From Rhodocyclaceae bacterium (GTDB lineage: Bacteria; Pseudomonadota; Gammaproteobacteria; Burkholderiales; Rhodocyclaceae), in contig VBWA01000009.1 of NCBI GenBank assembly GCA_006218025.1, positions 62,001 to 126,000 on the forward strand: 64,000 nucleotides of DNA. The letters run 5' to 3'. Of the stretch, positions 1-64,000 are shown piece after piece. The notes below the pieces were generated by a model. It did not search any database and was not told the origin of the DNA. It saw only the letters and a program-made list of their open reading frames with translations. Position numbers and translations under genes: made by a program. Position 1 is the first letter of the stretch. Each line of letters starts with the position of its first letter.

Positions 1-957
1 GCGCCAGCCGGCGCAATGCGCAAAGTCGCGGGCGAGGGCGGCTTCGATGGCCAGCGGGTCGGCGTCGAGGTCCAGCGCCCAGCGCACCTGTTGCAGAACG
101 GCCGGCAAGACTGGCAGCAGGCTGTCGGAGAGCTGCACATGAACCCGATGCGCCGCGGCCTCGAACTGCAGGCGCACCCAGCCCAGGTGGCTGCGCCTGC
201 CTGCCGACATGCGCACGATGCGCACGAACTCGCCCGTGTTGTCCTCGCCTGCGGTACAGAGCTCCAGGCCCGGCACGGCGCGCTGACCGAGGAATTTCAT
301 CATGGCAGCTTCGTCATAGGGCGGGCGGTAGGCCAGCTTCAGGCGCACGTCGCTGGCGGCCTGGCCCTCGCGCCGGCAGGCCGACGGCGTCAGGCGGTAA
401 TGGTCGGCAAACGCGGTATTGAAACGGCGCTGGCTGGCAAAGCCGCTGAGCAGGGCAATGCGGGCAATCGGCAACGCCGTGTCGCACAGCAACTGCTTGG
501 CCAGCAGCAGGCGCCGCGTCTGGCGGTATTGCGAGGGCGTCACGCTCAGGTGCTGGGCCAGGATGCGGCGCATGTGGCGCTCGCTGACGCCCAGGCGCGC
601 GGCCAGGTCGGCAATACGCAGCGGCGCGTCGGCCAGGGCTTCGGCGCTGTCGAGCAGTTGCATGGCTTGCATGGCGAGTATCTGGCTGGCGTCCTGCGTC
701 GACCAGTGCGGCAGGGCCGCCGGGGCCAGCTCGGGGCGGCAGCGCAGGCAGGGACGAAAGCCTGCCCCTTCGGCGCGCGCGGCGCTGGCAAAGAACAGGC
801 AGTTCTTCGCCAGCGGCGAGCGCACCTTGCACACCGGGCGACAGTAAATGCCCGTGGTCTTGACCGCCGTGAAGAAGTGGCCGTCGAAACGCGCATCGCG
901 CGACAGCACGGCTTGGTAGCAGGCGGCGGGGTCGAGCGGGGTTTGGGGAGAGGCCAT
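1..957 (-). CDS. Ada-type Zn/AraC domain fused to AlkA-type DNA glycosylase (partial)
   Basis: DNA alkylation-repair regulator/enzyme whose 3' end lies beyond the left edge; 319 codons are visible from the ATG at 957. The N-terminus carries the Ada metal-binding layout, seen as GIYCRPVC and FRPCLRCRPE, where one Cys accepts methyl groups from phosphotriesters. An AraC-type helix-turn-helix follows at about residues 95-190 (segments RIADLAARLGVSERHM and ASQRRFNTAF). The stretch starting LKLAYRPPYD resembles the AlkA N-terminal domain, so the missing part should hold the HhH glycosylase active site. Such Ada-AlkA fusions remove 3-methyladenine and sense methylation. The start was chosen because the Ada domain begins directly after it. 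Domain identity is clear; catalytic completeness cannot be judged here. Confidence 0.85.
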   Translation of the reverse strand, partial: MASPQTPLDPAACYQAVLSRDARFDGHFFTAVKTTGIYCRPVCKVRSPLAKNCLFFASAARAEGAGFRPCLRCRPELAPAALPHWSTQDASQILAMQAMQLLDSAEALADAPLRIADLAARLGVSERHMRRILAQHLSVTPSQYRQTRRLLLAKQLLCDTALPIARIALLSGFASQRRFNTAFADHYRLTPSACRREGQAASDVRLKLAYRPPYDEAAMMKFLGQRAVPGLELCTAGEDNTGEFVRIVRMSAGRRSHLGWVRLQFEAAAHRVHVQLSDSLLPVLPAVLQQVRWALDLDADPLAIEAALARDFAHCAGWR

Positions 958-1111
958 GCCTGCATGTTACCCAGACCCACGGTGCACAGTAGCCGTTTTC
1001 GGACATGCGCTTGGGGCACGCGGCAGTGCGGCTATTGCGGCGCCGAGCGATATGGCGAGCGATATGGGGTCAGCTTGATTTGCTTCTTTGACAGCCCGGA
1101 TCGCCGTGCCG

Positions 1112-4100
1112 TCAGCTATTCTCCGGCGGAAATTCGGATCGCCGGGCGAACTGCTCGAACCCTTCAATGGGCAGCGGCCGGCTGAAGAAATAGCCTTGAT
1201 AGGCATGGCAGCCCTCGCTGGCGAGGAAATCGCGCTGCGCTTCGGTTTCAACGCCTTCCGCGATCACGGCCAGTCCGAGGCTCTGGGCCAGTGCGACGAC
1301 GGTTCGCGCAATCGCGGCATCGTTCGGGTCGGTGAGCACGTCGCGCACGAAGGACTGGTCGATCTTCAGCTGGTCCAGCGGCAGGCGCTTCAGGTAGGAA
1401 AGCGACGAATAGCCGGTGCCGAAGTCGTCCAGCGAGAAACCGACGCCCGCGGCCTTCAGCACGAACATTTTCTGGATGATCTCTTCGACGTTATGCACCA
1501 GCAGGCTCTCGGTCAATTCCAGCTTCAGTCGCCGCGGATCGGCGCCGGTGTGTTGGAGCACCGCGAGCACCTGGTTCACGAAGTCGGGCCGATTGATTTG
1601 CTGGGCGCTGACATTGACCGCAATTGTCAGATGGGCCAGTTCCGGTTGCGCGGCCCATGTTGCCAATCGGGTACAGGCGGTTTCCAGTACCCAGTGGCCC
1701 AGGGGCAGGATCATCCCGGTCTCTTCGGCGAGGGGAATGAACTCGGCAGGCGAAACCATGCCGCGATCGGGATGCTGCCAGCGCACCAGGACCTCTGCGC
1801 CCGTGACGCGCCCCTTGCCGACCACCTGGGCCTGGTAGTGGAGCACGAACTGCTTGCCCTCGACGGCCCGCCGCAGGTCTCCCTCCAGCGCCGCGCGTTC
1901 CTTGACGACGGACTCCATGGCGGGGTCGAAGAAGCGGAAGGTGTTGCGCCCGGTTTCCTTGGCCTTGTACATAGCCAGATCGGCCTGCTTCATCAAGTCG
2001 TCGATGCTGGCGAACTGGTCTCTGAACAGCGTGACACCGATGCTTGCGGTGCTGTGGAAAGCTACGCTGTTGAGTTGATAGGCATGGTTGAGCGCCGCAA
2101 GAATCTTCTCGGTCACGGCCTCGACACCGGTGGCGGCATCCCGTTCGCTCGCGCTCAGATTCGCCAGCATCACCACGAATTCATCGCCGCCCAGCCGCGC
2201 CACGGTGTCGCCGTCGCGCACGCACATCGTCAGACGCTGTGCCACCTGCTTCAGCAGCAGGTCGCCCATGTCGTGGCCGAGCGTGTCGTTGAGCGTCTTG
2301 AAATGGTCGAGGTCGATGAACAGCAGCGCACCGTGGCTGTCGTTGCGGGAACTGGCGGTCATGACTTGCTTCAGGCGATCCAGCAGCAGCGTCCTGTTGG
2401 CGAGGCCCGTGAGCTGGTCGAAGTAGGCCAGCTCCTCGATCCTGTCTTCTGCCTGCTTGCGTTCGGTAATGTCGAAATGCGTGCCGATGTAATGCGTCAC
2501 GGCGCCATCGTTGTTTTTTACCGCCGTGATGGTGAGCCATTTCGGGTAAATCTCGCCATTCTTGCGCCGGTCCCAAACCTCCCCCTGCCATCCGCCGCTG
2601 CGGCCGATGGTCTCCCACATGTCGCGATAGAACTCCTTGCTGTGGCGGCCCGACTTGAGCAACCGCGGCGTCTGGCCCACGGCTTCCTCGGCGGTGTAGC
2701 CGGTGATCGCGGTGAAAGCCCGATTGACCCGCAGGATCACGCCGGCGGTATCGGTGATTACCATGCCTTCCTGCGATTCGAATGCGGCGGCGGCGATGCG
2801 AAGATCGGCCTCGGCCTGCTTGCGCTCGGTGACGTCCCGGGTGACGGCCAGCTGCACCATCTCTCCGTTATCCAGCATCGGCACGGCATGCGTTTCCAGC
2901 CAGCGATGCCCACCCTTGAGGCCGATCACTTCGAAGATCATCCGGACCGATTCGCCGGCGAGCACCCTCCTGTGCATCTCTTCGAAGGCCGCGCGGTATT
3001 CGGGGGTGATGACCGTCGTGATCAAGCGCCCCACCACCTGTTCCAGCGAATCGGCCTCGATCATCGCCAGTCCGGCGGGATTCATCTGCTTCAACCGCCC
3101 TTGCGCGTCGACTATCTTGATGCATTCCGGCTCGTTCTCGATGATCGTCCGCAGGCGCAATTCGCTGTCTTTCAGTGCCGCTTCGCGCTGCCCCAGGGTA
3201 TCCAGCAGGTGATTGAAGCCGCCAATCAGATCGCCGATTTCGTCCTGCCGTGCGATGGGCAAGGCCTGCGGCGGCTGTCCTGATTCGGACTGGGTAGTAA
3301 GCGCTTTCGCGGCGTCGAGCAGCGGCGAAAGTTCACGGCGCAGCATCCACCATGTCAGGCCACCCGCCAGCAGGGACAGCAGCAGCGTGGCGAGCAGCAT
3401 GCGTTGCTGCAGCACATTGATCGAGGCAAAGGCTTCCGCCGTCGGCAGTATGACCGATGTATACCAGCCGGCGACGGGCACCTGCTTTACGGAGACCAGC
3501 ACTTCCAGTCCATGTGGATTGACGACGATCGCAGAGCCCTCGTAGCCCTGCATGAAACGGTCGATCCACGGATTGACGCCGGGGGCGGGGAGCACTTCCA
3601 TGATGCGGGATTTGTCGAAGGCGGCGACGATCGTCCTGTTTTGCGGTGTAATCAGAAAAGCCCCGCCGGTCTTGCCGTAAGTGGTATCCGTAACCTGGCT
3701 CAAAAAATTGGGTGAACCCAGATTGATCACCCCCACCAATGCCCCGATGACCTTGCCCTGTGCGTTGCGAATGGGGACGGCCATGTCGAAAACGGGCAGC
3801 AGCGACTTCTTGCCGATGACGGGCTGGCCGATGCTGGATTTCCCCTCGGTCAGCGTTTTGATCAGGTAATCCCGGTCCCGGTAATTGATTCCGATCCGCT
3901 GCGCCGAGCGCGGCAATTCTGCAATCGCAGTGCCGTCGAGATTGACGGCAAGCGCGCCGCCATTGAACAGGACTTCAACAGCCGGCAGTTCCAGCAGGCG
4001 TGTCTGCAGGGCGGTGGCATTGTCCATCATGGCCGGGCTTATGCTTGCGGCGGCGCCTGCCAGCAATTTCAGCCGCAAAGCCAACTCGCGGTCGATTTCA

Positions 4101-4264
4101 GCCGCGATCAAGGAGACGGCCGAAAACTGCTGTTCGCTCATCTGGCGCTCCAGGTCGTTGCGCAACATCCGGCTGGAGTAAAGCGCGAGCGACCAGATGC
4201 TGGCCAGGAAGATGGCCAGGGTGAAGAGCGTCACTCTCGTCTTCAGTGAGTTCCAGTGAAACAT
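1112..4264 (-). CDS. Membrane dCache-HAMP-PAS-PAS-GGDEF-EAL cyclic-di-GMP enzyme
   Basis: Predicted membrane sensor that makes and/or degrades cyclic-di-GMP (1050 aa). From the N-terminus: a membrane segment at about 10-30, a periplasmic dCache-like sensor to about 285, a second membrane segment at about 288-308, a HAMP region, two PAS domains starting near 368 and 498, a GGDEF domain from about 618 and an EAL domain from about 780. The cyclase motif GGDEF is intact near residue 688, with an RDGD inhibitory site five residues before it. The phosphodiesterase signature reads EVL instead of EAL near 825; the metal-binding Glu remains, as do DDFGTG and the downstream Lys, so activity is plausible. 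The open frame continues upstream into hflX, but the ATG at 4264 directly precedes the first membrane helix. The ligand of the sensor domain is unknown. Confidence 0.9.
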   Translation of the reverse strand: MFHWNSLKTRVTLFTLAIFLASIWSLALYSSRMLRNDLERQMSEQQFSAVSLIAAEIDRELALRLKLLAGAAASISPAMMDNATALQTRLLELPAVEVLFNGGALAVNLDGTAIAELPRSAQRIGINYRDRDYLIKTLTEGKSSIGQPVIGKKSLLPVFDMAVPIRNAQGKVIGALVGVINLGSPNFLSQVTDTTYGKTGGAFLITPQNRTIVAAFDKSRIMEVLPAPGVNPWIDRFMQGYEGSAIVVNPHGLEVLVSVKQVPVAGWYTSVILPTAEAFASINVLQQRMLLATLLLSLLAGGLTWWMLRRELSPLLDAAKALTTQSESGQPPQALPIARQDEIGDLIGGFNHLLDTLGQREAALKDSELRLRTIIENEPECIKIVDAQGRLKQMNPAGLAMIEADSLEQVVGRLITTVITPEYRAAFEEMHRRVLAGESVRMIFEVIGLKGGHRWLETHAVPMLDNGEMVQLAVTRDVTERKQAEADLRIAAAAFESQEGMVITDTAGVILRVNRAFTAITGYTAEEAVGQTPRLLKSGRHSKEFYRDMWETIGRSGGWQGEVWDRRKNGEIYPKWLTITAVKNNDGAVTHYIGTHFDITERKQAEDRIEELAYFDQLTGLANRTLLLDRLKQVMTASSRNDSHGALLFIDLDHFKTLNDTLGHDMGDLLLKQVAQRLTMCVRDGDTVARLGGDEFVVMLANLSASERDAATGVEAVTEKILAALNHAYQLNSVAFHSTASIGVTLFRDQFASIDDLMKQADLAMYKAKETGRNTFRFFDPAMESVVKERAALEGDLRRAVEGKQFVLHYQAQVVGKGRVTGAEVLVRWQHPDRGMVSPAEFIPLAEETGMILPLGHWVLETACTRLATWAAQPELAHLTIAVNVSAQQINRPDFVNQVLAVLQHTGADPRRLKLELTESLLVHNVEEIIQKMFVLKAAGVGFSLDDFGTGYSSLSYLKRLPLDQLKIDQSFVRDVLTDPNDAAIARTVVALAQSLGLAVIAEGVETEAQRDFLASEGCHAYQGYFFSRPLPIEGFEQFARRSEFPPENS

Positions 4265-4325
4265 ACCGAAATTTAAACCCGATGCCCCCTGTTGAACAGC
4301 GTGATTTGCTTTTCGAAGGCTAGCC

Positions 4326-4349
4326 CCGCCGTGTCGTAAGCGCCGACTT
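4326..4349 (-). repeat. Copy of dispersed repeat with core GTCGGCGCT
   Basis: Immediately after the hflX stop codon (minus strand) the sequence reads AAAGTCGGCGCTTACGACAC followed by GGCGG. Near-identical strings occur at about 12946, 30324, 30384, 31482, 38987, 46617, 55685 and 59327. The function is unknown. Confidence 0.5.
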
Positions 4350-5702
4350 TCAAGCCTGGCTGAATTTCTCGCACAAGCCCTTGACCGCCTCGCGCTCGCC
4401 GCGAATGCGCAGGAAGGCGCCTGCCTCGTCGGCGCGCTCTTCCAGCACCTCGCAGCGCGCGAAGATTTCGCTGCGCTGTTGCTGTGCCGACCAGGGCAGG
4501 AACAGCTCGGCCTCGACCAGACCCTCGCGGAAAAACGCGACGATCGCCTCGCGCAGCAGGGCCACGTCATCGGCGCGGCGCGCGCTCATGACGATGCAAT
4601 CAGGGTAGGCCGCGCGCAGTGCCGCTTCGCGTTCGGTTCGCGCCGCGGCGTCGCCAACGTGATCTATCTTGTTGAAGATGCGGATGCGCGGCACCTCCTG
4701 CGCGCCGATCTCCTTGAGCACCTTGTCGGTGACGGCAAGCTGCCGCTCGAAGCCGGGGTCGCTGGCGTCGACGACGTGGAGCAGCAGCGAGGCATCGAGC
4801 GCCTCTTCGAGCGTTGATTTGAACGAGGCGACCAGCCCGTGCGGCAGGTTCTTGATGAAGCCGACCGTGTCGCTGACCAGCACTCGCGGCCGGCTCTCGG
4901 GCTGCAGCGCGCGCACCGTGGTGTCGAGCGTGGCGAAGAGCTTGTTTTCGACCAGCACGTCGCTGCCGGTGAGGGCGCGCATCAGGGTGGATTTGCCGGC
5001 GTTGGTGTAGCCGACCAGCGCCACGGTGGCGAGCCCCTGGCGTTCTTGCCGCCGCGAGCGCTGCGTCTTGCGCTCGGCATCCATGGCGACGATCTCTTTT
5101 TGCAACTCGGCGATGTGGTCGCGGATTTTGCGTTTGTCCAGCTCGGTGTGCGACTCGCCGGCACCGCGGCCGCCGGTGCCGCTGCGCTGCCGCCCCTGCG
5201 GCCCCGCGAGCTTGGCCGCTTCGCGCAGGCGCGGCGCCATGTAGCCGAGGCGGGCGATCTCCACCTGCGCGCGCGCGGCGCGGGAAGTGGCGTGGCGGTG
5301 GAAGATTTCGAGGATGACCATGGTGCGGTCCATCACCTCGCAGCCGACTTCCTTTTCGAGGTTGCGCGCCTGCGACGGCGTTATCTCGTGGTCGACGAAG
5401 ATGGCGTCGATCTTGCCGGCGTCGGGATCGGCGGCGGCGTGCAGAGCTTGTTCGAAGGTGCCGGGCGCGGGTTCGCTGTCGACGAATTCGCGTATTTCCT
5501 CGCGCTTGCCGGTGCCCAGGTAGGCCGTCGAGTCGAAGCTGGTGCGCTTCTGGGTGAAGGTGGCGGTGATCTGGTAGCCCAGCGTCTTGGCGAGATCGCG
5601 CAGCTCGGCCAGCGAGGACTCGAACTCGACGTCGTTCACGTTCGGCAGCTGCACGGCCGCCACGATGGCGTATTTGGGCTTCTCTTTGACTTCGTTTCGC
5701 AT
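4350..5702 (-). CDS. hflX: Ribosome-associated GTPase HflX
   Basis: HflX is a cytoplasmic GTPase that binds the 50S subunit and splits stalled ribosomes, notably under heat stress. The 450-aa product shows the HflX N-terminal domain (residues about 10-190, with the GTGKREEI segment) and a glycine-rich linker with GGRGAGE. The G domain follows: P-loop GYTNAGKST near 232, DTVGF near 278 and NKID near 345. The length is normal for the family, which is about 430-450 aa. The ATG at 5702 precedes the conserved N-terminal domain. hfq, its common partner upstream, is not adjacent; a CoA ligase gene ends 84 bases upstream, so hflX probably has its own promoter or is read through from there. Confidence 0.95.
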   Translation of the reverse strand: MRNEVKEKPKYAIVAAVQLPNVNDVEFESSLAELRDLAKTLGYQITATFTQKRTSFDSTAYLGTGKREEIREFVDSEPAPGTFEQALHAAADPDAGKIDAIFVDHEITPSQARNLEKEVGCEVMDRTMVILEIFHRHATSRAARAQVEIARLGYMAPRLREAAKLAGPQGRQRSGTGGRGAGESHTELDKRKIRDHIAELQKEIVAMDAERKTQRSRRQERQGLATVALVGYTNAGKSTLMRALTGSDVLVENKLFATLDTTVRALQPESRPRVLVSDTVGFIKNLPHGLVASFKSTLEEALDASLLLHVVDASDPGFERQLAVTDKVLKEIGAQEVPRIRIFNKIDHVGDAAARTEREAALRAAYPDCIVMSARRADDVALLREAIVAFFREGLVEAELFLPWSAQQQRSEIFARCEVLEERADEAGAFLRIRGEREAVKGLCEKFSQA

Positions 5703-5786
5703 TCGGGGATGGCTTTTCTTGGGTGGCTAAAGCCGGATAGTACTCGTCAACGCGATGGTCGCCGCCAGCGCCCATCCCGTGAAGCT

Positions 5787-7307
5787 CTAGTGTGGTTCCA
5801 CCAGATCAAGCAGCTTGAGCCGCTGCACCTTGCCCGACGGACCTTTCGGCAGTTCGGCGACAAACAGAAACTGCTTCGGCGTCTTGTAGGTGCCGAGCGC
5901 CGTTTCGCAGTAGGCGCGCAATTCCGCTTCGCTGCATTTTTGATCGGGCCTGAGCACGACGCAGGCCAGGATCTCCTGGCCGTAATTGTCGTCCGGGATG
6001 CCGACGGCGGCCGCCTCGAGCAGGGCAGGGTGCTTCAGCAGGGCCTCGTCGATTTCGCGCGGTGCGATGTTTTCGCCGCCCTTGATGATGAGTTCCTTGA
6101 TGCGGCCGGTGACGAAGACGAAGCCGTCGGCGTCCATGGTGCCGAGATCGCCGGTATGCAGCCAGCCGTTGGTTTCGAGCGTGCGCGCCGTCTCCAGCGG
6201 ATTCTTGTAGTAACAGGTCATCACGTTCGCGCCGCGCACCATGATCTCGCCGACAGTACCGGGCGGCAGCGTGGCGCCGCTGGCGTCGATGATTTTCGCT
6301 TCGTTGCCCCAGGCCGAACCGGGGCTGCCGAGCTTGCGCTTCCCGGGCGCAAGCGGATTGGAAAAGCAGGGCGCCGCGGTTTCCGTGAGGCCCATGGTTT
6401 CGATGATGCCGATGCCGAACTTGCGTTCGAAGGCCAGGTGCTGCGCCGGCGGCAGCGGGGCCGAGGCCGAGCGGCAGAAGCGGATGGCCGAGGCATCGAG
6501 ACCGAGCGTCGCGAGGTCCGGTCCGTTCAGCAGGTAGGCGATCATGGTCGGCACCACGTTGATCCAGGTGCAGCCATGGGCGATTGCGGTCTGCCAGAAA
6601 GTCGAGGCGCTGAACCGCTTGGGCAGCACCAGGCTGCCGCCGTGAACCAGCGGTGAAATCGCGGTGACCACTTGCCCGTTGATGTGATACAGCGGCAGGA
6701 CCGCCATCACCCGGTCGGCCGGGCCGAGCTCGTGCGCGGCGGAAACGAATTGCCCGCCGGAAATCACGGCGCGATGCGACAGCACGACGCCCTTGGGCTT
6801 TCCCGTGGTGCCGGAGGTGTACATCATCAGCGCGGCATCTTCCTCGGCAGGCGCGGCGGGCATGCCGGCGACCGCGTCTTCAGGCGGCAGGAATTCCTTG
6901 GCATTGACGTCGCAGACGACCATGCGCGGCGGCTTCGCCAGGCCCGCTGCCGCCTGCTGCAGGCGCTCGACCTGGTCCGGCGCGACGAAGACGATTTCGG
7001 CATCGCTGTGTTCCAGCACGTAGCTCAGTTGCGCGGGCTGGGCCAGCAGATTGAGCGGCGTGATGCAATAGCCGCCGTACATGGCGCCGATGAACAGGCG
7101 GCAGGTCTGGTAGCCGTTGGGCATCAGAAGGGCCACTTTGGCGCCGGGTCGGATCCCTTCGCCCTGCAGGTACGCCGCGAGGCTCAGCGAGACGGCCCGC
7201 AGTTCGCCGAAGCTCAGGACCCGGCCCGTTTCCGGCGCGATCAGGTAGGGTGCATCGGGACGCAGGTCCGCCTGATGGTCGACAAGGGCGCGGATCGTGC
7301 GCAGCAT
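5787..7307 (-). CDS. sauT: AMP-forming acyl-CoA ligase, probable sulfoacetate-CoA ligase
   Basis: A 506-aa member of the ANL adenylate-forming superfamily, which activates a carboxylate with ATP and CoA. Visible motifs are the P-loop MMYTSGTTGKPKGV near residue 164, the hinge region TGDLGTMDADGFVFVTGRIKELI, and PSGKVQR near the C-terminus with the catalytic Lys. The start lies two bases after the stop of the acylating aldehyde dehydrogenase gene, which indicates translational coupling. The ligase/acylating dehydrogenase pair close to xsc matches the SauT-SauS step described for Cupriavidus necator, sulfoacetate to sulfoacetyl-CoA to sulfoacetaldehyde. The substrate is inferred from context only; another short carboxylate is possible. 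The gene symbol is provisional. Confidence 0.75.
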   Translation of the reverse strand: MLRTIRALVDHQADLRPDAPYLIAPETGRVLSFGELRAVSLSLAAYLQGEGIRPGAKVALLMPNGYQTCRLFIGAMYGGYCITPLNLLAQPAQLSYVLEHSDAEIVFVAPDQVERLQQAAAGLAKPPRMVVCDVNAKEFLPPEDAVAGMPAAPAEEDAALMMYTSGTTGKPKGVVLSHRAVISGGQFVSAAHELGPADRVMAVLPLYHINGQVVTAISPLVHGGSLVLPKRFSASTFWQTAIAHGCTWINVVPTMIAYLLNGPDLATLGLDASAIRFCRSASAPLPPAQHLAFERKFGIGIIETMGLTETAAPCFSNPLAPGKRKLGSPGSAWGNEAKIIDASGATLPPGTVGEIMVRGANVMTCYYKNPLETARTLETNGWLHTGDLGTMDADGFVFVTGRIKELIIKGGENIAPREIDEALLKHPALLEAAAVGIPDDNYGQEILACVVLRPDQKCSEAELRAYCETALGTYKTPKQFLFVAELPKGPSGKVQRLKLLDLVEPH

Positions 7308-7309
7308 TT

Positions 7310-8701
7310 CTACTTTCCGTACTTGCGGAAATGCTCGCCGAAAATTTCCTCCAGCGCTGGTTCGCGCGGCGGGATCTTGCGCGAGATGCGCGTGATGTTC
7401 AGGTAGTGGCGGTAGTTCATGTTGTCTGAGAAATTGTTGCGTCCCCAGGTGCCGCAACCCATCGACAGCGAAAACGGCAGACCGTTGTCGAAGTTGCCGC
7501 CGGTGGCATAGCAGTGGATCTGGTTCACGATCACGCGCGAGACCGGGAGTTCGAGGCCGAGGCGCAGGATGTGCTCGTCGTCGGCGCTGTGGATGCTGAC
7601 CGAGTGGCCGGCGCCCTGGAAGGCGTAGATGTCGGCGACGATGCGGCAGGCGTGGTCGAAGTCGCGCGCCCGATAGACCGCCATCACCGGCGCGAGTTTT
7701 TCTCCGGAGAAGGGGCACGCGGGACCGGCGCCGGTCTCGCTGACCATGAGGAAGGCGGCGTTGGCCGTTTCGGGGCGCGTCAATCCGGCGAGCATCGAGA
7801 TCATGGCGGTCGACTGTGCCGTGGTTTGCGGATTGAGCTTGCCGCCGTGCCACATCGTGGCCTGCAGCAGCGACTTCTCCGTGGCGTCGAGGAGCACGCC
7901 GCCGGCTTTCGCCAATTCCGCCATGGCCGCGTCGTAAATCGAATCGAGGATCACTACGCTGTTTTCCGAGGAACAACTGGTGGCGTTGTCGAAGGTCTTG
8001 GAGCGCGCGATGGCTGCCGCCGCGTCGGCGAGATTTGCCGAGCTGTCGATGATGGCCGCGACATTGCCGGCGCCGACGCCGAAGGCCGGCGTGCCGCTGG
8101 CGTAGGCCGCGCGCACATTGGCCTGGGAGCCAGTGGCCACCACCAGGTCGGCCTGGCGCATCAGGGCGTGGGTCGCCTCCTTGGTGATCGGGGCGGGCAG
8201 CATCTGCACCAGGCCCGCCGGCGCGCCGAGCTTTTCCAGTTCGGCGCTGATGAAGCCGAGCAGCGCAGCGCAGGTGGAAGCGCCCTTGGGCGACGGGGCG
8301 ATGATCACGGCATTGCGCCCCTTGAGCGCGTTGATGATCTTGTTCGCCGGCGTCGCGCCGGGATTGGTCGAGGGCGTGATGGCCGCCACCACGCCGACCG
8401 GGCGGGCGATCTCGACGATGCCCAGTTCCGGGTATTCGGCGATGACACCGACGCTTTTCGCGCCCTTCAGGTCGCGCAGCAGCCCAAGGGTCTTGCGGTG
8501 ATTCTTGGTGACCTTGTCCGCGACCACGCCGAGGCCGGTGTCGCGCACCGCCATTTCGGCCAGGATACGGTTGCGCTCCGGCTGCATGATGGCCCAGCCG
8601 GCGGCCGTGACCACGGCGTCGACGGCAGCCTGGTCATAGGTCTCATAGTGCCGCTGCGCGGCGCGGGCTTTTTCGATGAGGGAGGTGACGATGCTGTCCA
8701 T
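7310..8701 (-). CDS. sauS: CoA-acylating aldehyde dehydrogenase, probable sulfoacetaldehyde dehydrogenase
   Basis: NAD(P)-dependent acylating aldehyde dehydrogenase of 463 aa, of the EutE/AdhE-N/SauS type. It would interconvert an acyl-CoA and its aldehyde, here sulfoacetyl-CoA and sulfoacetaldehyde. The catalytic Cys lies in TSCSSENS near residue 242, and the cofactor-binding segment FGVGAGNVAA and the family-typical ITPSTNP and GAGHSVSIHS are present. The gene is 15 bases downstream of tctA and two bases upstream of the ligase gene, within one minus-strand transcription unit. Other members of the family use acetyl-, propionyl- or succinyl-CoA; the nearby xsc gene, which consumes sulfoacetaldehyde, is the reason for the specific call. 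The family is certain, the substrate inferred. Confidence 0.78.
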   Translation of the reverse strand: MDSIVTSLIEKARAAQRHYETYDQAAVDAVVTAAGWAIMQPERNRILAEMAVRDTGLGVVADKVTKNHRKTLGLLRDLKGAKSVGVIAEYPELGIVEIARPVGVVAAITPSTNPGATPANKIINALKGRNAVIIAPSPKGASTCAALLGFISAELEKLGAPAGLVQMLPAPITKEATHALMRQADLVVATGSQANVRAAYASGTPAFGVGAGNVAAIIDSSANLADAAAAIARSKTFDNATSCSSENSVVILDSIYDAAMAELAKAGGVLLDATEKSLLQATMWHGGKLNPQTTAQSTAMISMLAGLTRPETANAAFLMVSETGAGPACPFSGEKLAPVMAVYRARDFDHACRIVADIYAFQGAGHSVSIHSADDEHILRLGLELPVSRVIVNQIHCYATGGNFDNGLPFSLSMGCGTWGRNNFSDNMNYRHYLNITRISRKIPPREPALEEIFGEHFRKYGK

Positions 8702-8716
8702 GCGAATGCTGCCTTT

Positions 8717-10234
8717 CTACTGCGTCGTTCCGTTGCGCCGGGTACGTTCGCGCAACTGTCGTTGAATGGGATAGACCAGTGCGATCACCGCCATCACCAT
8801 CACCGTGGCGCTGATGGGTCGTCCCATCAGCACCGTCCAGTCGTTGCTGTGGCTGACCATCATGGTCATGAAGGAGCTCTCCGCGAGCGGTCCGAGGATG
8901 GCGCCCAGCACCATCGGCGCGATGGGGAATTTGAACTTCTCGAACAGATAGCCGAGGATGCCGAAGGCGGTGATGACGTAGAGGTCGGAGAGGTTGTTGC
9001 GCGCCGCGAAGGCGCCGATGAAGCAGAACATGACGACAAAGGCCGAGACCACCGCCTCGGGCAGTTCGAGCACCTTGACCAGGGGCTTGATCGCGAAATA
9101 GCCGAGGATGCACATGCCGATGACGCCGAGGAAAATCGAGGCGAACACGGCATAGACGAAGGGGCCCGAGGTGACGAAGACCTGCGGTCCCGGCTGCATG
9201 CCGTGCAGCAGGAAGGCGCCGAGAATGATGGCGGTGGCGCCGCTGCCGGGAATGCCCATGGTCAAGAGCGGGATCATCGCGCCGCCGACCGACGAGGTCG
9301 CGGCCGTTTGCGGCGCGACGATGCCTTCGGCAATGCCGCTGCCGAGCTCCTTGCCGCGCTTGCCGTACTGGCCCTCGGCGCCGTAGGCAACGAAGGAGGC
9401 GACGGTGGCGCCGGCGCCCGGGATGATGCCGACGATGATTCCCACCAGCGAGCTGCGCAGGAAGGTCATCTTGAGCCTGAGCATTTCGGCCAGCGTGGGA
9501 AACTCGGTGCTGATACTGCGATCGGTGTCGGCCGTCGTGCCGTCCCCCGCGAAGCCCTTTTCGAGCCGGGTGAATACCTCGCCCAGCCCATAGGCGCCGA
9601 CCATCACCAGCAGATATTCGACCCCGTCCTGGAGGAAGGGCACGCCGAAGGCAAAGCGCTCGGCGCCGTAGATCGAATCGACGCCGACAGTGGCGATCAG
9701 CAGGCCGAGCATCAGGCTGATGGCGGCGTTGGTGATCGAGCCGCCGCCGAGCGACACCACGCTGGACAGGCCGAAGATGATGATGGCGAAATATTCCGGC
9801 GACGAGAACGTCAGCGCGAACTGCGCCACCGGCGCCGACAGCAGCACCATCACCATGGTCGTGATGAGGCCGCCGCCAAGCGCTGCGAACAGCGTCCAGC
9901 CCAGCGCCTTGGCCGGCTGGCCCTTGCGTGCCATGGTGTAGCCGTCCCACAGCAGGGGCACGTCTATCGGCTCGCCCGGAATGCGGAACAGGATGGCGGT
10001 GAAGGCGCCGCCGTAGGTGCCCGAGACATACATGGCCGTCAGCAGGATGATCGCCGGCAGCAGCTCCATGGTGTAGGTGAATGGCAGCGCCAGAACCACG
10101 CCCATCACCAACGTCAGCCCCGGCAGCACGGCGACCAGCATGCCCAGCACCAGGCCGATGAACAGCACCAGCAGGTTGGCCGGCTGCAGCACTTGCAGGA
10201 AACCGTTGCCGAGGTGGATCAGGGCGTCCATCAA
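8717..10234 (-). CDS. tctA: Tripartite tricarboxylate transporter, large membrane subunit TctA
   Basis: Large integral-membrane subunit (505 aa) of a TTT-family secondary transporter, which imports carboxylates together with a periplasmic binding protein. The sequence shows about a dozen hydrophobic segments and the conserved TctA signatures LPGLTLVMGVVLALPFT near the N-terminus and GIIPGAGATVASFVAYG near residue 260. Its start overlaps the tctB stop by four bases, so the two subunits are translationally coupled. Together with tctB, tctC and the downstream dehydrogenase and ligase genes it forms one apparent operon, so a sulfonated carboxylate such as sulfoacetate is the likely cargo (inference). 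Known C. necator sulfoacetate loci use an MFS carrier, SauU, instead. Confidence 0.92.
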   Translation of the reverse strand: MMDALIHLGNGFLQVLQPANLLVLFIGLVLGMLVAVLPGLTLVMGVVLALPFTYTMELLPAIILLTAMYVSGTYGGAFTAILFRIPGEPIDVPLLWDGYTMARKGQPAKALGWTLFAALGGGLITTMVMVLLSAPVAQFALTFSSPEYFAIIIFGLSSVVSLGGGSITNAAISLMLGLLIATVGVDSIYGAERFAFGVPFLQDGVEYLLVMVGAYGLGEVFTRLEKGFAGDGTTADTDRSISTEFPTLAEMLRLKMTFLRSSLVGIIVGIIPGAGATVASFVAYGAEGQYGKRGKELGSGIAEGIVAPQTAATSSVGGAMIPLLTMGIPGSGATAIILGAFLLHGMQPGPQVFVTSGPFVYAVFASIFLGVIGMCILGYFAIKPLVKVLELPEAVVSAFVVMFCFIGAFAARNNLSDLYVITAFGILGYLFEKFKFPIAPMVLGAILGPLAESSFMTMMVSHSNDWTVLMGRPISATVMVMAVIALVYPIQRQLRERTRRNGTTQ

Positions 10235-10782
10235 TGCACTCCCATGACGCGCAGCAGCAGCAGCGATACCGCCGAGAAGGGTTCGGTGCCGAGCGGCAGC
10301 GACACGTAGACCACCTTCATGAAGATGAATATCAGCCCCAGCGAACCGAGCACGCTCGAAACGGCGATGACTCCCCAGCGCCGGTAGCGCCCGATGACCA
10401 TGAACAGCGCCAGGTAGGCAATCGTGGCGAGGAAGAAGCCGAGCTTGTCGATGGTCGTGACATAGATGATGGTGAGGACGATGCCGCCGACGAGGAGCAG
10501 GGGGTAGCTGCGCAATTTCTCCTCGCCTTCGGTCGCCCCGCTGTCCTTCATGAGCTTTTCGAGCAGGCCGGCCGCGGTGAAGGTTTCGCCGACCAGCAGG
10601 TTCTTGATGATTTCATAGACGCAGACCAGGCCCAGCAGCACCAGGATGGACTTGGGCCAGAAATCCGGCCCGATCCGCCCCGGCGCCGCCGCGTACTCGA
10701 TGCGGCCCGCCAACTGATAGAGAACCATCGCAGCCAGTTGCACCACGATGTAGGGAGAGGCGCGCAGCAAGCGATTCAGCAT
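10231..10782 (-). CDS. tctB: Tripartite tricarboxylate transporter, small membrane subunit TctB
   Basis: Small membrane subunit (183 aa) of the TTT transporter. Four hydrophobic stretches are visible: PYIVVQLAAMVLYQLAG, a segment around residue 45, one around 105-125 and one around 140-165, as expected for TctB. The region around residue 75-100 is hydrophilic. The position between tctC (27 bases upstream) and tctA (4-base overlap downstream) fits the usual C-B-A order. TctB proteins are poorly conserved, so the call rests on membrane topology, length and context rather than on sequence motifs. Confidence 0.85.
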   Translation of the reverse strand: MLNRLLRASPYIVVQLAAMVLYQLAGRIEYAAAPGRIGPDFWPKSILVLLGLVCVYEIIKNLLVGETFTAAGLLEKLMKDSGATEGEEKLRSYPLLLVGGIVLTIIYVTTIDKLGFFLATIAYLALFMVIGRYRRWGVIAVSSVLGSLGLIFIFMKVVYVSLPLGTEPFSAVSLLLLRVMGVH

Positions 10783-10809
10783 GGCTGATCCCGTCCGGTG
10801 CTGGCCGTC

Positions 10810-11769
10810 TTACTTCTTGGGGCTGAACTTCTGCATGGTCTCGATTTCGCCGGCAATGAATGTCTGCGCCTCGGATGCCGGCAGGAAGCTGTCCTTGCGC
10901 GCCAGCGACTCCTTGAGGAAGGCCACGTACTCGGGCGACTTCACCGCGCGGGCGATCGCGTCGGCCACCAGCTTGATGCGCTGCGGGTCGGTGCCGGCCT
11001 TCATTACCAGCGAGCGGAACTGCGGCAGGTAGATTTCGACGCCGGCTTCCTTGGACGACGGGACATCCGGGAACTCTTCCATGCGCTCCTCGCCGAAAAC
11101 GATCAGCGGCCGCATCTGCTTGCTGGAAAGGAAGCTGTGGATGTCGCCCGCCTGCTCGAACAGCAGATCGGCGTGGCCGCCGAGAATCGAGCTGTAGCGT
11201 TCGCCGGGGCTGGCGAAGGGTACGCCGATCATCTTGATGCCCTTGGCGGCGAGGAAGTTCAGGGTGATGTCGTCGGCGCTGCCGAAGCCGAGGATGGCCA
11301 CCTTGAGCGTGCCCGGCTTGGCCTTGGCCTCGGCGACCACGTCGTTCCAGGTCTTGAAGCGGCTGTCCGCCTTGACGAAAAGGCCCGAGGGCTGGCGGAT
11401 GGCGATGGCCAGCGGCGCGACATCGGCCAGCTTCCAGCGCGCACCGCCTGCGACCAGCGTGGCCGCGGTGTCGCCGATCAGGATGGCCATCGCATGGCCG
11501 TCGGCCTGCCCGCTGAGCAGCTTGGTCATGCCGGTATTGCCGGTGGCTCCCGGCACGTTGATCACCGGGAACGAGGTCTTCAGGTCGGCTTCGAGCAGCT
11601 TGCCCAGCTTGCGCGCCAACTGGTCGGCGCCGCCGCCCGGGCCCCAGGGGACGATGAATTCGATGGGGCGCTGCGGGTATTTCTCCTGGCCGATGGCGCC
11701 AGTGACAGCGAACAGCGCTGCCAGGAAAAACAGGACTTCGCGGAACAGTTTCGGGCTTGTGAGTTGCAT
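10810..11769 (-). CDS. tctC: TTT-family periplasmic substrate-binding protein TctC
   Basis: Periplasmic binding protein of 319 aa that delivers substrate to TctAB. The N-terminus is a signal peptide (hydrophobic segment VLFFLAALFAVTGAIG), followed by the family hallmark KYPQRPIEFIVPWGPGGGAD. Further TctC/Bug motifs include VINVPGATGNTGM near 70-82. The frame stays open upstream, but the ATG at 11769 has a strong AGGAGG Shine-Dalgarno sequence and starts the signal peptide. It is the first gene of the minus-strand operon tctC-tctB-tctA-sauS-sauT and diverges from an IclR regulator gene. The 243-base intergenic region holds two candidate operators. Confidence 0.92.
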   Translation of the reverse strand: MQLTSPKLFREVLFFLAALFAVTGAIGQEKYPQRPIEFIVPWGPGGGADQLARKLGKLLEADLKTSFPVINVPGATGNTGMTKLLSGQADGHAMAILIGDTAATLVAGGARWKLADVAPLAIAIRQPSGLFVKADSRFKTWNDVVAEAKAKPGTLKVAILGFGSADDITLNFLAAKGIKMIGVPFASPGERYSSILGGHADLLFEQAGDIHSFLSSKQMRPLIVFGEERMEEFPDVPSSKEAGVEIYLPQFRSLVMKAGTDPQRIKLVADAIARAVKSPEYVAFLKESLARKDSFLPASEAQTFIAGEIETMQKFSPKK

Positions 11770-11868
11770 GGTGGTCTCCTCCTGTCGTTGTTCGGGATCT
11801 GTACTTCGCGGTGGCCTTCTGGTGGGCCGGGAAACGAAACAGCGCGAAACAACGCCTTTCGTTTTTTG

Positions 11869-11900
11869 TGGAATATACGCGACCCGGTCGCAAATTTCCA
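11869..11900. promoter_or_regulatory. Inverted repeat between tctC and iclR-type gene
   Basis: A perfect inverted repeat GCGACC-C-GGTCGC (11879-11891) lies inside outer half-sites TGGAA (11869-11873) and TTCCA (11896-11900). It sits about 100 bases upstream of tctC and 113 bases upstream of the regulator gene. A binding site for the IclR-type regulator is the simplest reading. Confidence 0.45.
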
Positions 11901-11919
11901 ACAAAAAATGCGATTAACG

Positions 11920-11934
11920 AGAAAATTATTTCCA
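11920..11934. promoter_or_regulatory. IclR-family-like operator
   Basis: The sequence AGAAAATTATTTCCA matches the E. coli IclR consensus TGGAAATNATTTCCA at all but two positions (recalled consensus, compared by eye). It lies in the AT-rich divergent region between tctC and the IclR-type gene, where a dual autoregulatory and operon-control site would be expected. Confidence 0.45.
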
Positions 11935-12012
11935 TTTTTTGATAAAAATGGCGTCTGCGGCAGTCCGCCCTTATATACTGATGCCATCGCAATCCTGTGG
12001 AATCGAGCTTTC

Positions 12013-12786
12013 ATGACCGAAGCCAGCAACTCGTCGGCCGCCGCCTTGAGGGCCTTCGCCATCATGGAAATCGTGGGGCGGTCGGAGCGCCCGGTGGCGC
12101 TGTCCGAGATCGTCGAACAATCCGGCCTGCCGGCCGCGACGGCTTTCCGCATCCTGTCGATGCTGGAAGAGGCCGGACTTGTGCAGCGCGAACCGACCGG
12201 CAAGACCTACGGCGTCGGGCACCGCCTGGCGCGTTTCGGCCTCGACCTGATGACCAACAATTCGGTTCGTGCCGAACGCCGCGTCATCCTGCGCCACCTG
12301 GTCGACGAGATCGGCGAGACCTGCAACCTGGCCATGTTCGGCGGTGACGAGATTGTTTACATCGACCGCATCGAGACGGACTGGTCGCTCAAGGCCGATC
12401 TGAAACCCGGGTCGCGCGTGCCGCTGCATTGCACCTCGAGCGGCAAGCTGTTCCTCAGCCAGATGCCGAAGGCCAAGCGGCGGCGCATCCTTGAGTCCCT
12501 GAGCTTCAAGCGCTACACGGACAACACGATCACCGACATCGCAACCATCGAGGCGCAACTGGAAAGCATTGCGGTCACCAAAGTGGGCTTGAACAACGAG
12601 GAACTTCAGGCCGGCGTGATCGGCGTCGCGGTGCCGGTGACGGACGCCCGCGGACGCATGATCGCCAGCGTTGCCTTGCAGGCGCCGGTGGCGCGCCTGC
12701 CGCTGGCGCGCGCGCTGGACTTCGTGCCGAGCCTGCAGCGTGCCGCCAAAGCCATGGCGGCCACCTTCGAGAACGGGAATCCGTAA
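12013..12786 (+). CDS. IclR-family regulator, divergent from tctCBA-sauST
   Basis: A 257-aa IclR-family transcription regulator. The N-terminal winged helix covers about residues 10-70 (segments LSEIVEQSGLPAATAFRILSMLEEAGLV). The C-terminal effector-binding domain includes GETCNLAMFGGDEIVYIDRIET, the family motif LHCTSSGKLFLSQM and NNEELQAGVIGVAVPV. It faces away from tctC across a 243-base promoter region, so it probably controls the transporter/SauST operon and binds the imported acid or a CoA ester as effector; both points are inferred from arrangement. The ATG at 12013 is the only in-frame start close to the DNA-binding domain. Confidence 0.9.
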   Translation: MTEASNSSAAALRAFAIMEIVGRSERPVALSEIVEQSGLPAATAFRILSMLEEAGLVQREPTGKTYGVGHRLARFGLDLMTNNSVRAERRVILRHLVDEIGETCNLAMFGGDEIVYIDRIETDWSLKADLKPGSRVPLHCTSSGKLFLSQMPKAKRRRILESLSFKRYTDNTITDIATIEAQLESIAVTKVGLNNEELQAGVIGVAVPVTDARGRMIASVALQAPVARLPLARALDFVPSLQRAAKAMAATFENGNP

Positions 12787-12810
12787 AGGAATACCGACCC
12801 GTCAGGCTCT

Positions 12811-12866
12811 CCGTTCGCCCTGAGCTTGTCGAAGGGCCGGCCCTTCGACAAGCTCAGGGCGAACGG
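12811..12866. repeat. Perfect 56-base palindrome between convergent genes
   Basis: Two 28-base arms (12811-12838 and 12839-12866) are exact reverse complements with no spacer; each arm contains GCCCTGAGCTTGTCGAAGGG. This motif is a well-known extragenic palindromic repeat of proteobacterial genomes. It lies between the convergent IclR-type and cobT-like genes and may act as a bidirectional transcription barrier. No T-tract follows. Confidence 0.85.
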
Positions 12867-12882
12867 GCGACACCCGAAAGGC

Positions 12883-14580
12883 CTAGCGCGGCTCGCGGAT
12901 CAGTCGGGCGAGTTCGAAAAACAGCGCGTTGTCGAGCCCCCGCGCAAAGTCGGCGCTGACGCTACGGCGATAGAACGGGCTCAGGTCGAGCCCGACGCCG
13001 AGGCCGATGATCTCGACGGCGCCTTCGCGCTCTCGGCGCGCCACGACTTCCCGCAAGTGCTGGTCCAGATAGAAGGCGTCGTTGGCCAGCCCGGTGGCGC
13101 TGTCCATCGGGCAGCCGTCGGAAATCACGATCAGGATGCGGCGGCCGGCATCGCGCGCCAGCAGGCGGTTGCAGGCCCAGTCCACCGCCTCGCCGTCGAT
13201 GCCCTCGCGGAACAGGTCGGGCTTGAGCAGCGCGGCGATGTCGGCACGGGACCGCCGCCAGTTGCGGTCGGCCTCCTTGAATACCATGTGGCAGACCTCG
13301 TTGAGCCGGCCGGGAGAGGGCGGGCGCCCGTTGCGCACCCATTCCTGCCAGGGACGGCCGCCGTTCCAGGCGCCGGTGGTGAAACCCAGCACCTCGGTGT
13401 CCACGCCGGCCATGTCGAGCGCACGCACGAGGCTGTCGACCAGCACTGCCACGGTTTCGCTCAAGCCTTTCATGGAGCCGGAGCAGTCGATCAGGAAGCC
13501 GACCGCGGCGTCGGCCGCCGGCTTGATCCTTTCGCGCTTGAACAGGCGGCTCTCGGCAGGGGAACTGACCAGTTGCGCCAGCCGGCGCCCGTCGATGCGG
13601 CCGTCTTCCTCGCCGAACAGCCAGTCGTCGCGGCGCGGTTCGGCGAGGATGGCGCCGAACAGGCGAGCCAGGCGGGGGATGTTGATGCCTTGCCGGGCGA
13701 CGCAGGCATCGAGCCGCTCGCGATATTCGCGCAGCAGGGCCTTGCGCACCAGCGTAGCGGCGGCCACCTCGGCGTCGTAGCGGGTGGTGTAGGCGCGATA
13801 GCCCTGAGCGGATTCGCCGAGGGTCTTGCTTTCGCCGCTCGCCGCAAGCGGCATGGCCTCGCTTTCCTCCTGGTCGAGGTCGAGCAGCAGCGCGAGGCCG
13901 CGCGGGTTTTCCTGCCGTGCGGCATTGTCCTCGTCGGCCGTATCCTCGTGTTCGGCGCGCACCATGGCGCCGACGATGCGCGCCAGTTCCAGCGCGTGCG
14001 GCGCGAAGCGCGCCTGGTCATGGCGCCAGCGGCGCATGCCCGCCAGCGACGGGCCCAGCGCGGGGCCGATGCCGGCGCGCACGACCTCGATCAGGTCTTC
14101 CGTGTCTTCCAGCACCGGCAATGCATTGAGGCGCGACCAGCTGATCTGGGCCACGGTATGGAACAGGACGCCCAGGCTGCTTTCGGTGATGCCCGACTCG
14201 TGGAACTGGCGCGACCAGGCCGCGAAACGCTCGCGCAGATTCGCCCGCATGCCCGGCATGGCCTCGGGCGCCAGCGTTTCGACGCGCAACTGTTCGAGCA
14301 GTTCGAAGACCAGCCGCTCGACGGGGTCGGGCGGGCAATTCCGCCGATGCAGCGCGGCGTCGGAATGGATCAGGCGCAGGGCCATGCCATCGGCGGCGGC
14401 GCGCAAGGCGGGGAAATCGTCGCGCTCCGTTTCGATCCGCAAGTGCGGCGCATAGGTGCGCAACGGGCGCTCGCCGCGATGCAGGAGGTGGCCGCGATAG
14501 TGCAGTTCGCCGTCGCCGGTCAGCGCGCGCAGCGTGGCGGCGCAGAGTTCCTCGATCTTCTGCTGCCGGACGCCGCTCAT
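12883..14580 (-). CDS. cobT: CobT-like VWA-domain protein (cobaltochelatase subunit homologue)
   Basis: A 565-aa homologue of CobT, the von Willebrand A subunit that works with the CobS ATPase in aerobic cobaltochelatase. The C-terminal VWA domain carries the metal-ion motif IDCSGSM near residue 365 and later segments ILIVISDGCPMDS and VEIIGLGVGLDLSP. An acidic, Glu/Asp-rich stretch near residues 220-260 is typical of CobT. The ATG overlaps the cobS stop by one base (TAATG), so expression is coupled. No cobN gene, which encodes the catalytic chelatase subunit, lies in the window. The operon otherwise contains an IclR regulator and faces xsc. The protein may therefore be a MoxR/VWA-style chaperone module rather than a cobalt chelatase (inference). 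Confidence 0.82.
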   Translation of the reverse strand: MSGVRQQKIEELCAATLRALTGDGELHYRGHLLHRGERPLRTYAPHLRIETERDDFPALRAAADGMALRLIHSDAALHRRNCPPDPVERLVFELLEQLRVETLAPEAMPGMRANLRERFAAWSRQFHESGITESSLGVLFHTVAQISWSRLNALPVLEDTEDLIEVVRAGIGPALGPSLAGMRRWRHDQARFAPHALELARIVGAMVRAEHEDTADEDNAARQENPRGLALLLDLDQEESEAMPLAASGESKTLGESAQGYRAYTTRYDAEVAAATLVRKALLREYRERLDACVARQGINIPRLARLFGAILAEPRRDDWLFGEEDGRIDGRRLAQLVSSPAESRLFKRERIKPAADAAVGFLIDCSGSMKGLSETVAVLVDSLVRALDMAGVDTEVLGFTTGAWNGGRPWQEWVRNGRPPSPGRLNEVCHMVFKEADRNWRRSRADIAALLKPDLFREGIDGEAVDWACNRLLARDAGRRILIVISDGCPMDSATGLANDAFYLDQHLREVVARREREGAVEIIGLGVGLDLSPFYRRSVSADFARGLDNALFFELARLIREPR

Positions 14581-15656
14581 TAACGTGAAACTACTTGTTC
14601 GGCGCGATGGGCGATAGTCGAGCAAAGCGAGCTGACCAGTAGCCTCCCCGTGAGGGGAGGATGGGAGGGGCGGGTCTTCAATTCGCTTTTCGCGTGTTTC
14701 CAGGATTCGTCGAGCTCGGTGTCGAAGCAGCGCTGGTAATACTCGGCGACGACGGGTCGCTCGGCATCGTCGCACTTGTTGAGGAAGGACAGGCGGAAGG
14801 CCAGCGCCGGATCGCGGAAGATCTCGCAGTTCTCGGCCCAGGTGATCACGGTGCGCGGCGACATCAGGGTCGACAGGTCGCCGGCGGCGAAGCCCTTGCG
14901 TGTCAGGTTGGCCAGCGCCACCATGGACTCGATCAGCCGGCGGCCGTGTTCGTTGTCCTTGGAAGGGACGCGGGCGAGGACGATCGCGGCTTCTTCCTGC
15001 GGCGACAAATAGTTGAGCGTGGCGACGATGTTCCAGCGGTCGATCTGGGCGTGATTGAGCATCTGCGAGCCGTGGTACATGCCCGACAGGTTGCCCAGGC
15101 CCACCGTATTGGAGGTGGCGAAGAGGCGGAAGGACGGGTGCGGGCGGATCACGCGGTTCTGGTCGAGCAGAGTGAACTTGCCGTCGCGTTCGAGGATGCG
15201 CTGGATGACGAACATCACGTCGGGTCGGCCGGCGTCGTATTCGTCGAAGACCAGCGCCACCGGGCGCTGCAAGGCCCAGGGCACGATGCCTTCCTGGAAT
15301 TCGGTGACCTGCAGGCCGTCGCGCAGCACGATGGCATCCTTGCCGACGAGATCCAGGCGGCTGATGTGGCCATCGAGGTTCACCCGCACGCAGGGCCAGT
15401 TGAGCCGCGCCGCCACCTGCTCGATGTGGGTCGACTTGCCGGTGCCGTGCAGGCCCTGCACCATGACCCGGCGATCGCGCGTGAAGCCGGCGAGGATCGC
15501 CAGCGTCACCTCCGGATTGAAGCGGTAAACCGTATCGATCTCCGGCACGTGGTCGTCGCGCTCGGCGAAGGCGGGCAACATGAGATCGGAATCGATGCCG
15601 AAAACTTCGCGCACCGAAACCTGGCGGTCGGGCCGAATCTGCGCGATGTCCGTCAT
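14580..15656 (-). CDS. cobS: CobS-like AAA+ ATPase (cobaltochelatase subunit homologue)
   Basis: AAA+ ATPase of the MoxR/CobS branch, 358 aa. Walker A is GLHGTGKSTH near residue 70, Walker B is VALVFDEYDAG near 135, and sensor-1-like FRLFATSNTVGLG is present. The N-terminal VREVFGIDSDLMLPAF is characteristic of CobS. It starts inside the stop of the upstream IclR gene (ATGA overlap) and ends in the cobT start. The last 30 residues or so, after SELKTRP, are encoded by a hairpin-forming stretch (14651-14668, CCTCCCC facing GGGGAGG) that looks like a repeat element, so the native C-terminus may have been replaced. Classical role: ATP-driven remodelling of CobN for cobalt insertion. The role here is open because cobN is not nearby. 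Confidence 0.85.
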   Translation of the reverse strand: MTDIAQIRPDRQVSVREVFGIDSDLMLPAFAERDDHVPEIDTVYRFNPEVTLAILAGFTRDRRVMVQGLHGTGKSTHIEQVAARLNWPCVRVNLDGHISRLDLVGKDAIVLRDGLQVTEFQEGIVPWALQRPVALVFDEYDAGRPDVMFVIQRILERDGKFTLLDQNRVIRPHPSFRLFATSNTVGLGNLSGMYHGSQMLNHAQIDRWNIVATLNYLSPQEEAAIVLARVPSKDNEHGRRLIESMVALANLTRKGFAAGDLSTLMSPRTVITWAENCEIFRDPALAFRLSFLNKCDDAERPVVAEYYQRCFDTELDESWKHAKSELKTRPSHPPLTGRLLVSSLCSTIAHRAEQVVSR

Positions 15657-16495
15657 GCGGCGGTCCTGGTCGCCGGCATGGCGGCGGCGTCGATGGCGGC
15701 GATGGCATTCGCCGCCCGCTTCAGCGCCGGGAGGAATTGCAGCGCCTTGTCGCGCGATACGCGCATCACCGGTGCCTGGATGGCGATGCCGGTATTCGAG
15801 CGCCCGCCGGGGCGGGGCACCAGCACGGCGATGCAGAAAAGTCCCGGCAGGAATTCCTCGTTGTCGATGGCATGGCCTTCGCGTTTGACGCTTTCGATCT
15901 CGCGCTCCAGCGCATCGAAGTCGGTGATGGTTTGCGCCGTATATTTCTCCAGCGGCACCTGGTCGAGCAGGCGGCGGCGCTGGGCGGGCATCATCTGTGC
16001 CAGGAAAAGCTTGCCGCTGGCCGAGCAGTGCGCCGGCACGCGGGAACCCGGATGGAGATAGAAGCGCAGCGGCGCCTGGGTTTCCACGCGATCGAGGTAG
16101 AGCACTTCGCTGCCGGAAAGTGCGGTGATGTTGCAGCTCTCGCCGACTTCCTCGACCAGCTTGCGCAGCACCGCGTGGCGCGCGCCATGCACCGTGTTGT
16201 TGAGCAGGAGGTCCTCGGCCAGGCGTCGCAGGCGCAGGCCCGGGCCATAGAAGCGGCCGTCCGCATCCCGCTGCAGCATTCCGGCACTTTCCAGTTGCTG
16301 CAGCATGCGATGCAGGGTTGGCTTGGGCAGCCCGGTTTCCTCGACCAGGCTTTGCAGCGAGAAGAACTGGTCCTTGCGCGCGATCACTTCCAGCAAGGAA
16401 AACAGGCGCAATGCCGGCGTGTCGCCGTCGACGCGCGCCGGCTCGGGGATGGATTGCAATTTGGTATCGCTCATGGTTTTGGGATCATAGGCCAT
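15653..16495 (-). CDS. IclR-family regulator, divergent from xsc
   Basis: IclR-family regulator of 280 aa. The winged helix spans about residues 25-90 (SLQSLVEETGLPKPTLHRML), followed by the effector domain with GESCNITALSGSEVLYLDRVET, the motif AHCSASGKLFLAQM and DNEEFLPGLFCIAV. An alternative ATG at 16474 would remove seven residues. The gene heads a minus-strand operon with cobS and cobT (four-base overlap with cobS) and diverges from xsc across 141 bases that contain two inverted repeats. It most likely controls xsc and its own operon. It differs from the regulator at 12013, so the two sulfonate units have separate sensors. Confidence 0.9.
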   Translation of the reverse strand: MAYDPKTMSDTKLQSIPEPARVDGDTPALRLFSLLEVIARKDQFFSLQSLVEETGLPKPTLHRMLQQLESAGMLQRDADGRFYGPGLRLRRLAEDLLLNNTVHGARHAVLRKLVEEVGESCNITALSGSEVLYLDRVETQAPLRFYLHPGSRVPAHCSASGKLFLAQMMPAQRRRLLDQVPLEKYTAQTITDFDALEREIESVKREGHAIDNEEFLPGLFCIAVLVPRPGGRSNTGIAIQAPVMRVSRDKALQFLPALKRAANAIAAIDAAAMPATRTAA

Positions 16496-16497
16496 TT

Positions 16498-16516
16498 CTA
16501 TTTCCGATACAAATAG
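16498..16516. promoter_or_regulatory. Inverted repeat at the start of the IclR-cobST operon
   Basis: CTATTT (16498-16503) and AAATAG (16511-16516) are exact reverse complements around CCGATAC. The site almost touches the regulator start codon and shares TTCCGATA with the repeat upstream of xsc, as expected for autoregulation. Confidence 0.4.
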
Positions 16517-16575
16517 TCTCGTTTTCTGTATTTTTAGCTTGACTTCGGATTTTGGCCACTCTAAAGTTCGTCATC

Positions 16576-16592
16576 GTTCCGATATATGGAAC
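16576..16592. promoter_or_regulatory. Candidate operator upstream of xsc
   Basis: GTTCCGATATATGGAAC has perfect 5-base arms around GATATAT and ends 44 bases before the xsc start codon. It is a plausible binding site for the divergent IclR-type regulator. Confidence 0.5.
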
Positions 16593-16636
16593 ATGGCGTT
16601 GCATTTTATAAAAAATCACCATCAGGAGATGAACAG

Positions 16637-18448
16637 ATGAGCAAGCCTGACAAGCGCACGGTGCCCGAGGGGCCGACCCGCATGACGCCGTCCGAAGCCT
16701 TCGTCGAGACCATGGTCGCCAATGGCGTCACCGATATGTTCGGCATCATGGGCTCGGCCTTCATGGACGCGATGGACATCTTCGCCCCGGCCGGCATCCG
16801 CCTGATCCCGGTGGTGCATGAGCAGGGCGCGGGCCACATGGCCGACGGCTATGCCCGCGTCTCGGGCCGCCATGGCGTGGTCATCGGCCAGAACGGCCCC
16901 GGCATCAGCAACTGCGTCACGGCGATTGCCGCCGCCTACTGGGCGCACAGCCCGGTGGTGCTCGTCACCCCCGAGACCGGCACCATGGGCATGGGCCTCG
17001 GCGGCTTCCAGGAAGCCAACCAGTTGCCGATGTTCCAGGAATTCACCAAGTACCAGGGCCATGTGAACAATCCCAAGCGCATGGCCGAGTTCACCGGCCG
17101 CTGCTTCGACCGCGCCATGAGCGAGATGGGCCCGGCCCAGCTCAACATCCCGCGCGACTATTTCTACGGCGACATCACCTGCGAGATCCCCAAACCCTTC
17201 CGCCTCGATCGCGGCCCCGGCGGCGAGCAGACGCTGAACGAAGCCGCCGAGCTGCTGGCCAGGGCCAAGTTCCCGGTGATCATTTCCGGCGGCGGCGTGG
17301 TCATGGCCGACGGCGTCGAGGAATGCAAGGCCCTGGCCGAGCGCCTCGGCGCGCCGGTGGTGAACAGCTACCTGCACAACGACTCCTTTCCCGCCAGCCA
17401 CCCGCTATGGTGCGGTCCGCTGGGTTACCAGGGCTCGAAGGCAGCGATGAAGCTGATGGCGCAGGCCGACGTGGTGGTGGCGCTGGGCTCCCGCCTCGGC
17501 CCCTTCGGCACGCTGCCGCAGCACGGCATGGACTACTGGCCCAAGGATGCCAAGATCATCCAGATCGACGCCGACAACACGATGCTGGGCCTGGTGAAGA
17601 AGATCTCGGTCGGCATCTGCGGCGACGCCAAGGCCGCCGCCGTCGCGCTGACGCAGCGCCTGGCCGGCCGCACGCTGGCCTGCGACGCGACCAAGGCCGA
17701 ACGGGCCGGCAAGATCAAGGCGGAGAAGGCAGCGTGGGAAAAGGAGCTCGACGACTGGACCCACGAGCGCGACCCCTTCAGCCTCGACATGATCGACGAA
17801 AACGGCAAGGAAAAGACCTTCAGCGGCGGCAGCTACCTGCACCCGCGCCAGGTGCTGCGCGAACTGGAAGAGGCCATGCCGCCCGACGTCATGGTGTCCA
17901 CCGACATCGGCAACATCAACTCGGTGGCCAACAGCTACCTGCGCTTCGAGAAGCCGCGCAGCATGTTCGCGGCGATGAGCTTCGGCAATTGCGGCTACGC
18001 CTTCCCCACCATCATCGGCGCCAAGGTCGCGGCGCCGCATCGTCCGGCGATTTCCTACGCCGGCGACGGCGCCTGGGGCATGAGCCTGATGGAAACCATG
18101 ACCTGCGTGCGCCACAACATCCCGGTGACGGCCGTGGTGTTCCACAACCGCCAGTGGGGCGCGGAGAAGAAGAACCAGGTGGACTTCTACAACCGCCGCT
18201 TCGTCGCCGGAGAACTCGACAACCAGAGCTTTGCCGGCATCGCCCGGGCGATGGGCGCCGAAGGCATCACGGTGGACAAGCTGGAAGACGTCGGGCCGGC
18301 GCTGAAGAAGGCCATCGACATGCAGATGAATCAGGGCAAGACCTGCATCGTCGAGATCATGTGTACCCGCGAACTGGGCGATCCCTTCCGCAGGGATGCG
18401 CTGTCGAAGCCGGTGAGGTTCCTGGAGAAGTACAAGGATTACGTTTGA
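16637..18448 (+). CDS. xsc: Sulfoacetaldehyde acetyltransferase Xsc
   Basis: Thiamine-diphosphate enzyme of 603 aa that converts sulfoacetaldehyde and phosphate to acetyl phosphate and sulfite, the desulfonation step of C2-sulfonate catabolism. The three-domain ThDP fold is visible: an N-terminal Pyr domain with Glu in VVHEQGAGHMADGYARV, a central domain near 200-340, and a C-terminal PP domain with the ThDP motif beginning GDGAWGMSLMETMTCVRHN near residue 476. Xsc-typical strings include FGIMGSAFMDAMDIF and NRQWGAEKKNQVDFYN. The ATG at 16637 has an AGGAG sequence eight bases upstream; a longer in-frame start at 16586 lacks one and overlaps the putative operator. A terminator follows. It is a single-gene unit. 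No phosphotransacetylase or sulfite dehydrogenase gene is adjacent. Confidence 0.96.
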   Translation: MSKPDKRTVPEGPTRMTPSEAFVETMVANGVTDMFGIMGSAFMDAMDIFAPAGIRLIPVVHEQGAGHMADGYARVSGRHGVVIGQNGPGISNCVTAIAAAYWAHSPVVLVTPETGTMGMGLGGFQEANQLPMFQEFTKYQGHVNNPKRMAEFTGRCFDRAMSEMGPAQLNIPRDYFYGDITCEIPKPFRLDRGPGGEQTLNEAAELLARAKFPVIISGGGVVMADGVEECKALAERLGAPVVNSYLHNDSFPASHPLWCGPLGYQGSKAAMKLMAQADVVVALGSRLGPFGTLPQHGMDYWPKDAKIIQIDADNTMLGLVKKISVGICGDAKAAAVALTQRLAGRTLACDATKAERAGKIKAEKAAWEKELDDWTHERDPFSLDMIDENGKEKTFSGGSYLHPRQVLRELEEAMPPDVMVSTDIGNINSVANSYLRFEKPRSMFAAMSFGNCGYAFPTIIGAKVAAPHRPAISYAGDGAWGMSLMETMTCVRHNIPVTAVVFHNRQWGAEKKNQVDFYNRRFVAGELDNQSFAGIARAMGAEGITVDKLEDVGPALKKAIDMQMNQGKTCIVEIMCTRELGDPFRRDALSKPVRFLEKYKDYV

Positions 18449-18473
18449 GTAATCAGCCCTAGTACAGACAAGC

Positions 18474-18504
18474 AAAGGCCCGCGCAATGCGGGCTTTTGT
18501 TTTG
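18474..18504 (+). terminator. Rho-independent terminator after xsc
   Basis: GCCCGC (18478-18483) and GCGGGC (18489-18494) form a hairpin with loop GCAAT, followed by a T-rich tail TTTTGTTTTG. Confidence 0.85.
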
Positions 18505-18912
18505 TCGACTATAAGAATTAGTACGCTGATCACGCGGCGGCCAAATGACCGAACCGGACATCGCGGTGGGTGAGCAAGTCTTTCGGCGCAAGCCAGCAAG
18601 TTCCTACCACACCTTTCAGACATCAGTTGCACTGCGCAACTCGGCAAACAGCCGGTTCGATTCACGTAGCCCGCTCAGCGTTAATTTTTAGCGATCGACT
18701 AGATACCTCCGACGAGACTGCCAGAGTGTTGATAGCAACAAATGTGTGTAGCGTAGGCGAGCCCCGCCTTGTGACCAATATTCAGCGTGCCAAATCGTTA
18801 AGCGAATTAAATCGCATAGTATGATCGTTGGTAGCCGATACTCGATCCCATACGCTTACGGCTTAACAGTACCGTCTCCGATCCTGAAGACCGTTGGTGG
18901 AGGGTATGTCCT
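18505..18912. other. Intergenic left edge of the AT-richer island
   Basis: About 400 bases with no convincing coding sequence. Composition shifts here from GC-rich to near-balanced, which marks the left boundary of the accessory region. A short string GGTTCGATTC resembles a tRNA T-loop, but no cloverleaf can be built around it. No transposase or integrase remnant was recognised. Confidence 0.5.
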
Positions 18913-18993
18913 ATGGATTTCGGCGCGGATAATATCGGAGCGACGCTTGCAGTAGGTGCTATTGCCAATAAAGGCGCAGATTTCATCGAATAG
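18913..18993 (+). CDS. Possible 26-residue leader peptide
   Basis: A 26-codon frame begins with ATG at 18913, has a strong Shine-Dalgarno sequence GGAGGG at 18899-18904 and ends with TAG at 18991. It lies in the same reading frame as the 1499-aa gene that starts three codons later at 19003, and that gene has no good ribosome-binding site of its own. It may be a translational-coupling leader, or the true N-terminus interrupted by one amber codon. The peptide itself resembles nothing I recognise. Confidence 0.35.
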   Translation: MDFGADNIGATLAVGAIANKGADFIE

Positions 18994-19002
18994 TCAACCA
19001 CT

Positions 19003-22000
19003 ATGAAATCCTATCGGTTACCAAAGAGATATGACGAACATGAATGGTTACAGCAACGCCATTTTGTGACGTCCAGCATGATCGGTGTGCGCGAGTTCGA
19101 GCTTGACTTTTCGGACTGCGAGTGGGTTGACCTGCAGCCGCTTGTTGATTTGTTCCTCGCCTGTGGCGCGATCCTCCGAAACAGCAGCTCACTGCGCTTA
19201 CTGTTTAGTGGCGATGGCCTTTCCCCCACTGGCCGTGTACTTCGCTTCCTTAGAGATACAGGCTTTCTGGAAGCACTCAATAGCCTCGCGCTCGAATCAC
19301 AAGGTTCAGTTACCTACGCTCTGGGATCGAAACAGATCGAAGCAGCCGGCTTCGTTGAGCTTCTTACGACTACTGAGCTCGCTAAGCGAGTTCTAGATAC
19401 AACGACGATTGTTCCTTGCTTGCTGCAAGACGCTAGTCAACTCACCACCAGAGATGATGTATTTGACTACTGCAGAAAGCTACGCGAAAAATATACACAG
19501 AAGAACCGACTGTTAGCTCTACGTGTCCCCACGCCATTGGCGCAAGAGCTAAAACTGTTCTTCAACAGCATGCTTCCCGAACTTGTCGATAACGTTCGCT
19601 TGCACAAGCCCTCTCACCATAGTGCCCAACTGTTCGCGCTCTTTATTCGACTGCGCCGACGAGAGGAACGGACTCTTGGTGTGCAACGCATCGCCGAGTC
19701 CTCCATCATAAGATCAACCAAGTTCCAAACCGCGACGGCACACTTCTGGCAGCACGATACGGTTGAAATTTCATTCGCCGACGCTGGTCCCAGCATCCAG
19801 CAAACCTACGCTTCGTCTTGGCAGCAGACCGACATCAGCAATAAGAAGAAGATTCAACGGCTTCCCACCGGGATACGACTGGACGGCAAGAACGCCGACT
19901 TCACCATATTAAAGAGTGTTCTTACAAAAAATATTTCGCGCCTTGAAGAACATGAAAGAAGTATTCAGGGACTTCCGCTCCATGCAACTGGACTCAACTC
20001 GATCCGAAGATCACTGTTTGGGACAAATTGCGCGTTCGCAGTTCGAAGCGGGCGAAACTACATGATCGCTTTACCTTCCATAGTAAGACACCTAGATGAT
20101 CCGGCGTTTCCTGTCGCAGTTAAGCTCGGCGGCCAGTTTGACTACTCGCCAGGCGTACAGTATCTCTTTCGACTGGCCCCGCTTTGGGAACGCCCTCTGA
20201 GTAGCTGGAAAGATGGATTGCCCAAGGGCGGGCTCGAAAAGGCCGCCGACTGGTGGGTAACCCCTAGAACCGAACTTTTCGAACGAGTCCATCTGGTTTC
20301 AAGTTTTGTCATTCCCGATGGACTGCATAAGGGTGACGTGGTCGTATGCAGAGCCCACCACTTGATTTCGAAACGAGAACTAGTCAAGTACTTGAGAGAC
20401 CTAGCAGTTGCAGGAGTGAATTTGGTCTTTACGGAAATGCCGTCGGCATTTGCTCTTCGAACTTTTAATTACTTGTCTATTCTGTCGGCCGAGATGCATT
20501 TGGTCGTTCCAATAGTTACCTCTAGCTTGCGCGTCGCGATAGTTGCACCGAATTCTAACGAAGCCATCCGAAGCTTTGTCGACGGTGAGCCGAGCAATTC
20601 CTCCTATTGGTGGGAAGATGAAGGTGCGCCAATTCGAACCGTTCGCGACCTCTTCTTGGTGACACGGCAAAGAGATTCGCAGATATTTTGGAATTCAGTC
20701 TTGGCGTCAGATGGCGCTTTTGTCAACGAGCCGGTTAGGTGGTCTCAAGACGCCATTCTGTGTGGTGGATATCTTCTGCTTGATGTCGCGCTGCGAAATC
20801 CAGATTTGCGAAAGCTAATCCGTAGACGATTGACTATGTTGCTCGAGCAACTTGGTATCGACGCTCTCGTCCCATCATCAGATAGGCTCCGAAAGCTTTG
20901 CTCTGAGGTAGCGAGGGAGTTGGGTGAAACTTTCACTGGACAGAAACGATACGCAGTCGTCGGAAGCATAAAGGTTTCGGGGCGAACACTCGCCCGCGCC
21001 GAGCCTCGGAGCCGATCTGGTAGCACCCCTATTCACGTTTCGCTATTTTCCTATCCCCTGCACCTGATCGCCAAGTCGAAGACCGCAGCTCCACTATCTG
21101 GAAACGATCTCGCCATGCGAGCGTTTGATTGGACCGAATCAATCCTGCCGAGAGACGATTGGAAATGGGAAGACGTTGAAAAATCTGTCGCCATCACTCG
21201 CAAGGGCAATACAGAAGAGGTAACCAGAAAGCCTGGCACACCATTCTCGGTCCAGTGTAAACAGAAATCCTCCGAATCATTTCCGGTTTGGCAGCGGCAC
21301 GCGCTTCTTGAGCTTGGACACTTTAGCTATGGGCCGCATCATTACTTTCTTTGGATCGATTTGCGACGCTTTATTCTTGAGCGAAGCCCCGACTGCCAGG
21401 AAATGCTGTTGGATATGCTGTCGGCCCTGAACGCTTGGTCTCCGGATTGGATCTTCTACGAACCGCACGAGACAGCCGAGTTGCTAGTGGATGCTCTTTG
21501 TGAGGTCTCAGCCGACAACCAGATCGGGACAATCGAACGGCAGCGCACCTGGCCAATTGGGCAGGCCGACACCCTCGCCGCGCTCAGGATGAAGACGGCT
21601 GAAATAGGCAAAGAGACAGGATGGCGTACTGCTGTATTTATTGATGATGGTATGGTCACCGGATGTGCAATTAGAAACGCAAAGGCCAAATTGCACGACC
21701 TAGGCTTTGATACCGTGCACAGTCTTGTGGTCCTGGATCGCGACAGCTCCGTTAGAAGAATTCTCAGCGGATTCCGCGGCACGGGAGACCATTTCGCGTG
21801 GTGGAGTCTCTTCGTGGGCCCGGCTGGGAGCGCGAATTCATGCCGTATTTGCCGTGGCGTTGAGATAGTACGCTCAATTGCAGCACAGACCGGTGCCCCG
21901 TCACTGAAAGCCGTATTGAACTATTGGGCGGATGTCTGGACCGAAAGAGACAATTTGGACCGATTCGGTGCTGCAATAGAGAGTAAAAGTTTACAAGGCA

Positions 22001-23502
22001 CCATACGTAAAAAGCATGGCGATTTGAATGTGCGAGAACTGGTCTTGCATACGTCTGAGGCAGTTTGCGCATGGTCGATCGACGTTGCTACCCGACTGGG
22101 ACTACCGGGGTTTCTTCTTGAAGGACCAGCGGGTACCCATGACGTGGGCAATGCTTCAGCAGAATGCCTAGCCGCGGTGCTGTTACACAGCTGGGATGAT
22201 CTTTCCGACACGTACAAGGGCGTTCTACTAGATAGATTGATTGATGAGCTATGGCAAGAGCCTAGGACTGCTGCCCGAGCGTTGCTCTCAGTGGCGATGC
22301 TCTCTTTAACCCACACTGAGTCTCGAGCTCTGCTCACGCGCTTAACGAACAAGATTCGAAAGCACGGCCTCCCAGATTTGGTTACGACGGTATTTTGTTA
22401 CTCCATCGTCCACCGTGTTGCCAGCGATCACCATGAGGCCGAAGCACGACTTTATTCTTGGGAGAGGATGATCAATGAAGGTCGTAACTCCGAGGAAAAA
22501 GTTGCGATCAGGCGAACAAACACACTTGTCGCTGCATTGGCTGCTGCCGACCATAGACGACGCCCAGAAAGGTTTGCTTTGCAGATTCTCGGACTTCCGG
22601 GGCGAGGAACCGTGCACGAGCACCTTTATCATTTGCTGACATTCGTCCGCACCGCCGAACGGTCAAACGTAGAAATCGTTGAAGCACTGGCCCTAATTAG
22701 GGCTTACTTGGAACCGATTCGCGCAAGCGTTTCACAACATAAGTCTCTGTTTGAGGTTGCTCACCTTGACGAGCCACTCGAAAAAGCTTTTTCCGACTTC
22801 GACGCAATCTTCGACCATTCATATGGGGGCAGAATCGATTACGTTACTGAACTTATGCATCGCCTCGAATGCCTCCTCAAAACTAGCTACAAGGGTCTTC
22901 GAAATGTTAGGCAAGTCCTAAGCGCCGAGTACGTTCACTATCTACCGTACGTCGTTAGACTAGCCATCAAGGACATTGTCACGAAACGCCAATGGACTTC
23001 TGAGACTCTGTCAGCAGGAAAAAAAGCAACTGAAGCTCTAACAGAGGGAGACTTTGAGGTGATGTCCCCGCTTACAGATGAAGAGCGGGAACTGTTCGGG
23101 TCGTTTCCACCTGCGGACGGCGCCCGCGAAGACTGCATCGCACGCATGCACAGGAAAGACGTCGCGATCGTCGGGCGCGCAATCGCTTGGCAGGTAATAC
23201 GTGACTGTCTATCAGATGTTAAACATCCAAAGAAAGCGAATCATAGCCTAGACAACAGACGCGGCTGCTATATGAGGATTACCTTTTCCTCGGCGAATGA
23301 TGAGCGCAAGCGGCCATGTGTGACGGTCGCATTTGAAACGGTAACAACGAGAGAGGGATACCAGCGTTCATTTTCCAATACTTGGTCAATCGTAAGCGCA
23401 CTTATGCAGGAAGCCGGTGGGAGCGTCAACGAAGTATTCAATCAAGGGATTTTGCGTAGAGAACTAACATTTCCGGCGCATCGCGTTCGCCAAGGAGGTT
23501 GA
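19003..23502 (+). CDS. STAS-like/GHKL ATPase/phosphoribosyltransferase giant protein, candidate defence sensor
   Basis: A 1499-aa protein that I cannot assign to a named family. Residues about 27-90 look STAS-like (FELDFSDCEWVDLQPLVDLF). Residues about 185-350 carry GHKL (histidine-kinase/Hsp90-type) ATPase features: an N-box-like ELVDN near 194, a G1-like FADAGPSI near 258 and a G2-like ATGLNSI near 328. No DHp-type phosphoacceptor His helix was noticed. Near residue 878, VFIDDGMVTGCAIRNA is a classic phosphoribosyltransferase PRPP-binding motif, preceded by the matching fold segment DWIFYEPHETAELLVDAL. A CRIC Cys pair follows near 950, and the C-terminal 450 residues are mostly helical. The gene reads straight into a receiver-TIR-like gene whose Shine-Dalgarno sequence lies inside this gene's end. 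The fold calls are by eye; a role in antiviral signalling is inference from domain company and AT-richer composition. Confidence 0.6.
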   Translation: MKSYRLPKRYDEHEWLQQRHFVTSSMIGVREFELDFSDCEWVDLQPLVDLFLACGAILRNSSSLRLLFSGDGLSPTGRVLRFLRDTGFLEALNSLALESQGSVTYALGSKQIEAAGFVELLTTTELAKRVLDTTTIVPCLLQDASQLTTRDDVFDYCRKLREKYTQKNRLLALRVPTPLAQELKLFFNSMLPELVDNVRLHKPSHHSAQLFALFIRLRRREERTLGVQRIAESSIIRSTKFQTATAHFWQHDTVEISFADAGPSIQQTYASSWQQTDISNKKKIQRLPTGIRLDGKNADFTILKSVLTKNISRLEEHERSIQGLPLHATGLNSIRRSLFGTNCAFAVRSGRNYMIALPSIVRHLDDPAFPVAVKLGGQFDYSPGVQYLFRLAPLWERPLSSWKDGLPKGGLEKAADWWVTPRTELFERVHLVSSFVIPDGLHKGDVVVCRAHHLISKRELVKYLRDLAVAGVNLVFTEMPSAFALRTFNYLSILSAEMHLVVPIVTSSLRVAIVAPNSNEAIRSFVDGEPSNSSYWWEDEGAPIRTVRDLFLVTRQRDSQIFWNSVLASDGAFVNEPVRWSQDAILCGGYLLLDVALRNPDLRKLIRRRLTMLLEQLGIDALVPSSDRLRKLCSEVARELGETFTGQKRYAVVGSIKVSGRTLARAEPRSRSGSTPIHVSLFSYPLHLIAKSKTAAPLSGNDLAMRAFDWTESILPRDDWKWEDVEKSVAITRKGNTEEVTRKPGTPFSVQCKQKSSESFPVWQRHALLELGHFSYGPHHYFLWIDLRRFILERSPDCQEMLLDMLSALNAWSPDWIFYEPHETAELLVDALCEVSADNQIGTIERQRTWPIGQADTLAALRMKTAEIGKETGWRTAVFIDDGMVTGCAIRNAKAKLHDLGFDTVHSLVVLDRDSSVRRILSGFRGTGDHFAWWSLFVGPAGSANSCRICRGVEIVRSIAAQTGAPSLKAVLNYWADVWTERDNLDRFGAAIESKSLQGTIRKKHGDLNVRELVLHTSEAVCAWSIDVATRLGLPGFLLEGPAGTHDVGNASAECLAAVLLHSWDDLSDTYKGVLLDRLIDELWQEPRTAARALLSVAMLSLTHTESRALLTRLTNKIRKHGLPDLVTTVFCYSIVHRVASDHHEAEARLYSWERMINEGRNSEEKVAIRRTNTLVAALAAADHRRRPERFALQILGLPGRGTVHEHLYHLLTFVRTAERSNVEIVEALALIRAYLEPIRASVSQHKSLFEVAHLDEPLEKAFSDFDAIFDHSYGGRIDYVTELMHRLECLLKTSYKGLRNVRQVLSAEYVHYLPYVVRLAIKDIVTKRQWTSETLSAGKKATEALTEGDFEVMSPLTDEERELFGSFPPADGAREDCIARMHRKDVAIVGRAIAWQVIRDCLSDVKHPKKANHSLDNRRGCYMRITFSSANDERKRPCVTVAFETVTTREGYQRSFSNTWSIVSALMQEAGGSVNEVFNQGILRRELTFPAHRVRQGG

Positions 23503-23503
23503 G

Positions 23504-24445
23504 ATGGCATTGCCACCTACAAGAGGTCACGTACTAGTATGCGATGACAATCAAAAGAACTATGAAAAGCTCAAGAAATATCTAGAGAGTGAGGGATTTG
23601 TTTGCGGGGAGAGAGTTTCTACGGAAACAGAACTTAGGCAGGCACTTACTATCGCCGAGTCAAGCAGGACGTGGTATCAGTTTGTCATGCTAGATATGGA
23701 CTTAAGCTTTAGCGATGAGCCAAAAGCAACTGGTCTTAGTGTCTATCATAGCGTTCTGCCTGACTTCCCAAATGAGACATACATAATTTATTCGTCACAT
23801 GACGCCGACGAGTACCGGGCTGAAATCAATCGGCTTATGTATAGGGATGTCAAATTCGTTCTGTTAGATCAACTATTGAAAGAACGCAATATTCGGTTGC
23901 ATCTATCCGGATTGATTTCGAATTCAAACGCCCAGCGCGTATTCCTCGTTCACGGGCGCAATCATACTTTGAGAGACAAGGTACATCGACTACTCACTGT
24001 CGGATTCGGTTTGGAAGTGGTTGGATGGGAAGATGCCCGTGAGCGAGTAAAGACAGCACGCCCATACATCTACGAAATCGTAATGGCTGGAATCGAGATG
24101 TCACACTTGACCCTTGTGCTGTTTTCCGATGATGAACAGGTGGAACTTAGGGGAAAATTCAAGTCAAGTACTGAAAAGGGCGACAAACGCGAGAGGCGGC
24201 AGGCGCGCGCCAACGTCTTTATCGAAGCTGGCTATGCTATGGGAGTCCGACCTCGCAGGACCCTGTTCCTAGAATGGCCCGAAAGCTCAAGGGCGACTTT
24301 TGAGGCCCCGAGCGATTTTGCCGGAATGCATTCCATTAGATTCGACGAAAGCGCAGGCAAGAGAGATGTCTTGCGTCGTCGCCTCGAGTCTGCACGTTGT
24401 TTGCTCAAGATGAAATCGAACTGGGACACCATACCCCTGAGTTAG
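23504..24445 (+). CDS. Receiver domain fused to TIR-like nucleotide-binding domain, candidate effector
   Basis: A 313-aa two-domain protein. Residues 8-130 resemble a response-regulator receiver: acidic pair Asp14-Asp15, probable phosphoacceptor Asp64 in FVMLDMDL and Ser97/Ser98 in IIYSSHD. The usual C-terminal Lys seems replaced (VKFVLLDQ). Residues 146-305 match the predicted nucleotide-binding TIR-like family seen in CAP12-type effectors: VFLVHGRN at 146, then ARANVFIEAGYAMG with Glu241 and LFLEWPE. Such domains often degrade NAD. The ATG follows a strong AAGGAGG sequence within the end of the upstream gene, one base after its stop, so the two proteins should be made together. By analogy with defensive two-component systems, the upstream GHKL protein may activate the receiver and thereby the effector. 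This is inference. Confidence 0.65.
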   Translation: MALPPTRGHVLVCDDNQKNYEKLKKYLESEGFVCGERVSTETELRQALTIAESSRTWYQFVMLDMDLSFSDEPKATGLSVYHSVLPDFPNETYIIYSSHDADEYRAEINRLMYRDVKFVLLDQLLKERNIRLHLSGLISNSNAQRVFLVHGRNHTLRDKVHRLLTVGFGLEVVGWEDARERVKTARPYIYEIVMAGIEMSHLTLVLFSDDEQVELRGKFKSSTEKGDKRERRQARANVFIEAGYAMGVRPRRTLFLEWPESSRATFEAPSDFAGMHSIRFDESAGKRDVLRRRLESARCLLKMKSNWDTIPLS

Positions 24446-24622
24446 CGGTGCCCGTTGGGTACTCTGAGGCGGGTCGCAGCCAGAACAGGCGTGTGTCGGA
24501 TTGGTTCGCCTCGACGGGTCCAGTCAATTGGCTGTGCGAAATTTATAGTCGTCTTCTCGGCCTAGTAGCGTCGTATTCGTCCTGTTTTTGCCGCCCAACA
24601 GGGCCGCTTTCCCGCGTATCTT

Positions 24623-27262
24623 TTATCGGACATATTTCATGTTTAGACCCATCTTATAAAGCTGACCAACACGCCACCACCCAGCATAGCCTGGACGGTC
24701 TTCAAACATACGTATCGCCTTCATGCGATGGAGCGATTCACGCACCGATTTTTCACTAAATTTGGTCTTGGCACATAGTTGGGCAACGAGAGCTTCATGC
24801 TCAAAAGGAGTGCTCAAGCCATTAAACGCCGCGACAAACTTCGCTACCTTTGACTGATCATCAGCATCCGCATTCGCGGACGGCTCGTCGAAGTTTAGCG
24901 AAAGTAGGTGCGACAGTTCCTGTTTCGTTTCGCTGATGAACTCGCCCGACGCATCATCGTATGCTTGATTGAGAAGTGTTGAACTGACTCTCCCATCTGA
25001 ATCAATGGGATCGTTTGAGGCTGCGGCCAGACGATCTAGTTTCTTAAGGAATGAGAGGTAGAGACGCGGATAGAACGTAGCCTTATTGGTATCGTCTCCG
25101 CCCGTATCAGAGAAATAGAGCCTTAGGAAGGTGGCAGTAGATAAGTTATTCCGTCTCAGCCTCTGGGGAAAAATCCTTAGTAAGAGCTCTGTCGCGCTCT
25201 GCTCAGACAGCGCACCACGTTCTACACGCGACCATTGTTCAGCAATCTCTTTGCAAACGTCTGGAAACTGATTTTGAATCCAGTCAAGCGTAGGGATGCG
25301 CGAAATTGCAAAGTTAAGAATCGAAGCGGCGCTCCACTTTAATGTAACGCTACGCCCTTCCATCTGCTGTTCGATGTTCTGTATGGAATCAGTCGCAAGA
25401 TCCTCTCGAACGAACGCTCGAAGACCAACCTTGCTGGCAAGTGACGTGTCATTCTGAATCGTGCTCATCAATTCGAACAGCGATCCGACAAACTGTTTGA
25501 TGCTTGCAGCTGGCACTAGAGTTTCTAAGCCATCAATTAGGAAAACTCGGGGGCCGGGCAAATTGACAATAAGAGATTTGATCTTAAGTCGATCTGCTAA
25601 CACCTTAGGGTCCAGATCTTGTGACGCATACTCCGCTAGTACCTGCGGAAGTCCGATATTCGACGGGCGCTCAACGGCAGCCCGGAGAAGCGACCACCAG
25701 AATATGGGCGCATCGAATTTACATTTTTCAAGCCATGCTTGTGCTTCTACCGATTGGCTTTGAAGTGCAGAAGTTCCTTCTTCATCCGCCGCCACCAAAA
25801 TGGGCGTGCCTAGCTGGCGCACATAGAGTTCTTTAACGAGTCGGGTTTTGCCTGTTCCCTTTCGCCCCAATACATAGGAATAAGGATTTCCAGAGAAAAA
25901 GAGCTTCTCGATCTCAGGAATATGGATGAACTGCCCTGGGTCCTTTGCTCCAGATAGCGACGATCCTCCATGTGATTGAACGGTAGATGCTGGAGAAAAG
26001 GATGCCTTGGTTGCGTCCCTTCGACGCCCTAGTGGCAGCGCTAAAGCTTCACGCAGCAAGTTCAACGAGGCAATGTTGTCTGATTGAAGTTTAGATACGC
26101 TTGGCAACGATGGTTCCAGTAGCGCGCGGTCAAGATACCAATCTATCCAATTCAGCGACAAATCCTCAACTGACGCCACGCCACCAGAGGTTTCGAGTAC
26201 ACCTGCGAGTTCGCTCAATAGGGCATCCCGCAGGCGTGCCTCAACAGGTGAAGCCGCCGCTACCGCCGCTCGATTGGGGTCGAGCGAAAAGCTAACGAAG
26301 ACGCCAGGTACAGATGATGTGTTGGAAAATATCGAGCGAACAACCCGCCGCAACTCCGATGGAACGGTCGCAGTGTTGAAGTCAGTTCTAGCAAACACGA
26401 CCGCTGATCCAGGCAGATTGCTCATAAGTGGCAGGACGGAAGATGCGATACCTGTACGATGATCCACCATAACGACATCGTAGTCGTCCCCGTGAGCTGA
26501 CAATGCTTCTTTAAGCCCTATGGCAGCATTCTCGAAAATTCGAGTGTCCAAGGGCGCGGTTGCCACTAGCAGCGCGAAATCTAGATCAGCTCCTTCAATT
26601 CTTGGCCGACACGGCAAAAGATCAATTCGTCCTGTAGATTGGCCGGAGTAGGCACCTGCAATTGGGGAGAAAGTTTCAGCCCACCCACATAAACCCATTA
26701 AAGTCTGTGAGAACTGATCTGCAGATACGCCAAACAAGAGATCCAAAGACGGCGCCTCAATATCAGCGTCGACTAGCAGAACTCGGTGGCCATCATCCGC
26801 CAAGGCCTTCGCCAACAAGGCAAGCACACTTGACCGGCCTTGCCCACCTTTGTAACCATAAAAGTGGACAAACTGCTGTTTAGGGCACGCTACTGAATGG
26901 CGCTGCTTTGAAGAGGTTGAGGTTCCGAGAAACGAGGATACCCAAGTTGGGTGCCGAGCTAACGTGACCCATTTTTGCTTAGCATCCGCCTCTTCGCGCG
27001 TCAGCGGATTCACTGATATTGGCAGCTTGGACATGATTCTCGCAAGAGACACCGGGCGAGCATCGTTTTCTTGTATGAGGAGTTCCTCCAGTCGCGCCAA
27101 GCGAGCATCGTTGTCGAGAAGCGCGAATGTTGAGCTAACCGCATCAACATGAAGTGTAGGTGGAACAAAAGCAATCGTTACCTGTTCCAGCGCAGGTGGC
27201 ATATGGTCATCCCTTGGCGTCGCAAGGGCTTGCAATAGCTCGATAGTTTCGGAAATTGACAT
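24623..27262 (-). CDS. Two-module P-loop NTPase (ParA/MinD-like plus AAA/STAND-like)
   Basis: An 879-aa protein of unknown function. After about 125 residues of mixed helices, a SIMIBI/ParA-type module begins: deviant Walker A in YGYKGGQGRSS near 138, then RVLLVDADIEAPSLDLLFG and VVMVDHRTGIASS. A second P-loop lies near residue 465, GRKGTGKTRL, with a Walker-B-like PRVFLIDGLETL near 565, followed by an alpha-helical C-terminus. Tandem KGGxGR plus AAA/STAND ATPases are common in conflict systems. The start codon overlaps the stop of the small upstream gene (TGATG), so they form a coupled pair. The pair converges on the GHKL/TIR operon with 177 bases between the stops. An in-frame GTG at 27265 is an alternative start. 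Confidence 0.6.
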   Translation of the reverse strand: MSISETIELLQALATPRDDHMPPALEQVTIAFVPPTLHVDAVSSTFALLDNDARLARLEELLIQENDARPVSLARIMSKLPISVNPLTREEADAKQKWVTLARHPTWVSSFLGTSTSSKQRHSVACPKQQFVHFYGYKGGQGRSSVLALLAKALADDGHRVLLVDADIEAPSLDLLFGVSADQFSQTLMGLCGWAETFSPIAGAYSGQSTGRIDLLPCRPRIEGADLDFALLVATAPLDTRIFENAAIGLKEALSAHGDDYDVVMVDHRTGIASSVLPLMSNLPGSAVVFARTDFNTATVPSELRRVVRSIFSNTSSVPGVFVSFSLDPNRAAVAAASPVEARLRDALLSELAGVLETSGGVASVEDLSLNWIDWYLDRALLEPSLPSVSKLQSDNIASLNLLREALALPLGRRRDATKASFSPASTVQSHGGSSLSGAKDPGQFIHIPEIEKLFFSGNPYSYVLGRKGTGKTRLVKELYVRQLGTPILVAADEEGTSALQSQSVEAQAWLEKCKFDAPIFWWSLLRAAVERPSNIGLPQVLAEYASQDLDPKVLADRLKIKSLIVNLPGPRVFLIDGLETLVPAASIKQFVGSLFELMSTIQNDTSLASKVGLRAFVREDLATDSIQNIEQQMEGRSVTLKWSAASILNFAISRIPTLDWIQNQFPDVCKEIAEQWSRVERGALSEQSATELLLRIFPQRLRRNNLSTATFLRLYFSDTGGDDTNKATFYPRLYLSFLKKLDRLAAASNDPIDSDGRVSSTLLNQAYDDASGEFISETKQELSHLLSLNFDEPSANADADDQSKVAKFVAAFNGLSTPFEHEALVAQLCAKTKFSEKSVRESLHRMKAIRMFEDRPGYAGWWRVGQLYKMGLNMKYVR

Positions 27263-27705
27263 CACAATTGAACTCCTAGCGTAGCGCCATGTGTGACTAG
27301 AAAAACACGCAAATTATTGCAAGTCGCTTCAAGTGCAAAGACGCGCTTAATAGGTGTTTCATCTACTCCACCCCAATCCCCATGCTGCCTGCTATACCTA
27401 ATGAAAGGGTAATTGTGCCCGGGTACGCCGATTGGGCTCCCTTGCTTTCCTTGGCATGTAATTGCGCTTAGATCCGTTTTTAACTGCGCAGAGAATGATG
27501 AAAGTTGCGCTGATACGACTGACGTCGGAGCCATTGCATTCGCAGCGAATTGGAGCATTGTAGGAACATCATGCCCGCCATTCTGAGCCGGGATATTGGC
27601 ATCTTTCAACGCGAGTTCTATCGCAACAAGTATGCAATAGGCACTTAGCAGAGGTTCTTGCGTTGCCGGATTCAGAAAAGCTCTTTTGTTTGATGTAAAA
27701 GACAT
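27262..27705 (-). CDS. Small protein with HEPN-like features, partner of the P-loop protein
   Basis: A 147-aa protein from ATG 27705, or 160 aa if the TTG at 27744 is used; neither has a clear Shine-Dalgarno sequence. The segment LLSAYCILVAIELALKD followed by GGHDVPTML resembles the helix-GHD layout of HEPN-type domains, but I see no RX4-6H ribonuclease motif, and the middle contains Gly/Pro-rich NYPFIRYSRQHGDWGG. It is the first gene of a two-gene operon with the tandem P-loop NTPase. Function is unknown; a regulatory or sensor partner is plausible from the coupling. Confidence 0.5.
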   Translation of the reverse strand: MSFTSNKRAFLNPATQEPLLSAYCILVAIELALKDANIPAQNGGHDVPTMLQFAANAMAPTSVVSAQLSSFSAQLKTDLSAITCQGKQGSPIGVPGHNYPFIRYSRQHGDWGGVDETPIKRVFALEATCNNLRVFLVTHGATLGVQL

Positions 27706-27744
27706 ATCCGAAAATATTCCCAGTAAATCTTCCCATGGTACCAA

Positions 27745-27982
27745 TGGAGAAGCCTGATAGATATCGATTGTCTCACGATGTCCTGGCCTTACAGGAATGG
27801 AATTACATATATGGGATTATTTTGTGCTTTGCCTCCTAGAAGTCTTCGACGACCGACTGCACTCCGGAGTATTGTAGGCTGCATAGATTCAGTAGCCATT
27901 GATTACTGAGCATATGTTCGAGAGCCGCGTTAGCCAAGCAACGCCCACTCGACTGGAATTCAGGAACTATCCGCCCCAACCA
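27745..27982. other. AT-rich upstream region of the small-protein/P-loop operon
   Basis: No coding sequence was found. The region is AT-rich near the operon (for example ATTACATATATGGGATTATT at 27802-27821), which suits a promoter firing leftwards. No specific operator could be identified. GC-rich sequence resumes near 27980, giving the right edge of the low-GC island. Confidence 0.4.
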
Positions 27983-28216
27983 TCACGCCGCCCTCAACCC
28001 AGATATTTCCCGCGCCTCCCCCGCCGTCGCCGGCCGCCGCCCGTAACGGTCGCACACATCCACGATCTTCGTCACCAGCTCGGCATTGCTCGCCGCCGGC
28101 CGCGCCGGGTCGAAGTGCAGCTTGTCTTTCAGGGCGGTGCGGCAATGGCCGCCCGCTTCGAGGCACCACTGCTTGACCTCGAACTGATAACGCGAGCTGC
28201 CGGCGGCGACCCGGAT
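27983..28216 (-). pseudogene. C-terminal remnant of a BKACE (DUF849) enzyme
   Basis: Directly after the fic stop codon and in the same frame, about 77 codons encode a sequence ending NAELVTKIVDVCDRYGRR and ATAGEAREISGL. This matches the C-terminus typical of beta-keto acid cleavage enzymes (3-keto-5-aminohexanoate cleavage enzyme family). There is no start codon and no N-terminal two thirds of the enzyme, so it is a gene remnant, probably left by the rearrangement that brought fic here. Confidence 0.6.
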
Positions 28217-29260
28217 TCATTCATACCAGACCCCCCGTCCCGCCCCGTGCTGCTTTAGCTGCCCCTGCTTGACCAAGGCCCGGAAATGCTGCTTGAGTGT
28301 GTTGCGATTGCCGCCGGTCAGCCGGATCGCATCGCCCATCGTCACGCGTCCGTGTTCCCTCGCGAACTCGACGATCTGCAGCGAGAGTGCGGGCAATGCG
28401 GCCAGCACGATTTTTTCGCGTTCCACCTTGCGATTCAGGCGTCGCACCTGCTCGGCCAGCGCGCGCAGGAAGAAGACCAGCCAGGGCTGCCAGTTCGGAG
28501 CTTCGGTGCGGATCGTGCCTTGCGTCTGCCGCAGCGCGAGGTAATAGGCTTCCTTGCTCTGCTCGATCACGCTTTCCAGCGAGCTGTAGGGCACATAGGC
28601 GTAGCCGGCCTGCAGCAGCAACAGCGTGGTCAGCACCCGGCTCAGGCGTCCGTTGCCGTCCTGAAAAGGGTGGATCTCCAGAAACACCACGACCCAGATG
28701 CCGATCAGCAGCAGGGGGTGGAGCCGCGCGGCGGCACGCTCGTCGTTGAACCACGTGACCAGTTCAGTCATCAGGCGGGGCGTATCGAAGGGCGTAGCGG
28801 TTTCGAACACCACGCCCAGCTGCTTGCCGTCCTCGTCGAAGGCGACCACGCTGTTGGTGGATGTCTTGTAGTTGCCCCGATGCATGGCGTCTTTCTCGCT
28901 ATAAGTCAGCAGATCACGGTGCAACTGCTTGATGTGGTTCTCGGTCAGCGCGATGTCCGGCCAGGACGAGAAGACCAGTTCCATGACCTCGGCGTAGCCT
29001 GCCACCTCCTGTTCGTCGCGGGTGGCGAAGGACTTGATCTGCAGCCTGGACAGCAGACGCTCGACTTCACGGTCCGACAGCCGGCTGCCCTCGATGCGGG
29101 TGGACGAGCCGATGCTCTCGATGGTGGCGACGCGCAGCAGGGCCGAAAGCCGGTCCGGCGCCAGGGCGCCGAGCGCGCGCCAAGCCCCCTTGAACTCATC
29201 GATGCCGGCGATGAGGCCAAGAATCTCGGGGGTGATCTGGATGGCGTCGGAGCGGATCAT
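28217..29260 (-). CDS. Fic-domain protein (predicted AMPylator) with N-terminal inhibitory motif
   Basis: A 347-aa Fic protein, expected to transfer AMP or a related group from a nucleotide to target proteins. The catalytic loop HPFQDGNGR lies near residue 196 and is intact. The inhibitory motif (S/T)xxxE(G/N) is present as STRIEG near residue 58, N-terminal to the Fic core, which makes it a self-inhibited class II Fic protein. The C-terminus (about 275-347) looks like a winged helix (VTMGDAIRLTGGNRNTLKQHF). It starts at ATG 29260; an upstream GTG-like extension adds little. An 88-base segment of this gene recurs at 31388-31475. Small Fic proteins of this type are often on mobile islands. Confidence 0.9.
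   Translation of the reverse strand: MIRSDAIQITPEILGLIAGIDEFKGAWRALGALAPDRLSALLRVATIESIGSSTRIEGSRLSDREVERLLSRLQIKSFATRDEQEVAGYAEVMELVFSSWPDIALTENHIKQLHRDLLTYSEKDAMHRGNYKTSTNSVVAFDEDGKQLGVVFETATPFDTPRLMTELVTWFNDERAAARLHPLLLIGIWVVVFLEIHPFQDGNGRLSRVLTTLLLLQAGYAYVPYSSLESVIEQSKEAYYLALRQTQGTIRTEAPNWQPWLVFFLRALAEQVRRLNRKVEREKIVLAALPALSLQIVEFAREHGRVTMGDAIRLTGGNRNTLKQHFRALVKQGQLKQHGAGRGVWYE
28546..28633. repeat. 88-base segment duplicated at 31388-31475
   Basis: This stretch of fic, starting AGGCTTCCTTGCTCTG, reappears in the same orientation at 31388-31475 with only a few mismatches. The second copy is a detached fic fragment. Confidence 0.9.
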
Positions 29261-29414
29261 GGCAACCAATACTACACCCATTTACACCCATTCTGTCATG
29301 GGCGGTCGGCGCATTGATCAAGGCATACACGGCGGCCGGTGTCTCGCCAAGGGGCAGGGATCACGTCTGAGTACGGCTCAGAGTCTGTGAATTCATTGGC
29401 ACCGGCCTCCCCAA

Positions 29415-29512
29415 CCGTCATTCCGGCGCAAGCCGGAATCCAGTGCGCACTGCTGGTAGCCGTGATAGCGATCAGATAAAGAAGCTGGACCCCGGCCTTC
29501 GCCGGGGTGACG
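29415..29512. repeat. Paired REP-like palindromes
   Basis: Two palindromic units, 29415-29444 (core TTCCGGCGCAAGCCGGAA) and 29484-29512 (core CCCCGGCCTTCGCCGGGG), face each other about 40 bases apart. Both are common extragenic repeats in proteobacteria and together could fold as a REP-type element. They lie in the gap between fic and vapB. Confidence 0.8.
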
Positions 29513-29571
29513 AGTGCGGAAATGGTCGGCCACGGCAGGCGTTGTGCGCGACTTGAATTCCTTGACTGTCG

Positions 29572-29597
29572 ATGGTATAAACCACGGTATATACCAT
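29572..29597. promoter_or_regulatory. Operator of the VapBC pair
   Basis: ATGGTATA (29572-29579) and TATACCAT (29590-29597) form a perfect 8-base inverted repeat 18 bases before the antitoxin start. A TTGACT hexamer at 29562 may be the -35 element. This fits autorepression by a VapB-VapC complex. Confidence 0.7.
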
Positions 29598-29615
29598 TCT
29601 GCAAGGAGCCTTGAC

Positions 29616-29870
29616 ATGCATACCGCCAAGCTATTCAAGAACGGCCGCAGCCAGGCCGTGCGGCTGCCGGCCGAGTTCCGCTTCGAGGGCGACGAAGTGC
29701 TGATCCGGCGCGACCCGGACACCGGCGATGTCATCCTGAGTCCGCGCAACCGCAAGTTCTCGGACTGGTTGAAGCTGCGTGACAAGCTGATTGCCGAAGC
29801 ACCCGAGGAATTCGAAAACTTCGATATCCCGCGCGACCTGGAACCGCCCGTCGAGCGCGAATGGCCGTGA
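29616..29870 (+). CDS. vapB: VapB-type antitoxin (AbrB/SpoVT fold)
   Basis: An 84-aa antitoxin with the swapped-hairpin AbrB fold at the N-terminus ([20 protein letters not shown]). Its acidic C-terminus ([15 protein letters not shown]) would occupy the toxin active site. The ATG at 29616 has an AAGGAG sequence nine bases upstream; a longer in-frame start at 29514 would run through the operator and is rejected. It overlaps vapC by 10 bases, and the complex probably binds the inverted repeat at 29572. Confidence 0.92.
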
Positions 29871-30313
29871 GCGGCACACCCCGCTACCTGCTCGATACCA
29901 ATGCGGCGTCGGCCCTGATACGGGGGGCGGGCAGTCAGCCATTGCAGGATTTGGTCATCGAATATGGCGCCTGCATCTCGGTCATCACCGAAGCCGAATT
30001 GCGCTTCGGTATCGTGCGCCGGCCCGAAGCCACCCGCCTGGCCAAAGCCGTCGAGAATTTCCTGCAAGACATTCCCGTCTTGCCCTGGACGTCCGCAACC
30101 GCCAAGGTCTATGCGAACCTGCGCGCCCGCATGGAAATCCGTGGCCTGAGTCTATCCGCGATGGACCTGCTCATCGCCGCACACGCCCTGACGGAAGACT
30201 GCACCCTTGTGAGCGCCGACAAAGTGTTCGCCCACGTGCCCGGCCTGCGCGTGCTCGACTGGTCGGCGAGCTCGGCGACAAGGAAAGCCGCGAAGTCGCC
30301 CAAAGCGAGCTGA
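29861..30313 (+). CDS. vapC: VapC-type PIN-domain ribonuclease toxin
   Basis: A 150-aa PIN-domain protein, predicted to cleave RNA (VapC enzymes typically cut initiator tRNA or rRNA). The acidic catalytic set is visible: Asp in YLLDTNAAS near residue 12, Glu in ITEAELRFG near 45, Asp in [10 protein letters not shown] near 100 and Asp in LVSADKVF near 119. The start overlaps the antitoxin stop; a GTG at 29867 is an alternative. The C-terminus ([14 protein letters not shown]) is longer than usual and may have been extended by neighbouring repeat sequence. The gene is followed by two copies of the dispersed repeat. Confidence 0.92.
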
Positions 30314-30323
30314 GCACTTTTGG

Positions 30324-30350
30324 AAAGTCGGCGCTGGCGGTACGGCGGTT
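30324..30350 (+). repeat. Dispersed repeat copy
   Basis: AAAGTCGGCGCTGGCGGTAC then GGCGGTT, exactly 60 bases before a second copy at 30384. Confidence 0.6.
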
Positions 30351-30383
30351 GTTCGGCCACAACGGTCGTACTGTCCAATACAG

Positions 30384-30410
30384 AAAGTCGGCGCTGGCGA
30401 TACGGCAGTT
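30384..30410 (+). repeat. Dispersed repeat copy
   Basis: AAAGTCGGCGCTGGCGATAC then GGCAGTT; second of a tandem pair with the copy at 30324. Confidence 0.6.
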
Positions 30411-30481
30411 CTCAGCCTAAGCGGCCATTCGCATAACAGGCCTTCGGCACTACCGCGCCAGTTCAGGGGCGCGGGGTGGCT

Positions 30482-30844
30482 TTAGCGCGCAGTGCCTTCC
30501 GCAACGCCAGCCTGGGTCGCTCTTCGTCGTTTGGGCGCCGCCGGCACAAGCTCGATCTTGAGCGTGCAGCCGACGGCGGCGGCGTATCGCTTTAGCGAGG
30601 CCACCGAGGGCGCATGCTTGCCCGCGGACTCAAGACGCGAGATGGCGCTCTTGGTGGTGCCCATGCGGTCGGCGACCGCTTCCTGGGTCAGACCGGCGCG
30701 AGCGCGGGCGGCCAACATTTCATGGGCGAGAGCGTATTCGACCCCAAGCGCTTCATAGGCTTCGCCAAAGCCACGCCGCTTGGCTGCCTTTTCAAGGAAG
30801 GCCTTGTGATCGTGAGCCACAGCCTGGAATTTCAGATCAGCCAT
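30482..30844 (-). CDS. XRE-family antitoxin (HigA-like)
   Basis: A 120-aa protein with a helix-turn-helix of the XRE/Cro type at about residues 45-100 (GLTQEAVADRMGTTKSAISRLE). It has a basic C-terminus. It overlaps the end of the upstream toxin gene by eight bases, the toxin-first order of HigBA modules. It should neutralise the toxin and repress the pair. Confidence 0.88.
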   Translation of the reverse strand: MADLKFQAVAHDHKAFLEKAAKRRGFGEAYEALGVEYALAHEMLAARARAGLTQEAVADRMGTTKSAISRLESAGKHAPSVASLKRYAAAVGCTLKIELVPAAPKRRRATQAGVAEGTAR

Positions 30845-31163
30845 TTTGAATCTCCTTCAATCGCTTCCGAGCGAGTTTGACTTCACGGTCCGGCGTTTGT
30901 TGCGACTTCTTGATAAAGGCATGCAGAACGATCACACGCCGCCCGACGAGAAAACAATAGAACGCCCGGCCAATACCCGAGCGACCGCGCGGCCGCAACT
31001 CGAACAGGCCGTCGCCGAACGCTCGCGAATACGGCAGCTTCAGGTTGGGGCCATGCTCGATCAGCAATTCGACGATTCGCGCGTAGTCCGCGAGAACATC
31101 GACCGGCCAGGATTCGATCTCGGCCAGCACTCGGAAATGGAAGTACTCAACAGAAAATGCCAT
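30837..31163 (-). CDS. RelE/HigB-like toxin (Gp49 family)
   Basis: A 108-aa basic protein of the phage-derived Gp49-like/HigB family in the RelE superfamily, predicted to cleave mRNA at the ribosome. Visible family features are SRAFGDGLFELRPRGRSGIGRAFY and VIVLHAFIKKSQQTP, then a Lys/Arg-rich helix EVKLARKRLKEI. It is the first gene of the pair; the start is the only ATG before the conserved domain. No operator was spotted upstream. Confidence 0.88.
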   Translation of the reverse strand: MAFSVEYFHFRVLAEIESWPVDVLADYARIVELLIEHGPNLKLPYSRAFGDGLFELRPRGRSGIGRAFYCFLVGRRVIVLHAFIKKSQQTPDREVKLARKRLKEIQNG

Positions 31164-31172
31164 GGATGCAGG

Positions 31173-31508
31173 TTAGCAATAATGCGAACTTTCGTCAATG
31201 CGGCTTCGAGTCGACGTCAGGCCGCTTTGGAATACAGCGCGGTTTCCAGTTCGCGGATGGCGGCAAGCTAGTTCTGCTTGCCGCCGAAGAGCTTGACGAT
31301 CGGCGTTGGCATTGACCAGCGCCTGGCGCATGCGCTCGGCGTGGTCGATGTTTTCGCAGAAGACGATGGTCTTGACGAAGCGGTCGGAGGCTTCCTTGCT
31401 CTGCTCGATCACGCTTTCCAGCGAGCTGTAGGGCACATAGGCATAGCCGGCCTGCAGCAACAGGAGTGTGGTCAGTGCCCAGAGTCGGCGCTGGCGACAC
31501 GGCGGCAC
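31173..31508 (-). pseudogene. Chimeric debris: fic fragment joined to type I restriction HsdR-like fragment
   Basis: The open frame reads a fic-identical stretch (QAGYAYVPYSSLESVIEQSK) and then, in frame, KTIVFCENIDHAERMRQALV. The latter resembles the helicase region of type I restriction R subunits. In another frame downstream, KLFGGKQN, a TAG, then LAAIRELETALYSKAA looks like a C-terminal tail of a restriction-modification gene with an in-frame stop. None of these pieces is complete. This is a scar of recombination between two defence-related genes, not a working gene. Confidence 0.65.
31388..31475. repeat. Second copy of the 88-base fic segment
   Basis: Same orientation as 28546-28633, with only a few mismatches. 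Confidence 0.9.
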
Positions 31509-31512
31509 GGCG
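31482..31512 (+). repeat. Dispersed repeat copy at the junction of the fic fragment
   Basis: GAGTCGGCGCTGGCGACAC followed by GGCGGCACGGCGG lies at the end of the fic fragment and before the IclR gene, so the repeat marks a rearrangement boundary. Confidence 0.55.
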
Positions 31513-31540
31513 GCAGCGCCGCCGGCTGGCCTTGCCGCGA

Positions 31541-32464
31541 TCAGCCCTTCGGCGGCGACAGTATCTGCGCCATTGCGTCGGCCGCCGCGCGCAATTCGGG
31601 AATGCAGGTCAGCAGTTCGTCCAGCGAGCGGCGTGCCGTCGGCGCATGGCAGGCAACGGCCGCCACCAGCTTGCCGTCGTTGCCGCGCACCGGCACCGCC
31701 ACGGCGACCATGCCGTGCACGAATTCCTCATTGTCGATGCCCACCCCCCGCCGGGCGATCCGCTCCAGTTCCGCTTCGAGCTCGCGGCGATCCGTGATCG
31801 TGCGCGGCGAATGCCGGGTCAGCGCGAGCTGCGCCAGGATGCTGCGCCTCTCCAGCACAGGCATAGCCGCAAGAAAAAGCTTGCCGCTGGCCGTGCAATG
31901 CATCGGCACCCAGGTGCCGGGTTCCAGATGCATGCGCAGGGGCGCCGTGGTGTCTATGCGCTCCACATAGAGCACGCGCCCGGCATCGGGCACGGTCAGA
32001 TTGCAGGTTTCGCCGAGCGAGCGGACCAGGCCTCGCAGAACGGCGCGGCACTCGCGCCGGATGTTGGAGCCGCGCAGCACCCGGAGGGCGAGGGTCGTCG
32101 ACCGGGTGCCGGGGACATAGCCGCGCTCGGCCGGCATGTACAGCAGATAGCCACGCATTTCCATCGACCGCAGCAGGCGCATCAGCGTGCTTTTCGGCAC
32201 CTTCATCATGTGGGCCAACTGCGCCAGGGTCAGCGGCTGGGACGATTCGCTGAGGATTTCCAGAACGGTCAGCGGCCGCAGGCGCCTGATGTCCTCGCTC
32301 GAATCCGCATCATGGGCTGCCTGCTCTTCATTCGTCCCGGGCTCGACCCAGGCCGCAGTCCGATATCGACCCGTCTGGGTCGGCTTCTGTTTGATTTTTC
32401 CGCTCCTCTGCAGATACTTTCGGGGGCGACCGGTCTGCGCCGGTCGATGGTCAGGTCGAAGCAT
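31541..32464 (-). CDS. IclR-family regulator of the GMC-TRAP operon
   Basis: IclR-family regulator, 307 aa from ATG 32464; a GTG at 32491 would add nine residues. The winged helix is at about residues 60-120 (LAQLAHMMKVPKSTLMRLLRSM). The effector domain shows GETCNLTVPDAGRVLYVERIDT, MHCTASGKLFLAAM and DNEEFVHGMVAVAV. An N-terminal extension of about 50 Arg/Gln-rich residues is unusual for the family, so the true start may lie further in. It is the last gene of a same-strand series GMC oxidoreductase, DctP, DctQ, DctM, CBS/BON, IclR, and probably regulates it through the site at 38016. Confidence 0.85.
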   Translation of the reverse strand: MLRPDHRPAQTGRPRKYLQRSGKIKQKPTQTGRYRTAAWVEPGTNEEQAAHDADSSEDIRRLRPLTVLEILSESSQPLTLAQLAHMMKVPKSTLMRLLRSMEMRGYLLYMPAERGYVPGTRSTTLALRVLRGSNIRRECRAVLRGLVRSLGETCNLTVPDAGRVLYVERIDTTAPLRMHLEPGTWVPMHCTASGKLFLAAMPVLERRSILAQLALTRHSPRTITDRRELEAELERIARRGVGIDNEEFVHGMVAVAVPVRGNDGKLVAAVACHAPTARRSLDELLTCIPELRAAADAMAQILSPPKG

Positions 32465-32517
32465 ATTCCAGAATGCTGCTCCGGCTTGCACATCGAATCA
32501 GACGACCGGTCTTCCGG

Positions 32518-33186
32518 CTAGGCTCTGCGGATCAGGTGATTTTCCAATCGAACGACGCCAACGGTGGCCTCGGCCGCGGCACGTGCCGCGTCGATCTGCA
32601 GTTCGGAGTCGACCACCCCCCAAAGCTCCACTGCGCCGTCGGTGACCGTGACATTGACCAGATGCATCGGGAGTTCGGCTTCGTTCAGCGCTTTCAGCAG
32701 CAGCGTGCGCAGCGCCGAGTCCTCGACGCGAACACCGGTGGGCTTTTGCCAGGTCGCCACGCCGCGCAGCAGGTTGGCGCGGCTGACGATGCCGACCAGT
32801 TTGCCGTTCTCGATCACCGGCACGCGCTTGATGTGATATTTCTCCAGCATGGCGGCGATGTCGGTAAGCGGCGTGTCGGGCGCGACGGTAATCACGTCCT
32901 TGCTCATCACATCCCGCGCGCGCCGGCCGACCTCCCGCAAGTATTGCTGCGCCGGCTCCTCGGGCGTGGCGAGCAGGCGCAGCCACCACGACGGGCGGCG
33001 GCGTGTTTCCGCTTCGGCGCGGTGTATGAGGTCCCCCTCGCTGACGATGCCGATCAGATTGCCATCCGCGGCGATCACGGGAACGGCACTGATATGGGCG
33101 TCGAGCAGAGTCCGGGCGATCTCCCCCACGTCCGTATCGGGTGTCACGGTAAGGATCGCCGTTGTCATGACGTCTTTGGCTAGCAT
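32518..33186 (-). CDS. CBS-CBS-BON domain protein
   Basis: A 222-aa protein with two CBS domains (residues about 1-60 and 90-145; motifs ISAVPVIAADGNLIGIVSEGDL and IKRVPVIENGKLVGIVSRANLL) and a C-terminal BON domain (about 150-220, VNVTVTDGAVELWGVV). CBS pairs bind adenosyl ligands; BON domains bind lipid or proteins. Such proteins are common but rarely characterised. Here the gene sits between a TRAP transporter and its regulator, 18 bases after dctM, so it may sense energy state for the transport operon. That role is inference. Confidence 0.9.
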   Translation of the reverse strand: MLAKDVMTTAILTVTPDTDVGEIARTLLDAHISAVPVIAADGNLIGIVSEGDLIHRAEAETRRRPSWWLRLLATPEEPAQQYLREVGRRARDVMSKDVITVAPDTPLTDIAAMLEKYHIKRVPVIENGKLVGIVSRANLLRGVATWQKPTGVRVEDSALRTLLLKALNEAELPMHLVNVTVTDGAVELWGVVDSELQIDAARAAAEATVGVVRLENHLIRRA

Positions 33187-33204
33187 TCTGGATTCTCTCC
33201 GGTT

Positions 33205-34515
33205 TTAATTGCGGGTGACCAGCCAGGTCGCCAGTTGCGGGAAGGCCATGACCAGACCCACGCCGACGAGCTGCAGAACCATGAACTGGGACATGCCGGC
33301 ATAGATATCCTTGAGCTCCCATTGTGGCACCACGCCCTTCAGGAAATAGGCCGACAGCGCGACCGGCGGTGAAAGCCAGGCGGTCTGCAGCGTCATCGCG
33401 ACCAGGGTGCAGAACCAGATCAGGTCGATGTTCAGCGCCTGGACGATAGGCAACACGATGGGCACCACGATGAGCACGATGGGTACCCATTCGAGAGGCC
33501 AGCCAAGGACGAAGATCAGCCCCAGGATCACGACCAGCATCAGCGTCGGCGGCAAGGCCAGACTGGTCAGCAGGCTGGCAAGATACTCGGCGCTGCCCAG
33601 GCGGGAGAACACCGCGCCGAACAGATTCGATGCGGTCACCAGCATCAGGATCATGCTCGATACCTCGAGCGTCTGGAAGGCCGAGCGGCGAATCTTCGCG
33701 AATGTCATGCGCCGGCTCAGCAGGGTCAGGATGAACACGGCGGCGCAGCCCACCGCGCCGGCATCGGTTGGCGTGGCGATGCCCATCAGGATTACGCCCA
33801 GAGTGGCGATGATCACCACGATCACCGGCACGACGCCGATCACCAGATCTTTCACCACCGCCATCATCGAGGTCGCGCGCATTTCCGGCGGCAGCGCGGG
33901 GCCGAGCGCCGGATTGATCCAGCAGCGCACCAGGCACCATGCGGTAAAGATGGTGGAAAGCAGCAAGCCCGGGATCACCGCTGCGGCGAACAGGTCGGTC
34001 GCCGGTATCCCGACCACAGGCCCCATGACGATCAGCATTACCGAGGGCGGGATCAGGATGCCCAGCGTGCCGCCGGCGGCGATCGCCCCGGCACTCATTC
34101 GAGTGTCGTAGCCGCTCTTGATCATCGCCGGCCCGGCCATGACGCCGAGCAGGGTGACCGAGGAGCCGACAATGCCGGTGGCCGCCGCAAAAATCGTCGC
34201 GGTGATCAGCACGGCCAGGTACAACGAGCCGCGCAGTCCGGCCAGCAGTTGCTGTATGCCGGTGAACATTCGCTCCATCAGGCCCGACTGTTCGAGCAGG
34301 AAGCCCATGAACAGGAAGAAGGGAATCGAGGCCAACACGGTGTCCTTCATCACCGAGAAGGTCTGCAGCACCGCGAGATCGAACACCATCGGCCCGTAGG
34401 CGATGAAGCCGGCGCCCAGCGCAACGGCGCCCAGGGTGAAGGCGATCGGAAAGCCGATGAAAATGATGCCGAACAAGGCCACCAGGGCGACCAGCCCGAA
34501 AATTTCGTTGCTCAT
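33205..34515 (-). CDS. dctM: TRAP transporter large membrane subunit DctM
   Basis: A 436-aa membrane protein with about 12 hydrophobic segments, the translocation subunit of a TRAP transporter driven by a sodium or proton gradient. Family signatures include ASIPFFLFMGFLLEQSG near 65, TGIVGSSVTLLGVMAGPAM near 110 and GGTLGILIPPSVMLIVMG near 150. It starts inside the dctQ stop (ATGA). The substrate is unknown; the binding protein suggests a carboxylate. Confidence 0.95.
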   Translation of the reverse strand: MSNEIFGLVALVALFGIIFIGFPIAFTLGAVALGAGFIAYGPMVFDLAVLQTFSVMKDTVLASIPFFLFMGFLLEQSGLMERMFTGIQQLLAGLRGSLYLAVLITATIFAAATGIVGSSVTLLGVMAGPAMIKSGYDTRMSAGAIAAGGTLGILIPPSVMLIVMGPVVGIPATDLFAAAVIPGLLLSTIFTAWCLVRCWINPALGPALPPEMRATSMMAVVKDLVIGVVPVIVVIIATLGVILMGIATPTDAGAVGCAAVFILTLLSRRMTFAKIRRSAFQTLEVSSMILMLVTASNLFGAVFSRLGSAEYLASLLTSLALPPTLMLVVILGLIFVLGWPLEWVPIVLIVVPIVLPIVQALNIDLIWFCTLVAMTLQTAWLSPPVALSAYFLKGVVPQWELKDIYAGMSQFMVLQLVGVGLVMAFPQLATWLVTRN

Positions 34516-35078
34516 GTGGCCTCCCTGCCGAGGCCGGTCTGTCCTGCGCCTTCGGGCCAGCGCCCGCTGATCGCGGCATCGAGACTCTTGCACAATTCGG
34601 AAACGCCCTGGATCGCCAGCAGCAATCCGGTCAATGGCATTGCGGCCTTGAAGGGCCAGGTGATGGGCATCCAGGGGCTGCTGACGAAGCGTTCGCCCGT
34701 CATGAAAGCCTTGGCGAAGTAACCCCAGCCGAAGTAGAGAAATATCGCGGCGAAGGGCATGAACATCACGATGTAGCAAATCGCATCGACGATGCCCTGG
34801 GTGCGCGGCGACCATCCCGCATACAGCGAATCGGTGCGGATGTGTCCCTTGCGCTGCAGCGTGTAAGCCGAGCCGAGCATGAAGAAGGCGCCGTAGAGCA
34901 TGAAGGTCATGTCGTAGGCCCACAGCGTCGGCGAATCGAATACGTAGCGCGCCACGACCTCGTAGACGAGCGACAGCACCATCGGGATGATCAGCCAGGC
35001 GGTCAGCTTGCCGGACCAGATGGCGATCGGATCGAGCGCGTGTGCGATGCGCAGGAGTGTTGAGGGATGTCCGGTCAT
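34512..35078 (-). CDS. dctQ: TRAP transporter small membrane subunit DctQ
   Basis: A 188-aa protein with four membrane segments typical of DctQ (LTAWLIIPMVLSLVYEVVARYVF, DMTFMLYGAFFMLGSAYTL, a segment near residue 105 and one near 150). An upstream in-frame ATG at 35123 would add 15 residues; 35078 was chosen because the first helix follows at normal distance. Overlaps dctM by four bases. Confidence 0.9.
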   Translation of the reverse strand: MTGHPSTLLRIAHALDPIAIWSGKLTAWLIIPMVLSLVYEVVARYVFDSPTLWAYDMTFMLYGAFFMLGSAYTLQRKGHIRTDSLYAGWSPRTQGIVDAICYIVMFMPFAAIFLYFGWGYFAKAFMTGERFVSSPWMPITWPFKAAMPLTGLLLAIQGVSELCKSLDAAISGRWPEGAGQTGLGREAT

Positions 35079-35163
35079 GTGTCCTGTGTTCGAGAAAATT
35101 CCTGCAGTTTGAAGGCGGTGCACGGCCGCGACCGTGCACCGCTCTATCCGCGCGTGGCGGCGA

Positions 35164-36276
35164 CTACTGTTTGTGGCTTACCGCTTCGGCGCCGAGGCCG
35201 TAATACAGCCCGTTGATCTTGGTCCAGTAGGGCACCACGATCTTGGCATAGGCGCGTTGCGATTCCAGGACTTCCTTGAACAGGGGATTGCGCGCCGCTT
35301 CGCGGTCATACACGAGATTGGTGGCCTTGAGGAAGGCCGCGAAGAATTCCTTCGGCGTGTCATGCACGATGACCTTGTGATCCTTCTGCAGCTTTTCCAG
35401 CGCCTTCGCATTGCGATCCACGTTGAAAGCGTAGGTTTCGGTGATGGTGGCCATCACGGCGCCCTCGATCACCGCCTTCAGGTCTGCCGGCAGCTTGTTC
35501 CAGACGGTCTTGTTGATCAGTATCTCGCCGATGTCCGACGACTGGTGCAGACCCTGCAGGTAGTAGTGCTTGAACACGTTGTGGAAGCCGAGGATCATGT
35601 CGTCCGCCGGGCCGATCCATTCGGCCGCGTCGATCACGCCGCGCTGTGCGGCCGGAACGATTTCGCCGCCCGGCATGGCTACCGCCGTGATGCCCATTTC
35701 CTTGAAGATCTCTCCCGTCAATCCGGGGGGCGAGCGGTACTTCATTTTCTTCATGTCGGCGATCGAGCTGATCGGCGTCTTGAACCAGCCGAACGGGTCG
35801 GGACCCATCGGCTGCATCATGAAGGGCTTGATGTTCATCTTCAGGCCGGACTCATAGAGTTTCTCGTAAAGCGCATTGCCGCCACCCTGCGACAGCCAGG
35901 CCATGTGCGAGATCTGGTCCATGCCGGTGCCGGCGCCTGCGGCCGGATTCGAGAACAGGGCCGCCGCGCTGTTCTTGCCCGACCAGTAGTGCGTCCAGGC
36001 AAAGCCGCCATCGACCACGCCCTTGTCCACCGCGTCGAGGATCTCGAAGGCGTTGACCACCGCGCCGTCGGGCAGGATTTCCATCTTGATGCGGCCGTTG
36101 GACATCTTGTCCACGCGGTCGCCGAAGCGCTTCATCAGGTCGAAATAGATGCTCGCGGTCGGAACCGCCGTCTGGATTTTCATCCGCGTCACTTGCTGGG
36201 CCTGTGCCATGCCGCCGGCGGTGACCAGCATTGCCGCGACGGTACCCAACAGGAATTTCCGTATCAAAGTCGCCAT
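35164..36276 (-). CDS. dctP: TRAP transporter periplasmic binding protein DctP (TakP-like)
   Basis: A 370-aa periplasmic protein with a signal peptide ([18 protein letters not shown]) and the DctP fold. The segments [19 protein letters not shown] and [18 protein letters not shown] are typical of the alpha-keto-acid/mannitol-type subgroup, and the Arg in KYRSPPG would bind the carboxylate. The GGAGGAGG sequence is best spaced for the ATG at 36276. It precedes dctQM by 85 bases, and a GMC oxidoreductase gene lies 86 bases upstream, suggesting uptake of an acid or alcohol that the oxidoreductase helps to form or consume. Confidence 0.92.
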
Positions 36277-36362
36277 CATTGCCTCCTCCGTTGTGTAATA
36301 AAAACCGGAACCCCAGACCCATCGGGTCATCACGGCTCCACTATTGCCTCATGGGCAATTCC

Positions 36363-37961
36363 TTATCGACAAGCATCCTCGCGAATCATGTCGGCGGCCT
36401 TTTCGGCGATCATTATGGTGGGCGCGTTGGTGTTTCCCGAGACGATCTCCGGCATGATGGAAGCATCGACCACGCGCAATCCGGAAATGCCGTGCACCTT
36501 GAGGCGCTCATCGACCACCGCCAGCGGATCGTTGCCCATCTTGCAGGTTCCCGCCGGATGGTAGATGGTCTGGCTGTAGCGTCTTGCGGCATCCAGCAAT
36601 TCCTCGTCCGTCTGGAATTGGGCGCCGGGAACAAATTCGGAAAGAATGTGCGGAGCAAGCGCGGGCGCCTGGGCAATACGGCGGGCCAGCTTGATGCCGC
36701 CGATCACCACCGGATAGTCGCGTTCATCCGACAGATAATTCGGCTGGATCGCGGGATACACCCCGATATCCGCCGACCGAATCTGAACGCGTCCCCGACT
36801 GAAGGGGCGCAACTGGCAGACCGAAGACGTAAAGGCGGAAAACCGATGCGCGCCTTCGCCCGGCTTGTCAGCACTCAGGGGCTGCATGTGGAACTGGATG
36901 TCCGGCCGGGTCGCACCCGGGCCGGAGCGCGTAAAGATGGCGACCTGGCTCGCCGCCAGAGTCAGCGGGCCGGTACGCGAAAACAGGTACTGCATTCCGA
37001 TCCACAACTTGTTGAACGGATTATTGACCTCGTCGTTCAAGGTGCGCTCGCGGGTCTTGAAGACCAGTCTTACCTGGAGATGATCCTGAAGGCTTTCTCC
37101 GACGCCCGGCAAGTCGAGCACCACCGGCACGCATGCGCGGTGCAGAAGATCGGCGGGGCCGACGCCTGAACACTGCAGAATCTGCGGCGAACCGATTGCC
37201 CCGGCCGACAGGATCACTTCCGCTTTCGCCGTGGCCTGCTGCAATTGCCCGCCCTGAATGAATTCGACACCGACGGCACGCCTGCCATCGAAGAGCACCC
37301 GTGTGGTCTGCGCGCGGGTTTCAACCCTCAGATTCGGGCGTCGCCGTGCCGGCTTGAGGAAGCCCCTGGCCGTACTCCAGCGGAAGCCCCTGTAGGCCGT
37401 TTGCTGGAAATAACTCACGCCTTCCTGTTCCGCGCCATTCGGATCGTCGTTGAAGGGAATGCCGAGTTCCTGGGCGGCTTTGACGAAGTGATCGGCAATC
37501 GGGCGATTCAGGCGGAGGTCCGAAACCTTTTGCGGCCCGCCGATGCCGTGATACGCGTTGGCCCCGCGCTCCTGGTCTTCCGACTTCCTGAAATAGGGCA
37601 GCACATCGTCGTAACTCCAGCCCTTGTTTCCCAAACCCGCCCAGCGATCGTAGTCTTGCCGCTGGCCACGGATGTACAGCAAGCCGTTGAGGGAACTGGA
37701 TCCGCCCAGCACCTTGCCCCTCGGCCACTGCAGCTGGCGATTGGCGATGCCCGGATCCGGCTCGGTGACATAGCACCAGTCCAGCTTCGGGTCATGCATC
37801 GTTTTGAAGTAACCCACCGGAATATGTATCCAGGGATTCCAGTCTTCACCACCGGCCTCGAGGAGCAGAACACGAGTCAGGGGATCCTCCGACAGCCGAT
37901 TGGCCAGGACACACCCGGCCGATCCGGCGCCGACTACGATGTAGTCGAAATCGAAAGACAT
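36363..37961 (-). CDS. GMC-family FAD-dependent alcohol/choline dehydrogenase
   Basis: A 532-aa flavoprotein of the glucose-methanol-choline family. The dinucleotide-binding motif [17 protein letters not shown] opens the protein, the PROSITE-like [14 protein letters not shown] is near 83, and the active-site segment [10 protein letters not shown] with His lies near 470, with [15 protein letters not shown] at the C-terminus. It oxidises a primary or secondary alcohol; the precise substrate cannot be read from sequence. It leads the TRAP operon, so the alcohol or the resulting acid is probably the transported compound (inference). Confidence 0.9.
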
Positions 37962-38015
37962 CCCCTGCGTTCTCCTCTTTGTACGGTTCCGTTGCGCCGG
38001 ACCGCCCTATAAATA

Positions 38016-38032
38016 TGGAACGATATGTTTCA
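38016..38032. promoter_or_regulatory. IclR-type operator upstream of the GMC-TRAP operon
   Basis: TGGAACGATATGTTTCA is an inverted repeat (TGGAAC and GTTTCA, one mismatch, 5-base spacer), 55 bases before the GMC start codon. It resembles KdgR/IclR half-sites and fits control by the regulator gene at the end of the operon. Confidence 0.5.
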
Positions 38033-38305
38033 ATAGTGCAGGGATGAACTATCTTCAAGATCGGTCTCTGCTGGCAAGAAAAATCGACAGGCAAGCAGCT
38101 TAATGAAACGGAATCCGAATCTATGACGTCAAAATCGTGATTGACCCTGTTTCCGTCAGAGGTTTACGGCCGCACGAACGGCGCCTCGCCAATGGGGGCA
38201 ATGGACGGATATGCGACAGTGGAGAGAAGCGGACTTCGTTTTGTGTTGCGGAGGGTCCTGTCGCGGACCCATCCGCATCACGGCATCGTTCGTCGCGGCC
38301 GTCGT

Positions 38306-38890
38306 TCAGCGCTGGTTGCGCCCCACCGAGCGGCAGCCGATCAGGTTGTCGCTCTCGAAGTAGCGCAGGCCGGGCCCGCAGTCCATCTGCTGCGCGGGAT
38401 AGGCGGGAGTGCAGGTAAAGGCGCCGCTGTCGCGGTTGTACGAGCCCTCGCGCAGCATCCAGCCGCTCGGGCAGTACTGCTGCTGCGGCGGCGCGGCGGC
38501 GCGCTGGCGGCCCTGACGTCCTTCGACCACGGTGATGACGGTCGAAGCGGAACCGCTGCAACCAAAGGTCGTCTTCACGCGCTGCCCCTTGGCGGTTACG
38601 GTGTACTGGCCCGGCGCGGAGAAGACGTGATCGAATTCGCGCGGGAGATAGCCGTCGGTCCTGCCGATGACGCGGGTGTCGGGCGAGCCGTTGTCGCCAT
38701 ACTCGATCCACATGCCGCAATCGGTGGCTTCATTGCCCTGGCCCGAGACACGGAACCTTACGTTGGCCTGGCCATTTTCCAGTACGACCCTGTCCGCATG
38801 CGGCGTGATCGTGGTGATGGTATCGGCCCAGGCGGCAGGCGCGAATGCGAGTGTGAAAGCGGTGACGGCGAACAGTGAAGATCGTTTCAT
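38306..38890 (-). CDS. Secreted protein of unknown function
   Basis: A 194-aa protein with a clear signal peptide (LFAVTAFTLAFAPAAWAD) and a beta-rich, PKD/Ig-like first half (DRVVLENGQANVRFRVSG, APGQYTVTAKGQRVKT). The second half has several Cys residues that could form disulfides (QQYCPSGWM, FTCTPAYP, MDCGPGL, IGCRSV). The ATG at 38890 has a GGAG sequence. It stands alone between the GMC operon and the divergent aminopeptidase gene. I do not recognise the family. Confidence 0.75.
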   Translation of the reverse strand: MKRSSLFAVTAFTLAFAPAAWADTITTITPHADRVVLENGQANVRFRVSGQGNEATDCGMWIEYGDNGSPDTRVIGRTDGYLPREFDHVFSAPGQYTVTAKGQRVKTTFGCSGSASTVITVVEGRQGRQRAAAPPQQQYCPSGWMLREGSYNRDSGAFTCTPAYPAQQMDCGPGLRYFESDNLIGCRSVGRNQR

Positions 38891-38986
38891 GATGGGCTCC
38901 TTGGGGGTTGGTATCAGGCCGATGATGTCCCGTCGGTCCGCCGCATTCCGTGCGCTGGCGCGCATAGATACCCTTGGATGGCTTGG

Positions 38987-39013
38987 GTCGCCGTGTCGTC
39001 AGCGCCGACTCCT
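38987..39013 (-). repeat. Dispersed repeat copy upstream of the aminopeptidase gene
   Basis: On the minus strand the sequence reads GAGTCGGCGCTGACGACAC then GGCGAC, matching the copies at 4326 and 31482. Confidence 0.55.
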
Positions 39014-39052
39014 CTTGTATGCTTCAGCTTTTCGCCCATTCCCGCACCCGCC

Positions 39053-40357
39053 ATGCCCCTGACCGCCCACGCCCGCAAGACCGCCCTTGACCTGATCGAC
39101 TTCATCGACGCCAGCCCCAGCCCGTGGCATGCGGTGGCGAGCGCCGAGCAACGCCTGCTGGTGCACGGTTTCACCCGGCTGGAGGAGGGCGAGCGCTGGC
39201 AGCTCGCGGCGGGCGGGCGCTACTACGTGGTGCGCGGCGGCGGGTCGCTGATCGCCTTCGTGCCGGGCAGCCGGCCGCTGGCGGAAACCGGCTTTCGCGT
39301 CGTCGGCGCCCATACCGACTCGCCGGGCTTGCGGCTCAAGCCGAAGGCCGCACTGGGCGGCGACGGCCTGTTGCGCCTGGGGGTGGAGGTGTATGGCGGG
39401 CCGATCCTGGCCACCTTCACCGACCGCGACCTGGGCCTCGCCGGGCGCGTCGTGATGCGCACGGCGGCGGGGCCGCAGGCGCGGCTGCTGCGCTTCGAGC
39501 AGCCGCTGGTGCGGCTGCCCAATCTGGCGATACACATGAACCGCGAGGTGAATGAGCAGGGACTCAAGCTCAACAAGCAGACCGAACTGCCGCTGATCCT
39601 CGGCCAGTTGGGCGAAGGGGAGGACGCGGAAGCCCGCTTGCGCAAGCTGCTGGCCGATGCCGTTCAGGGAGAGGCGGCAGACCTGCTGAGCTTCGAGCTC
39701 GCGGTCTATGACGTGCAGAAGGGCTGTTTGTGGGGGGCGGACGAGGAGTTCATCGCCAGTCGCCAGTTGGACAACCTGGCGTCATGCCATGCCGCGCTCG
39801 CCGCGCTGATGGCGACCCAGCAGCCGACGGCGACCTGCGTGGCTGCCTTGTTCGACCACGAGGAGGTCGGCAGCGAGAGCGCCGCCGGGGCGGGCGGCAG
39901 CTTCGTCACCGATGTGCTGGCGCGCATCGGCCTGCAGGCTGGACTCGACGGCGAGGACAGTCTTCGCGCGATGGCGCGCAGCTTCTTCATCAGCGCCGAC
40001 ATGGCCCACGCCTGGCAGCCGAATTTCCCCGCTGCCTACGAGCCCGACCACAAGGTGCTGATGAACGGCGGGCCGGTGATCAAGACCAACGCCAGCCAGC
40101 GCTACAGCACCCGGGCGGAGACGGCGGCGCGCTTCATGGGCCTGTGCGAGCAGGCCGGCGTGCCGTGCCAGCAGTACGCGCATCGCAGCGACCTGGGTTG
40201 CGGCAGCACCATCGGCCCGATCGTCGCCGCACGTCTGGGCATCGCCAGCGTGGATATCGGCTCGCCCATGTGGGCGATGCACAGCGCGCGAGAGAGCGCC
40301 GGCGCCCATGATCAGGCCTACATGATCGCCGCGCTGACGGCGGGGTTTGGAAGCTGA
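39053..40357 (+). CDS. apeB: M18 family aminopeptidase
   Basis: A 434-aa cytoplasmic zinc aminopeptidase of the M18 (aspartyl aminopeptidase/ApeB) family, acting in peptide turnover. Metal ligands and catalytic residues are visible: His in GAHTDSPGLRLKP near 80, Asp in SRQLDNLAS near 236, Glu pair in FDHEEVGSES near 268, and SADMAHAWQPNF near 318. A C-terminal His lies in AMHSARES. The start at 39053 (MPLTAHARK) fits the family N-terminus; an upstream ATG at 38978 would read through the repeat. No strong Shine-Dalgarno sequence is present. Confidence 0.93.
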   Translation: MPLTAHARKTALDLIDFIDASPSPWHAVASAEQRLLVHGFTRLEEGERWQLAAGGRYYVVRGGGSLIAFVPGSRPLAETGFRVVGAHTDSPGLRLKPKAALGGDGLLRLGVEVYGGPILATFTDRDLGLAGRVVMRTAAGPQARLLRFEQPLVRLPNLAIHMNREVNEQGLKLNKQTELPLILGQLGEGEDAEARLRKLLADAVQGEAADLLSFELAVYDVQKGCLWGADEEFIASRQLDNLASCHAALAALMATQQPTATCVAALFDHEEVGSESAAGAGGSFVTDVLARIGLQAGLDGEDSLRAMARSFFISADMAHAWQPNFPAAYEPDHKVLMNGGPVIKTNASQRYSTRAETAARFMGLCEQAGVPCQQYAHRSDLGCGSTIGPIVAARLGIASVDIGSPMWAMHSARESAGAHDQAYMIAALTAGFGS

Positions 40358-40573
40358 GCGGAAGCCGGGCGGAAGTTAGCGGGATTTGAGACGGATCTGA
40401 GCTGGAGCTGCGCACCGTCGTTTGATGGGCGGCGAGTTGTGTGTCCTGGCGCACGGACCGCCAAAGCAAGCATGTGAATACTGCCAAGTTCAGGGGCAGC
40501 GTGCCGGTCGCTTTTTTGGCTGGCATTTCCGTCGTTCCCGTACTGCAGCGCTTGCCATGGGACATTTTCCGCA

Positions 40574-43500
40574 ATGAAAAGCCCGTCCTCCGACCATCCC
40601 GCAAAGGCGCGCGCCTCCGATGTCTCTGGCGAGCTTGCGCTCAAGGCTCTACGGGTATCCGAAAGCCGCTACCGCCGCCTGTTTGAAACCGCTCAAGACG
40701 GGATTTTGCTGCTTAACGCCGATACGGCCCAGATCGAAGACGTCAACCCCTACCTTATCGCGATGCTGGGCTACTCGCACGAGGAGTTCCTGGGGAAAAA
40801 GCTTTGGGAAGTCGGTCCGTTTGCGGACATTGCGCAGAGCAAGGAGATGTTCGCGGAGCTGCAAACGCAGGGGTATGTCCGCTACAACGATCTCCCGCTC
40901 AAGAAAAAGGCAGGGACAAAAGTCCCCGTTGAATTCGTCAGCAATACTTACGACTGCGAAGGCATCAAGGTAATTCAGTGCAACATCCGGAACATTACCG
41001 AGCGCCATGCAGACCGCGCCAAGATCCAGCGGCACACGCAACTCTATGCGACACTGAGCCAGTGCAACAAGGCCATCGTGCACTGCGCCAACGAGGGAGA
41101 GTTGTTTCTGCAAATCTGTCGTGTCGCAGTGCAGTTCGGCGGCATGAAGATGGCGTGGGTCGGCATGATCGACCCCGAGACCCGCACAGTGCGGCCGGCG
41201 GCCAGCTTCGGTGATGACGGCGGGTACCTTGGCGACATAACTATTTCGGTGGATGCCGATAGCCCGTTCGGGCGAGGCCCGACCGCCACTGCCATTCGCG
41301 AAGACCAGCCGTTCTGGTGTCAGGATTTCCTGAGTGATCCGGTAACGGCGCCCTGGCATGAGCGCGCGGCGCTCGCCGGCCTGGCCGCATCTGCCTCGCT
41401 GCCCTTGCACAACAAAGGGATTGTCATCGGCGCTTTCACCCTGTATTCCGGCGAGGCCAACGCCTTCGACGAATTGGCGCGCGACCTGCTGGTTGAAATG
41501 GCGAGGGATATCAGCTTTGCGGTGGATAACTTCGACCGCGAATCCAGGCGCACGCAGGTGGCGGCGGAAATCGAATTCAAGAACACGATGCTCCAGACTC
41601 AGCAGGAGACGTCGCTCGATGGCATCCTCGTGGTCGGCGAGAACGGACAGATCATTTCCTACAATCAACGATTCACTGACTTGTGGCGGCTCTCACCGCA
41701 GGTCGTGAGTACTGGTCGGGATGCTCCCGTGCTCGAGGCAGTTGTTGCCCAAGTCGAGAATTCAGAAGTGTTTGTCGCCCGGATCAAATATCTGTACGAG
41801 CACCGCGATGAAATGAGTCGCGAAGAAGTGCAGATCAAAGATGGAAGGATAGTCGACAGATATTCGGCTCCGATGATCGGAGCGGACGGCAAGTACTATG
41901 GACGCGTCTGGTATTTCCGCGACATCACCGAGCGCAAGAAATCGGAAGCCAGAATCAGATACCTGAATCGTGTATATGCCATGCTGAGCGGGATCAACAC
42001 GCTGATCGTGCGGGTGCGTGACCGTGACGAACTGTTCAGGGAGGCGTGCCGCATCGCAGTGGAGACAGGCGGATTTCGTATGGCCTGGTTGGGCGTGCTT
42101 GATCTGCGAGTAATGAAAATTGTGCCGGTCGCCTCGGCCGGCTTGAACGAGGAGTTCTTGACCGGCCTCGCAGAACGCTATTCAGCGAGCGAGCTCGGGT
42201 CACCGGGAATACCCCTGACAACGCGTGCGCTGACGGAAAAGACCATCGTCGTGGCCAACAATCTGGAAAGCAACCCGACGGTCGTGTACCGAAAGGAACT
42301 TGTGGAAGCAGGAATTGGATCCATGGCCATCTTGCCGCTCGTGGTGTCGGATGAAGCGGTTGGCGTGCTTACGCTGTATTCCGGCGAGAGTGAATTCTTT
42401 CGCGAAGAGGAGTTGACGCTCTTGATGGAACTGGCCGGCGATATCGCGTTCGCGATAGAGCACATCGACAGGCAGGACCGGCTCGATTTCATGGCCTACT
42501 ACGATGAACTGACGGGACTGGCGAACCGCAGACTGTTTCTCGACCGAGTAACGCAATACATACGCAGCGCTGCCAGTGGCGGGCACAAGCTTGCCGTGTT
42601 CCTGATCGATCTGGCGCGCTTCAAGAACATCAACGACAGTCTCGGCCGGCCGGCCGGCGATGCACTCCTGAAGCAGGTGGCGGAATGGCTGACGCGCAAT
42701 GCGGGGGGCGACGCCAATCTGCTGGCGCGCGTGGGGTCGGATCATTTTGCTGCGGTACTGCCGGAAGTGAGGCAGGAAGGAGACGTGGCGCGGCTTATCG
42801 AGAAATCAATGGAGGGTTTGCTGGACAGTCCGTTCCGCCTCAATGACGCCGTGTTCCGCATCGCCGCCAAGATCGGAGTCGCACTGTTTCCGGATGATGG
42901 TGCCGATGCCGAAACCTTGTTCAGGAACTCAGAGGTGGCGCTGAAAAAGGCCAAGGCGAGCGGCGAGCGGTACCTGTTTTACACGGAGGAGATGACGGCA
43001 ACGGTGGCCGGCAAGCTCACCTTGGAGAATCAGCTGCGCCAGGCGTTGGACAACGGAGAATTCGTGCTCCATTACCAGCCCAAGGTGAAGCTCGCGAGCG
43101 GGAAGCTCACCAGCGCCGAGGCGCTGATCCGCTGGAATGATCCGCGCACCGGCCTGGTGCCGCCGGGCCGCTTCATCCCGATCCTGGAGGAAACCGGATT
43201 GATCTATGAGGTCGGGCGCTGGGCGCTGCGCCAGGCCATCGCCGACTACCTTCGGTGGCGCGCCGCGGGGCTGGCTGCCGTGCGTATCGCGGTGAATGTA
43301 TCGCCGTTGCAACTGCGCAATCGCGGCTTTGTCGACGAGATCAGGCAGGCAATCGCCATTGATGAGCACGCGGCGGCCGGACTGGAACTGGAGATCACCG
43401 AAAGCCTGATCATGGAGGACATAAAGCACAACATCGCCAGCCTGCAGGCTGTCCGCGCCATGGGCATCAGCATCGCCATAGACGACTTCGGCACCGGCTT

Positions 43501-43789
43501 TTCCTCGCTCAGCTATCTCGCCAGGCTGCCGGTGGACACGCTGAAGATCGACCGCTCGTTCGTGATCGACATGACTGGCGGGGCCGAGGGGCTGGCACTG
43601 GTGTCCACCATCATCAACCTCGCGCATTCGCTCAAGCTCAAGGTGGTGGCGGAGGGCGTCGAAACGGAGGAGCAATCTCATTTGCTGCGCTTGCTGGACT
43701 GCGACGAAATGCAGGGCTACTTGTTCAGCAAACCCGTGCCGGGCGATGTCTTCGAGGCAAGATTCCTGGCGCCGTTTGTCCCCGGGTGA
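40574..43789 (+). CDS. Cytoplasmic PAS-GAF-PAS-GAF-(degenerate GGDEF)-EAL protein
   Basis: A soluble 1071-aa cyclic-di-GMP protein without membrane segments. Order: PAS (about 30-150), GAF (160-315), PAS (330-455), GAF (460-630), GGDEF-like (640-805), EAL (815-1065). The two PAS-GAF units resemble each other and may be an internal duplication. The cyclase signature is degraded to GSDHF near residue 723, and no RxxD site stands before it, so cyclase activity is unlikely. The EAL motif AEALIRWN is intact near 848, with DDFGTGFSS and LKIDRSF, so the protein should be a phosphodiesterase, perhaps regulated by GTP binding to the dead GGDEF domain. The ligands of the sensor domains are unknown. Confidence 0.92.
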   Translation: MKSPSSDHPAKARASDVSGELALKALRVSESRYRRLFETAQDGILLLNADTAQIEDVNPYLIAMLGYSHEEFLGKKLWEVGPFADIAQSKEMFAELQTQGYVRYNDLPLKKKAGTKVPVEFVSNTYDCEGIKVIQCNIRNITERHADRAKIQRHTQLYATLSQCNKAIVHCANEGELFLQICRVAVQFGGMKMAWVGMIDPETRTVRPAASFGDDGGYLGDITISVDADSPFGRGPTATAIREDQPFWCQDFLSDPVTAPWHERAALAGLAASASLPLHNKGIVIGAFTLYSGEANAFDELARDLLVEMARDISFAVDNFDRESRRTQVAAEIEFKNTMLQTQQETSLDGILVVGENGQIISYNQRFTDLWRLSPQVVSTGRDAPVLEAVVAQVENSEVFVARIKYLYEHRDEMSREEVQIKDGRIVDRYSAPMIGADGKYYGRVWYFRDITERKKSEARIRYLNRVYAMLSGINTLIVRVRDRDELFREACRIAVETGGFRMAWLGVLDLRVMKIVPVASAGLNEEFLTGLAERYSASELGSPGIPLTTRALTEKTIVVANNLESNPTVVYRKELVEAGIGSMAILPLVVSDEAVGVLTLYSGESEFFREEELTLLMELAGDIAFAIEHIDRQDRLDFMAYYDELTGLANRRLFLDRVTQYIRSAASGGHKLAVFLIDLARFKNINDSLGRPAGDALLKQVAEWLTRNAGGDANLLARVGSDHFAAVLPEVRQEGDVARLIEKSMEGLLDSPFRLNDAVFRIAAKIGVALFPDDGADAETLFRNSEVALKKAKASGERYLFYTEEMTATVAGKLTLENQLRQALDNGEFVLHYQPKVKLASGKLTSAEALIRWNDPRTGLVPPGRFIPILEETGLIYEVGRWALRQAIADYLRWRAAGLAAVRIAVNVSPLQLRNRGFVDEIRQAIAIDEHAAAGLELEITESLIMEDIKHNIASLQAVRAMGISIAIDDFGTGFSSLSYLARLPVDTLKIDRSFVIDMTGGAEGLALVSTIINLAHSLKLKVVAEGVETEEQSHLLRLLDCDEMQGYLFSKPVPGDVFEARFLAPFVPG

Positions 43790-43824
43790 CTGCGGCAGCC
43801 GGACGCAACGCGACCGGCGCGAAT

Positions 43825-44766
43825 TCAGGTGTGGCGATGCCCGCCCAGCAAGGCCTCGCGCGCGACCGGGCTTTTCAGTTGCGCCAGCCACCACTGCAGT
43901 GCACGTCCCTCGCCGGGCTTGCCGCTCTTGCGCCAGGCGTAACTGACCTGTATCTGCCGTTCGGACCGCTCCACGCGCCTGGCCACCAGCCGACCCGAGT
44001 CGAGATAGGGCTGCGCCAGGCAGCCAGGCAGGAAACCGACGCCCAGGCCCCGGATCTGGGCATCCAGCTTGGCCGGCATGCCCGACACCGTGAACACGTC
44101 CTGGCCGGGCAGCAGGCCGATGCTGAGGCCGCTGCCGCGCTGAACGGTATCGGCCACCGCCACGGCACGGTGCAGGCGAATGACTTCGTCGCTCAGCGGC
44201 TCGGGCATTTTCGCCAGCGGGTGGTGGGGCGCCATGGCGAAGACAAATTGCACGCTGCCGAGCGATTCATGATGCAGGCCGGCCAGGGTGGTCGCGCCCA
44301 TCATGACGCCGAGCGCCAGATCGGCCTGGCCGGAGGTCAGCGCCTCCAGCGTGCCGGAAAGGGTTTCGTCGCGCAGTTTTAGGCGCGTCGGCGGGCTCAG
44401 GGAGAAGAACGTCTCGCAGAGTTCCATCAGCGTGGCCCGGTTGATGATGCTGTCGACCGCGATCGTGAGTTGTGATTCCCAGCCGGTGGCGACGCGCTTG
44501 ACGCGGTTGGCCACGGCGTCGATGTCCGCCAGCAGGCGCGTGCCCTCGCGCAGCAATTCGGCGCCGGCTTCGGTCAGGCGGGCCTGGCGCGAACTGCGGT
44601 CGAACAGCAGCACGTCCAGGGCGTCTTCCATCTGCCGCACGCGATAGGTCAGGGCGCTGGGCACCATGTTGCTGGCGCGGGCCGCCGCGGCGAAGCTGCC
44701 GCTCCTGGCAATCGTCTGCAGCATGGCCAGGGCATCGGGCGTCAATACATCGCGCGGCGTGGTCAT
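43825..44766 (-). CDS. LysR-family transcription regulator
   Basis: A 313-aa LysR regulator with N-terminal helix-turn-helix (ALAMLQTIARSGSFAAAARASNM, residues 12-70) and periplasmic-binding-protein-like effector domain. It diverges from the pirin and flavodoxin-like genes; similar trios are common in proteobacteria, so it probably activates these in response to a redox or quinone-like signal (inference). The region between the two starts contains a perfect inverted repeat. Confidence 0.93.
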   Translation of the reverse strand: MTTPRDVLTPDALAMLQTIARSGSFAAAARASNMVPSALTYRVRQMEDALDVLLFDRSSRQARLTEAGAELLREGTRLLADIDAVANRVKRVATGWESQLTIAVDSIINRATLMELCETFFSLSPPTRLKLRDETLSGTLEALTSGQADLALGVMMGATTLAGLHHESLGSVQFVFAMAPHHPLAKMPEPLSDEVIRLHRAVAVADTVQRGSGLSIGLLPGQDVFTVSGMPAKLDAQIRGLGVGFLPGCLAQPYLDSGRLVARRVERSERQIQVSYAWRKSGKPGEGRALQWWLAQLKSPVAREALLGGHRHT

Positions 44767-44779
44767 GGGGCTCCAGTCA

Positions 44780-44796
44780 ATTCAATTTATTTGAAT
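44780..44796. promoter_or_regulatory. Candidate LysR binding site
   Basis: ATTCAATTTATTTGAAT has perfect 6-base arms with a 5-base spacer and lies 14 bases before the LysR start codon, the usual place for an autoregulatory site. Confidence 0.6.
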
Positions 44797-44877
44797 GATG
44801 ACATCAAACCGGCTGGCCCTCAAGGGCAGCGGCAATTCCTACAATTCACCCCATCGTCATCAACAGGGAGTTCAACC

Positions 44878-45579
44878 ATGCTTACCCTTCGCAAAGCGCA
44901 AGACCGTGGCTACGCAGACCATGGCTGGCTCAAGAGCTACCACTCGTTCTCGTTTGCCGGCTACCACGACCCGGCCCATATGGGCTGGGGCAACCTGCGC
45001 GTGATCAACGAAGACCGTATCGCGCCGGGAACCGGGTTCGGCAAGCACAGCCACCGCGACATGGAAATCATCAGCTACGTGCTGTCGGGCGAACTGGCCC
45101 ACCAGGACAGCATGGGCAACGTCGTCGGCATCCCGCCCGGCGACGTGCAGCGCATGAGCGCCGGAAAGGGCGTGACGCACAGCGAGTTCAATCATGCCAA
45201 GGACCAGATCACGCATTTCCTGCAGATCTGGATCGAGCCGAAGGTGACCGGCATTCCGCCCGGCTATGAGCAGAAGACCGTTCCGGCCGAGCAGAAGCGC
45301 GGCGCCTTGCGTCTGGTGGCCTCCGCCGACGGAGCGCAGGGTTCGGTCACCATCAATGCCGATGCGGCGCTCTACGCCGGGCTGTTCGATGGGGCCGAGC
45401 GCGCCGAACTGGCGCTGGACCCGGCACGCAAGGCCTATGTGCATCTGGTGCGCGGCGCCATCGAGGTCAATGGACAGCGTATCGACGCCGGCGATGCCGT
45501 CCTGCTGGAAAACGAAAACCGGATCGAGCTGAGCCACGGCACCGATGCCGAGGTGCTGGTGTTCGATCTCGCCGCCTGA
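44878..45579 (+). CDS. Pirin family protein
   Basis: A 233-aa bicupin of the pirin (YhaK/PA-type) family. The N-terminal cupin carries the metal-binding His set in FGKHSHRDMEIISYVLSG and VTHSEFNH, followed by the second cupin with LVRGAIEVNGQ. Some pirins are quercetinases; others act as redox sensors. The ATG at 44878 has a GGGAG sequence; a longer frame from 44791 would overlap the LysR operator and is rejected. The flavodoxin-like gene follows at 33 bases, probably in one operon. Confidence 0.93.
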   Translation: MLTLRKAQDRGYADHGWLKSYHSFSFAGYHDPAHMGWGNLRVINEDRIAPGTGFGKHSHRDMEIISYVLSGELAHQDSMGNVVGIPPGDVQRMSAGKGVTHSEFNHAKDQITHFLQIWIEPKVTGIPPGYEQKTVPAEQKRGALRLVASADGAQGSVTINADAALYAGLFDGAERAELALDPARKAYVHLVRGAIEVNGQRIDAGDAVLLENENRIELSHGTDAEVLVFDLAA

Positions 45580-45612
45580 ACTACTTTACTCAACCGCAAA
45601 TACTCGAGGAGC

Positions 45613-46173
45613 ATGAAAATGGCAACAGTCGCAGTGGTTTATCACTCTGGTTATGGTCACACCGGACGCATGGCGCAGTCGGTCGCGGAAGGTGCGGGCG
45701 CTATGCTCGTCGCCATCGATGCCGAAGGCAATCTGCCCGAAGGCGGCTGGGAAACCCTGATGGCGGCTGACGCCATCATCATGGGCAGCCCGACCTACAT
45801 GGGCACCGTGAGCTGGCAGTTCAAGAAGTTTGCCGATGCTTCGTCCAAGCCCTGGTTCAGCCAGCAGTGGAAGGACAAGGTGTTCGCCGGTTTCACCAAC
45901 AGCGCCACCATGAACGGCGACAAGCTGTCCACCTTGCACTATCTGTTCACGCTGGCCATGCAGCACAGCGGCATCTGGGTCGGCACCGGCATGCTGCCGA
46001 GCAACGCCAAGGCGGCGCAACGCAACGACATCAACTATGTCGGTTCCTTCAGCGGCGCCATGGCGCAATCGCCGTCGGACAGCAGCCCCGCCGAAATGCT
46101 TCCGGGCGATCTCGAAACGGCCAGGTTGTTCGGCAAGCGCGTGGCCGAAACGGCAGCCAAATTCAAGGGCTGA
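45613..46173 (+). CDS. Flavodoxin-fold NAD(P)H:quinone reductase-like protein (WrbA-type)
   Basis: A 186-aa flavodoxin-fold protein. The FMN phosphate loop YHSGYGHTGRMA is at residues 10-21, with GSPTYMGTVSWQFKKFAD near 58 and FTNSATMNGDKL near 93. It is slightly shorter than WrbA and more like the NADPH-dependent FMN reductase branch. It should reduce quinones by two electrons. GAGGAG precedes the ATG. Co-transcription with pirin under LysR control is likely. Confidence 0.9.
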   Translation: MKMATVAVVYHSGYGHTGRMAQSVAEGAGAMLVAIDAEGNLPEGGWETLMAADAIIMGSPTYMGTVSWQFKKFADASSKPWFSQQWKDKVFAGFTNSATMNGDKLSTLHYLFTLAMQHSGIWVGTGMLPSNAKAAQRNDINYVGSFSGAMAQSPSDSSPAEMLPGDLETARLFGKRVAETAAKFKG

Positions 46174-46200
46174 TCTGCGTTCGATGCTTCATCGCCGACA

Positions 46201-46251
46201 GAAGCCGGCCGGGTTTCGGTCGGGTTGCGGCCGGCTTCTCTCGGCTTTTTT
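46201..46251. terminator. Terminator hairpin between convergent genes
   Basis: GAAGCCGGCC (46201-46210) and GGCCGGCTTC (46229-46238) pair exactly; a T-tract follows at 46245-46251. It ends the pirin/flavodoxin unit. Confidence 0.75.
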
Positions 46252-46255
46252 GCGC

Positions 46256-47026
46256 CTATCCGGCCAGCCCGTCGTAGACCAGCTTCGCTCCGGCCGCCAG
46301 CAGCGTCCATGCCGTGACGAGGTTGAAGCCGCGCATGTCGACGGCATGGAGCAGTCGGTAGCCGACGAAGTAACCGATCGGGATCGCGGGTGCCAGCAAG
46401 AGCGAGACGCCGAGATTGGAAATGTCGAGCAGGCCGAGCTGGGCATAGGGGCCGAGCTTGGAGAAATTCACCACCGAAAAGAAAATCACCGTGGTGCCGA
46501 CCAGGCGCATCTTGTCCATGTTCTGCGGCATCAGGTATTGCATGATCGGCGGACCGCCGGCATGCGAGACGAAGCTGGTGAAGCCCGACAGCGCGCTCCA
46601 GAAAACGCCCGGCCCGAAAGTCGGCGCTGACGGCACGGCGGTGAGACTGCTGCGCGCCGCACGAAAGCGGTCAAAGGCGAACAGCAGCGCCTCGATGCCG
46701 ATCAGCAGCCGAATCCAGCGCGCATCGACATGACCGAAGGTGAGCCAGCCGAGCGCGATGCCGATCATGGCGCCGGGCAGGATGATGCGCAGATTGGCGG
46801 GGTCGGCGCGGCCGCGAAACACCACCAGGCCGATGGCGTCGATGGTCAGCAGGATGGGCAGCATCACGGCCGCGGCGAAGGGCGGCGCCACCACCAGCGC
46901 CATCAGCGGTACGCCGAGGCTGCCCGCCGCGCCGCCGAAGCCGGCCTTGGACATGCCGACCAGCACCGTGGCGGAAATCGCCAGCAGCCAGAAGGCGAGG
47001 GGCAGGGTGGTGGCGTGGTCGAACAT
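46256..47026 (-). CDS. TauE/SafE-family anion permease
   Basis: A 256-aa membrane protein with about eight hydrophobic segments and the TauE/SafE signatures VGMSKAGFGGAAGSLGVPLMA near residue 23 and GFTSFVSHAGGPPIMQYLMP near 150. Members export sulfite or sulfonates. Sulfite is the product of Xsc, but this gene lies 28 kb from xsc, so a link is only possible. A c-type cytochrome gene precedes it by 26 bases on the same strand. Confidence 0.92.
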   Translation of the reverse strand: MFDHATTLPLAFWLLAISATVLVGMSKAGFGGAAGSLGVPLMALVVAPPFAAAVMLPILLTIDAIGLVVFRGRADPANLRIILPGAMIGIALGWLTFGHVDARWIRLLIGIEALLFAFDRFRAARSSLTAVPSAPTFGPGVFWSALSGFTSFVSHAGGPPIMQYLMPQNMDKMRLVGTTVIFFSVVNFSKLGPYAQLGLLDISNLGVSLLLAPAIPIGYFVGYRLLHAVDMRGFNLVTAWTLLAAGAKLVYDGLAG

Positions 47027-47052
47027 GCGGGGCCTGGGCGCCGCGCAGGCGG

Positions 47053-47685
47053 CTAGCGGAAAGTGATGCGGCGAAGGATACCGGTGCCCGCCTTGAGGTG
47101 CAGGAAATAAGTGGTGCCGGCGGTGGCGTCGAAGGCGACGGTCTTCGCCGTGTCGCCGCAGAGCCGCTCGTCGGCTTGGGTTTCCGTGCGGCCGTTGTCG
47201 ATGCGTGCGTTGCCTTCGGCCGCGCCGTCGAACTCGAGGACAAGCTGCCGCCGCCCTGCTGTAAGCGGGCCGAGTGGAATGAAGTAGGCGCCGGCCTGGG
47301 CGTTGCGCCAGAGCGCCAGTTCCGTGGCTTCCCAGACTCCGGTGGCCGGCCGATTGGCGGCCACCGGATAGTGGCCGCAGGTCTCTTTCACATGACGCAG
47401 CATGGCGAACAACGCAGCGGCTTGACCATCGGTCGTCGTGCCGAGGTAGCGTTCGATGTGCGAGCGCGCGGCAGCCGCGCCGGAATCAAAGCTCAATCGG
47501 GCGCTGCATTGGCCTTCGTGGCAGCTGCTGCAGACAGTGTGGAACTGGACGATGGTTTCGATCGAGGCGGGCGGCTGTGCGTCCGCCGCTACGGCCGGCA
47601 AGACCAGTGCCAGCGCGGCGAGGCCGGCGGCGGTTGCCCAGGTCACGCTCTTGTGGGTGCGATCAGGGGCGGCGAAAGTCGCCAT
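47053..47685 (-). CDS. Secreted protein with single c-type haem motif
   Basis: A 210-aa exported protein. A signal peptide (AAGLAALALVLPAVAADA) is followed by CSSCH (Cys52, Cys55, His56), a haem-c attachment site, then ATSHIERYLGTTT-like helices. The C-terminal half is beta-rich (RRQLVLEFDGAAEGNARI, TYFLHLKAGTGILRR). No second CxxCH is present. The axial Met is not obvious. It may pass electrons in the periplasm. It lies just upstream of the TauE/SafE permease on the same strand. No named family recognised. Confidence 0.75.
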   Translation of the reverse strand: MATFAAPDRTHKSVTWATAAGLAALALVLPAVAADAQPPASIETIVQFHTVCSSCHEGQCSARLSFDSGAAAARSHIERYLGTTTDGQAAALFAMLRHVKETCGHYPVAANRPATGVWEATELALWRNAQAGAYFIPLGPLTAGRRQLVLEFDGAAEGNARIDNGRTETQADERLCGDTAKTVAFDATAGTTYFLHLKAGTGILRRITFR

Positions 47686-47690
47686 GATCG

Positions 47691-48101
47691 TTAAACAAAG
47701 GGATTCCTGACACCCACGCCGGTTCCGCGAAAATCATCGACGTTGCGGGTAATCACTGTCAGGTCATGAATCAATGCAATCGCGGCAATCTGCTTGTCAA
47801 TCGGATGCGCATGGTGGGGCGACATCAATCGGCCCCATACTTGGGCGCATGCCTCGTCAAAACTCAAAATGCGATCGGCGTAGTCGACCACGACGAGGTC
47901 CAGCCATTTCTCAAGCCTTCTGGATTGGGGCAAATCGCCGCGACGTCGAATGTTCTCAAGTCCGCGCCGAATCTCTCCAATCGTTTGTACCGCGAGATAA
48001 AGTTCATTGGCATCGGTTGTCTGAAGGAATTTCCGGACGCCAGGATTTGCCTTCTTGCCCTTTCGCGCCTCACTGATGACATTGGTGTCGACCAGATACA
48101 T
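47691..48101 (-). CDS. PIN-domain toxin (FitB/VapC-like)
   Basis: A 136-aa PIN ribonuclease. Catalytic acids: Asp5 in YLVDTNVISE, Glu near 43 in QTIGEIRRGLE, Asp in HPIDKQIAAIAL near 101 and Asp in NVDDFRGTG near 121. The DxNVISE start and the paired ribbon-helix-helix antitoxin gene eight bases upstream identify the FitAB-like subgroup. Confidence 0.93.
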   Translation of the reverse strand: MYLVDTNVISEARKGKKANPGVRKFLQTTDANELYLAVQTIGEIRRGLENIRRRGDLPQSRRLEKWLDLVVVDYADRILSFDEACAQVWGRLMSPHHAHPIDKQIAAIALIHDLTVITRNVDDFRGTGVGVRNPFV

Positions 48102-48109
48102 GCGGATTC

Positions 48110-48322
48110 CTAGCCATTCCGGAAATTGAAGTCGGCGTCTTCACCAACGTTCGGCATGTTCGACAGAACCTCGGCAACGGAGCGCCGCTTCGGTCGCTGC
48201 AGGACGGATTTCAGAATCTCGCGGTGTTCCGCTTCGGCGCTTCTGCCGTGAGCTGCAGCCATCTGTTTCAGAGCCAGGGCGACATCTTCGTCGACATTGC
48301 GAACCACAAGATTGGTAGCCAC
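48110..48322 (-). CDS. FitA-like ribbon-helix-helix antitoxin
   Basis: A 70-aa antitoxin of the Arc/ribbon-helix-helix fold (ATNLVVRNVDEDVALALKQMAAAHGRSAEAEHREIL). The GTG at 48322 has a well-placed GGGAGA sequence and begins the beta strand; an ATG further upstream at 48382 would cross the palindromic operator. The C-terminus should wrap around the PIN toxin. Confidence 0.9.
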   Translation of the reverse strand: MATNLVVRNVDEDVALALKQMAAAHGRSAEAEHREILKSVLQRPKRRSVAEVLSNMPNVGEDADFNFRNG

Positions 48323-48367
48323 GTTGATCTCCCTATTTGCAATCAATGATAGCAGTCTACCGGAGTG

Positions 48368-48386
48368 CTGATTGCATTGCAATCAG
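48368..48386. promoter_or_regulatory. Operator of the FitAB-like pair
   Basis: CTGATTGC (48368-48375), ATT, GCAATCAG (48379-48386): perfect 8-base arms. It lies 45 bases before the antitoxin start, as expected for a ribbon-helix-helix binding site. Confidence 0.7.
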
Positions 48387-48395
48387 ATCGATGGC

Positions 48396-48875
48396 CTACA
48401 GCATTTCGACCACCCATTTCGTCACCGTGCCGGTGGCGTGAGCGCATTGCTTGCCGCGGGCGTCGTCGAAGGCCTTGTATTGCGCGGCATCCCACATGTC
48501 GTAGGTGCGGCCGGTGAATTGCTGCTGCAGTTCCTGGCAGGTGACGCCGCCGAATTCGGTGCGGAAGCGCTCGGTCAGCTCCCTGGCTTTCTTGAAATTG
48601 TTGATGTAGCGGCCGCGGTCGAGCTTGTCGCGGTCGCGCCCGTACTTGGCGCTCAGTGCCATCAGGCCGCCGGTAAGCGCACCACAGGCGCCCTCGCCGA
48701 CCAAGCCGCCGCCACCGGAGAGGGCGTGGCTGGCCTTGATCGTCTGGTCGTCGATGATGCCGACGGTCTCCTGTACGGTGGCCAGTACGCATTGCGGGCA
48801 GCAACCGTAGTCGAGTTCGTACTTCACGGCTTTGTCGTAGGCTTGTTCGCCGAGCGACTTCGGGTCCTGGTCCAT
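48396..48875 (-). CDS. C_GCAxxG_C_C family redox protein
   Basis: A 159-aa protein of the C_GCAxxG_C_C family, proposed to bind a metal or cluster through conserved Cys residues. CCPQCVLA near residue 25, GEGACGALTGG near 61, VTCQELQQQF near 110 and KQCAHATG near 142 supply the cysteines. These proteins often accompany redox enzymes but their function is not established. The ATG at 48875 has a GGAG sequence; a longer frame from 48956 is rejected. It is divergent from a methyltransferase gene. Confidence 0.85.
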   Translation of the reverse strand: MDQDPKSLGEQAYDKAVKYELDYGCCPQCVLATVQETVGIIDDQTIKASHALSGGGGLVGEGACGALTGGLMALSAKYGRDRDKLDRGRYINNFKKARELTERFRTEFGGVTCQELQQQFTGRTYDMWDAAQYKAFDDARGKQCAHATGTVTKWVVEML

Positions 48876-48976
48876 GACGATCTCCGGTGCATTAGTTTTA
48901 TCTAATATACTCCTGCTGCGCCCGTCAATCCAGCGTGAGCCTTGATGTTTCGCCAACAGGAAAAGGGAGTTCGTTC

Positions 48977-49603
48977 ATGAGCCAGGAAATCCGCTGGAAC
49001 ACACGCTACACGGACGCCGGTGACGACTATCTGTTCGGCACCGACCCCAACCGCTTCCTCGTACATCGCGCGGAACTACTGCGCAATGGACGCACGGCGG
49101 TATCGGTTGCCGACGGCGAAGGGCGCAACTCGGTCTGGCTGGCCGAGCAAGGCCTCGATGTGACGGCCGTCGAGATTTCTCCGGTCGCCGTCGAAAAGGC
49201 ACGCCGCCTGGCTGCTGGCCGCAAACTCGATATCCGCTTTCTGCTGGCCGACATGCTGGCGCCGGACTGGCCCCCGCAAGACATGCACAACGCATTCGAC
49301 TGGGTGATCGGCGTCTTCATCCAGTTCGTCGGCGCCGAGGATCGCACGCGGCAATTCGCGGCCATGAAGCAACTGGCGCGGCCGGGCGGACGCATCCTGC
49401 TGCAGGGTTACACGCCGAAACAGCTCGACTACCGCACCGGTGGTCCGGGCGATCTCGAAAATCTCTACACCCGCGAGATCCTGCTCGATGCGTTTGCCGG
49501 CTGGGAGATCGAGGAGCTGGTCGATTATGAGGACGAGATTGCCGAGGGCATGGGCCACAAGGGGCGTTCGGCGCTGATCGGCTTCGTTGCCCGCAAGCCC
49601 TGA
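48977..49603 (+). CDS. Class I SAM-dependent methyltransferase
   Basis: A 208-aa cytoplasmic methyltransferase. The SAM-binding motif I region VADGEGRNSVWLAEQGLDVTAVE is at about 37-60, followed by FLLADMLAPDWP and FDWVIGVFIQFVG. The N-terminal WNTRYTDAGDDYLFG is typical of small TehB/thiopurine-like methyltransferases that modify small molecules such as tellurite or thiols. The substrate is unknown. A GGGAG sequence precedes the ATG. Confidence 0.88.
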   Translation: MSQEIRWNTRYTDAGDDYLFGTDPNRFLVHRAELLRNGRTAVSVADGEGRNSVWLAEQGLDVTAVEISPVAVEKARRLAAGRKLDIRFLLADMLAPDWPPQDMHNAFDWVIGVFIQFVGAEDRTRQFAAMKQLARPGGRILLQGYTPKQLDYRTGGPGDLENLYTREILLDAFAGWEIEELVDYEDEIAEGMGHKGRSALIGFVARKP

Positions 49604-50055
49604 TCCGCCGTATTTCTGGTGGATTGATCCGTCAATGACGCCGGACTTTATTTAAGTCTGGCGCCGGAGAGCCCGCGAGGATGGCAGCAATCGGCCTGCA
49701 AGAGACATTCAGTTTTCAATTGCGAATGAGTGCTACGGACTGCCAACGGCCGGCTGACATCCCAAGGAGGCGCAACAGGCATTCGCGGTCGTCACAAACA
49801 CTTTCCGGTCAAACAGCAATAATAATCTTTCGCAATAAATAATTTAGGCGTAAAGTGGTCGGTGCTCCAGCAAGCATCCGAAGGATTGGCCGTTCGAGCC
49901 GATCCGCGAGTTCACATTGGGCCCTCCGGGCTCTCTTTCTCGGTTCAGACTTTTACCACATCAATAAGTAGGGCGTTCGGGCGCGGAAACGATTCCGTAT
50001 CCGCCACTTGCCATGCCCCAGCGCTTCCCCCCGAACACTGAAGGACTAGATAGAT
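49604..50055. other. Intergenic region with hairpin
   Basis: No gene was found. A hairpin (GCCGGACT at 49642 and AGTCTGGC at 49657, one G-T pair) follows the methyltransferase gene. The stretch from 49800 to 49860 is AT-rich (for example AATAATAATC and AATAAATAATTTAGG) and may hold a promoter for the hydrolase gene. Confidence 0.5.
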
Positions 50056-51087
50056 ATGAGCGCCAAAATTTTAGCGAGATTGCATTTCGCAAAGGCAGGA
50101 CTAATCGCGGCGGCATTGCTGGCCGCCAGCCAAGCATTGGCAACCGAAGCCGGCTTGCGCCGATTCGTCGCCCCCGCTCAGAGCCGCGGCCAGGAATCAA
50201 TTAATGTTGCTCTTTTCTATCCGACTCAAGACGACGCCAAGCCCATACCGATGGGGCCTTTCACGCCGACAGTCGCCATCAACGGCAAGCCGGATGCGAA
50301 AGTCAAAGGCTTGATAGTGCTGAGTCATGGCAACGCCGGCAGCGAGCTAGGCCACAGCGGTCTTGCCGAAGCGCTAGCAAAAAATGGCTATCTGGTAGCT
50401 GCCATTAAGCACCCGGGTGATAATTGGCAAGACCAGTCGCTGCTTGGCGTGCCGGGCGGCTACTACTTTAGCGAGCGTCCCCGGCAGGCGTCTCGGGCGA
50501 TCGATGCGATCTTGAGCGACCCGGAATGGATGCCGCGCATTGCCGTCGATGCTCATGGCCCGCGCGTCGGCGCGGTGGGTCACTCAGCCGGTGGCTACAC
50601 TGTACTGGCGCTAGCTGGCGGCACCCCGGACCTCAACCGCATCGTCAGTCATTGCAAAACGAGCAGTGATGACCCCATTTTCTGTTCGATGGGGCGACGG
50701 GTGACGATTAGCGGGGCCGAGAAGGTATCGTTCGAAGGATTGCGGGATTCGCGCGTGCGCGCCGTGACAGCACTGGCGCCAGCGGGTGTGGTGTTTAGTG
50801 CGCAATCGCTTGCGACAATAAGTATTCCCGCGACCATCTATGCCGGCGACAAGGACACCTTTTTGGTACCCCGTTACCACGCCGAGTGGGTGCGGCAGAA
50901 CGTCGTCAATGCGGACTACCACGCGATTCAAAACGCCGGCCATTACGCTTTCATGGACACTCCAGGCATGCCCATCCCATCACCGGATGGTGATGTTGGT
51001 GCTAACCCAGAGGGCTTTGACCGAGCCGCATTTCTGAAGCAGCTAGCGACCGCGCTGAATCAGTTTTTCGACCGCGCTCTCCAGTAG
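50056..51087 (+). CDS. Exported alpha/beta hydrolase (dienelactone hydrolase-like)
   Basis: A 343-aa alpha/beta hydrolase with a signal peptide (AGLIAAALLAASQALAT). The nucleophile elbow GHSAGG lies near residue 177, GLIVLSHGNAGS forms the oxyanion-hole region near 78, and a late Asp/His pair is visible in AGDKDTF and NAGHYAFMD. It belongs to the predicted dienelactone hydrolase/PAF-acetylhydrolase-like group. The substrate is unknown. Composition is less GC-rich than the neighbours and the gene stands alone, suggesting recent acquisition. Confidence 0.85.
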   Translation: MSAKILARLHFAKAGLIAAALLAASQALATEAGLRRFVAPAQSRGQESINVALFYPTQDDAKPIPMGPFTPTVAINGKPDAKVKGLIVLSHGNAGSELGHSGLAEALAKNGYLVAAIKHPGDNWQDQSLLGVPGGYYFSERPRQASRAIDAILSDPEWMPRIAVDAHGPRVGAVGHSAGGYTVLALAGGTPDLNRIVSHCKTSSDDPIFCSMGRRVTISGAEKVSFEGLRDSRVRAVTALAPAGVVFSAQSLATISIPATIYAGDKDTFLVPRYHAEWVRQNVVNADYHAIQNAGHYAFMDTPGMPIPSPDGDVGANPEGFDRAAFLKQLATALNQFFDRALQ

Positions 51088-51246
51088 ATGTCCGCAATTC
51101 CTCGAAATAGGCTCAAACGTCGACTAAGAACTGAGCGTCCACTTTTTTTGGGGGGGGCGACTGACTGCAAAGGCACAACTGAGTCATTCCCCAGACGGAA
51201 ACAACCCTTATCCATTGCCCGATTCAGTCATTTCGGGCGCGCTAAA

Positions 51247-51687
51247 TCACGCTGCAAGCCATGTTTTTGCCCACGCCAGTGCGGCGTCGAGATGATTGGC
51301 TGCGGCGGGTGAAATTTCCTCGCCGAGTTCGAAGCGCTCGCCGCGGATTGCGAGCAGGGTGCAGGGCGGCGGCGCTTCGTCGTGCAATTCGACATAAACG
51401 TGCATCACCGCCTCGGGCGTCATCGAATGGGTGGTGAAGCTGGCGTCGCGTGCGGGTTCGAGCAGCTTGACCGAGAAGGGCGCCGCGGCGTCCAGGCTGG
51501 CGTCGACGAACAGAATGCGCCGGCGGCCTTCGAGGTCGAGCGCGTGCTCGACCTGTAGCTGGAAATCAGTAAGGCATTCGACGCCGGGCAGTTGCAGCGA
51601 TTCGATGCGCTCAATGAACAGCGGCCCCAGCGCGTCGTCGCCGCGCGAGGGGTTGCCCCAGCCGAAGATGAGCACAGGCGCGGTCAC
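51247..51687 (-). CDS. hoxW: [NiFe]-hydrogenase maturation protease (HoxW/HyaD family)
   Basis: A 146-aa endopeptidase of the HyaD/HybD family, which removes the C-terminal tail of the large subunit after nickel insertion. The signature GWGNPSRGDDALG with metal-binding acidic residues opens the protein, followed by FVDASLD near 70 and THSMTPEAVMHVY. HoxH in this locus carries such a tail. The gene is the last of the hox strand series but separated from hoxH by three ABC transporter genes; its start is seven bases after the permease stop. Confidence 0.9.
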   Translation of the reverse strand: MTAPVLIFGWGNPSRGDDALGPLFIERIESLQLPGVECLTDFQLQVEHALDLEGRRRILFVDASLDAAAPFSVKLLEPARDASFTTHSMTPEAVMHVYVELHDEAPPPCTLLAIRGERFELGEEISPAAANHLDAALAWAKTWLAA

Positions 51688-51694
51688 GGCCGTT

Positions 51695-53374
51695 CTACCC
51701 CTGGACCGCCTTGAACCGGTTGCCGACCAGGGTCGCCATGACGACCAGCGTGGTCGAAATCAGGATCATCACGATGCCCAGCGCCGAAAGCTTGCCCCAC
51801 AGCCCGTCCTCTGAAAAACGCAGGATCTGCACGGCGAGGACTTCGGTGCCGGGACGCGAGAGCACGACCGACAGCGTCAGTTCGCGCACGAACATCGACG
51901 CCATCAGTATCCATCCCGAGACGATGCCCGGAATCAGCAGCGGCACGATGATGCGGCGCATGGTCGTCAAGGGGCTGGCGCCGCATACCAGCGAGGATTC
52001 TTCGAGGTGGCTGTGGATCTGGATGAAGGCGCTGGACATCGGCCGGATGCCGTAGGGCAGGTAGGTGGCGATATAGCCGAGCAGCAGCGCCCAGATCGTT
52101 GCATACAGAGGGGTCTGCACGAAAAACCACATGAAGCCGACGCCGATCACTATGCCGGGGAACGAGAACGAAAGATAGCTCAGCGATTCGAGTATCCCCG
52201 CGGCGCGCGTCTTCACCTTGACGATGACATAGGCGACGAAAACCGAGAGGATCACGCCCAGAGTCGCGCCGACCACCGCGAGGAACAGGCTATTCTTCAA
52301 CGAGAGCAGCGAAATCGGATCGTTGAGCACGTCGCTCCAGTGCTTCAGGCTCATCATCGAGAAGGCCTTGGCGCTGGGCACCATCGAATAGGGCACCAAC
52401 GAGGTGTACATCAGCACCGCCACCGGCAGCACGATCAGCACCAGGGACAGCAGCCCGACCAGGCCGAACAGCGGCATCCGCGCCGTGCCCAGTTCGATCA
52501 CCGACGGGCGAAAGCCTCGGCTGGAGATGGTCACGAATTTTTCGCTTTCAGCGGTCAGCGCCCGGTAGACAACGATCAGCGTGACCGATGCTACCAGCAC
52601 GCTCATGCCGACGGCGGCGGCCTTGCCATAGTCGGTGGCGAAGCCGGTGGCGATCATTTCGTACAAATAGGTTGCCAGCACATGCACCCGGCCGGGCATG
52701 CCGATAACCGAGGGCACGGCGAAGGAGGCCAGGCTGCGCACCACGCCGAGGATGAAGGCCGCGAGGATGGCGGGGCGCAGCACCGGCAGGGTGATCCTGA
52801 GCAGCGTGCGCCAGGTGCCGGCGCCGCAGACGCGCGACGACTCCTCCAGCGCCACGTCGAAGGAGGCCATCGCCGGCGCGATGATCAGGTAGGCAATCGG
52901 CAGGTCGAGCAGACCCTCGACCAGGATCATGCCCCACATCGAATAGATGTTGAGCGGCGCGCTGTCCAGCCCGAACGCTTCTTTCAGGCCGAGGTTGATG
53001 AGCCCGTTCGAGGGATTGAGCAGCAACGCCCAGCTCACCGCGAACAGCAGATGCGGGATCATCATCGGAATGATGGAAATGATCTTGAACAGGAACTTGA
53101 AGGGGATGTCGGTGCGGGTGTTGAGGTAGGCGAGAAAGATGGCCAGCAGCGTGGATAGCAGCGACGACGCCAGCACGAAAATGCCTGTGTTGACCATCAC
53201 CTCGTAGAAGCCCGGATCGGTATAGGCCGCGACATACTTGTCCACGGTGAAGTGGCCGAACGCGGTCAGCCCCTCGGAAAAACTGCCGAGCACCAGCATC
53301 ACCACCGGGCAAACCGTCAGCGCGCCGACGATGGCGATCAGCAGCCAGGTCAGTTTGGTGCGCGAACTGTTCAT
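51695..53374 (-). CDS. ABC transporter permease, two fused permease units (FbpB-like)
   Basis: A 559-aa inner-membrane protein with two homologous permease halves, each with about six helices and an ABC-interaction loop (EESSRVCGAGTWRTLLRITLP near 180 and EESSLVCGASPLTTMRRIIVP near 455). Fused permeases of this kind serve iron(III), thiamine and phosphonate importers. It lies one base after the ATPase gene stop. The cargo is not certain. Confidence 0.92.
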   Translation of the reverse strand: MNSSRTKLTWLLIAIVGALTVCPVVMLVLGSFSEGLTAFGHFTVDKYVAAYTDPGFYEVMVNTGIFVLASSLLSTLLAIFLAYLNTRTDIPFKFLFKIISIIPMMIPHLLFAVSWALLLNPSNGLINLGLKEAFGLDSAPLNIYSMWGMILVEGLLDLPIAYLIIAPAMASFDVALEESSRVCGAGTWRTLLRITLPVLRPAILAAFILGVVRSLASFAVPSVIGMPGRVHVLATYLYEMIATGFATDYGKAAAVGMSVLVASVTLIVVYRALTAESEKFVTISSRGFRPSVIELGTARMPLFGLVGLLSLVLIVLPVAVLMYTSLVPYSMVPSAKAFSMMSLKHWSDVLNDPISLLSLKNSLFLAVVGATLGVILSVFVAYVIVKVKTRAAGILESLSYLSFSFPGIVIGVGFMWFFVQTPLYATIWALLLGYIATYLPYGIRPMSSAFIQIHSHLEESSLVCGASPLTTMRRIIVPLLIPGIVSGWILMASMFVRELTLSVVLSRPGTEVLAVQILRFSEDGLWGKLSALGIVMILISTTLVVMATLVGNRFKAVQG

Positions 53375-53375
53375 T

Positions 53376-54476
53376 TCAGATCGCCACCAGCAGGCAGTGC
53401 GCGGGGTCCAGCGTGAAGCTCACGCTGTCGCCTTCCTTGAGTTTGGCGTCGGGATCGATCCGGGCGAGCAGGTGTTCGTCGCCGACGCCGATCTCGACTT
53501 CGTAGACCTCGCCGACGAACACCAGCGACTCGATGCGGCCCTCAACTGAGTTACAAGCGGCCAGGTTGCCGGCGGCCGGTGCCGCACCGCTGACGATGCG
53601 GATGAACTCGGGCCGGATGCACAGCGTCGCTTCGCTGCCGACGGGAATGTCGCGGTGCTGGCAGACGATCCGGCCCAGCCCGCAATCGACGACCGTGCAG
53701 CCGCCTTTTTCAGCGATGACCGTGGCTTTGACCAGGTTGGCGCGGCCGATGAAGTCGGCGACGAAGCGGTGGTCGGCGTCGAAATAGATTTTCTGCGGCG
53801 TGCCGATTTCGACGATCTGCCCGGCGCGCATCACGGCGATGGAATCCGACAGCGCGAGCGCCTCGACGCGGTCGTGGGTCACATAGACGGCGGTGATCTG
53901 CAGCTTGCCGAGGAAGGCGCGCAGTTCCTTGCGCGTCTCCTCGCGCAGCTTGGCATCGAGGTTGCTCAGCGGCTCGTCGAACAGGATGACCCTGGGTTCG
54001 GCCACCAGCGCCCGCGCCAGCGCGACGCGCTGCTGCTGGCCGCCGGAGAGTTTGGTCGCCGGGCGCCGTTCGAAGCCCTCCATCTGCACGAAGCGCAGCG
54101 TCTCCGCCACGCGCTGGCGGATCTCGTCCTTCGGCATGTTGCGCACCTGCAGCGGATAGGCAACGTTGTCGAAAACGTTCATGTGCGGCCAGATCGCGTA
54201 GGTCTGGAACACCATGCCGAGGCCGCGCTTCTCCGGCGGCACGGAGATGTTCTTGTCCTTCGACCATACGACGTCGTCGCCGATGCAGATTTCCCCGGCA
54301 TCCGGCGTTTCGAGGCCGACGATGCAGCGCAGCAGTGTGGTCTTGCCGCTGCCGCTGGGGCCCAGCAGGGTGAATATCTTGTTGGACGGGATGGTCAGGT
54401 TGACGTCATCCAGCGCCTTGATGGTCTTGCCTTCGGAGTAGTAGTACTTGCTGACGCCGCGGATGCGGATTTCCAT
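53376..54476 (-). CDS. ABC transporter ATPase with TOBE domain (FbpC/PotA-like)
   Basis: A 366-aa ATPase. Walker A GPSGSGKTT near 39, Q-loop, signature LSGGQQQRVALARAL near 142, Walker B VILFDEPLSNLD near 160 and switch His in VYVTHD near 195. The C-terminal 120 residues look like a TOBE domain (IRPEFIRIVSG, VGEVYEVEIGVGDEHLLARI). Typical of iron(III), spermidine or phosphonate importers. It directly precedes the permease gene. Confidence 0.93.
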   Translation of the reverse strand: MEIRIRGVSKYYYSEGKTIKALDDVNLTIPSNKIFTLLGPSGSGKTTLLRCIVGLETPDAGEICIGDDVVWSKDKNISVPPEKRGLGMVFQTYAIWPHMNVFDNVAYPLQVRNMPKDEIRQRVAETLRFVQMEGFERRPATKLSGGQQQRVALARALVAEPRVILFDEPLSNLDAKLREETRKELRAFLGKLQITAVYVTHDRVEALALSDSIAVMRAGQIVEIGTPQKIYFDADHRFVADFIGRANLVKATVIAEKGGCTVVDCGLGRIVCQHRDIPVGSEATLCIRPEFIRIVSGAAPAAGNLAACNSVEGRIESLVFVGEVYEVEIGVGDEHLLARIDPDAKLKEGDSVSFTLDPAHCLLVAI

Positions 54477-54539
54477 GGTGTGTGTCCCGGAAGGCCTTCA
54501 GTACGGGCAGCGGTCCGGCCGCTGCGCCCGAAAATCGAC

Positions 54540-54569
54540 AAAAAACCGCCCGCCAAATGGGGCGGGCGG
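54540..54569 (-). terminator. Terminator/attenuator between binding-protein and ATPase genes
   Basis: On the minus strand CCGCCCGCC, a six-base loop and GGCGGGCGG are followed by six T residues. Partial termination here would give more binding protein than membrane components. Confidence 0.8.
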
Positions 54570-54593
54570 CGGGTTCGACGCTTGCCGCAAGGG

Positions 54594-55592
54594 CTATTTC
54601 ACGTCGAAGATTTTCTTGAATTCGGCGCCCCATTTCTGGATCTCCGCGTCCGACAGTTCGCGGATGGCGATCACCTTGGCCTCCTTGATGCCGTCGATCG
54701 GCGGATAGATGCCGGGCGCCAGCACGTACTCGCCGACGTCTTTTGCCAGCATTTCCATGGACTTCTTCGACAGCCAGTAGTCGATGAAGGCGCGTGCCGC
54801 GGCCGGATGCGGCGCCTTGGAAGCCACGGCAATGGCGCGCGGCGTGCCCATCAGCGGCTGCGAAACCCGCGCCCAGTCGAGCGGGGCCGGCGCCTTGGTG
54901 ACGATGTACTTGGGCATCGAAATGGCGATCAGCTTCTCGCCGCTTTCGATCGGCGCCGGGGTCGGGCCGAAGGAGGCGACGAACATCGGCTTGTTGGCGG
55001 CGAGGCCTTGCAGGAAGGTCCGCCACTCGGCCTCGGTCTTGAAGACGTTTTCCTTCAGGCCGACCAGCCAGGAAATGGTCGTGGCATGGTTGGCCGGATT
55101 GGGCATGACGATCTTGTCCTTCCACTTGGGCAGCGTCAGGTCCTCGTAGCGCTTGGGCGCATCGGCCGCCTTCACCTTCTCCTTGTTGTAGATCAGCGCC
55201 ACGTACTCGATGCCGAAGATCTGCACCTTGTCGTCCTTCCTGGTCCACTCGGGATAGCCGGCGGCGGCGGGGGAACGATAGCTTGCCAGCACGCTCTTGT
55301 CCTTGAGCAGATCGAGCACCGGCAGCGGCGCCTGCACCACGTCGGCCATCAGCTTGCCGGCCTCGAACTCGGTGATCATGGTGGCGACGAACTTGGATGT
55401 CGAAATCCGCGTGTACTCGCCGGTGACGCCGGTATCGGCCGTGAACGCCTTGATGATCGGCTCGACGGCGGTGATGTTGGCGTAGAACGAGGCCTTGCCT
55501 TCGGCCCTGGCCTTGTCGAGTTGGGCCTTGTCCTGCGCCTGGGGCTGGGCGGCGGCGCACAAAACGCACAATGCTGCGAGCAATTTCTTCAT
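54594..55592 (-). CDS. ABC transporter periplasmic binding protein (iron(III)/AfuA type)
   Basis: A 332-aa exported protein with a short signal peptide (LLAALCVLCAAAQPQAQ) and the class of fold used for iron(III), thiamine or aminoethylphosphonate. Visible features are GKASFYANITAVEPIIKAF, ADVVQAPLPVLDLLKD, GIEYVALIYNKEKV and ATTISWLVG. A GGAGGAAAG sequence precedes the ATG at 55592. It starts 34 bases after hoxH on the same strand, with no terminator between, so it may be co-transcribed with the hydrogenase. Iron supply for cofactor assembly would make sense but is inference. Confidence 0.85.
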   Translation of the reverse strand: MKKLLAALCVLCAAAQPQAQDKAQLDKARAEGKASFYANITAVEPIIKAFTADTGVTGEYTRISTSKFVATMITEFEAGKLMADVVQAPLPVLDLLKDKSVLASYRSPAAAGYPEWTRKDDKVQIFGIEYVALIYNKEKVKAADAPKRYEDLTLPKWKDKIVMPNPANHATTISWLVGLKENVFKTEAEWRTFLQGLAANKPMFVASFGPTPAPIESGEKLIAISMPKYIVTKAPAPLDWARVSQPLMGTPRAIAVASKAPHPAAARAFIDYWLSKKSMEMLAKDVGEYVLAPGIYPPIDGIKEAKVIAIRELSDAEIQKWGAEFKKIFDVK

Positions 55593-55626
55593 CGTCTTTC
55601 CTCCGTGAACACTGCAGGGGTTGCGG

Positions 55627-57126
55627 TTAGTCAATGGCGCGAACTTCGTGGATCAGGCCCCGATTATCGCGCGTGGCCTCGTCGATCACCGTACCGTCAG
55701 CGCCGACTATTGCGACTTCGAGCGGCATCTGGCCCAGTGCGTGCGTGGCGCAGGAGAGGCAGGGATCGAAGGCGCGGATCGCGACTTCGATGTGGTTCAG
55801 CAGGCCTTCGGTGATTTCGCGGCCGTTGAGGTATTTCTTCGCCACTTCGCGCACGGCGGTGTTCATCGCCTGGTTGTTGTGCGTGGTCGATACGATCAGA
55901 TTGGCGCGGATCACCAGATCGTTTTCATCGACGCGGTAGTGATGGATCAGCGTGCCGCGCGGCGCCTCGATGACGCCGACGCCGCGTTCCTGGCGCTGGC
56001 CGGTGGCCATCAGGTCGTGGCCGACGATGTCGTCGTCGTGCAGCAGGTCCTTGATGCTCTCCGCCGCATGCAGCATCTCGATCATGCGCGCCCAGTGGTA
56101 GCCCAGCGTGGCCCCGGTGACGCTGCCGCCGTCGAAGGCCATGAATTCTTCGCGCTCCTTGTCGGCCAGAGGCGTCGGGATGCTGTCGCACAGGGTGACG
56201 CGGGAAAGCGGCCCGACGCGGTAGGAGCCATCGTCCGGTCCCAGCGCTTTGAAGAAGGGGAACTTCATGTAGGACCAGGGCTTCACGTCCTCTTCGATGA
56301 CCTCCCAGTAGCGGCCATAGTCGAAATGGTCGAACAGCGTGTTGCCGTCGATGTCGCGCGCGCGCAGGCCGCCGTGGTAAAGATCCATCGCGCCGGAGGC
56401 TGACACCAGGCACATGCCGGCGGAGCGGAAGCGGCCGAAGTCGTTGTACTCGGCGAGATTCTGTTCGAACAGCTTGCGGATCATGCCGACGGCCTCGCGG
56501 CTCCAGGCCACCATCTGGTAGATGTCCTTGATCAGTTCAGCGCGGTCGTCGGGCGCGAGGGACTTGTTCACCCCGCCGGGGACCGAGCCGGTGCCATGCA
56601 CGCGCTTGCCGGCCGTCATGCGGATGATCTCCTGGCCGAATTTCCTCAGCATCACGCCTTTTTTGGCGATCTCCGGATGCGCGCCGATGACCCCGACGAC
56701 ATTGCGTGCGGCGACGTCGGAACCGAAGCCGAACAGCAGGTCGGGCGAGGCGAGATGGAAGAAGTGCAGCGCGTGCGATTGCAGGATCTGGCCGTAGTGC
56801 ATCAGGCGGCGGACCTTCTCCGCCGTCGGCGTCAGCTGCTTCACGCCCATCATCATGTCGAGCGCCTTCGACGCCGCCAGATGATGCGAAACCGGACAGA
56901 TGCCGCACAGGCGTTGCACCATCACCGGCACTTCCCAGTAGGGGCGGCCCTGGATGAACTTTTCGAAGCCGCGGAATTCGACGATGTGCAGGCGCACCTG
57001 GTGCACCTTGTTGTCGTCGTCGAGCAGGATCGTGACCTTGCCGTGGCCCTCGACCCGTGACACCGGATCGATCGCTACGCGACGCAGCTTTTCGGGGGAG
57101 ATGGCGGTTTCGAGTTCGAAGCTCAT
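55627..57126 (-). CDS. hoxH: NAD-reducing hydrogenase large subunit HoxH
   Basis: A 499-aa [NiFe] large subunit of group 3d, which splits or forms H2. The N-terminal ligand motif RLCGICPVSHH gives Cys74 and Cys77, and the C-terminal motif DPCLSCATHAL gives Cys456 and Cys459. About 37 residues follow His462; they form the tail removed by HoxW after nickel insertion. The start EKLRRVAIDPVSRVEGHGK is typical. It is 18 bases after hoxY. All four nickel ligands are present, so the enzyme should be active. Confidence 0.96.
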   Translation of the reverse strand: MSFELETAISPEKLRRVAIDPVSRVEGHGKVTILLDDDNKVHQVRLHIVEFRGFEKFIQGRPYWEVPVMVQRLCGICPVSHHLAASKALDMMMGVKQLTPTAEKVRRLMHYGQILQSHALHFFHLASPDLLFGFGSDVAARNVVGVIGAHPEIAKKGVMLRKFGQEIIRMTAGKRVHGTGSVPGGVNKSLAPDDRAELIKDIYQMVAWSREAVGMIRKLFEQNLAEYNDFGRFRSAGMCLVSASGAMDLYHGGLRARDIDGNTLFDHFDYGRYWEVIEEDVKPWSYMKFPFFKALGPDDGSYRVGPLSRVTLCDSIPTPLADKEREEFMAFDGGSVTGATLGYHWARMIEMLHAAESIKDLLHDDDIVGHDLMATGQRQERGVGVIEAPRGTLIHHYRVDENDLVIRANLIVSTTHNNQAMNTAVREVAKKYLNGREITEGLLNHIEVAIRAFDPCLSCATHALGQMPLEVAIVGADGTVIDEATRDNRGLIHEVRAID

Positions 57127-57144
57127 GGCGGTCTCGGTCGTAAC

Positions 57145-57714
57145 TTAGTCGTAGTGCAGCAGGCCGTGTCCCAGCGTGGGCGTGCGTCCGGCCAGCAGGT
57201 CGGTCAGCAGCTTCCAGATGGCATCGGCCGACGGCGGGCAGCCGGGGAGGAAGTAATCCACTTTCACGACTTCATGGATCGGGTGCACCTTGTTGAGCGG
57301 CAGGGGCAGTTCCGGATCGTTGGGAATGCCGCCGCGCCCGAGCAGATGTTCGGTCTGGTAGACCTCTTCGAGCACGTCGCGCAGGTCGAGGTGGTTGCGC
57401 TGCGCCGGCAGGCCGCCGTTGATCGCGCAGGCGCCGACGGCGACCAGGATCTTGCAGTGGCTGCGGAATTCGCGCAGCACGTGCACGTTCTCTGCATTGC
57501 ATATCCCGCCTTCGATGAGACCCAAATCGCAGGGGCCGCAGTGCTTGATGTCGGTGAGCGGCGAACGGTCGAATTCGATCAGGTCGAGCAGTTTGATCAG
57601 GCGCTCGTCGATGTCGAGGAAAGACATGTGGCAGCCGAAGCAGCCGGCGAGGCTGGTGGTGGCGACGCGCAGTTTTCTGGGCGGGGACGGGGCTGTGTTC
57701 ATTGGTGCGTTCAT
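57145..57714 (-). CDS. hoxY: NAD-reducing hydrogenase small subunit HoxY
   Basis: A 189-aa small subunit carrying the [4Fe-4S] cluster next to the active site. Cys ligands are visible in LAGCFGCHMS (Cys25, Cys28), HCGPCDLG, VGACAINGG and LPGCPPSAD. It overlaps hoxU by four bases (ATGA). No twin-arginine signal, so the enzyme is cytoplasmic, as expected for the soluble hydrogenase. Confidence 0.95.
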   Translation of the reverse strand: MNAPMNTAPSPPRKLRVATTSLAGCFGCHMSFLDIDERLIKLLDLIEFDRSPLTDIKHCGPCDLGLIEGGICNAENVHVLREFRSHCKILVAVGACAINGGLPAQRNHLDLRDVLEEVYQTEHLLGRGGIPNDPELPLPLNKVHPIHEVVKVDYFLPGCPPSADAIWKLLTDLLAGRTPTLGHGLLHYD

Positions 57715-58424
57715 GGCGTGCTTTCCTTGACCTGCTCGCTGATCGGCGCCAGGTCGTACTTGCGCTCGCCGATCGGCACGGCGAAGCCCTTGCGCTTCTT
57801 CAGGATCACGCCCACCGGGCAGATGCTCGCGGCGCGGTCGGTCACGGCGAAATCGGTATCGGCCAATTTGCCGCTCTCGCTGCTGACGTGCACCCGCCGG
57901 CCGAGCAGGCCGCGCCCGCCCATGGCGAAGACGTTCTTGCCGTCGACCTCGCGCGAGGCGGCGACGCACAGGCCGCACATGATGCAGCGGTTGAAATCGA
58001 GCAGGATGTCGGGATGCGAGGCATCGACCGGGCGGTCGGGATAGAACATGTCGAAGTGCGGCGACATCATTTTCAGTTCGTAGGCCGTCGCCTGCAAAGT
58101 GCAGCCGCCGCTTTTCTCGCAGGAGGGGCAGAAATGGTTGCCTTCGACGAAAAACATCTGCAGCAGCGTGCGGCGCTTGTCGTCGAGTTCGGCAGTGCGG
58201 TTCTCGACCTCCATGCCGGGCTGGGCTTCCATGGTACAGGCAGAGCCGAAGCGGCCATTGACCTTGACCGTGCAGAGCTTGCAGGACCCGTACGGACTGA
58301 AGTCGGGATGCCAGCAGAGGTGGGGGATGTAGGTGCCATGCCGGGTAGCCGCCTGCATGATGGTTTGCCCCTGGCGGAAGGGAATGTCCTCGCCGTCGAG
58401 CTGGAATATGTTGATGGCGTTCAT
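57711..58424 (-). CDS. hoxU: NAD-reducing hydrogenase electron-transfer subunit HoxU
   Basis: A 237-aa homologue of the NuoG N-terminal region. Cluster ligands are YGSCKLCTV and GSACTM for [2Fe-2S], the His/Cys set around NHFCPSCEKSGGC for the HxCxxC-type [4Fe-4S], and CIMCGLC with SICPVG for a further [4Fe-4S] site. It passes electrons between HoxF and HoxY. Four-base overlaps with both hoxF and hoxY show tight coupling. Confidence 0.95.
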   Translation of the reverse strand: MNAINIFQLDGEDIPFRQGQTIMQAATRHGTYIPHLCWHPDFSPYGSCKLCTVKVNGRFGSACTMEAQPGMEVENRTAELDDKRRTLLQMFFVEGNHFCPSCEKSGGCTLQATAYELKMMSPHFDMFYPDRPVDASHPDILLDFNRCIMCGLCVAASREVDGKNVFAMGGRGLLGRRVHVSSESGKLADTDFAVTDRAASICPVGVILKKRKGFAVPIGERKYDLAPISEQVKESTP

Positions 58425-60232
58425 GTTTCGGCCCCATTTGGCAAATGCGTTGCAAGATGCGCGGCGGCATCGTCGCGGCCGGTCATCTGTCGTGCCTGCG
58501 ACAAGGCGGCGTCGAGATCGAAGGCCGGTTCGTAGTCGAGCGACTGGAGCCGGCGCTCGTAGGCGGGGCGGAACTTGTTCAGCGTGTCGAACACCGGATT
58601 GCAGGCGCTGTTGCCCAGGCCGCAGTGGCTGGCGCCCTGCATCAGCCGATGCAGCTTGAACAGTTCGTCGATGTCGTAGGGCGAACCGTGCTGGCGCGCG
58701 ATCTTGTCCATCATGTTGCGCACCAGCGTCGTGCCGACCCGGCACGGGGTGCAGAAGCCGCAGGACTCGTGGGCGAAGAAGTGGGCGAAGTTGCGCGCCA
58801 CCTCGAACATGTCGCGGGTCTCGTCGAAGATCATGAAGGCGCCGGCCGTGGGCAGGTCCTCGAAGGAGATCCTGCGGCCGAACTCCGCTTCCGCCACGCA
58901 GACGCCGGACGGGCCGGAATTCTGCACGGCCTGCGAATCGGTGGCGCCGCAGTCTTCCAGCACCTGGCGCACGGTGACGCCGTAGGGGTACTCGTAGATG
59001 CCGGGGCGCTCGCAGTCGCCGCTGACCGAAAGGAGCTTGGTGCCGGTCGATTTTTCGGTGCCGTGCTGCGCATACCATTCGCTGCCGTGGGCGGCGATCA
59101 GGCAGGAGGCGGCGAGCGTTTCGACGTTATTGACCGTGGTCGGCTGGCCGAGATAGCCGTTGGTGACGGGGAAGGGCGGCCGGATGCGCGGCCGGCCCGG
59201 CTTGCCCTCCAGCGATTCGATCAGGGCCGATTCTTCGCCGCAGATGTAGGCCCCGGCGCCGAGGTGGATTTCGATATCGAACTCGAAATCGCTGCCGAGG
59301 ATGTTCTTCCCCAGCAGATTGGCTTCGCGCCGTGTCGCCAGCGCCGACTCCAGGGGTTCGAGCAGGTAGCGGTATTCGCCGCGCAGATAGAGCAGGCCGC
59401 TCGAAGCGCCGACCACCAGGCCGGCGATGCTCATGCCCTCGAACACCAGATCGGCATATGAGGTCAGCAGCACGCGATCCTTGAAGGTGCCGGGCTCGCC
59501 TTCGTCGGCATTGCAGACGACATAATGCGCGGGGTTGTCGCCGCTGCCCGCGGCGTTGCGGCAGGCCTCCCATTTGAGGCCCGTCGAAAAGCCTGCGCCG
59601 CCGCGGCCGCGCAGGCGGGCCGCCTTGATCTCGGCCAGCATCTCTTCCGGGCCGCGTTCCAGCGCGGCGGACAGCGCCTGGCCGGGGACGAGGTCGTGAG
59701 CGAGGAGAATGTCCTTGCGACGGATGTTGTCTTCGACCTCGAACCATTCGGCCGGCCACTCGGCGACCGGGGTTTCGTTGCGGATCAGGCCGACCATCTC
59801 GCCCAGCCGGGCCTGTGTCATGCGGGTAACGGCGCGGTAGTTCACCAGCAGCGCAGGGCCCTGGTCGCACATGCCGGTGCAGGACGTGGTGTTCACGCTG
59901 ACAAGGCCGTCTTCCGAGACGCGGCCGGGCTCCAGCCAGAGCTTCTTGCACATGGCGTCCATCAGGTCGGCATTGCCCAGCATGCGATCGGTGATGTTGT
60001 CGGACCAGAGCACGCAATACCTGCCGCGCGGGCGCTTGTGGAAAAAGCTGTAGAAGGACGCGGTGCCGCTTACCTCGGCGCGCGGCCAGCCGACCGCAGC
60101 GGCCACCCGGGTCAGCGTCGCGGGCGAGAGCCAGCCGATCTGTTCCTGGATCTCGCGCAGAATCTGCATCAGGCGCGTGCCGTCGCGGCGGTGGCGGTCA
60201 AGAACGGCGTCGATCTTATCGGTATCTGACAT
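58421..60232 (-). CDS. hoxF: NAD-reducing hydrogenase diaphorase subunit HoxF
   Basis: A 603-aa diaphorase subunit, a natural NuoE-NuoF fusion. The N-terminal part resembles NuoE with SCTGMCDQGPALLVN near 115-125. The C-terminal NuoF part shows the FMN/NADH loop RGRGGAGFSTGLKWE near 208, LGAGAYICGEESALIESLEG and the [4Fe-4S] ligands SCGFCTPCRVG near 500. The length equals that of known HoxF proteins. The ATG at 60232 was chosen; one at 60265 would add 11 residues. It is the first gene of the hoxFUYH series and diverges from the HD/nikR operon across 227 bases. No HoxE or HoxI gene is seen. Confidence 0.95.
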   Translation of the reverse strand: MSDTDKIDAVLDRHRRDGTRLMQILREIQEQIGWLSPATLTRVAAAVGWPRAEVSGTASFYSFFHKRPRGRYCVLWSDNITDRMLGNADLMDAMCKKLWLEPGRVSEDGLVSVNTTSCTGMCDQGPALLVNYRAVTRMTQARLGEMVGLIRNETPVAEWPAEWFEVEDNIRRKDILLAHDLVPGQALSAALERGPEEMLAEIKAARLRGRGGAGFSTGLKWEACRNAAGSGDNPAHYVVCNADEGEPGTFKDRVLLTSYADLVFEGMSIAGLVVGASSGLLYLRGEYRYLLEPLESALATRREANLLGKNILGSDFEFDIEIHLGAGAYICGEESALIESLEGKPGRPRIRPPFPVTNGYLGQPTTVNNVETLAASCLIAAHGSEWYAQHGTEKSTGTKLLSVSGDCERPGIYEYPYGVTVRQVLEDCGATDSQAVQNSGPSGVCVAEAEFGRRISFEDLPTAGAFMIFDETRDMFEVARNFAHFFAHESCGFCTPCRVGTTLVRNMMDKIARQHGSPYDIDELFKLHRLMQGASHCGLGNSACNPVFDTLNKFRPAYERRLQSLDYEPAFDLDAALSQARQMTGRDDAAAHLATHLPNGAET

Positions 60233-60459
60233 GGCAAGATCCCCTGGAGAAGATGCTTGGTGCATTGCGTGTGCGATGCAGCATAACGCGGTCGGGTTGC
60301 GGCGGTTTAATCTGGGTCAACATTTTGACGATGGTCGTTGCGCTCGACATCGGGCGAAACACCCGGACCAAGTTGCTTTTTATCATGCGAGCCGCTGTAT
60401 TCGGATGGCGCTCTGCTAGGATTAGGCCTTGAGCATACGGACCTTGCGCAGCGCAAGCT

Positions 60460-61371
60460 ATGACCTACGACAGCCCCTTTACTGCCCTGGGCAATACCCG
60501 CGACACCGGAGAGGTCGAGGCGGAGGTCGCCAGGATAGTGCTCGGCTTTGCGCCGGGCCATGATCTGACGCCGATTGCCGATACGTTCAGGCTGCTGGAT
60601 CGCGCATTTGACGGCCAGCTGCCGGGCTATCAGAAGCTGAAGACGCTGTATCACAACCGCACCCACACCAACGAAGTCGTGCTGTGCGCCGCGCGCATGC
60701 TGCATGGCTTGCATCTGGCCGGCCAGGGGCTGGATGCCGACCACATCGATGCCGCGCTGATCGGCGCCCTGTTGCACGATGTCGGTTACCTGATGAACGA
60801 CGAGGAGGCCAGCGGCACCGGTGCGCAGTTCACCAGCAGCCATGTGTTGCGCGGCGTGGACTTTGCCAGGCGGCATCTTTCCGCGTTGCCGCCGGATCTG
60901 CTCGAAACCACGACCAAGGTGATCCTGCTGACCGATCACCGCAAGCACCCCGACTGGGTCAAGTTCGACAACCCGCAACAGCAGCGTGCCGCCTTCGCCA
61001 CGGCGACCGCCGACCTGATCGGCCAGATGGCCAATCGCGAGTACCTCGAGCGCCTGCTGTTTCTGTACTTCGAATTCGAGGAGGCGCAGATGGGCGGCTT
61101 TGGAAATGTTCACGAACTGCTGGAAGGCACCTCCGGTTTCTATCGCATGACCAAGGCCCGTCTTGATCAGGATCTGCATGGTCTCTCGGCGCATCTGAAG
61201 AAGCATTTCGGTCAGGAGCAAGATGCCGATCGGGATTTCTACATGGAATCGATCGACCGAAATCTGGACTATCTGGAACGCGTGGTAAGGACGGAACGGG
61301 AGCATCGGCTGGAGTTCCTCAAGCGCGGCGGCGTGGTTGAGCAAGTCATGGACATGAAGGGAAGGTCCTGA
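60460..61371 (+). CDS. HD-domain phosphohydrolase-like protein
   Basis: A 303-aa protein with an HD-type metal-binding core: THTNEVVLCAARML, LIGALLHDVGYL with the His-Asp pair near residue 107 and a later Asp in ILLTDHRKHPDW. It likely hydrolyses a phosphoester, but the substrate is unknown. It precedes nikR by one base in an apparent three-gene operon and diverges from hoxF, so it may act in hydrogenase or nickel control. No clear Shine-Dalgarno sequence precedes the ATG. Confidence 0.85.
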   Translation: MTYDSPFTALGNTRDTGEVEAEVARIVLGFAPGHDLTPIADTFRLLDRAFDGQLPGYQKLKTLYHNRTHTNEVVLCAARMLHGLHLAGQGLDADHIDAALIGALLHDVGYLMNDEEASGTGAQFTSSHVLRGVDFARRHLSALPPDLLETTTKVILLTDHRKHPDWVKFDNPQQQRAAFATATADLIGQMANREYLERLLFLYFEFEEAQMGGFGNVHELLEGTSGFYRMTKARLDQDLHGLSAHLKKHFGQEQDADRDFYMESIDRNLDYLERVVRTEREHRLEFLKRGGVVEQVMDMKGRS

Positions 61372-61372
61372 G

Positions 61373-61855
61373 ATGGAGCGGATCACGATTTCCCTGGACG
61401 CCGATCTGGCCGCCGAATTCGACCGCCTGATCGCCGAGCGCGGCTACAAGAACCGCTCCGAAGCGGTGCGCGACGTGCTGCGCGCGCATCTCGAACAGGC
61501 GCGGCAAAAGCGCGGCGAGGCGAGCCATTGCGTGGCCAGCCTGTCCTATGTGTATAACCACCATGAGCGTGACCTGGCCGAACGGCTGACCGCCTTGCAG
61601 CACGGCCAGCACGATCTTACGGTGGCGACGCTGCACGCCCATCTCGATCACGAGAATTGCCTCGAAAGCGTCATCCTGCGCGGCCCGACCGCGGCAGTGC
61701 GCAACTTTTCCGACGCGCTGATCGCCGAGCGCGGCGTGCGCCACGGGCAGCTCAACCTGATCGATGTCGAAGTCGATTCCGGACGGGAGCATCATCACGG
61801 CTACACTCCTGCCGGCCGGTCCCGCGGCCACGTCCATCTGAAGCCCAAGACTTAG
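61373..61855 (+). CDS. nikR: Nickel-responsive regulator NikR
   Basis: A 160-aa NikR: an N-terminal ribbon-helix-helix DNA-binding domain (ITISLDADLAAEFDRLIAER) and an ACT-like C-terminal domain. The square-planar nickel site is complete: His77, His88, His90 and Cys96 within ATLHAHLDHENC. It represses nickel uptake when nickel is plentiful. The likely target here is nicT, which has a NikR-like palindrome upstream. The C-terminus is longer than in E. coli by about 25 residues and rich in His (GREHHHGY, GHVHLKP). Confidence 0.95.
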   Translation: MERITISLDADLAAEFDRLIAERGYKNRSEAVRDVLRAHLEQARQKRGEASHCVASLSYVYNHHERDLAERLTALQHGQHDLTVATLHAHLDHENCLESVILRGPTAAVRNFSDALIAERGVRHGQLNLIDVEVDSGREHHHGYTPAGRSRGHVHLKPKT

Positions 61856-62493
61856 TGGCAGCACCGGACCACCTGGTTCTTGCTGCGCGCAACCTCGATC
61901 GCGGCACGGCGTGGCTTGAGGATCGTCTCGGTGTCGCGCTCGAGCAAGGCGGTCGCCACAGCCGCATGGGCACCCACAATCGCCTGCTGCATCTGGGCGA
62001 ACGCTTCTACCTGGAACTGATCGCGATCGACCCGCAGGCGCCGTCGCCCGGGCGGCCGCGCTGGTTTGCGCTGGATCGGCAGGAGTCGCTGCCGGCAGAC
62101 CAGCCGCGGCTGATTCACTGGGTGGCGCGCAGCGACGACATTTTGCGCGACGTTGCCGCCAGTACCGAAGGTCCGGGCGACATCCTGCCCATGGAGCGCG
62201 GCGACTATCGCTGGCGCATCACCGTGGCGCCCGACGGCCACCTGCCCGGAGACGGCCTCGTGCCGACCCTGATCCAGTGGGACGTGCCGTTTCATCCGGC
62301 ATCGAGACTGCCCGATCGCGGATGCCGCCTGATGAAACTGGAAGGTTTCCATTCGCGGCCGGAGCGCATCAGGATCGCGCTGGCGGCCCTCGGTCTGGCG
62401 TCACGGCTGGATGTGCATCCCTGCGCCGCCGACGAAGCGCCGCAACTGGTCGCCTACATTCGCACGCCGGACGGCCTGATCGAACTCGACTAA
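61855..62493 (+). CDS. VOC/glyoxalase-like domain protein
   Basis: A 212-aa protein of the glyoxalase-3-like VOC group, beginning DHLVLAARNLDRGTAWLEDR and including HNRLLHLGERFYLELIAIDP, LIHWVARSDD and YRWRITVAPDG. The GTG start at 61855 overlaps the nikR stop (TAGTG), so translation is coupled. The VOC fold usually binds a metal and acts in small-molecule transformation; the substrate is unknown. The 3' end overlaps the convergent nicT gene by four bases. Confidence 0.85.
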   Translation: MAAPDHLVLAARNLDRGTAWLEDRLGVALEQGGRHSRMGTHNRLLHLGERFYLELIAIDPQAPSPGRPRWFALDRQESLPADQPRLIHWVARSDDILRDVAASTEGPGDILPMERGDYRWRITVAPDGHLPGDGLVPTLIQWDVPFHPASRLPDRGCRLMKLEGFHSRPERIRIALAALGLASRLDVHPCAADEAPQLVAYIRTPDGLIELD

Positions 62494-63317
62494 CGCGATC
62501 CGGTTTCGACCGCGGCCAGGCGCGACCCGCGCGCCAGCCCGTTGCCGATCAGGAAACTGCCGGCCAGCATGACGATGACGCCGACGCCCACCAGCAGTTC
62601 CTTGCCTTCGTACCACTGCGAGACGTCGGCGTGCAGCCAGCGCGCGAGGCCGAAGGCGGCGACCGAAAGGCTGATCGCGGCGACCATCAGGCCCATGACC
62701 CGCGAGGCGATGCGTGCGCGATGATCGGCGCGGCGCAGCAGGCGGGCGATCCACAGTCCGTTGGCGCCGTCGGCCAGCAGCATGCCGATGGTGAACGCCA
62801 GTCCCAGCGCCAGCGCGTGGCTCACGCCGCCATGCTGGGTGGCGGTGACGGCAAACAGCGCGGCCTGGCTCATGGTGTCGAAGGAAAGCGCGAACAGCGA
62901 GCCCACGGCGGCAATCGCCAGGGGATGCGAGGTGGCCTGCAGGCGGCGCAACATACCTGCCTTGATGCCGACGGTGGCGACCATGTCGCCGGCCGGCGCC
63001 ATCAGCACGGCGCGCAGGTTGAGAATGCCGAGCAGCGTCAGGAATCCGATGGAAATCCAGGTGCCGAGGTCTTCCATCCATGACGGCACCTGCCACTTGG
63101 CGGACACCAAGCCGACGCCGAGTGCGATCAGCATGACGATGGCACCATGGCCTAGGGAGAACAGGGAACCGCACCAGCGAGCGCGCCGCGGAGCGATGCG
63201 CAGGTTGTAGCGCGTCAGCCCGTCGATAGTCGCGAGGTGGTCGGCGTCGAGCCCGTGCTTGGCGCCCAGGATGAAAACCAGGGCGAGTAGGGCAATCCAG
63301 TCGTTGGGCAGATCCAT
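62490..63317 (-). CDS. nicT: Nickel/cobalt permease NicT (NiCoT family)
   Basis: A 275-aa membrane permease of the NiCoT family that imports nickel for hydrogenase. The signature HGLDADHLATIDG (His21, Asp24, Asp26, His27) and SLFSLGHGAIV near 51 are present, with SLFALSFDTMSQAALFAV near 140 and about eight hydrophobic segments. It is somewhat shorter than typical NiCoT proteins (about 330 aa). It lies convergent with the nikR operon, and a NikR-like site sits 26 bases upstream of the start codon. Confidence 0.93.
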   Translation of the reverse strand: MDLPNDWIALLALVFILGAKHGLDADHLATIDGLTRYNLRIAPRRARWCGSLFSLGHGAIVMLIALGVGLVSAKWQVPSWMEDLGTWISIGFLTLLGILNLRAVLMAPAGDMVATVGIKAGMLRRLQATSHPLAIAAVGSLFALSFDTMSQAALFAVTATQHGGVSHALALGLAFTIGMLLADGANGLWIARLLRRADHRARIASRVMGLMVAAISLSVAAFGLARWLHADVSQWYEGKELLVGVGVIVMLAGSFLIGNGLARGSRLAAVETGSR

Positions 63318-63342
63318 GGGTGGCGGCTTTTTTCAATGGATG

Positions 63343-63369
63343 GTATGAAGTCTAGTGAAAACATCATAC
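63343..63369. promoter_or_regulatory. NikR-like operator upstream of nicT
   Basis: GTATGA (63343-63348) and TCATAC (63364-63369) are the exact half-sites of the E. coli NikR operator. The spacer here is 15 bases rather than 16. Confidence 0.65.
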
Positions 63370-63596
63370 AAAATCCATGCCTGTCAGCGAAAACAAGGTT
63401 AGTGGCTATTTATCAATCGCTTATGAAATTCGCTCGAAGTTCAAGTGGTTAATGTCTATGCAGCCGCAGCGATCGCTATCCGCATTGCAGACCATTCAGA
63501 CAGCCGGCGCTCTCTACTCAGACCCTCAATGATCGTCGGTATGTGCTATGGTCGCCGACCCGCGACTGTGACGTTCGCCCTTCTTCCATCATCTGA

Positions 63597-64000
63597 ATGA
63601 CTGCCAATCTTTTTACGAATAGCGACGTGTTGGGGGAATTTTCCGGCCTGTTTGATGCGGCAACGGTGCAAAGAGGCCGGGACTACGCCGCCGAGGGAAG
63701 GGTGCGGATGAAAAGCGTGGAGCGGGCGCCCGGCGAAATCCACGTCGAAGCCGATGTTCAGGGCACGCGCATCCATCCCTACGAGGTCGATCTCTGGCTG
63801 GAGGTGGATCAGGCCGGCACGCTGGTGGACATCGACAGCGCCTGCATGTGTCCAATGCGGGAGAATTGCAAGCATGTCGTGGCGGCGCTTCTGTCCCTGG
63901 GACAGACCGGCGGCATTGGAACTCTTGCCGGACACGGAACTGCGTCGCGGCGGGCTGCAACGGATTCCCCCGAACCCAGTGCGGCGGCACTGGCCTGGCT
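63597..64000 (+). CDS. SWIM zinc-finger protein, N-terminal part (probable SNF2-type helicase)
   Basis: The first 134 codons of a gene that runs off the right edge. The N-terminus (VQRGRDYAAEGRVRMKSVE) leads to a SWIM zinc finger CMCPMRENCKHVVAALL, with the CxCx(n)CxH ligands near residues 83-92. In bacteria this layout usually opens SNF2/Rad54-type DNA-dependent ATPases. The helicase domain lies outside the window, so that part is inference. Confidence 0.75.
   Translation, partial: MTANLFTNSDVLGEFSGLFDAATVQRGRDYAAEGRVRMKSVERAPGEIHVEADVQGTRIHPYEVDLWLEVDQAGTLVDIDSACMCPMRENCKHVVAALLSLGQTGGIGTLAGHGTASRRAATDSPEPSAAALAW

Follow-up and report, generated by a model that had tools for sequence, protein, structure and literature searches.

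Two of the described systems closest to the gene pair reported here, which we call D-C, are gene arrangements. Anantharaman et al. (2013, PMC3710099), in the part of their survey that bears on these families, postulated that a HEPN protein of the MAE_18760 type and a ParA/Soj-like ATPase form a toxin-antitoxin dyad. The HEPN gene lies beside the gene for the SIMIBI ParA-like ATPase, the two products are the predicted effector and controller, respectively, and the MAE_18760 HEPN domain keeps the RX4-6H motif. For HEPN proteins of the PF05168 (HEPN-T)/AbiV type, the same part of the survey describes a conserved arginine, frequent loss of the histidine of RX4-6H and an alternative conserved histidine upstream, and it places PF05168 proteins either standalone or fused to MNT. 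The second arrangement is PDC-M28, a phage-defence candidate modelled by PADLOC, which is composed of a small protein (PDC-M28A), a KGGVGR-type NTPase (PDC-M28B) and an Sll1717-type NTPase (PDC-M28C). A literature search found no experiment on a D-C-type or PDC-M28 dyad.

The window analysed here is a 64,000-nucleotide stretch of a Rhodocyclaceae contig. Gene D (27262..27705, minus strand), the first of the pair, encodes a HEPN-like small helical protein of 147 amino acids. Its reading frame opens earlier, with a TTG at 27744, and we placed its start at the ATG at 27705 because the starts of its homologues in Leptothrix (L015) and a Comamonadaceae metagenome-assembled genome (MAG; L016) align there. 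Gene C (24623..27265, minus strand), the second of the pair, is supported by full-length homologues and encodes a double P-loop NTPase of 880 amino acids; it begins with a GTG at 27265, and the following codon is an ATG at 27262. The stop of D and the start of C overlap by GTGA (27262..27265, minus strand), or by TGATG if the second start codon is considered, and in the junction sequence, TTGTGATGTC, the TGA of D overlaps the ATG of C. The TGATG junction is also present in Leptothrix, and the Comamonadaceae MAG has an ATGA overlap. Gene C converges with gene B of a neighboring GHKL/receiver-TIR unit (genes A and B), such that B ends at 24445 on the plus strand, C ends at 24623 on the minus strand, and 177 bp lie between them. 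G+C content is 49-51% for 2-kb intervals within 22-28 kb and 51-54% within 18-22 kb, and 59-69% in intervals beyond this island and its edges. A first-pass annotation had described a TGATG-coupled pair whose larger protein contains KGGQGRSS and GRKGTGKT, positioned tail-to-tail with the GHKL/TIR unit in an AT-richer island, and the open reading frames, the sequence and the approximately 50% G+C of the island bear out that description. No RNA family was detected in the island at gathering scores, and a promoter scan returned one site versus a mean of 3.2 in shuffled sequences, so we claim no promoter. A search with the flank at 27900-29300 found a Fic gene in some of 31 genomes.

Matches to family models indicate that protein C combines two parts, a ParA-like domain of the KGGVGR type and, fused to it, an ATPase of the Sll1717 type. 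The ParA/MinD-like (SIMIBI) domain spans residues 131-295 (26381..26875, minus strand) and matches NCBIfam NF047398 (KGGVGR-motif AAA; E 4.6e-22, 79.3 bits, below the curated cut-off of 90) and Pfam AAA_31 (E 9.7e-9). Its P-loop (P-loop 1, KGGQGRSS, residues 139-146; 26828..26851, minus strand) carries Q at the V position of the KGGVGR motif and an arginine where the canonical Walker A lysine would stand, and this arginine, R144, is invariant in 14/14 aligned relatives. The Sll1717-type region spans residues 560-853 (24707..25588, minus strand) and matches NF047389 (E 1.9e-16, 60.2 bits, below the curated cut-off of 75). P-loop 2 (GRKGTGKT, residues 467-474; 25844..25867, minus strand) is canonical and located upstream of the stretch matched by NF047389; its residues G467, G470, G472 and K473 are likewise invariant in all 14 relatives. 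Because the key residues of both P-loops are invariant in these relatives, both are constrained rather than chance occurrences. A check for STAND domains gave a weak NACHT match (E 0.034, below cut-off), and a profile search against PDB sequences gave a best E of 0.028, with DAP3 at 0.077. The structure model of C is poor (pLDDT 49), and the folds it resembles (ORC/Cdc6-type AAA+ and RdrA) are a hint only. We rejected the possibility that C is a plasmid-partition or housekeeping ParA, since our searches recovered full-length C only from scattered genomes, and neither the 72,556 plasmid records nor the 50,697 phage records searched contained a match to it at E <= 1e-5.

Like PDC-M28, D-C consists of a small upstream protein and two NTPases, and in one locus in our set that matches the PADLOC models (L081; PDC-M28A, 6.8e-46) PDC-M28B (2.1e-153) and PDC-M28C (8e-103) are on one fused protein, as in C. 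The match of C to PDC-M28B, for which no curated cut-off is given, covers only 53 residues (51 bits, E 2.9e-14); the corresponding matches are 2.9e-16 over 51 residues for Leptothrix C and 1.1e-12 over residues 124-292 for Comamonadaceae C. None of these three proteins matches PDC-M28C at E <= 1, whereas their relatives at two distant loci (L084 and L086) do, and neither D nor its Leptothrix and Comamonadaceae homologues match PDC-M28A at E <= 1. D-C therefore looks like a relative of PDC-M28 and, by the PADLOC models, not a member. D-C also shares with the MAE_18760 dyad, as presented in the part of the survey cited above (PMC3710099), a HEPN-like gene beside a gene for a SIMIBI ParA-like ATPase, but RX4-6H is not conserved in D, D has no Pfam match, and C contains a second, fused P-loop ATPase.

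The coupled D-C pair is also present in Leptothrix and the Comamonadaceae MAG, and C has full-length homologues in both (72% and 54%, respectively) and in an uncultivated phage contig (L013, 61%). The D-C form is rare, occurring in 1/369, 1/398 and 1/399 genomes at strict cut-offs, each time in a carrier that was already known. Scans with D alone returned 45 stretches in genome contigs and two in viral contigs, none of them confirmed. More distant relatives of C were examined in 15 loci from 11 genomes, chosen by frame length (876-996 amino acids) and score from a list in which at least six other entries within that range were left out. All 15 contain both P-loops, and in 14 of them an intact small open reading frame either immediately precedes or overlaps the KGGVGR frame; in the fifteenth (L078) the small gene is only a fragment. 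The loci closest to C are L084-L087, and in 4/4 of them PF05168 is the best Pfam match of the small partner (E 9.1e-8 to 1.1e-3), with two above the gathering cut-off. PF05168 is also matched by the partner at L065 (E 2.1e-5, above the cut-off), which is not among the nearest relatives and which bridges the two families, as it also matches PDC-M28A (6.7e-8). Across 17 partners searched against Pfam, five matched PF05168, one matched HEPN_AbiV below the cut-off, and 11, including a clear PDC-M28A protein (L045), had no HEPN match. An HMM built from eight PF05168 proteins ranked 29 partners (excluding the L078 fragment, a 249-amino-acid frame at L068 and loci without a partner) above 886 length-matched open reading frames, with an AUC of 0.96 against a background from which the PF05168 loci L028-L044 and loci repeating another had been removed. 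At 11 other KGGVGR loci, in which the motif is near the N-terminus (L057, L058 and L066-L074), nothing matched the partner profile at E <= 10.

The first-pass annotation had likened the small protein to HEPN domains, and this likeness draws support from the modelled fold and from gene position beside the nearest relatives, but not from a family match on D itself. The top four structural matches to a model of D (pLDDT 70; best Foldseek E 2.8) are HEPN domains, with Z scores of 6.9, 6.1, 5.7 and 5.0, in a range (under about 13) that is common for helical bundles, and with the fifth match, p130Cas, tying the fourth; the fourth, 2q00, is named as a HEPN protein in the part of PMC3710099 cited here. 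D matched no model in Pfam, NCBIfam, PADLOC or PHROGs at the limits used, and none of the three D-type proteins had a Pfam match at E <= 10. Compared directly with PF05168, D alone gave a weak result (hhalign probability 2.8%, P 0.016), and an alignment of D with five partners gave P 0.00035, which is carried by the partners, as they match PF05168 themselves. The partner profile A5 gave no support (P 0.26), leaving window D unscored and its Leptothrix and Comamonadaceae homologues at background level, and a profile of D ranked 26 other partners weakly (AUC 0.69). Because D was unscored with profile A5, its link to the distant partners is positional and structural and does not extend to sequence. 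Searches against PDB sequences yielded one ribosomal match for D (E 1.3), which we took as chance, and only two designed helical proteins for D aligned with the five partners (E 0.49 and 1), which we also set aside.

Two positions in D are conserved in a manner reminiscent of PF05168/AbiV-type proteins. A GHD motif (residues 44-46; 27568..27576, minus strand) is invariant in 3/3 full-length close homologues, D of the window included, and G44 and H45 are found in 8/8 sequences when the D-type proteins are aligned with five HEPN partners, H45 being the conserved upstream histidine. An RY motif (residues 103-104; 27394..27399, minus strand), which contains the candidate arginine of the HEPN motif, is invariant in 3/3 and 8/8. 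D thus has a conserved arginine and a second conserved histidine N-terminal to it, and it shares with the PF05168 proteins the upstream histidine described in that part of PMC3710099, as well as an E..LK helix followed by GHD. It differs from them in that the alignment shows an insert of about 23 residues separating its DL and RY motifs and in lacking a direct Pfam match, and it is paired with C rather than standalone or fused to MNT. As expected for a PF05168/AbiV-type HEPN protein, the H45/R103 pair, judged from conservation, would fit the alternative H/R site proposed in PMC3710099.

This predicted site bears on the strongest alternative, which we nonetheless consider unlikely: that D is a HEPN adaptor without catalytic activity, whose role is to bind nucleotide or RNA as a sensor or substrate-binding subunit, and that C, with its AAA+/STAND-like and ParA-like parts, is the effector or motor. 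The classical RX4-6H is indeed not conserved in D, as the window protein reads R103-X4-H108 with a non-conserved H108, Leptothrix reads R-X3-H and the Comamonadaceae protein has no histidine there, leaving R-X4-H by letter in only 1/3; some motif-less HEPN proteins are described, in the part of PMC3710099 used here, as potential substrate- or RNA-binding domains; and C is large, with a canonical second P-loop. However, the R103 and H45 positions do not vary among D and the five HEPN partners aligned with it, in line with the proposed alternative site, and searches of C with three profile libraries gave no sign of an effector domain such as a nuclease or TIR.

Some settings of the pair are reminiscent of defence genes: in Leptothrix, a truncated Mrr-type gene adjoins D. 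A transposase gene adjoins C in the same locus. Two uncultivated phage contigs each contain one half of D-C: the first codon of C is also the very start of L013, a point at which trimming may have occurred, and the D-like part of L017 is limited to roughly the first 52-61 residues, after which the contig ends in low-complexity sequence. These contigs suggest that D-C also travels as phage cargo, though with one half in each we make no claim that both derive from a single type of phage carrying the complete D-C cassette. It is improbable, in our judgement, that D-C is mainly an addiction module in which C is the antitoxin, mobile elements are stabilized and defence is a by-product, despite the toxin-antitoxin prediction made for HEPN and ParA/Soj-like dyads in the cited part of PMC3710099. 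The position on phage contigs and the transposase beside C would suit such a module, but C is 880 amino acids long and has two conserved NTPase cores, and PADLOC models related dyads as defence candidates. Typical antitoxins are far smaller.

The first-pass annotation had left open whether D-C is a second defence system or part of one four-gene system with A and B; a separate unit, with a putative role in defence, is supported, and the four-gene system is not. That the four genes form a single system is very improbable despite their adjacent, convergent arrangement in one low-G+C island, as the loci examined elsewhere did not unite A/B with C/D: D-C recurs without A/B in Leptothrix and the Comamonadaceae MAG, no A or B homologue was found by tblastn (E <= 1e-3) in the fetched flanks of 18 C-type loci, whose length on either side varies between zero and about 11 kb and in which very diverged homologues could escape, an A relative (L025, E 4e-19) has neither C nor D on its 11.7-kb contig, and A/B is encoded on the strand opposite to D-C. 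The pairs thus occur independently, in small numbers of loci, and D-C is probably not part of the adjacent TIR-containing unit. Protein A was found in two of 274 genomes of the class, its own and one other, in no plasmid, and in two stretches of viral contigs, neither confirmed; B matched 14 plasmid records, all with query coverage below 80%.

Weighing these data, we consider the evidence evenly balanced for D-C being a self-contained conflict module, likely an anti-phage abortive-infection system, with a PF05168/AbiV-like HEPN effector (D) and an NTP-driven controller (C). As part of the same reading, D-C would be a divergent branch of the small-protein and KGGVGR-NTPase dyads that are in part PADLOC's PDC-M28. 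D-C is a candidate defence system, known here from its genes alone. In such a system, C would bind D and keep it inactive; on sensing a phage cue, C would shift its ParA-like and AAA+/STAND-like domains to another nucleotide state; D, then released or assembled, would bind RNA or cleave it, with R103 and the upstream H45 perhaps standing in for the classical RX4-6H pair; and the infected cell would stop phage production. More tentatively, D-C and PDC-M28 may together form one family of HEPN immune systems gated by an NTP switch, with SIMIBI and AAA+/STAND-like ATPases in series on a single polypeptide, an effector with a non-classical H/R site, and temperate phages that carry the system as cargo, inserted between the genes for terminase and portal, to exclude rivals. 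PDC-M28, for which we found no published test, would thereby be tied to a HEPN effector fold and to the HEPN-ParA dyad prediction of 2013, giving it a testable mechanism, and the D-C branch would provide a compact, two-gene version that fits on one plasmid. If true, a HEPN effector under two unlike tandem ATPases would be an unusual control arrangement.

Genes C and D form an overlapping minus-strand pair, C at 24623-27265 and D before it at 27262-27705, with ends that by ORF calls and sequence overlap at TGATG, as the first-pass annotation had described. Gene C is convergent with gene B (23504-24445, plus strand), and the island that holds them has a G+C content of ~50-54%, compared with 59-69% in windows outside the island and its edges; ARAGORN found no tRNA genes in the 64-kb window. 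D followed by C, again with overlapping ends, occurs in both Leptothrix sp. C29 (locus L015) and a Comamonadaceae MAG (L016), and the D-C pair is one unit. Its neighbours in L015 are an upstream Mrr-type gene (Mrr_N, 2.9e-23) whose frame stops partway through the catalytic domain (covering positions 2-59 of 115 in Mrr_cat) and a downstream transposase gene, and those in L016 are a gene for a tRNA synthetase of class I (E and Q) upstream and DUF924 downstream. A viral contig, L013, starts at C, placing the D position beyond the contig end, and no D match was found in that record, which does not cover the upstream gene. Elsewhere in the window, a 93-nt piece of a Fic gene has a second copy 2.8 kb away (28546-28638 and 31388-31480; 92% identity), with a PIN-domain (VapC-like) gene between the copies.

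The tail-to-tail position of the pair and the GHKL/TIR unit A/B had raised the idea of one four-gene system. For INDEPENDENCE from A/B, 18 distinct C-type loci (15 distant loci, L013, L015 and L016) were searched for A and B by tblastn, and no homologue of either was found at any of them (E <= 1e-3), with flanks covered ranging from none (upstream in L013) to about 11 kb, and 0.2-1.7 kb at L076 and L089. Conversely, locus L025 holds a relative of A (4e-19), and neither C nor D is present on its 11.7-kb contig. D-C and A/B each occur alone, in small numbers, and the four-gene proposal is not upheld; on the evidence, D-C is an independent two-gene module. In L025 (553-6814), the relative of A is broken into two ORFs, after which come a receiver-like ORF and then a metallophosphatase-like one (labels from motif reading; Pfam matches neither), with no receiver-TIR protein, an arrangement from which effector exchange in the A/B system is possible. 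Within the A/B region of the window (19003-24445), gene A (1,499 aa) has no confident Pfam match, and gene B combines a receiver-like domain with a CAP12/PCTIR TIR domain (PF10137, E 2.4e-21) and resembles the PADLOC candidate PDC-S35 (E 2.2e-13).

Both P-loops ascribed to C are present, KGGQGRSS (residues 139-146) and GRKGTGKT (467-474). NCBIfam models place a KGGVGR-motif AAA domain at residues 131-295 (E 4.6e-22; 79.3 bits, cut-off 90) and an Sll1717 P-loop ATPase at residues 560-853 (E 1.9e-16; 60.2 bits, cut-off 75); the Pfam models above their own cut-offs are all ParA-type (AAA_31, ParA, CbiA and CBP_BcsQ). Across 14 aligned relatives, the first P-loop always has Arg where the Walker Lys would stand and the Gly/Lys of the second never vary, and the first Lys of KGG does vary, being Arg in the distant loci L084-L087; all 12 sequences of a C-terminal alignment keep a Walker B-like DGL after the second P-loop. 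The second ATPase may or may not be of the STAND type: NACHT matched weakly (E 0.034), the best matches of a profile search against PDB sequences were an AAA ATPase (E 0.028) and DAP3 (0.077), and residues ~445-635 of a low-confidence model (pLDDT 49) matched structures that include ORC/Cdc6-type AAA+ proteins (Z up to 7.9) and RdrA (Z up to 7.2).

C is rare. Although C matched 74 of 101 genomes (its own and relatives) at E <= 1e-3, among the matches listed those outside its own locus were partial, mostly to the ParA-like region. Its own genome was the sole match in 369 class genomes (E <= 1e-12) and in 398 phylum genomes (E <= 1e-15), two sets that may overlap, and only the seed genome was matched among 399 genomes of the Leptothrix family (E <= 1e-20). 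A pattern scan of genome contigs yielded 2 loci from 109 stretches; viral contigs yielded one C locus and one partial D-type sequence, and plasmid and phage records no C match (E <= 1e-5).

The first-pass guess that D is a HEPN protein is favoured by fold and gene position but not by direct family searches, in which D-type proteins matched no family model. The AlphaFold model of D (3 sequences; pLDDT 70, pTM 0.71) is helical, with four main helices and a short N-terminal helix. Its top Foldseek match is the sacsin HEPN domain (E 2.8), and on re-alignment to 180 chains ranks 1-4 were HEPN domains (Z 6.9, 6.1, 5.7 and 5.0; the fourth, 2q00, is called HEPN in PMC3710099), with p130Cas fifth at a Z of 5.0, equal to rank 4. 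With an HMM built from 8 PF05168 proteins, 29 upstream partners outscored 886 length-matched ORFs (AUC 0.96; the partner sequences are related, so that the associated p-value does not describe independent events). D-type proteins ranked modestly with this HMM: 5, 31 and 39 background ORFs scored at least as high as those of L015, L016 and the window, and 0, 60 and 17 of 1,000 shuffles, respectively, reached their scores. Eleven positions (Y23, E30, L33, K34, G44, H45, D78, L79, R103, Y104 and L132) are invariant across three D-type proteins and five HEPN partners in a single MAFFT alignment with a gap of ~23 residues. Against the PF05168 set, this eight-sequence alignment gave P 0.00035 and a probability of 37%, a result due to the partners; for the D-type proteins by themselves, the values were P 0.016 and 2.8%. 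D is probably HEPN-like. By letter, D of the window has R103-X4-H108, L015 has R-X3-H and L016 lacks the H, and RX4-6H is therefore not a conserved feature of D. HEPN-T and AbiV proteins are described as retaining the R and losing the H, with another conserved H upstream (Anantharaman et al. 2013, PMC3710099), a pattern that H45 and R103 of D fit.

Distant relatives of C also carry small partners. NF047398 scored above cut-off in 31 of 150 same-phylum genomes, and the 15 regions retrieved from 11 genomes (KGGVGR gene open frames of 876-996 aa) all contain a second P-loop. In 14, the KGGVGR gene is immediately preceded or overlapped by a small intact ORF; the fifteenth, L078, has only a ~105-aa fragment (partner profile, E 8e-4). 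Leaving the D-C family aside, profile A3 puts L084-L087 closest to C (E 7e-19 to 1.5e-17), L084 and L087 aligning over residues 133-654 at 24%, and PF05168 HEPN is the top Pfam match of all four of their partners, above cut-off in two. It is also the top match, above cut-off, of the partner in L065 (E 2.1e-5), a locus outside the set nearest to C, with a 690-aa frame and no second P-loop by motif search. Among 12 further partners, 11 lacked a Pfam HEPN match and that of L051 matched HEPN_AbiV below cut-off (E 0.017). At 11 loci from the NF047398 search with the KGG motif near the frame N-terminus (L057, L058 and L066-L074), the partner profile found nothing at E <= 10, and the small partner therefore goes with forms having a domain before KGG; such forms tend to carry a small HEPN-like or PDC-M28A-like gene upstream. 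KGGVGR-type genes are abundant in some same-phylum genomes (e.g. G510, G541 and G514), several in each, with frames of ~450 and ~900 aa. CheY-like receiver ORFs, by motif reading, lie ~270-290 nt 3' of the KGGVGR gene in the distant loci L081 (1569-2018) and L083 (6981-7379).

PDC-M28, a PADLOC phage defence candidate (PDC; PMC11514479) that no paper found in our literature search names, is represented by the L081 pair, in which the small protein matches PDC-M28A (6.8e-46) and a single fused protein matches both PDC-M28B (2.1e-153) and PDC-M28C (8e-103). The L065 partner is one bridging protein, matching PDC-M28A (6.7e-8) as well as HEPN; against this bridge, the L045 partner is a clear PDC-M28A (3.9e-52) without a HEPN match. 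In PADLOC, window C matched PDC-M28B over 53 residues (2.9e-14) and not PDC-M28C, and D matched no model, indicating that D-C is related to PDC-M28 as modelled and is not a member of it.

Two half-contigs from uncultivated phages suggest that D-C occupies a cargo site of some phages. L017 (4934-8317) reads terminase small subunit, terminase large subunit, late activator and the start of a D-type gene, of which the first ~52-61 residues are present before the contig ends in low-complexity sequence. L013 (1-7420) reads C, portal, protease, head decoration and major head protein; it starts exactly at the start codon of C and may have been trimmed there. In Achromobacter phage AchV4, the terminase, joining protein and portal genes are contiguous with nothing extra between them, and in phage KLER1-1 the gap after the terminase is occupied by a pair of hypothetical genes together with a methyltransferase gene on the opposite strand. 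HEPN and ParA/Soj-like dyads have been predicted to act as RNase toxin and nucleotide-dependent antitoxin (PMC3710099). The likeliest reading of D-C is a HEPN effector system under NTP control, in which C would serve as sensor and switch and D as the acting component, a putative effector. Of a kind already known but, as far as we found, without a published test, the D-C pair is real and unusual.
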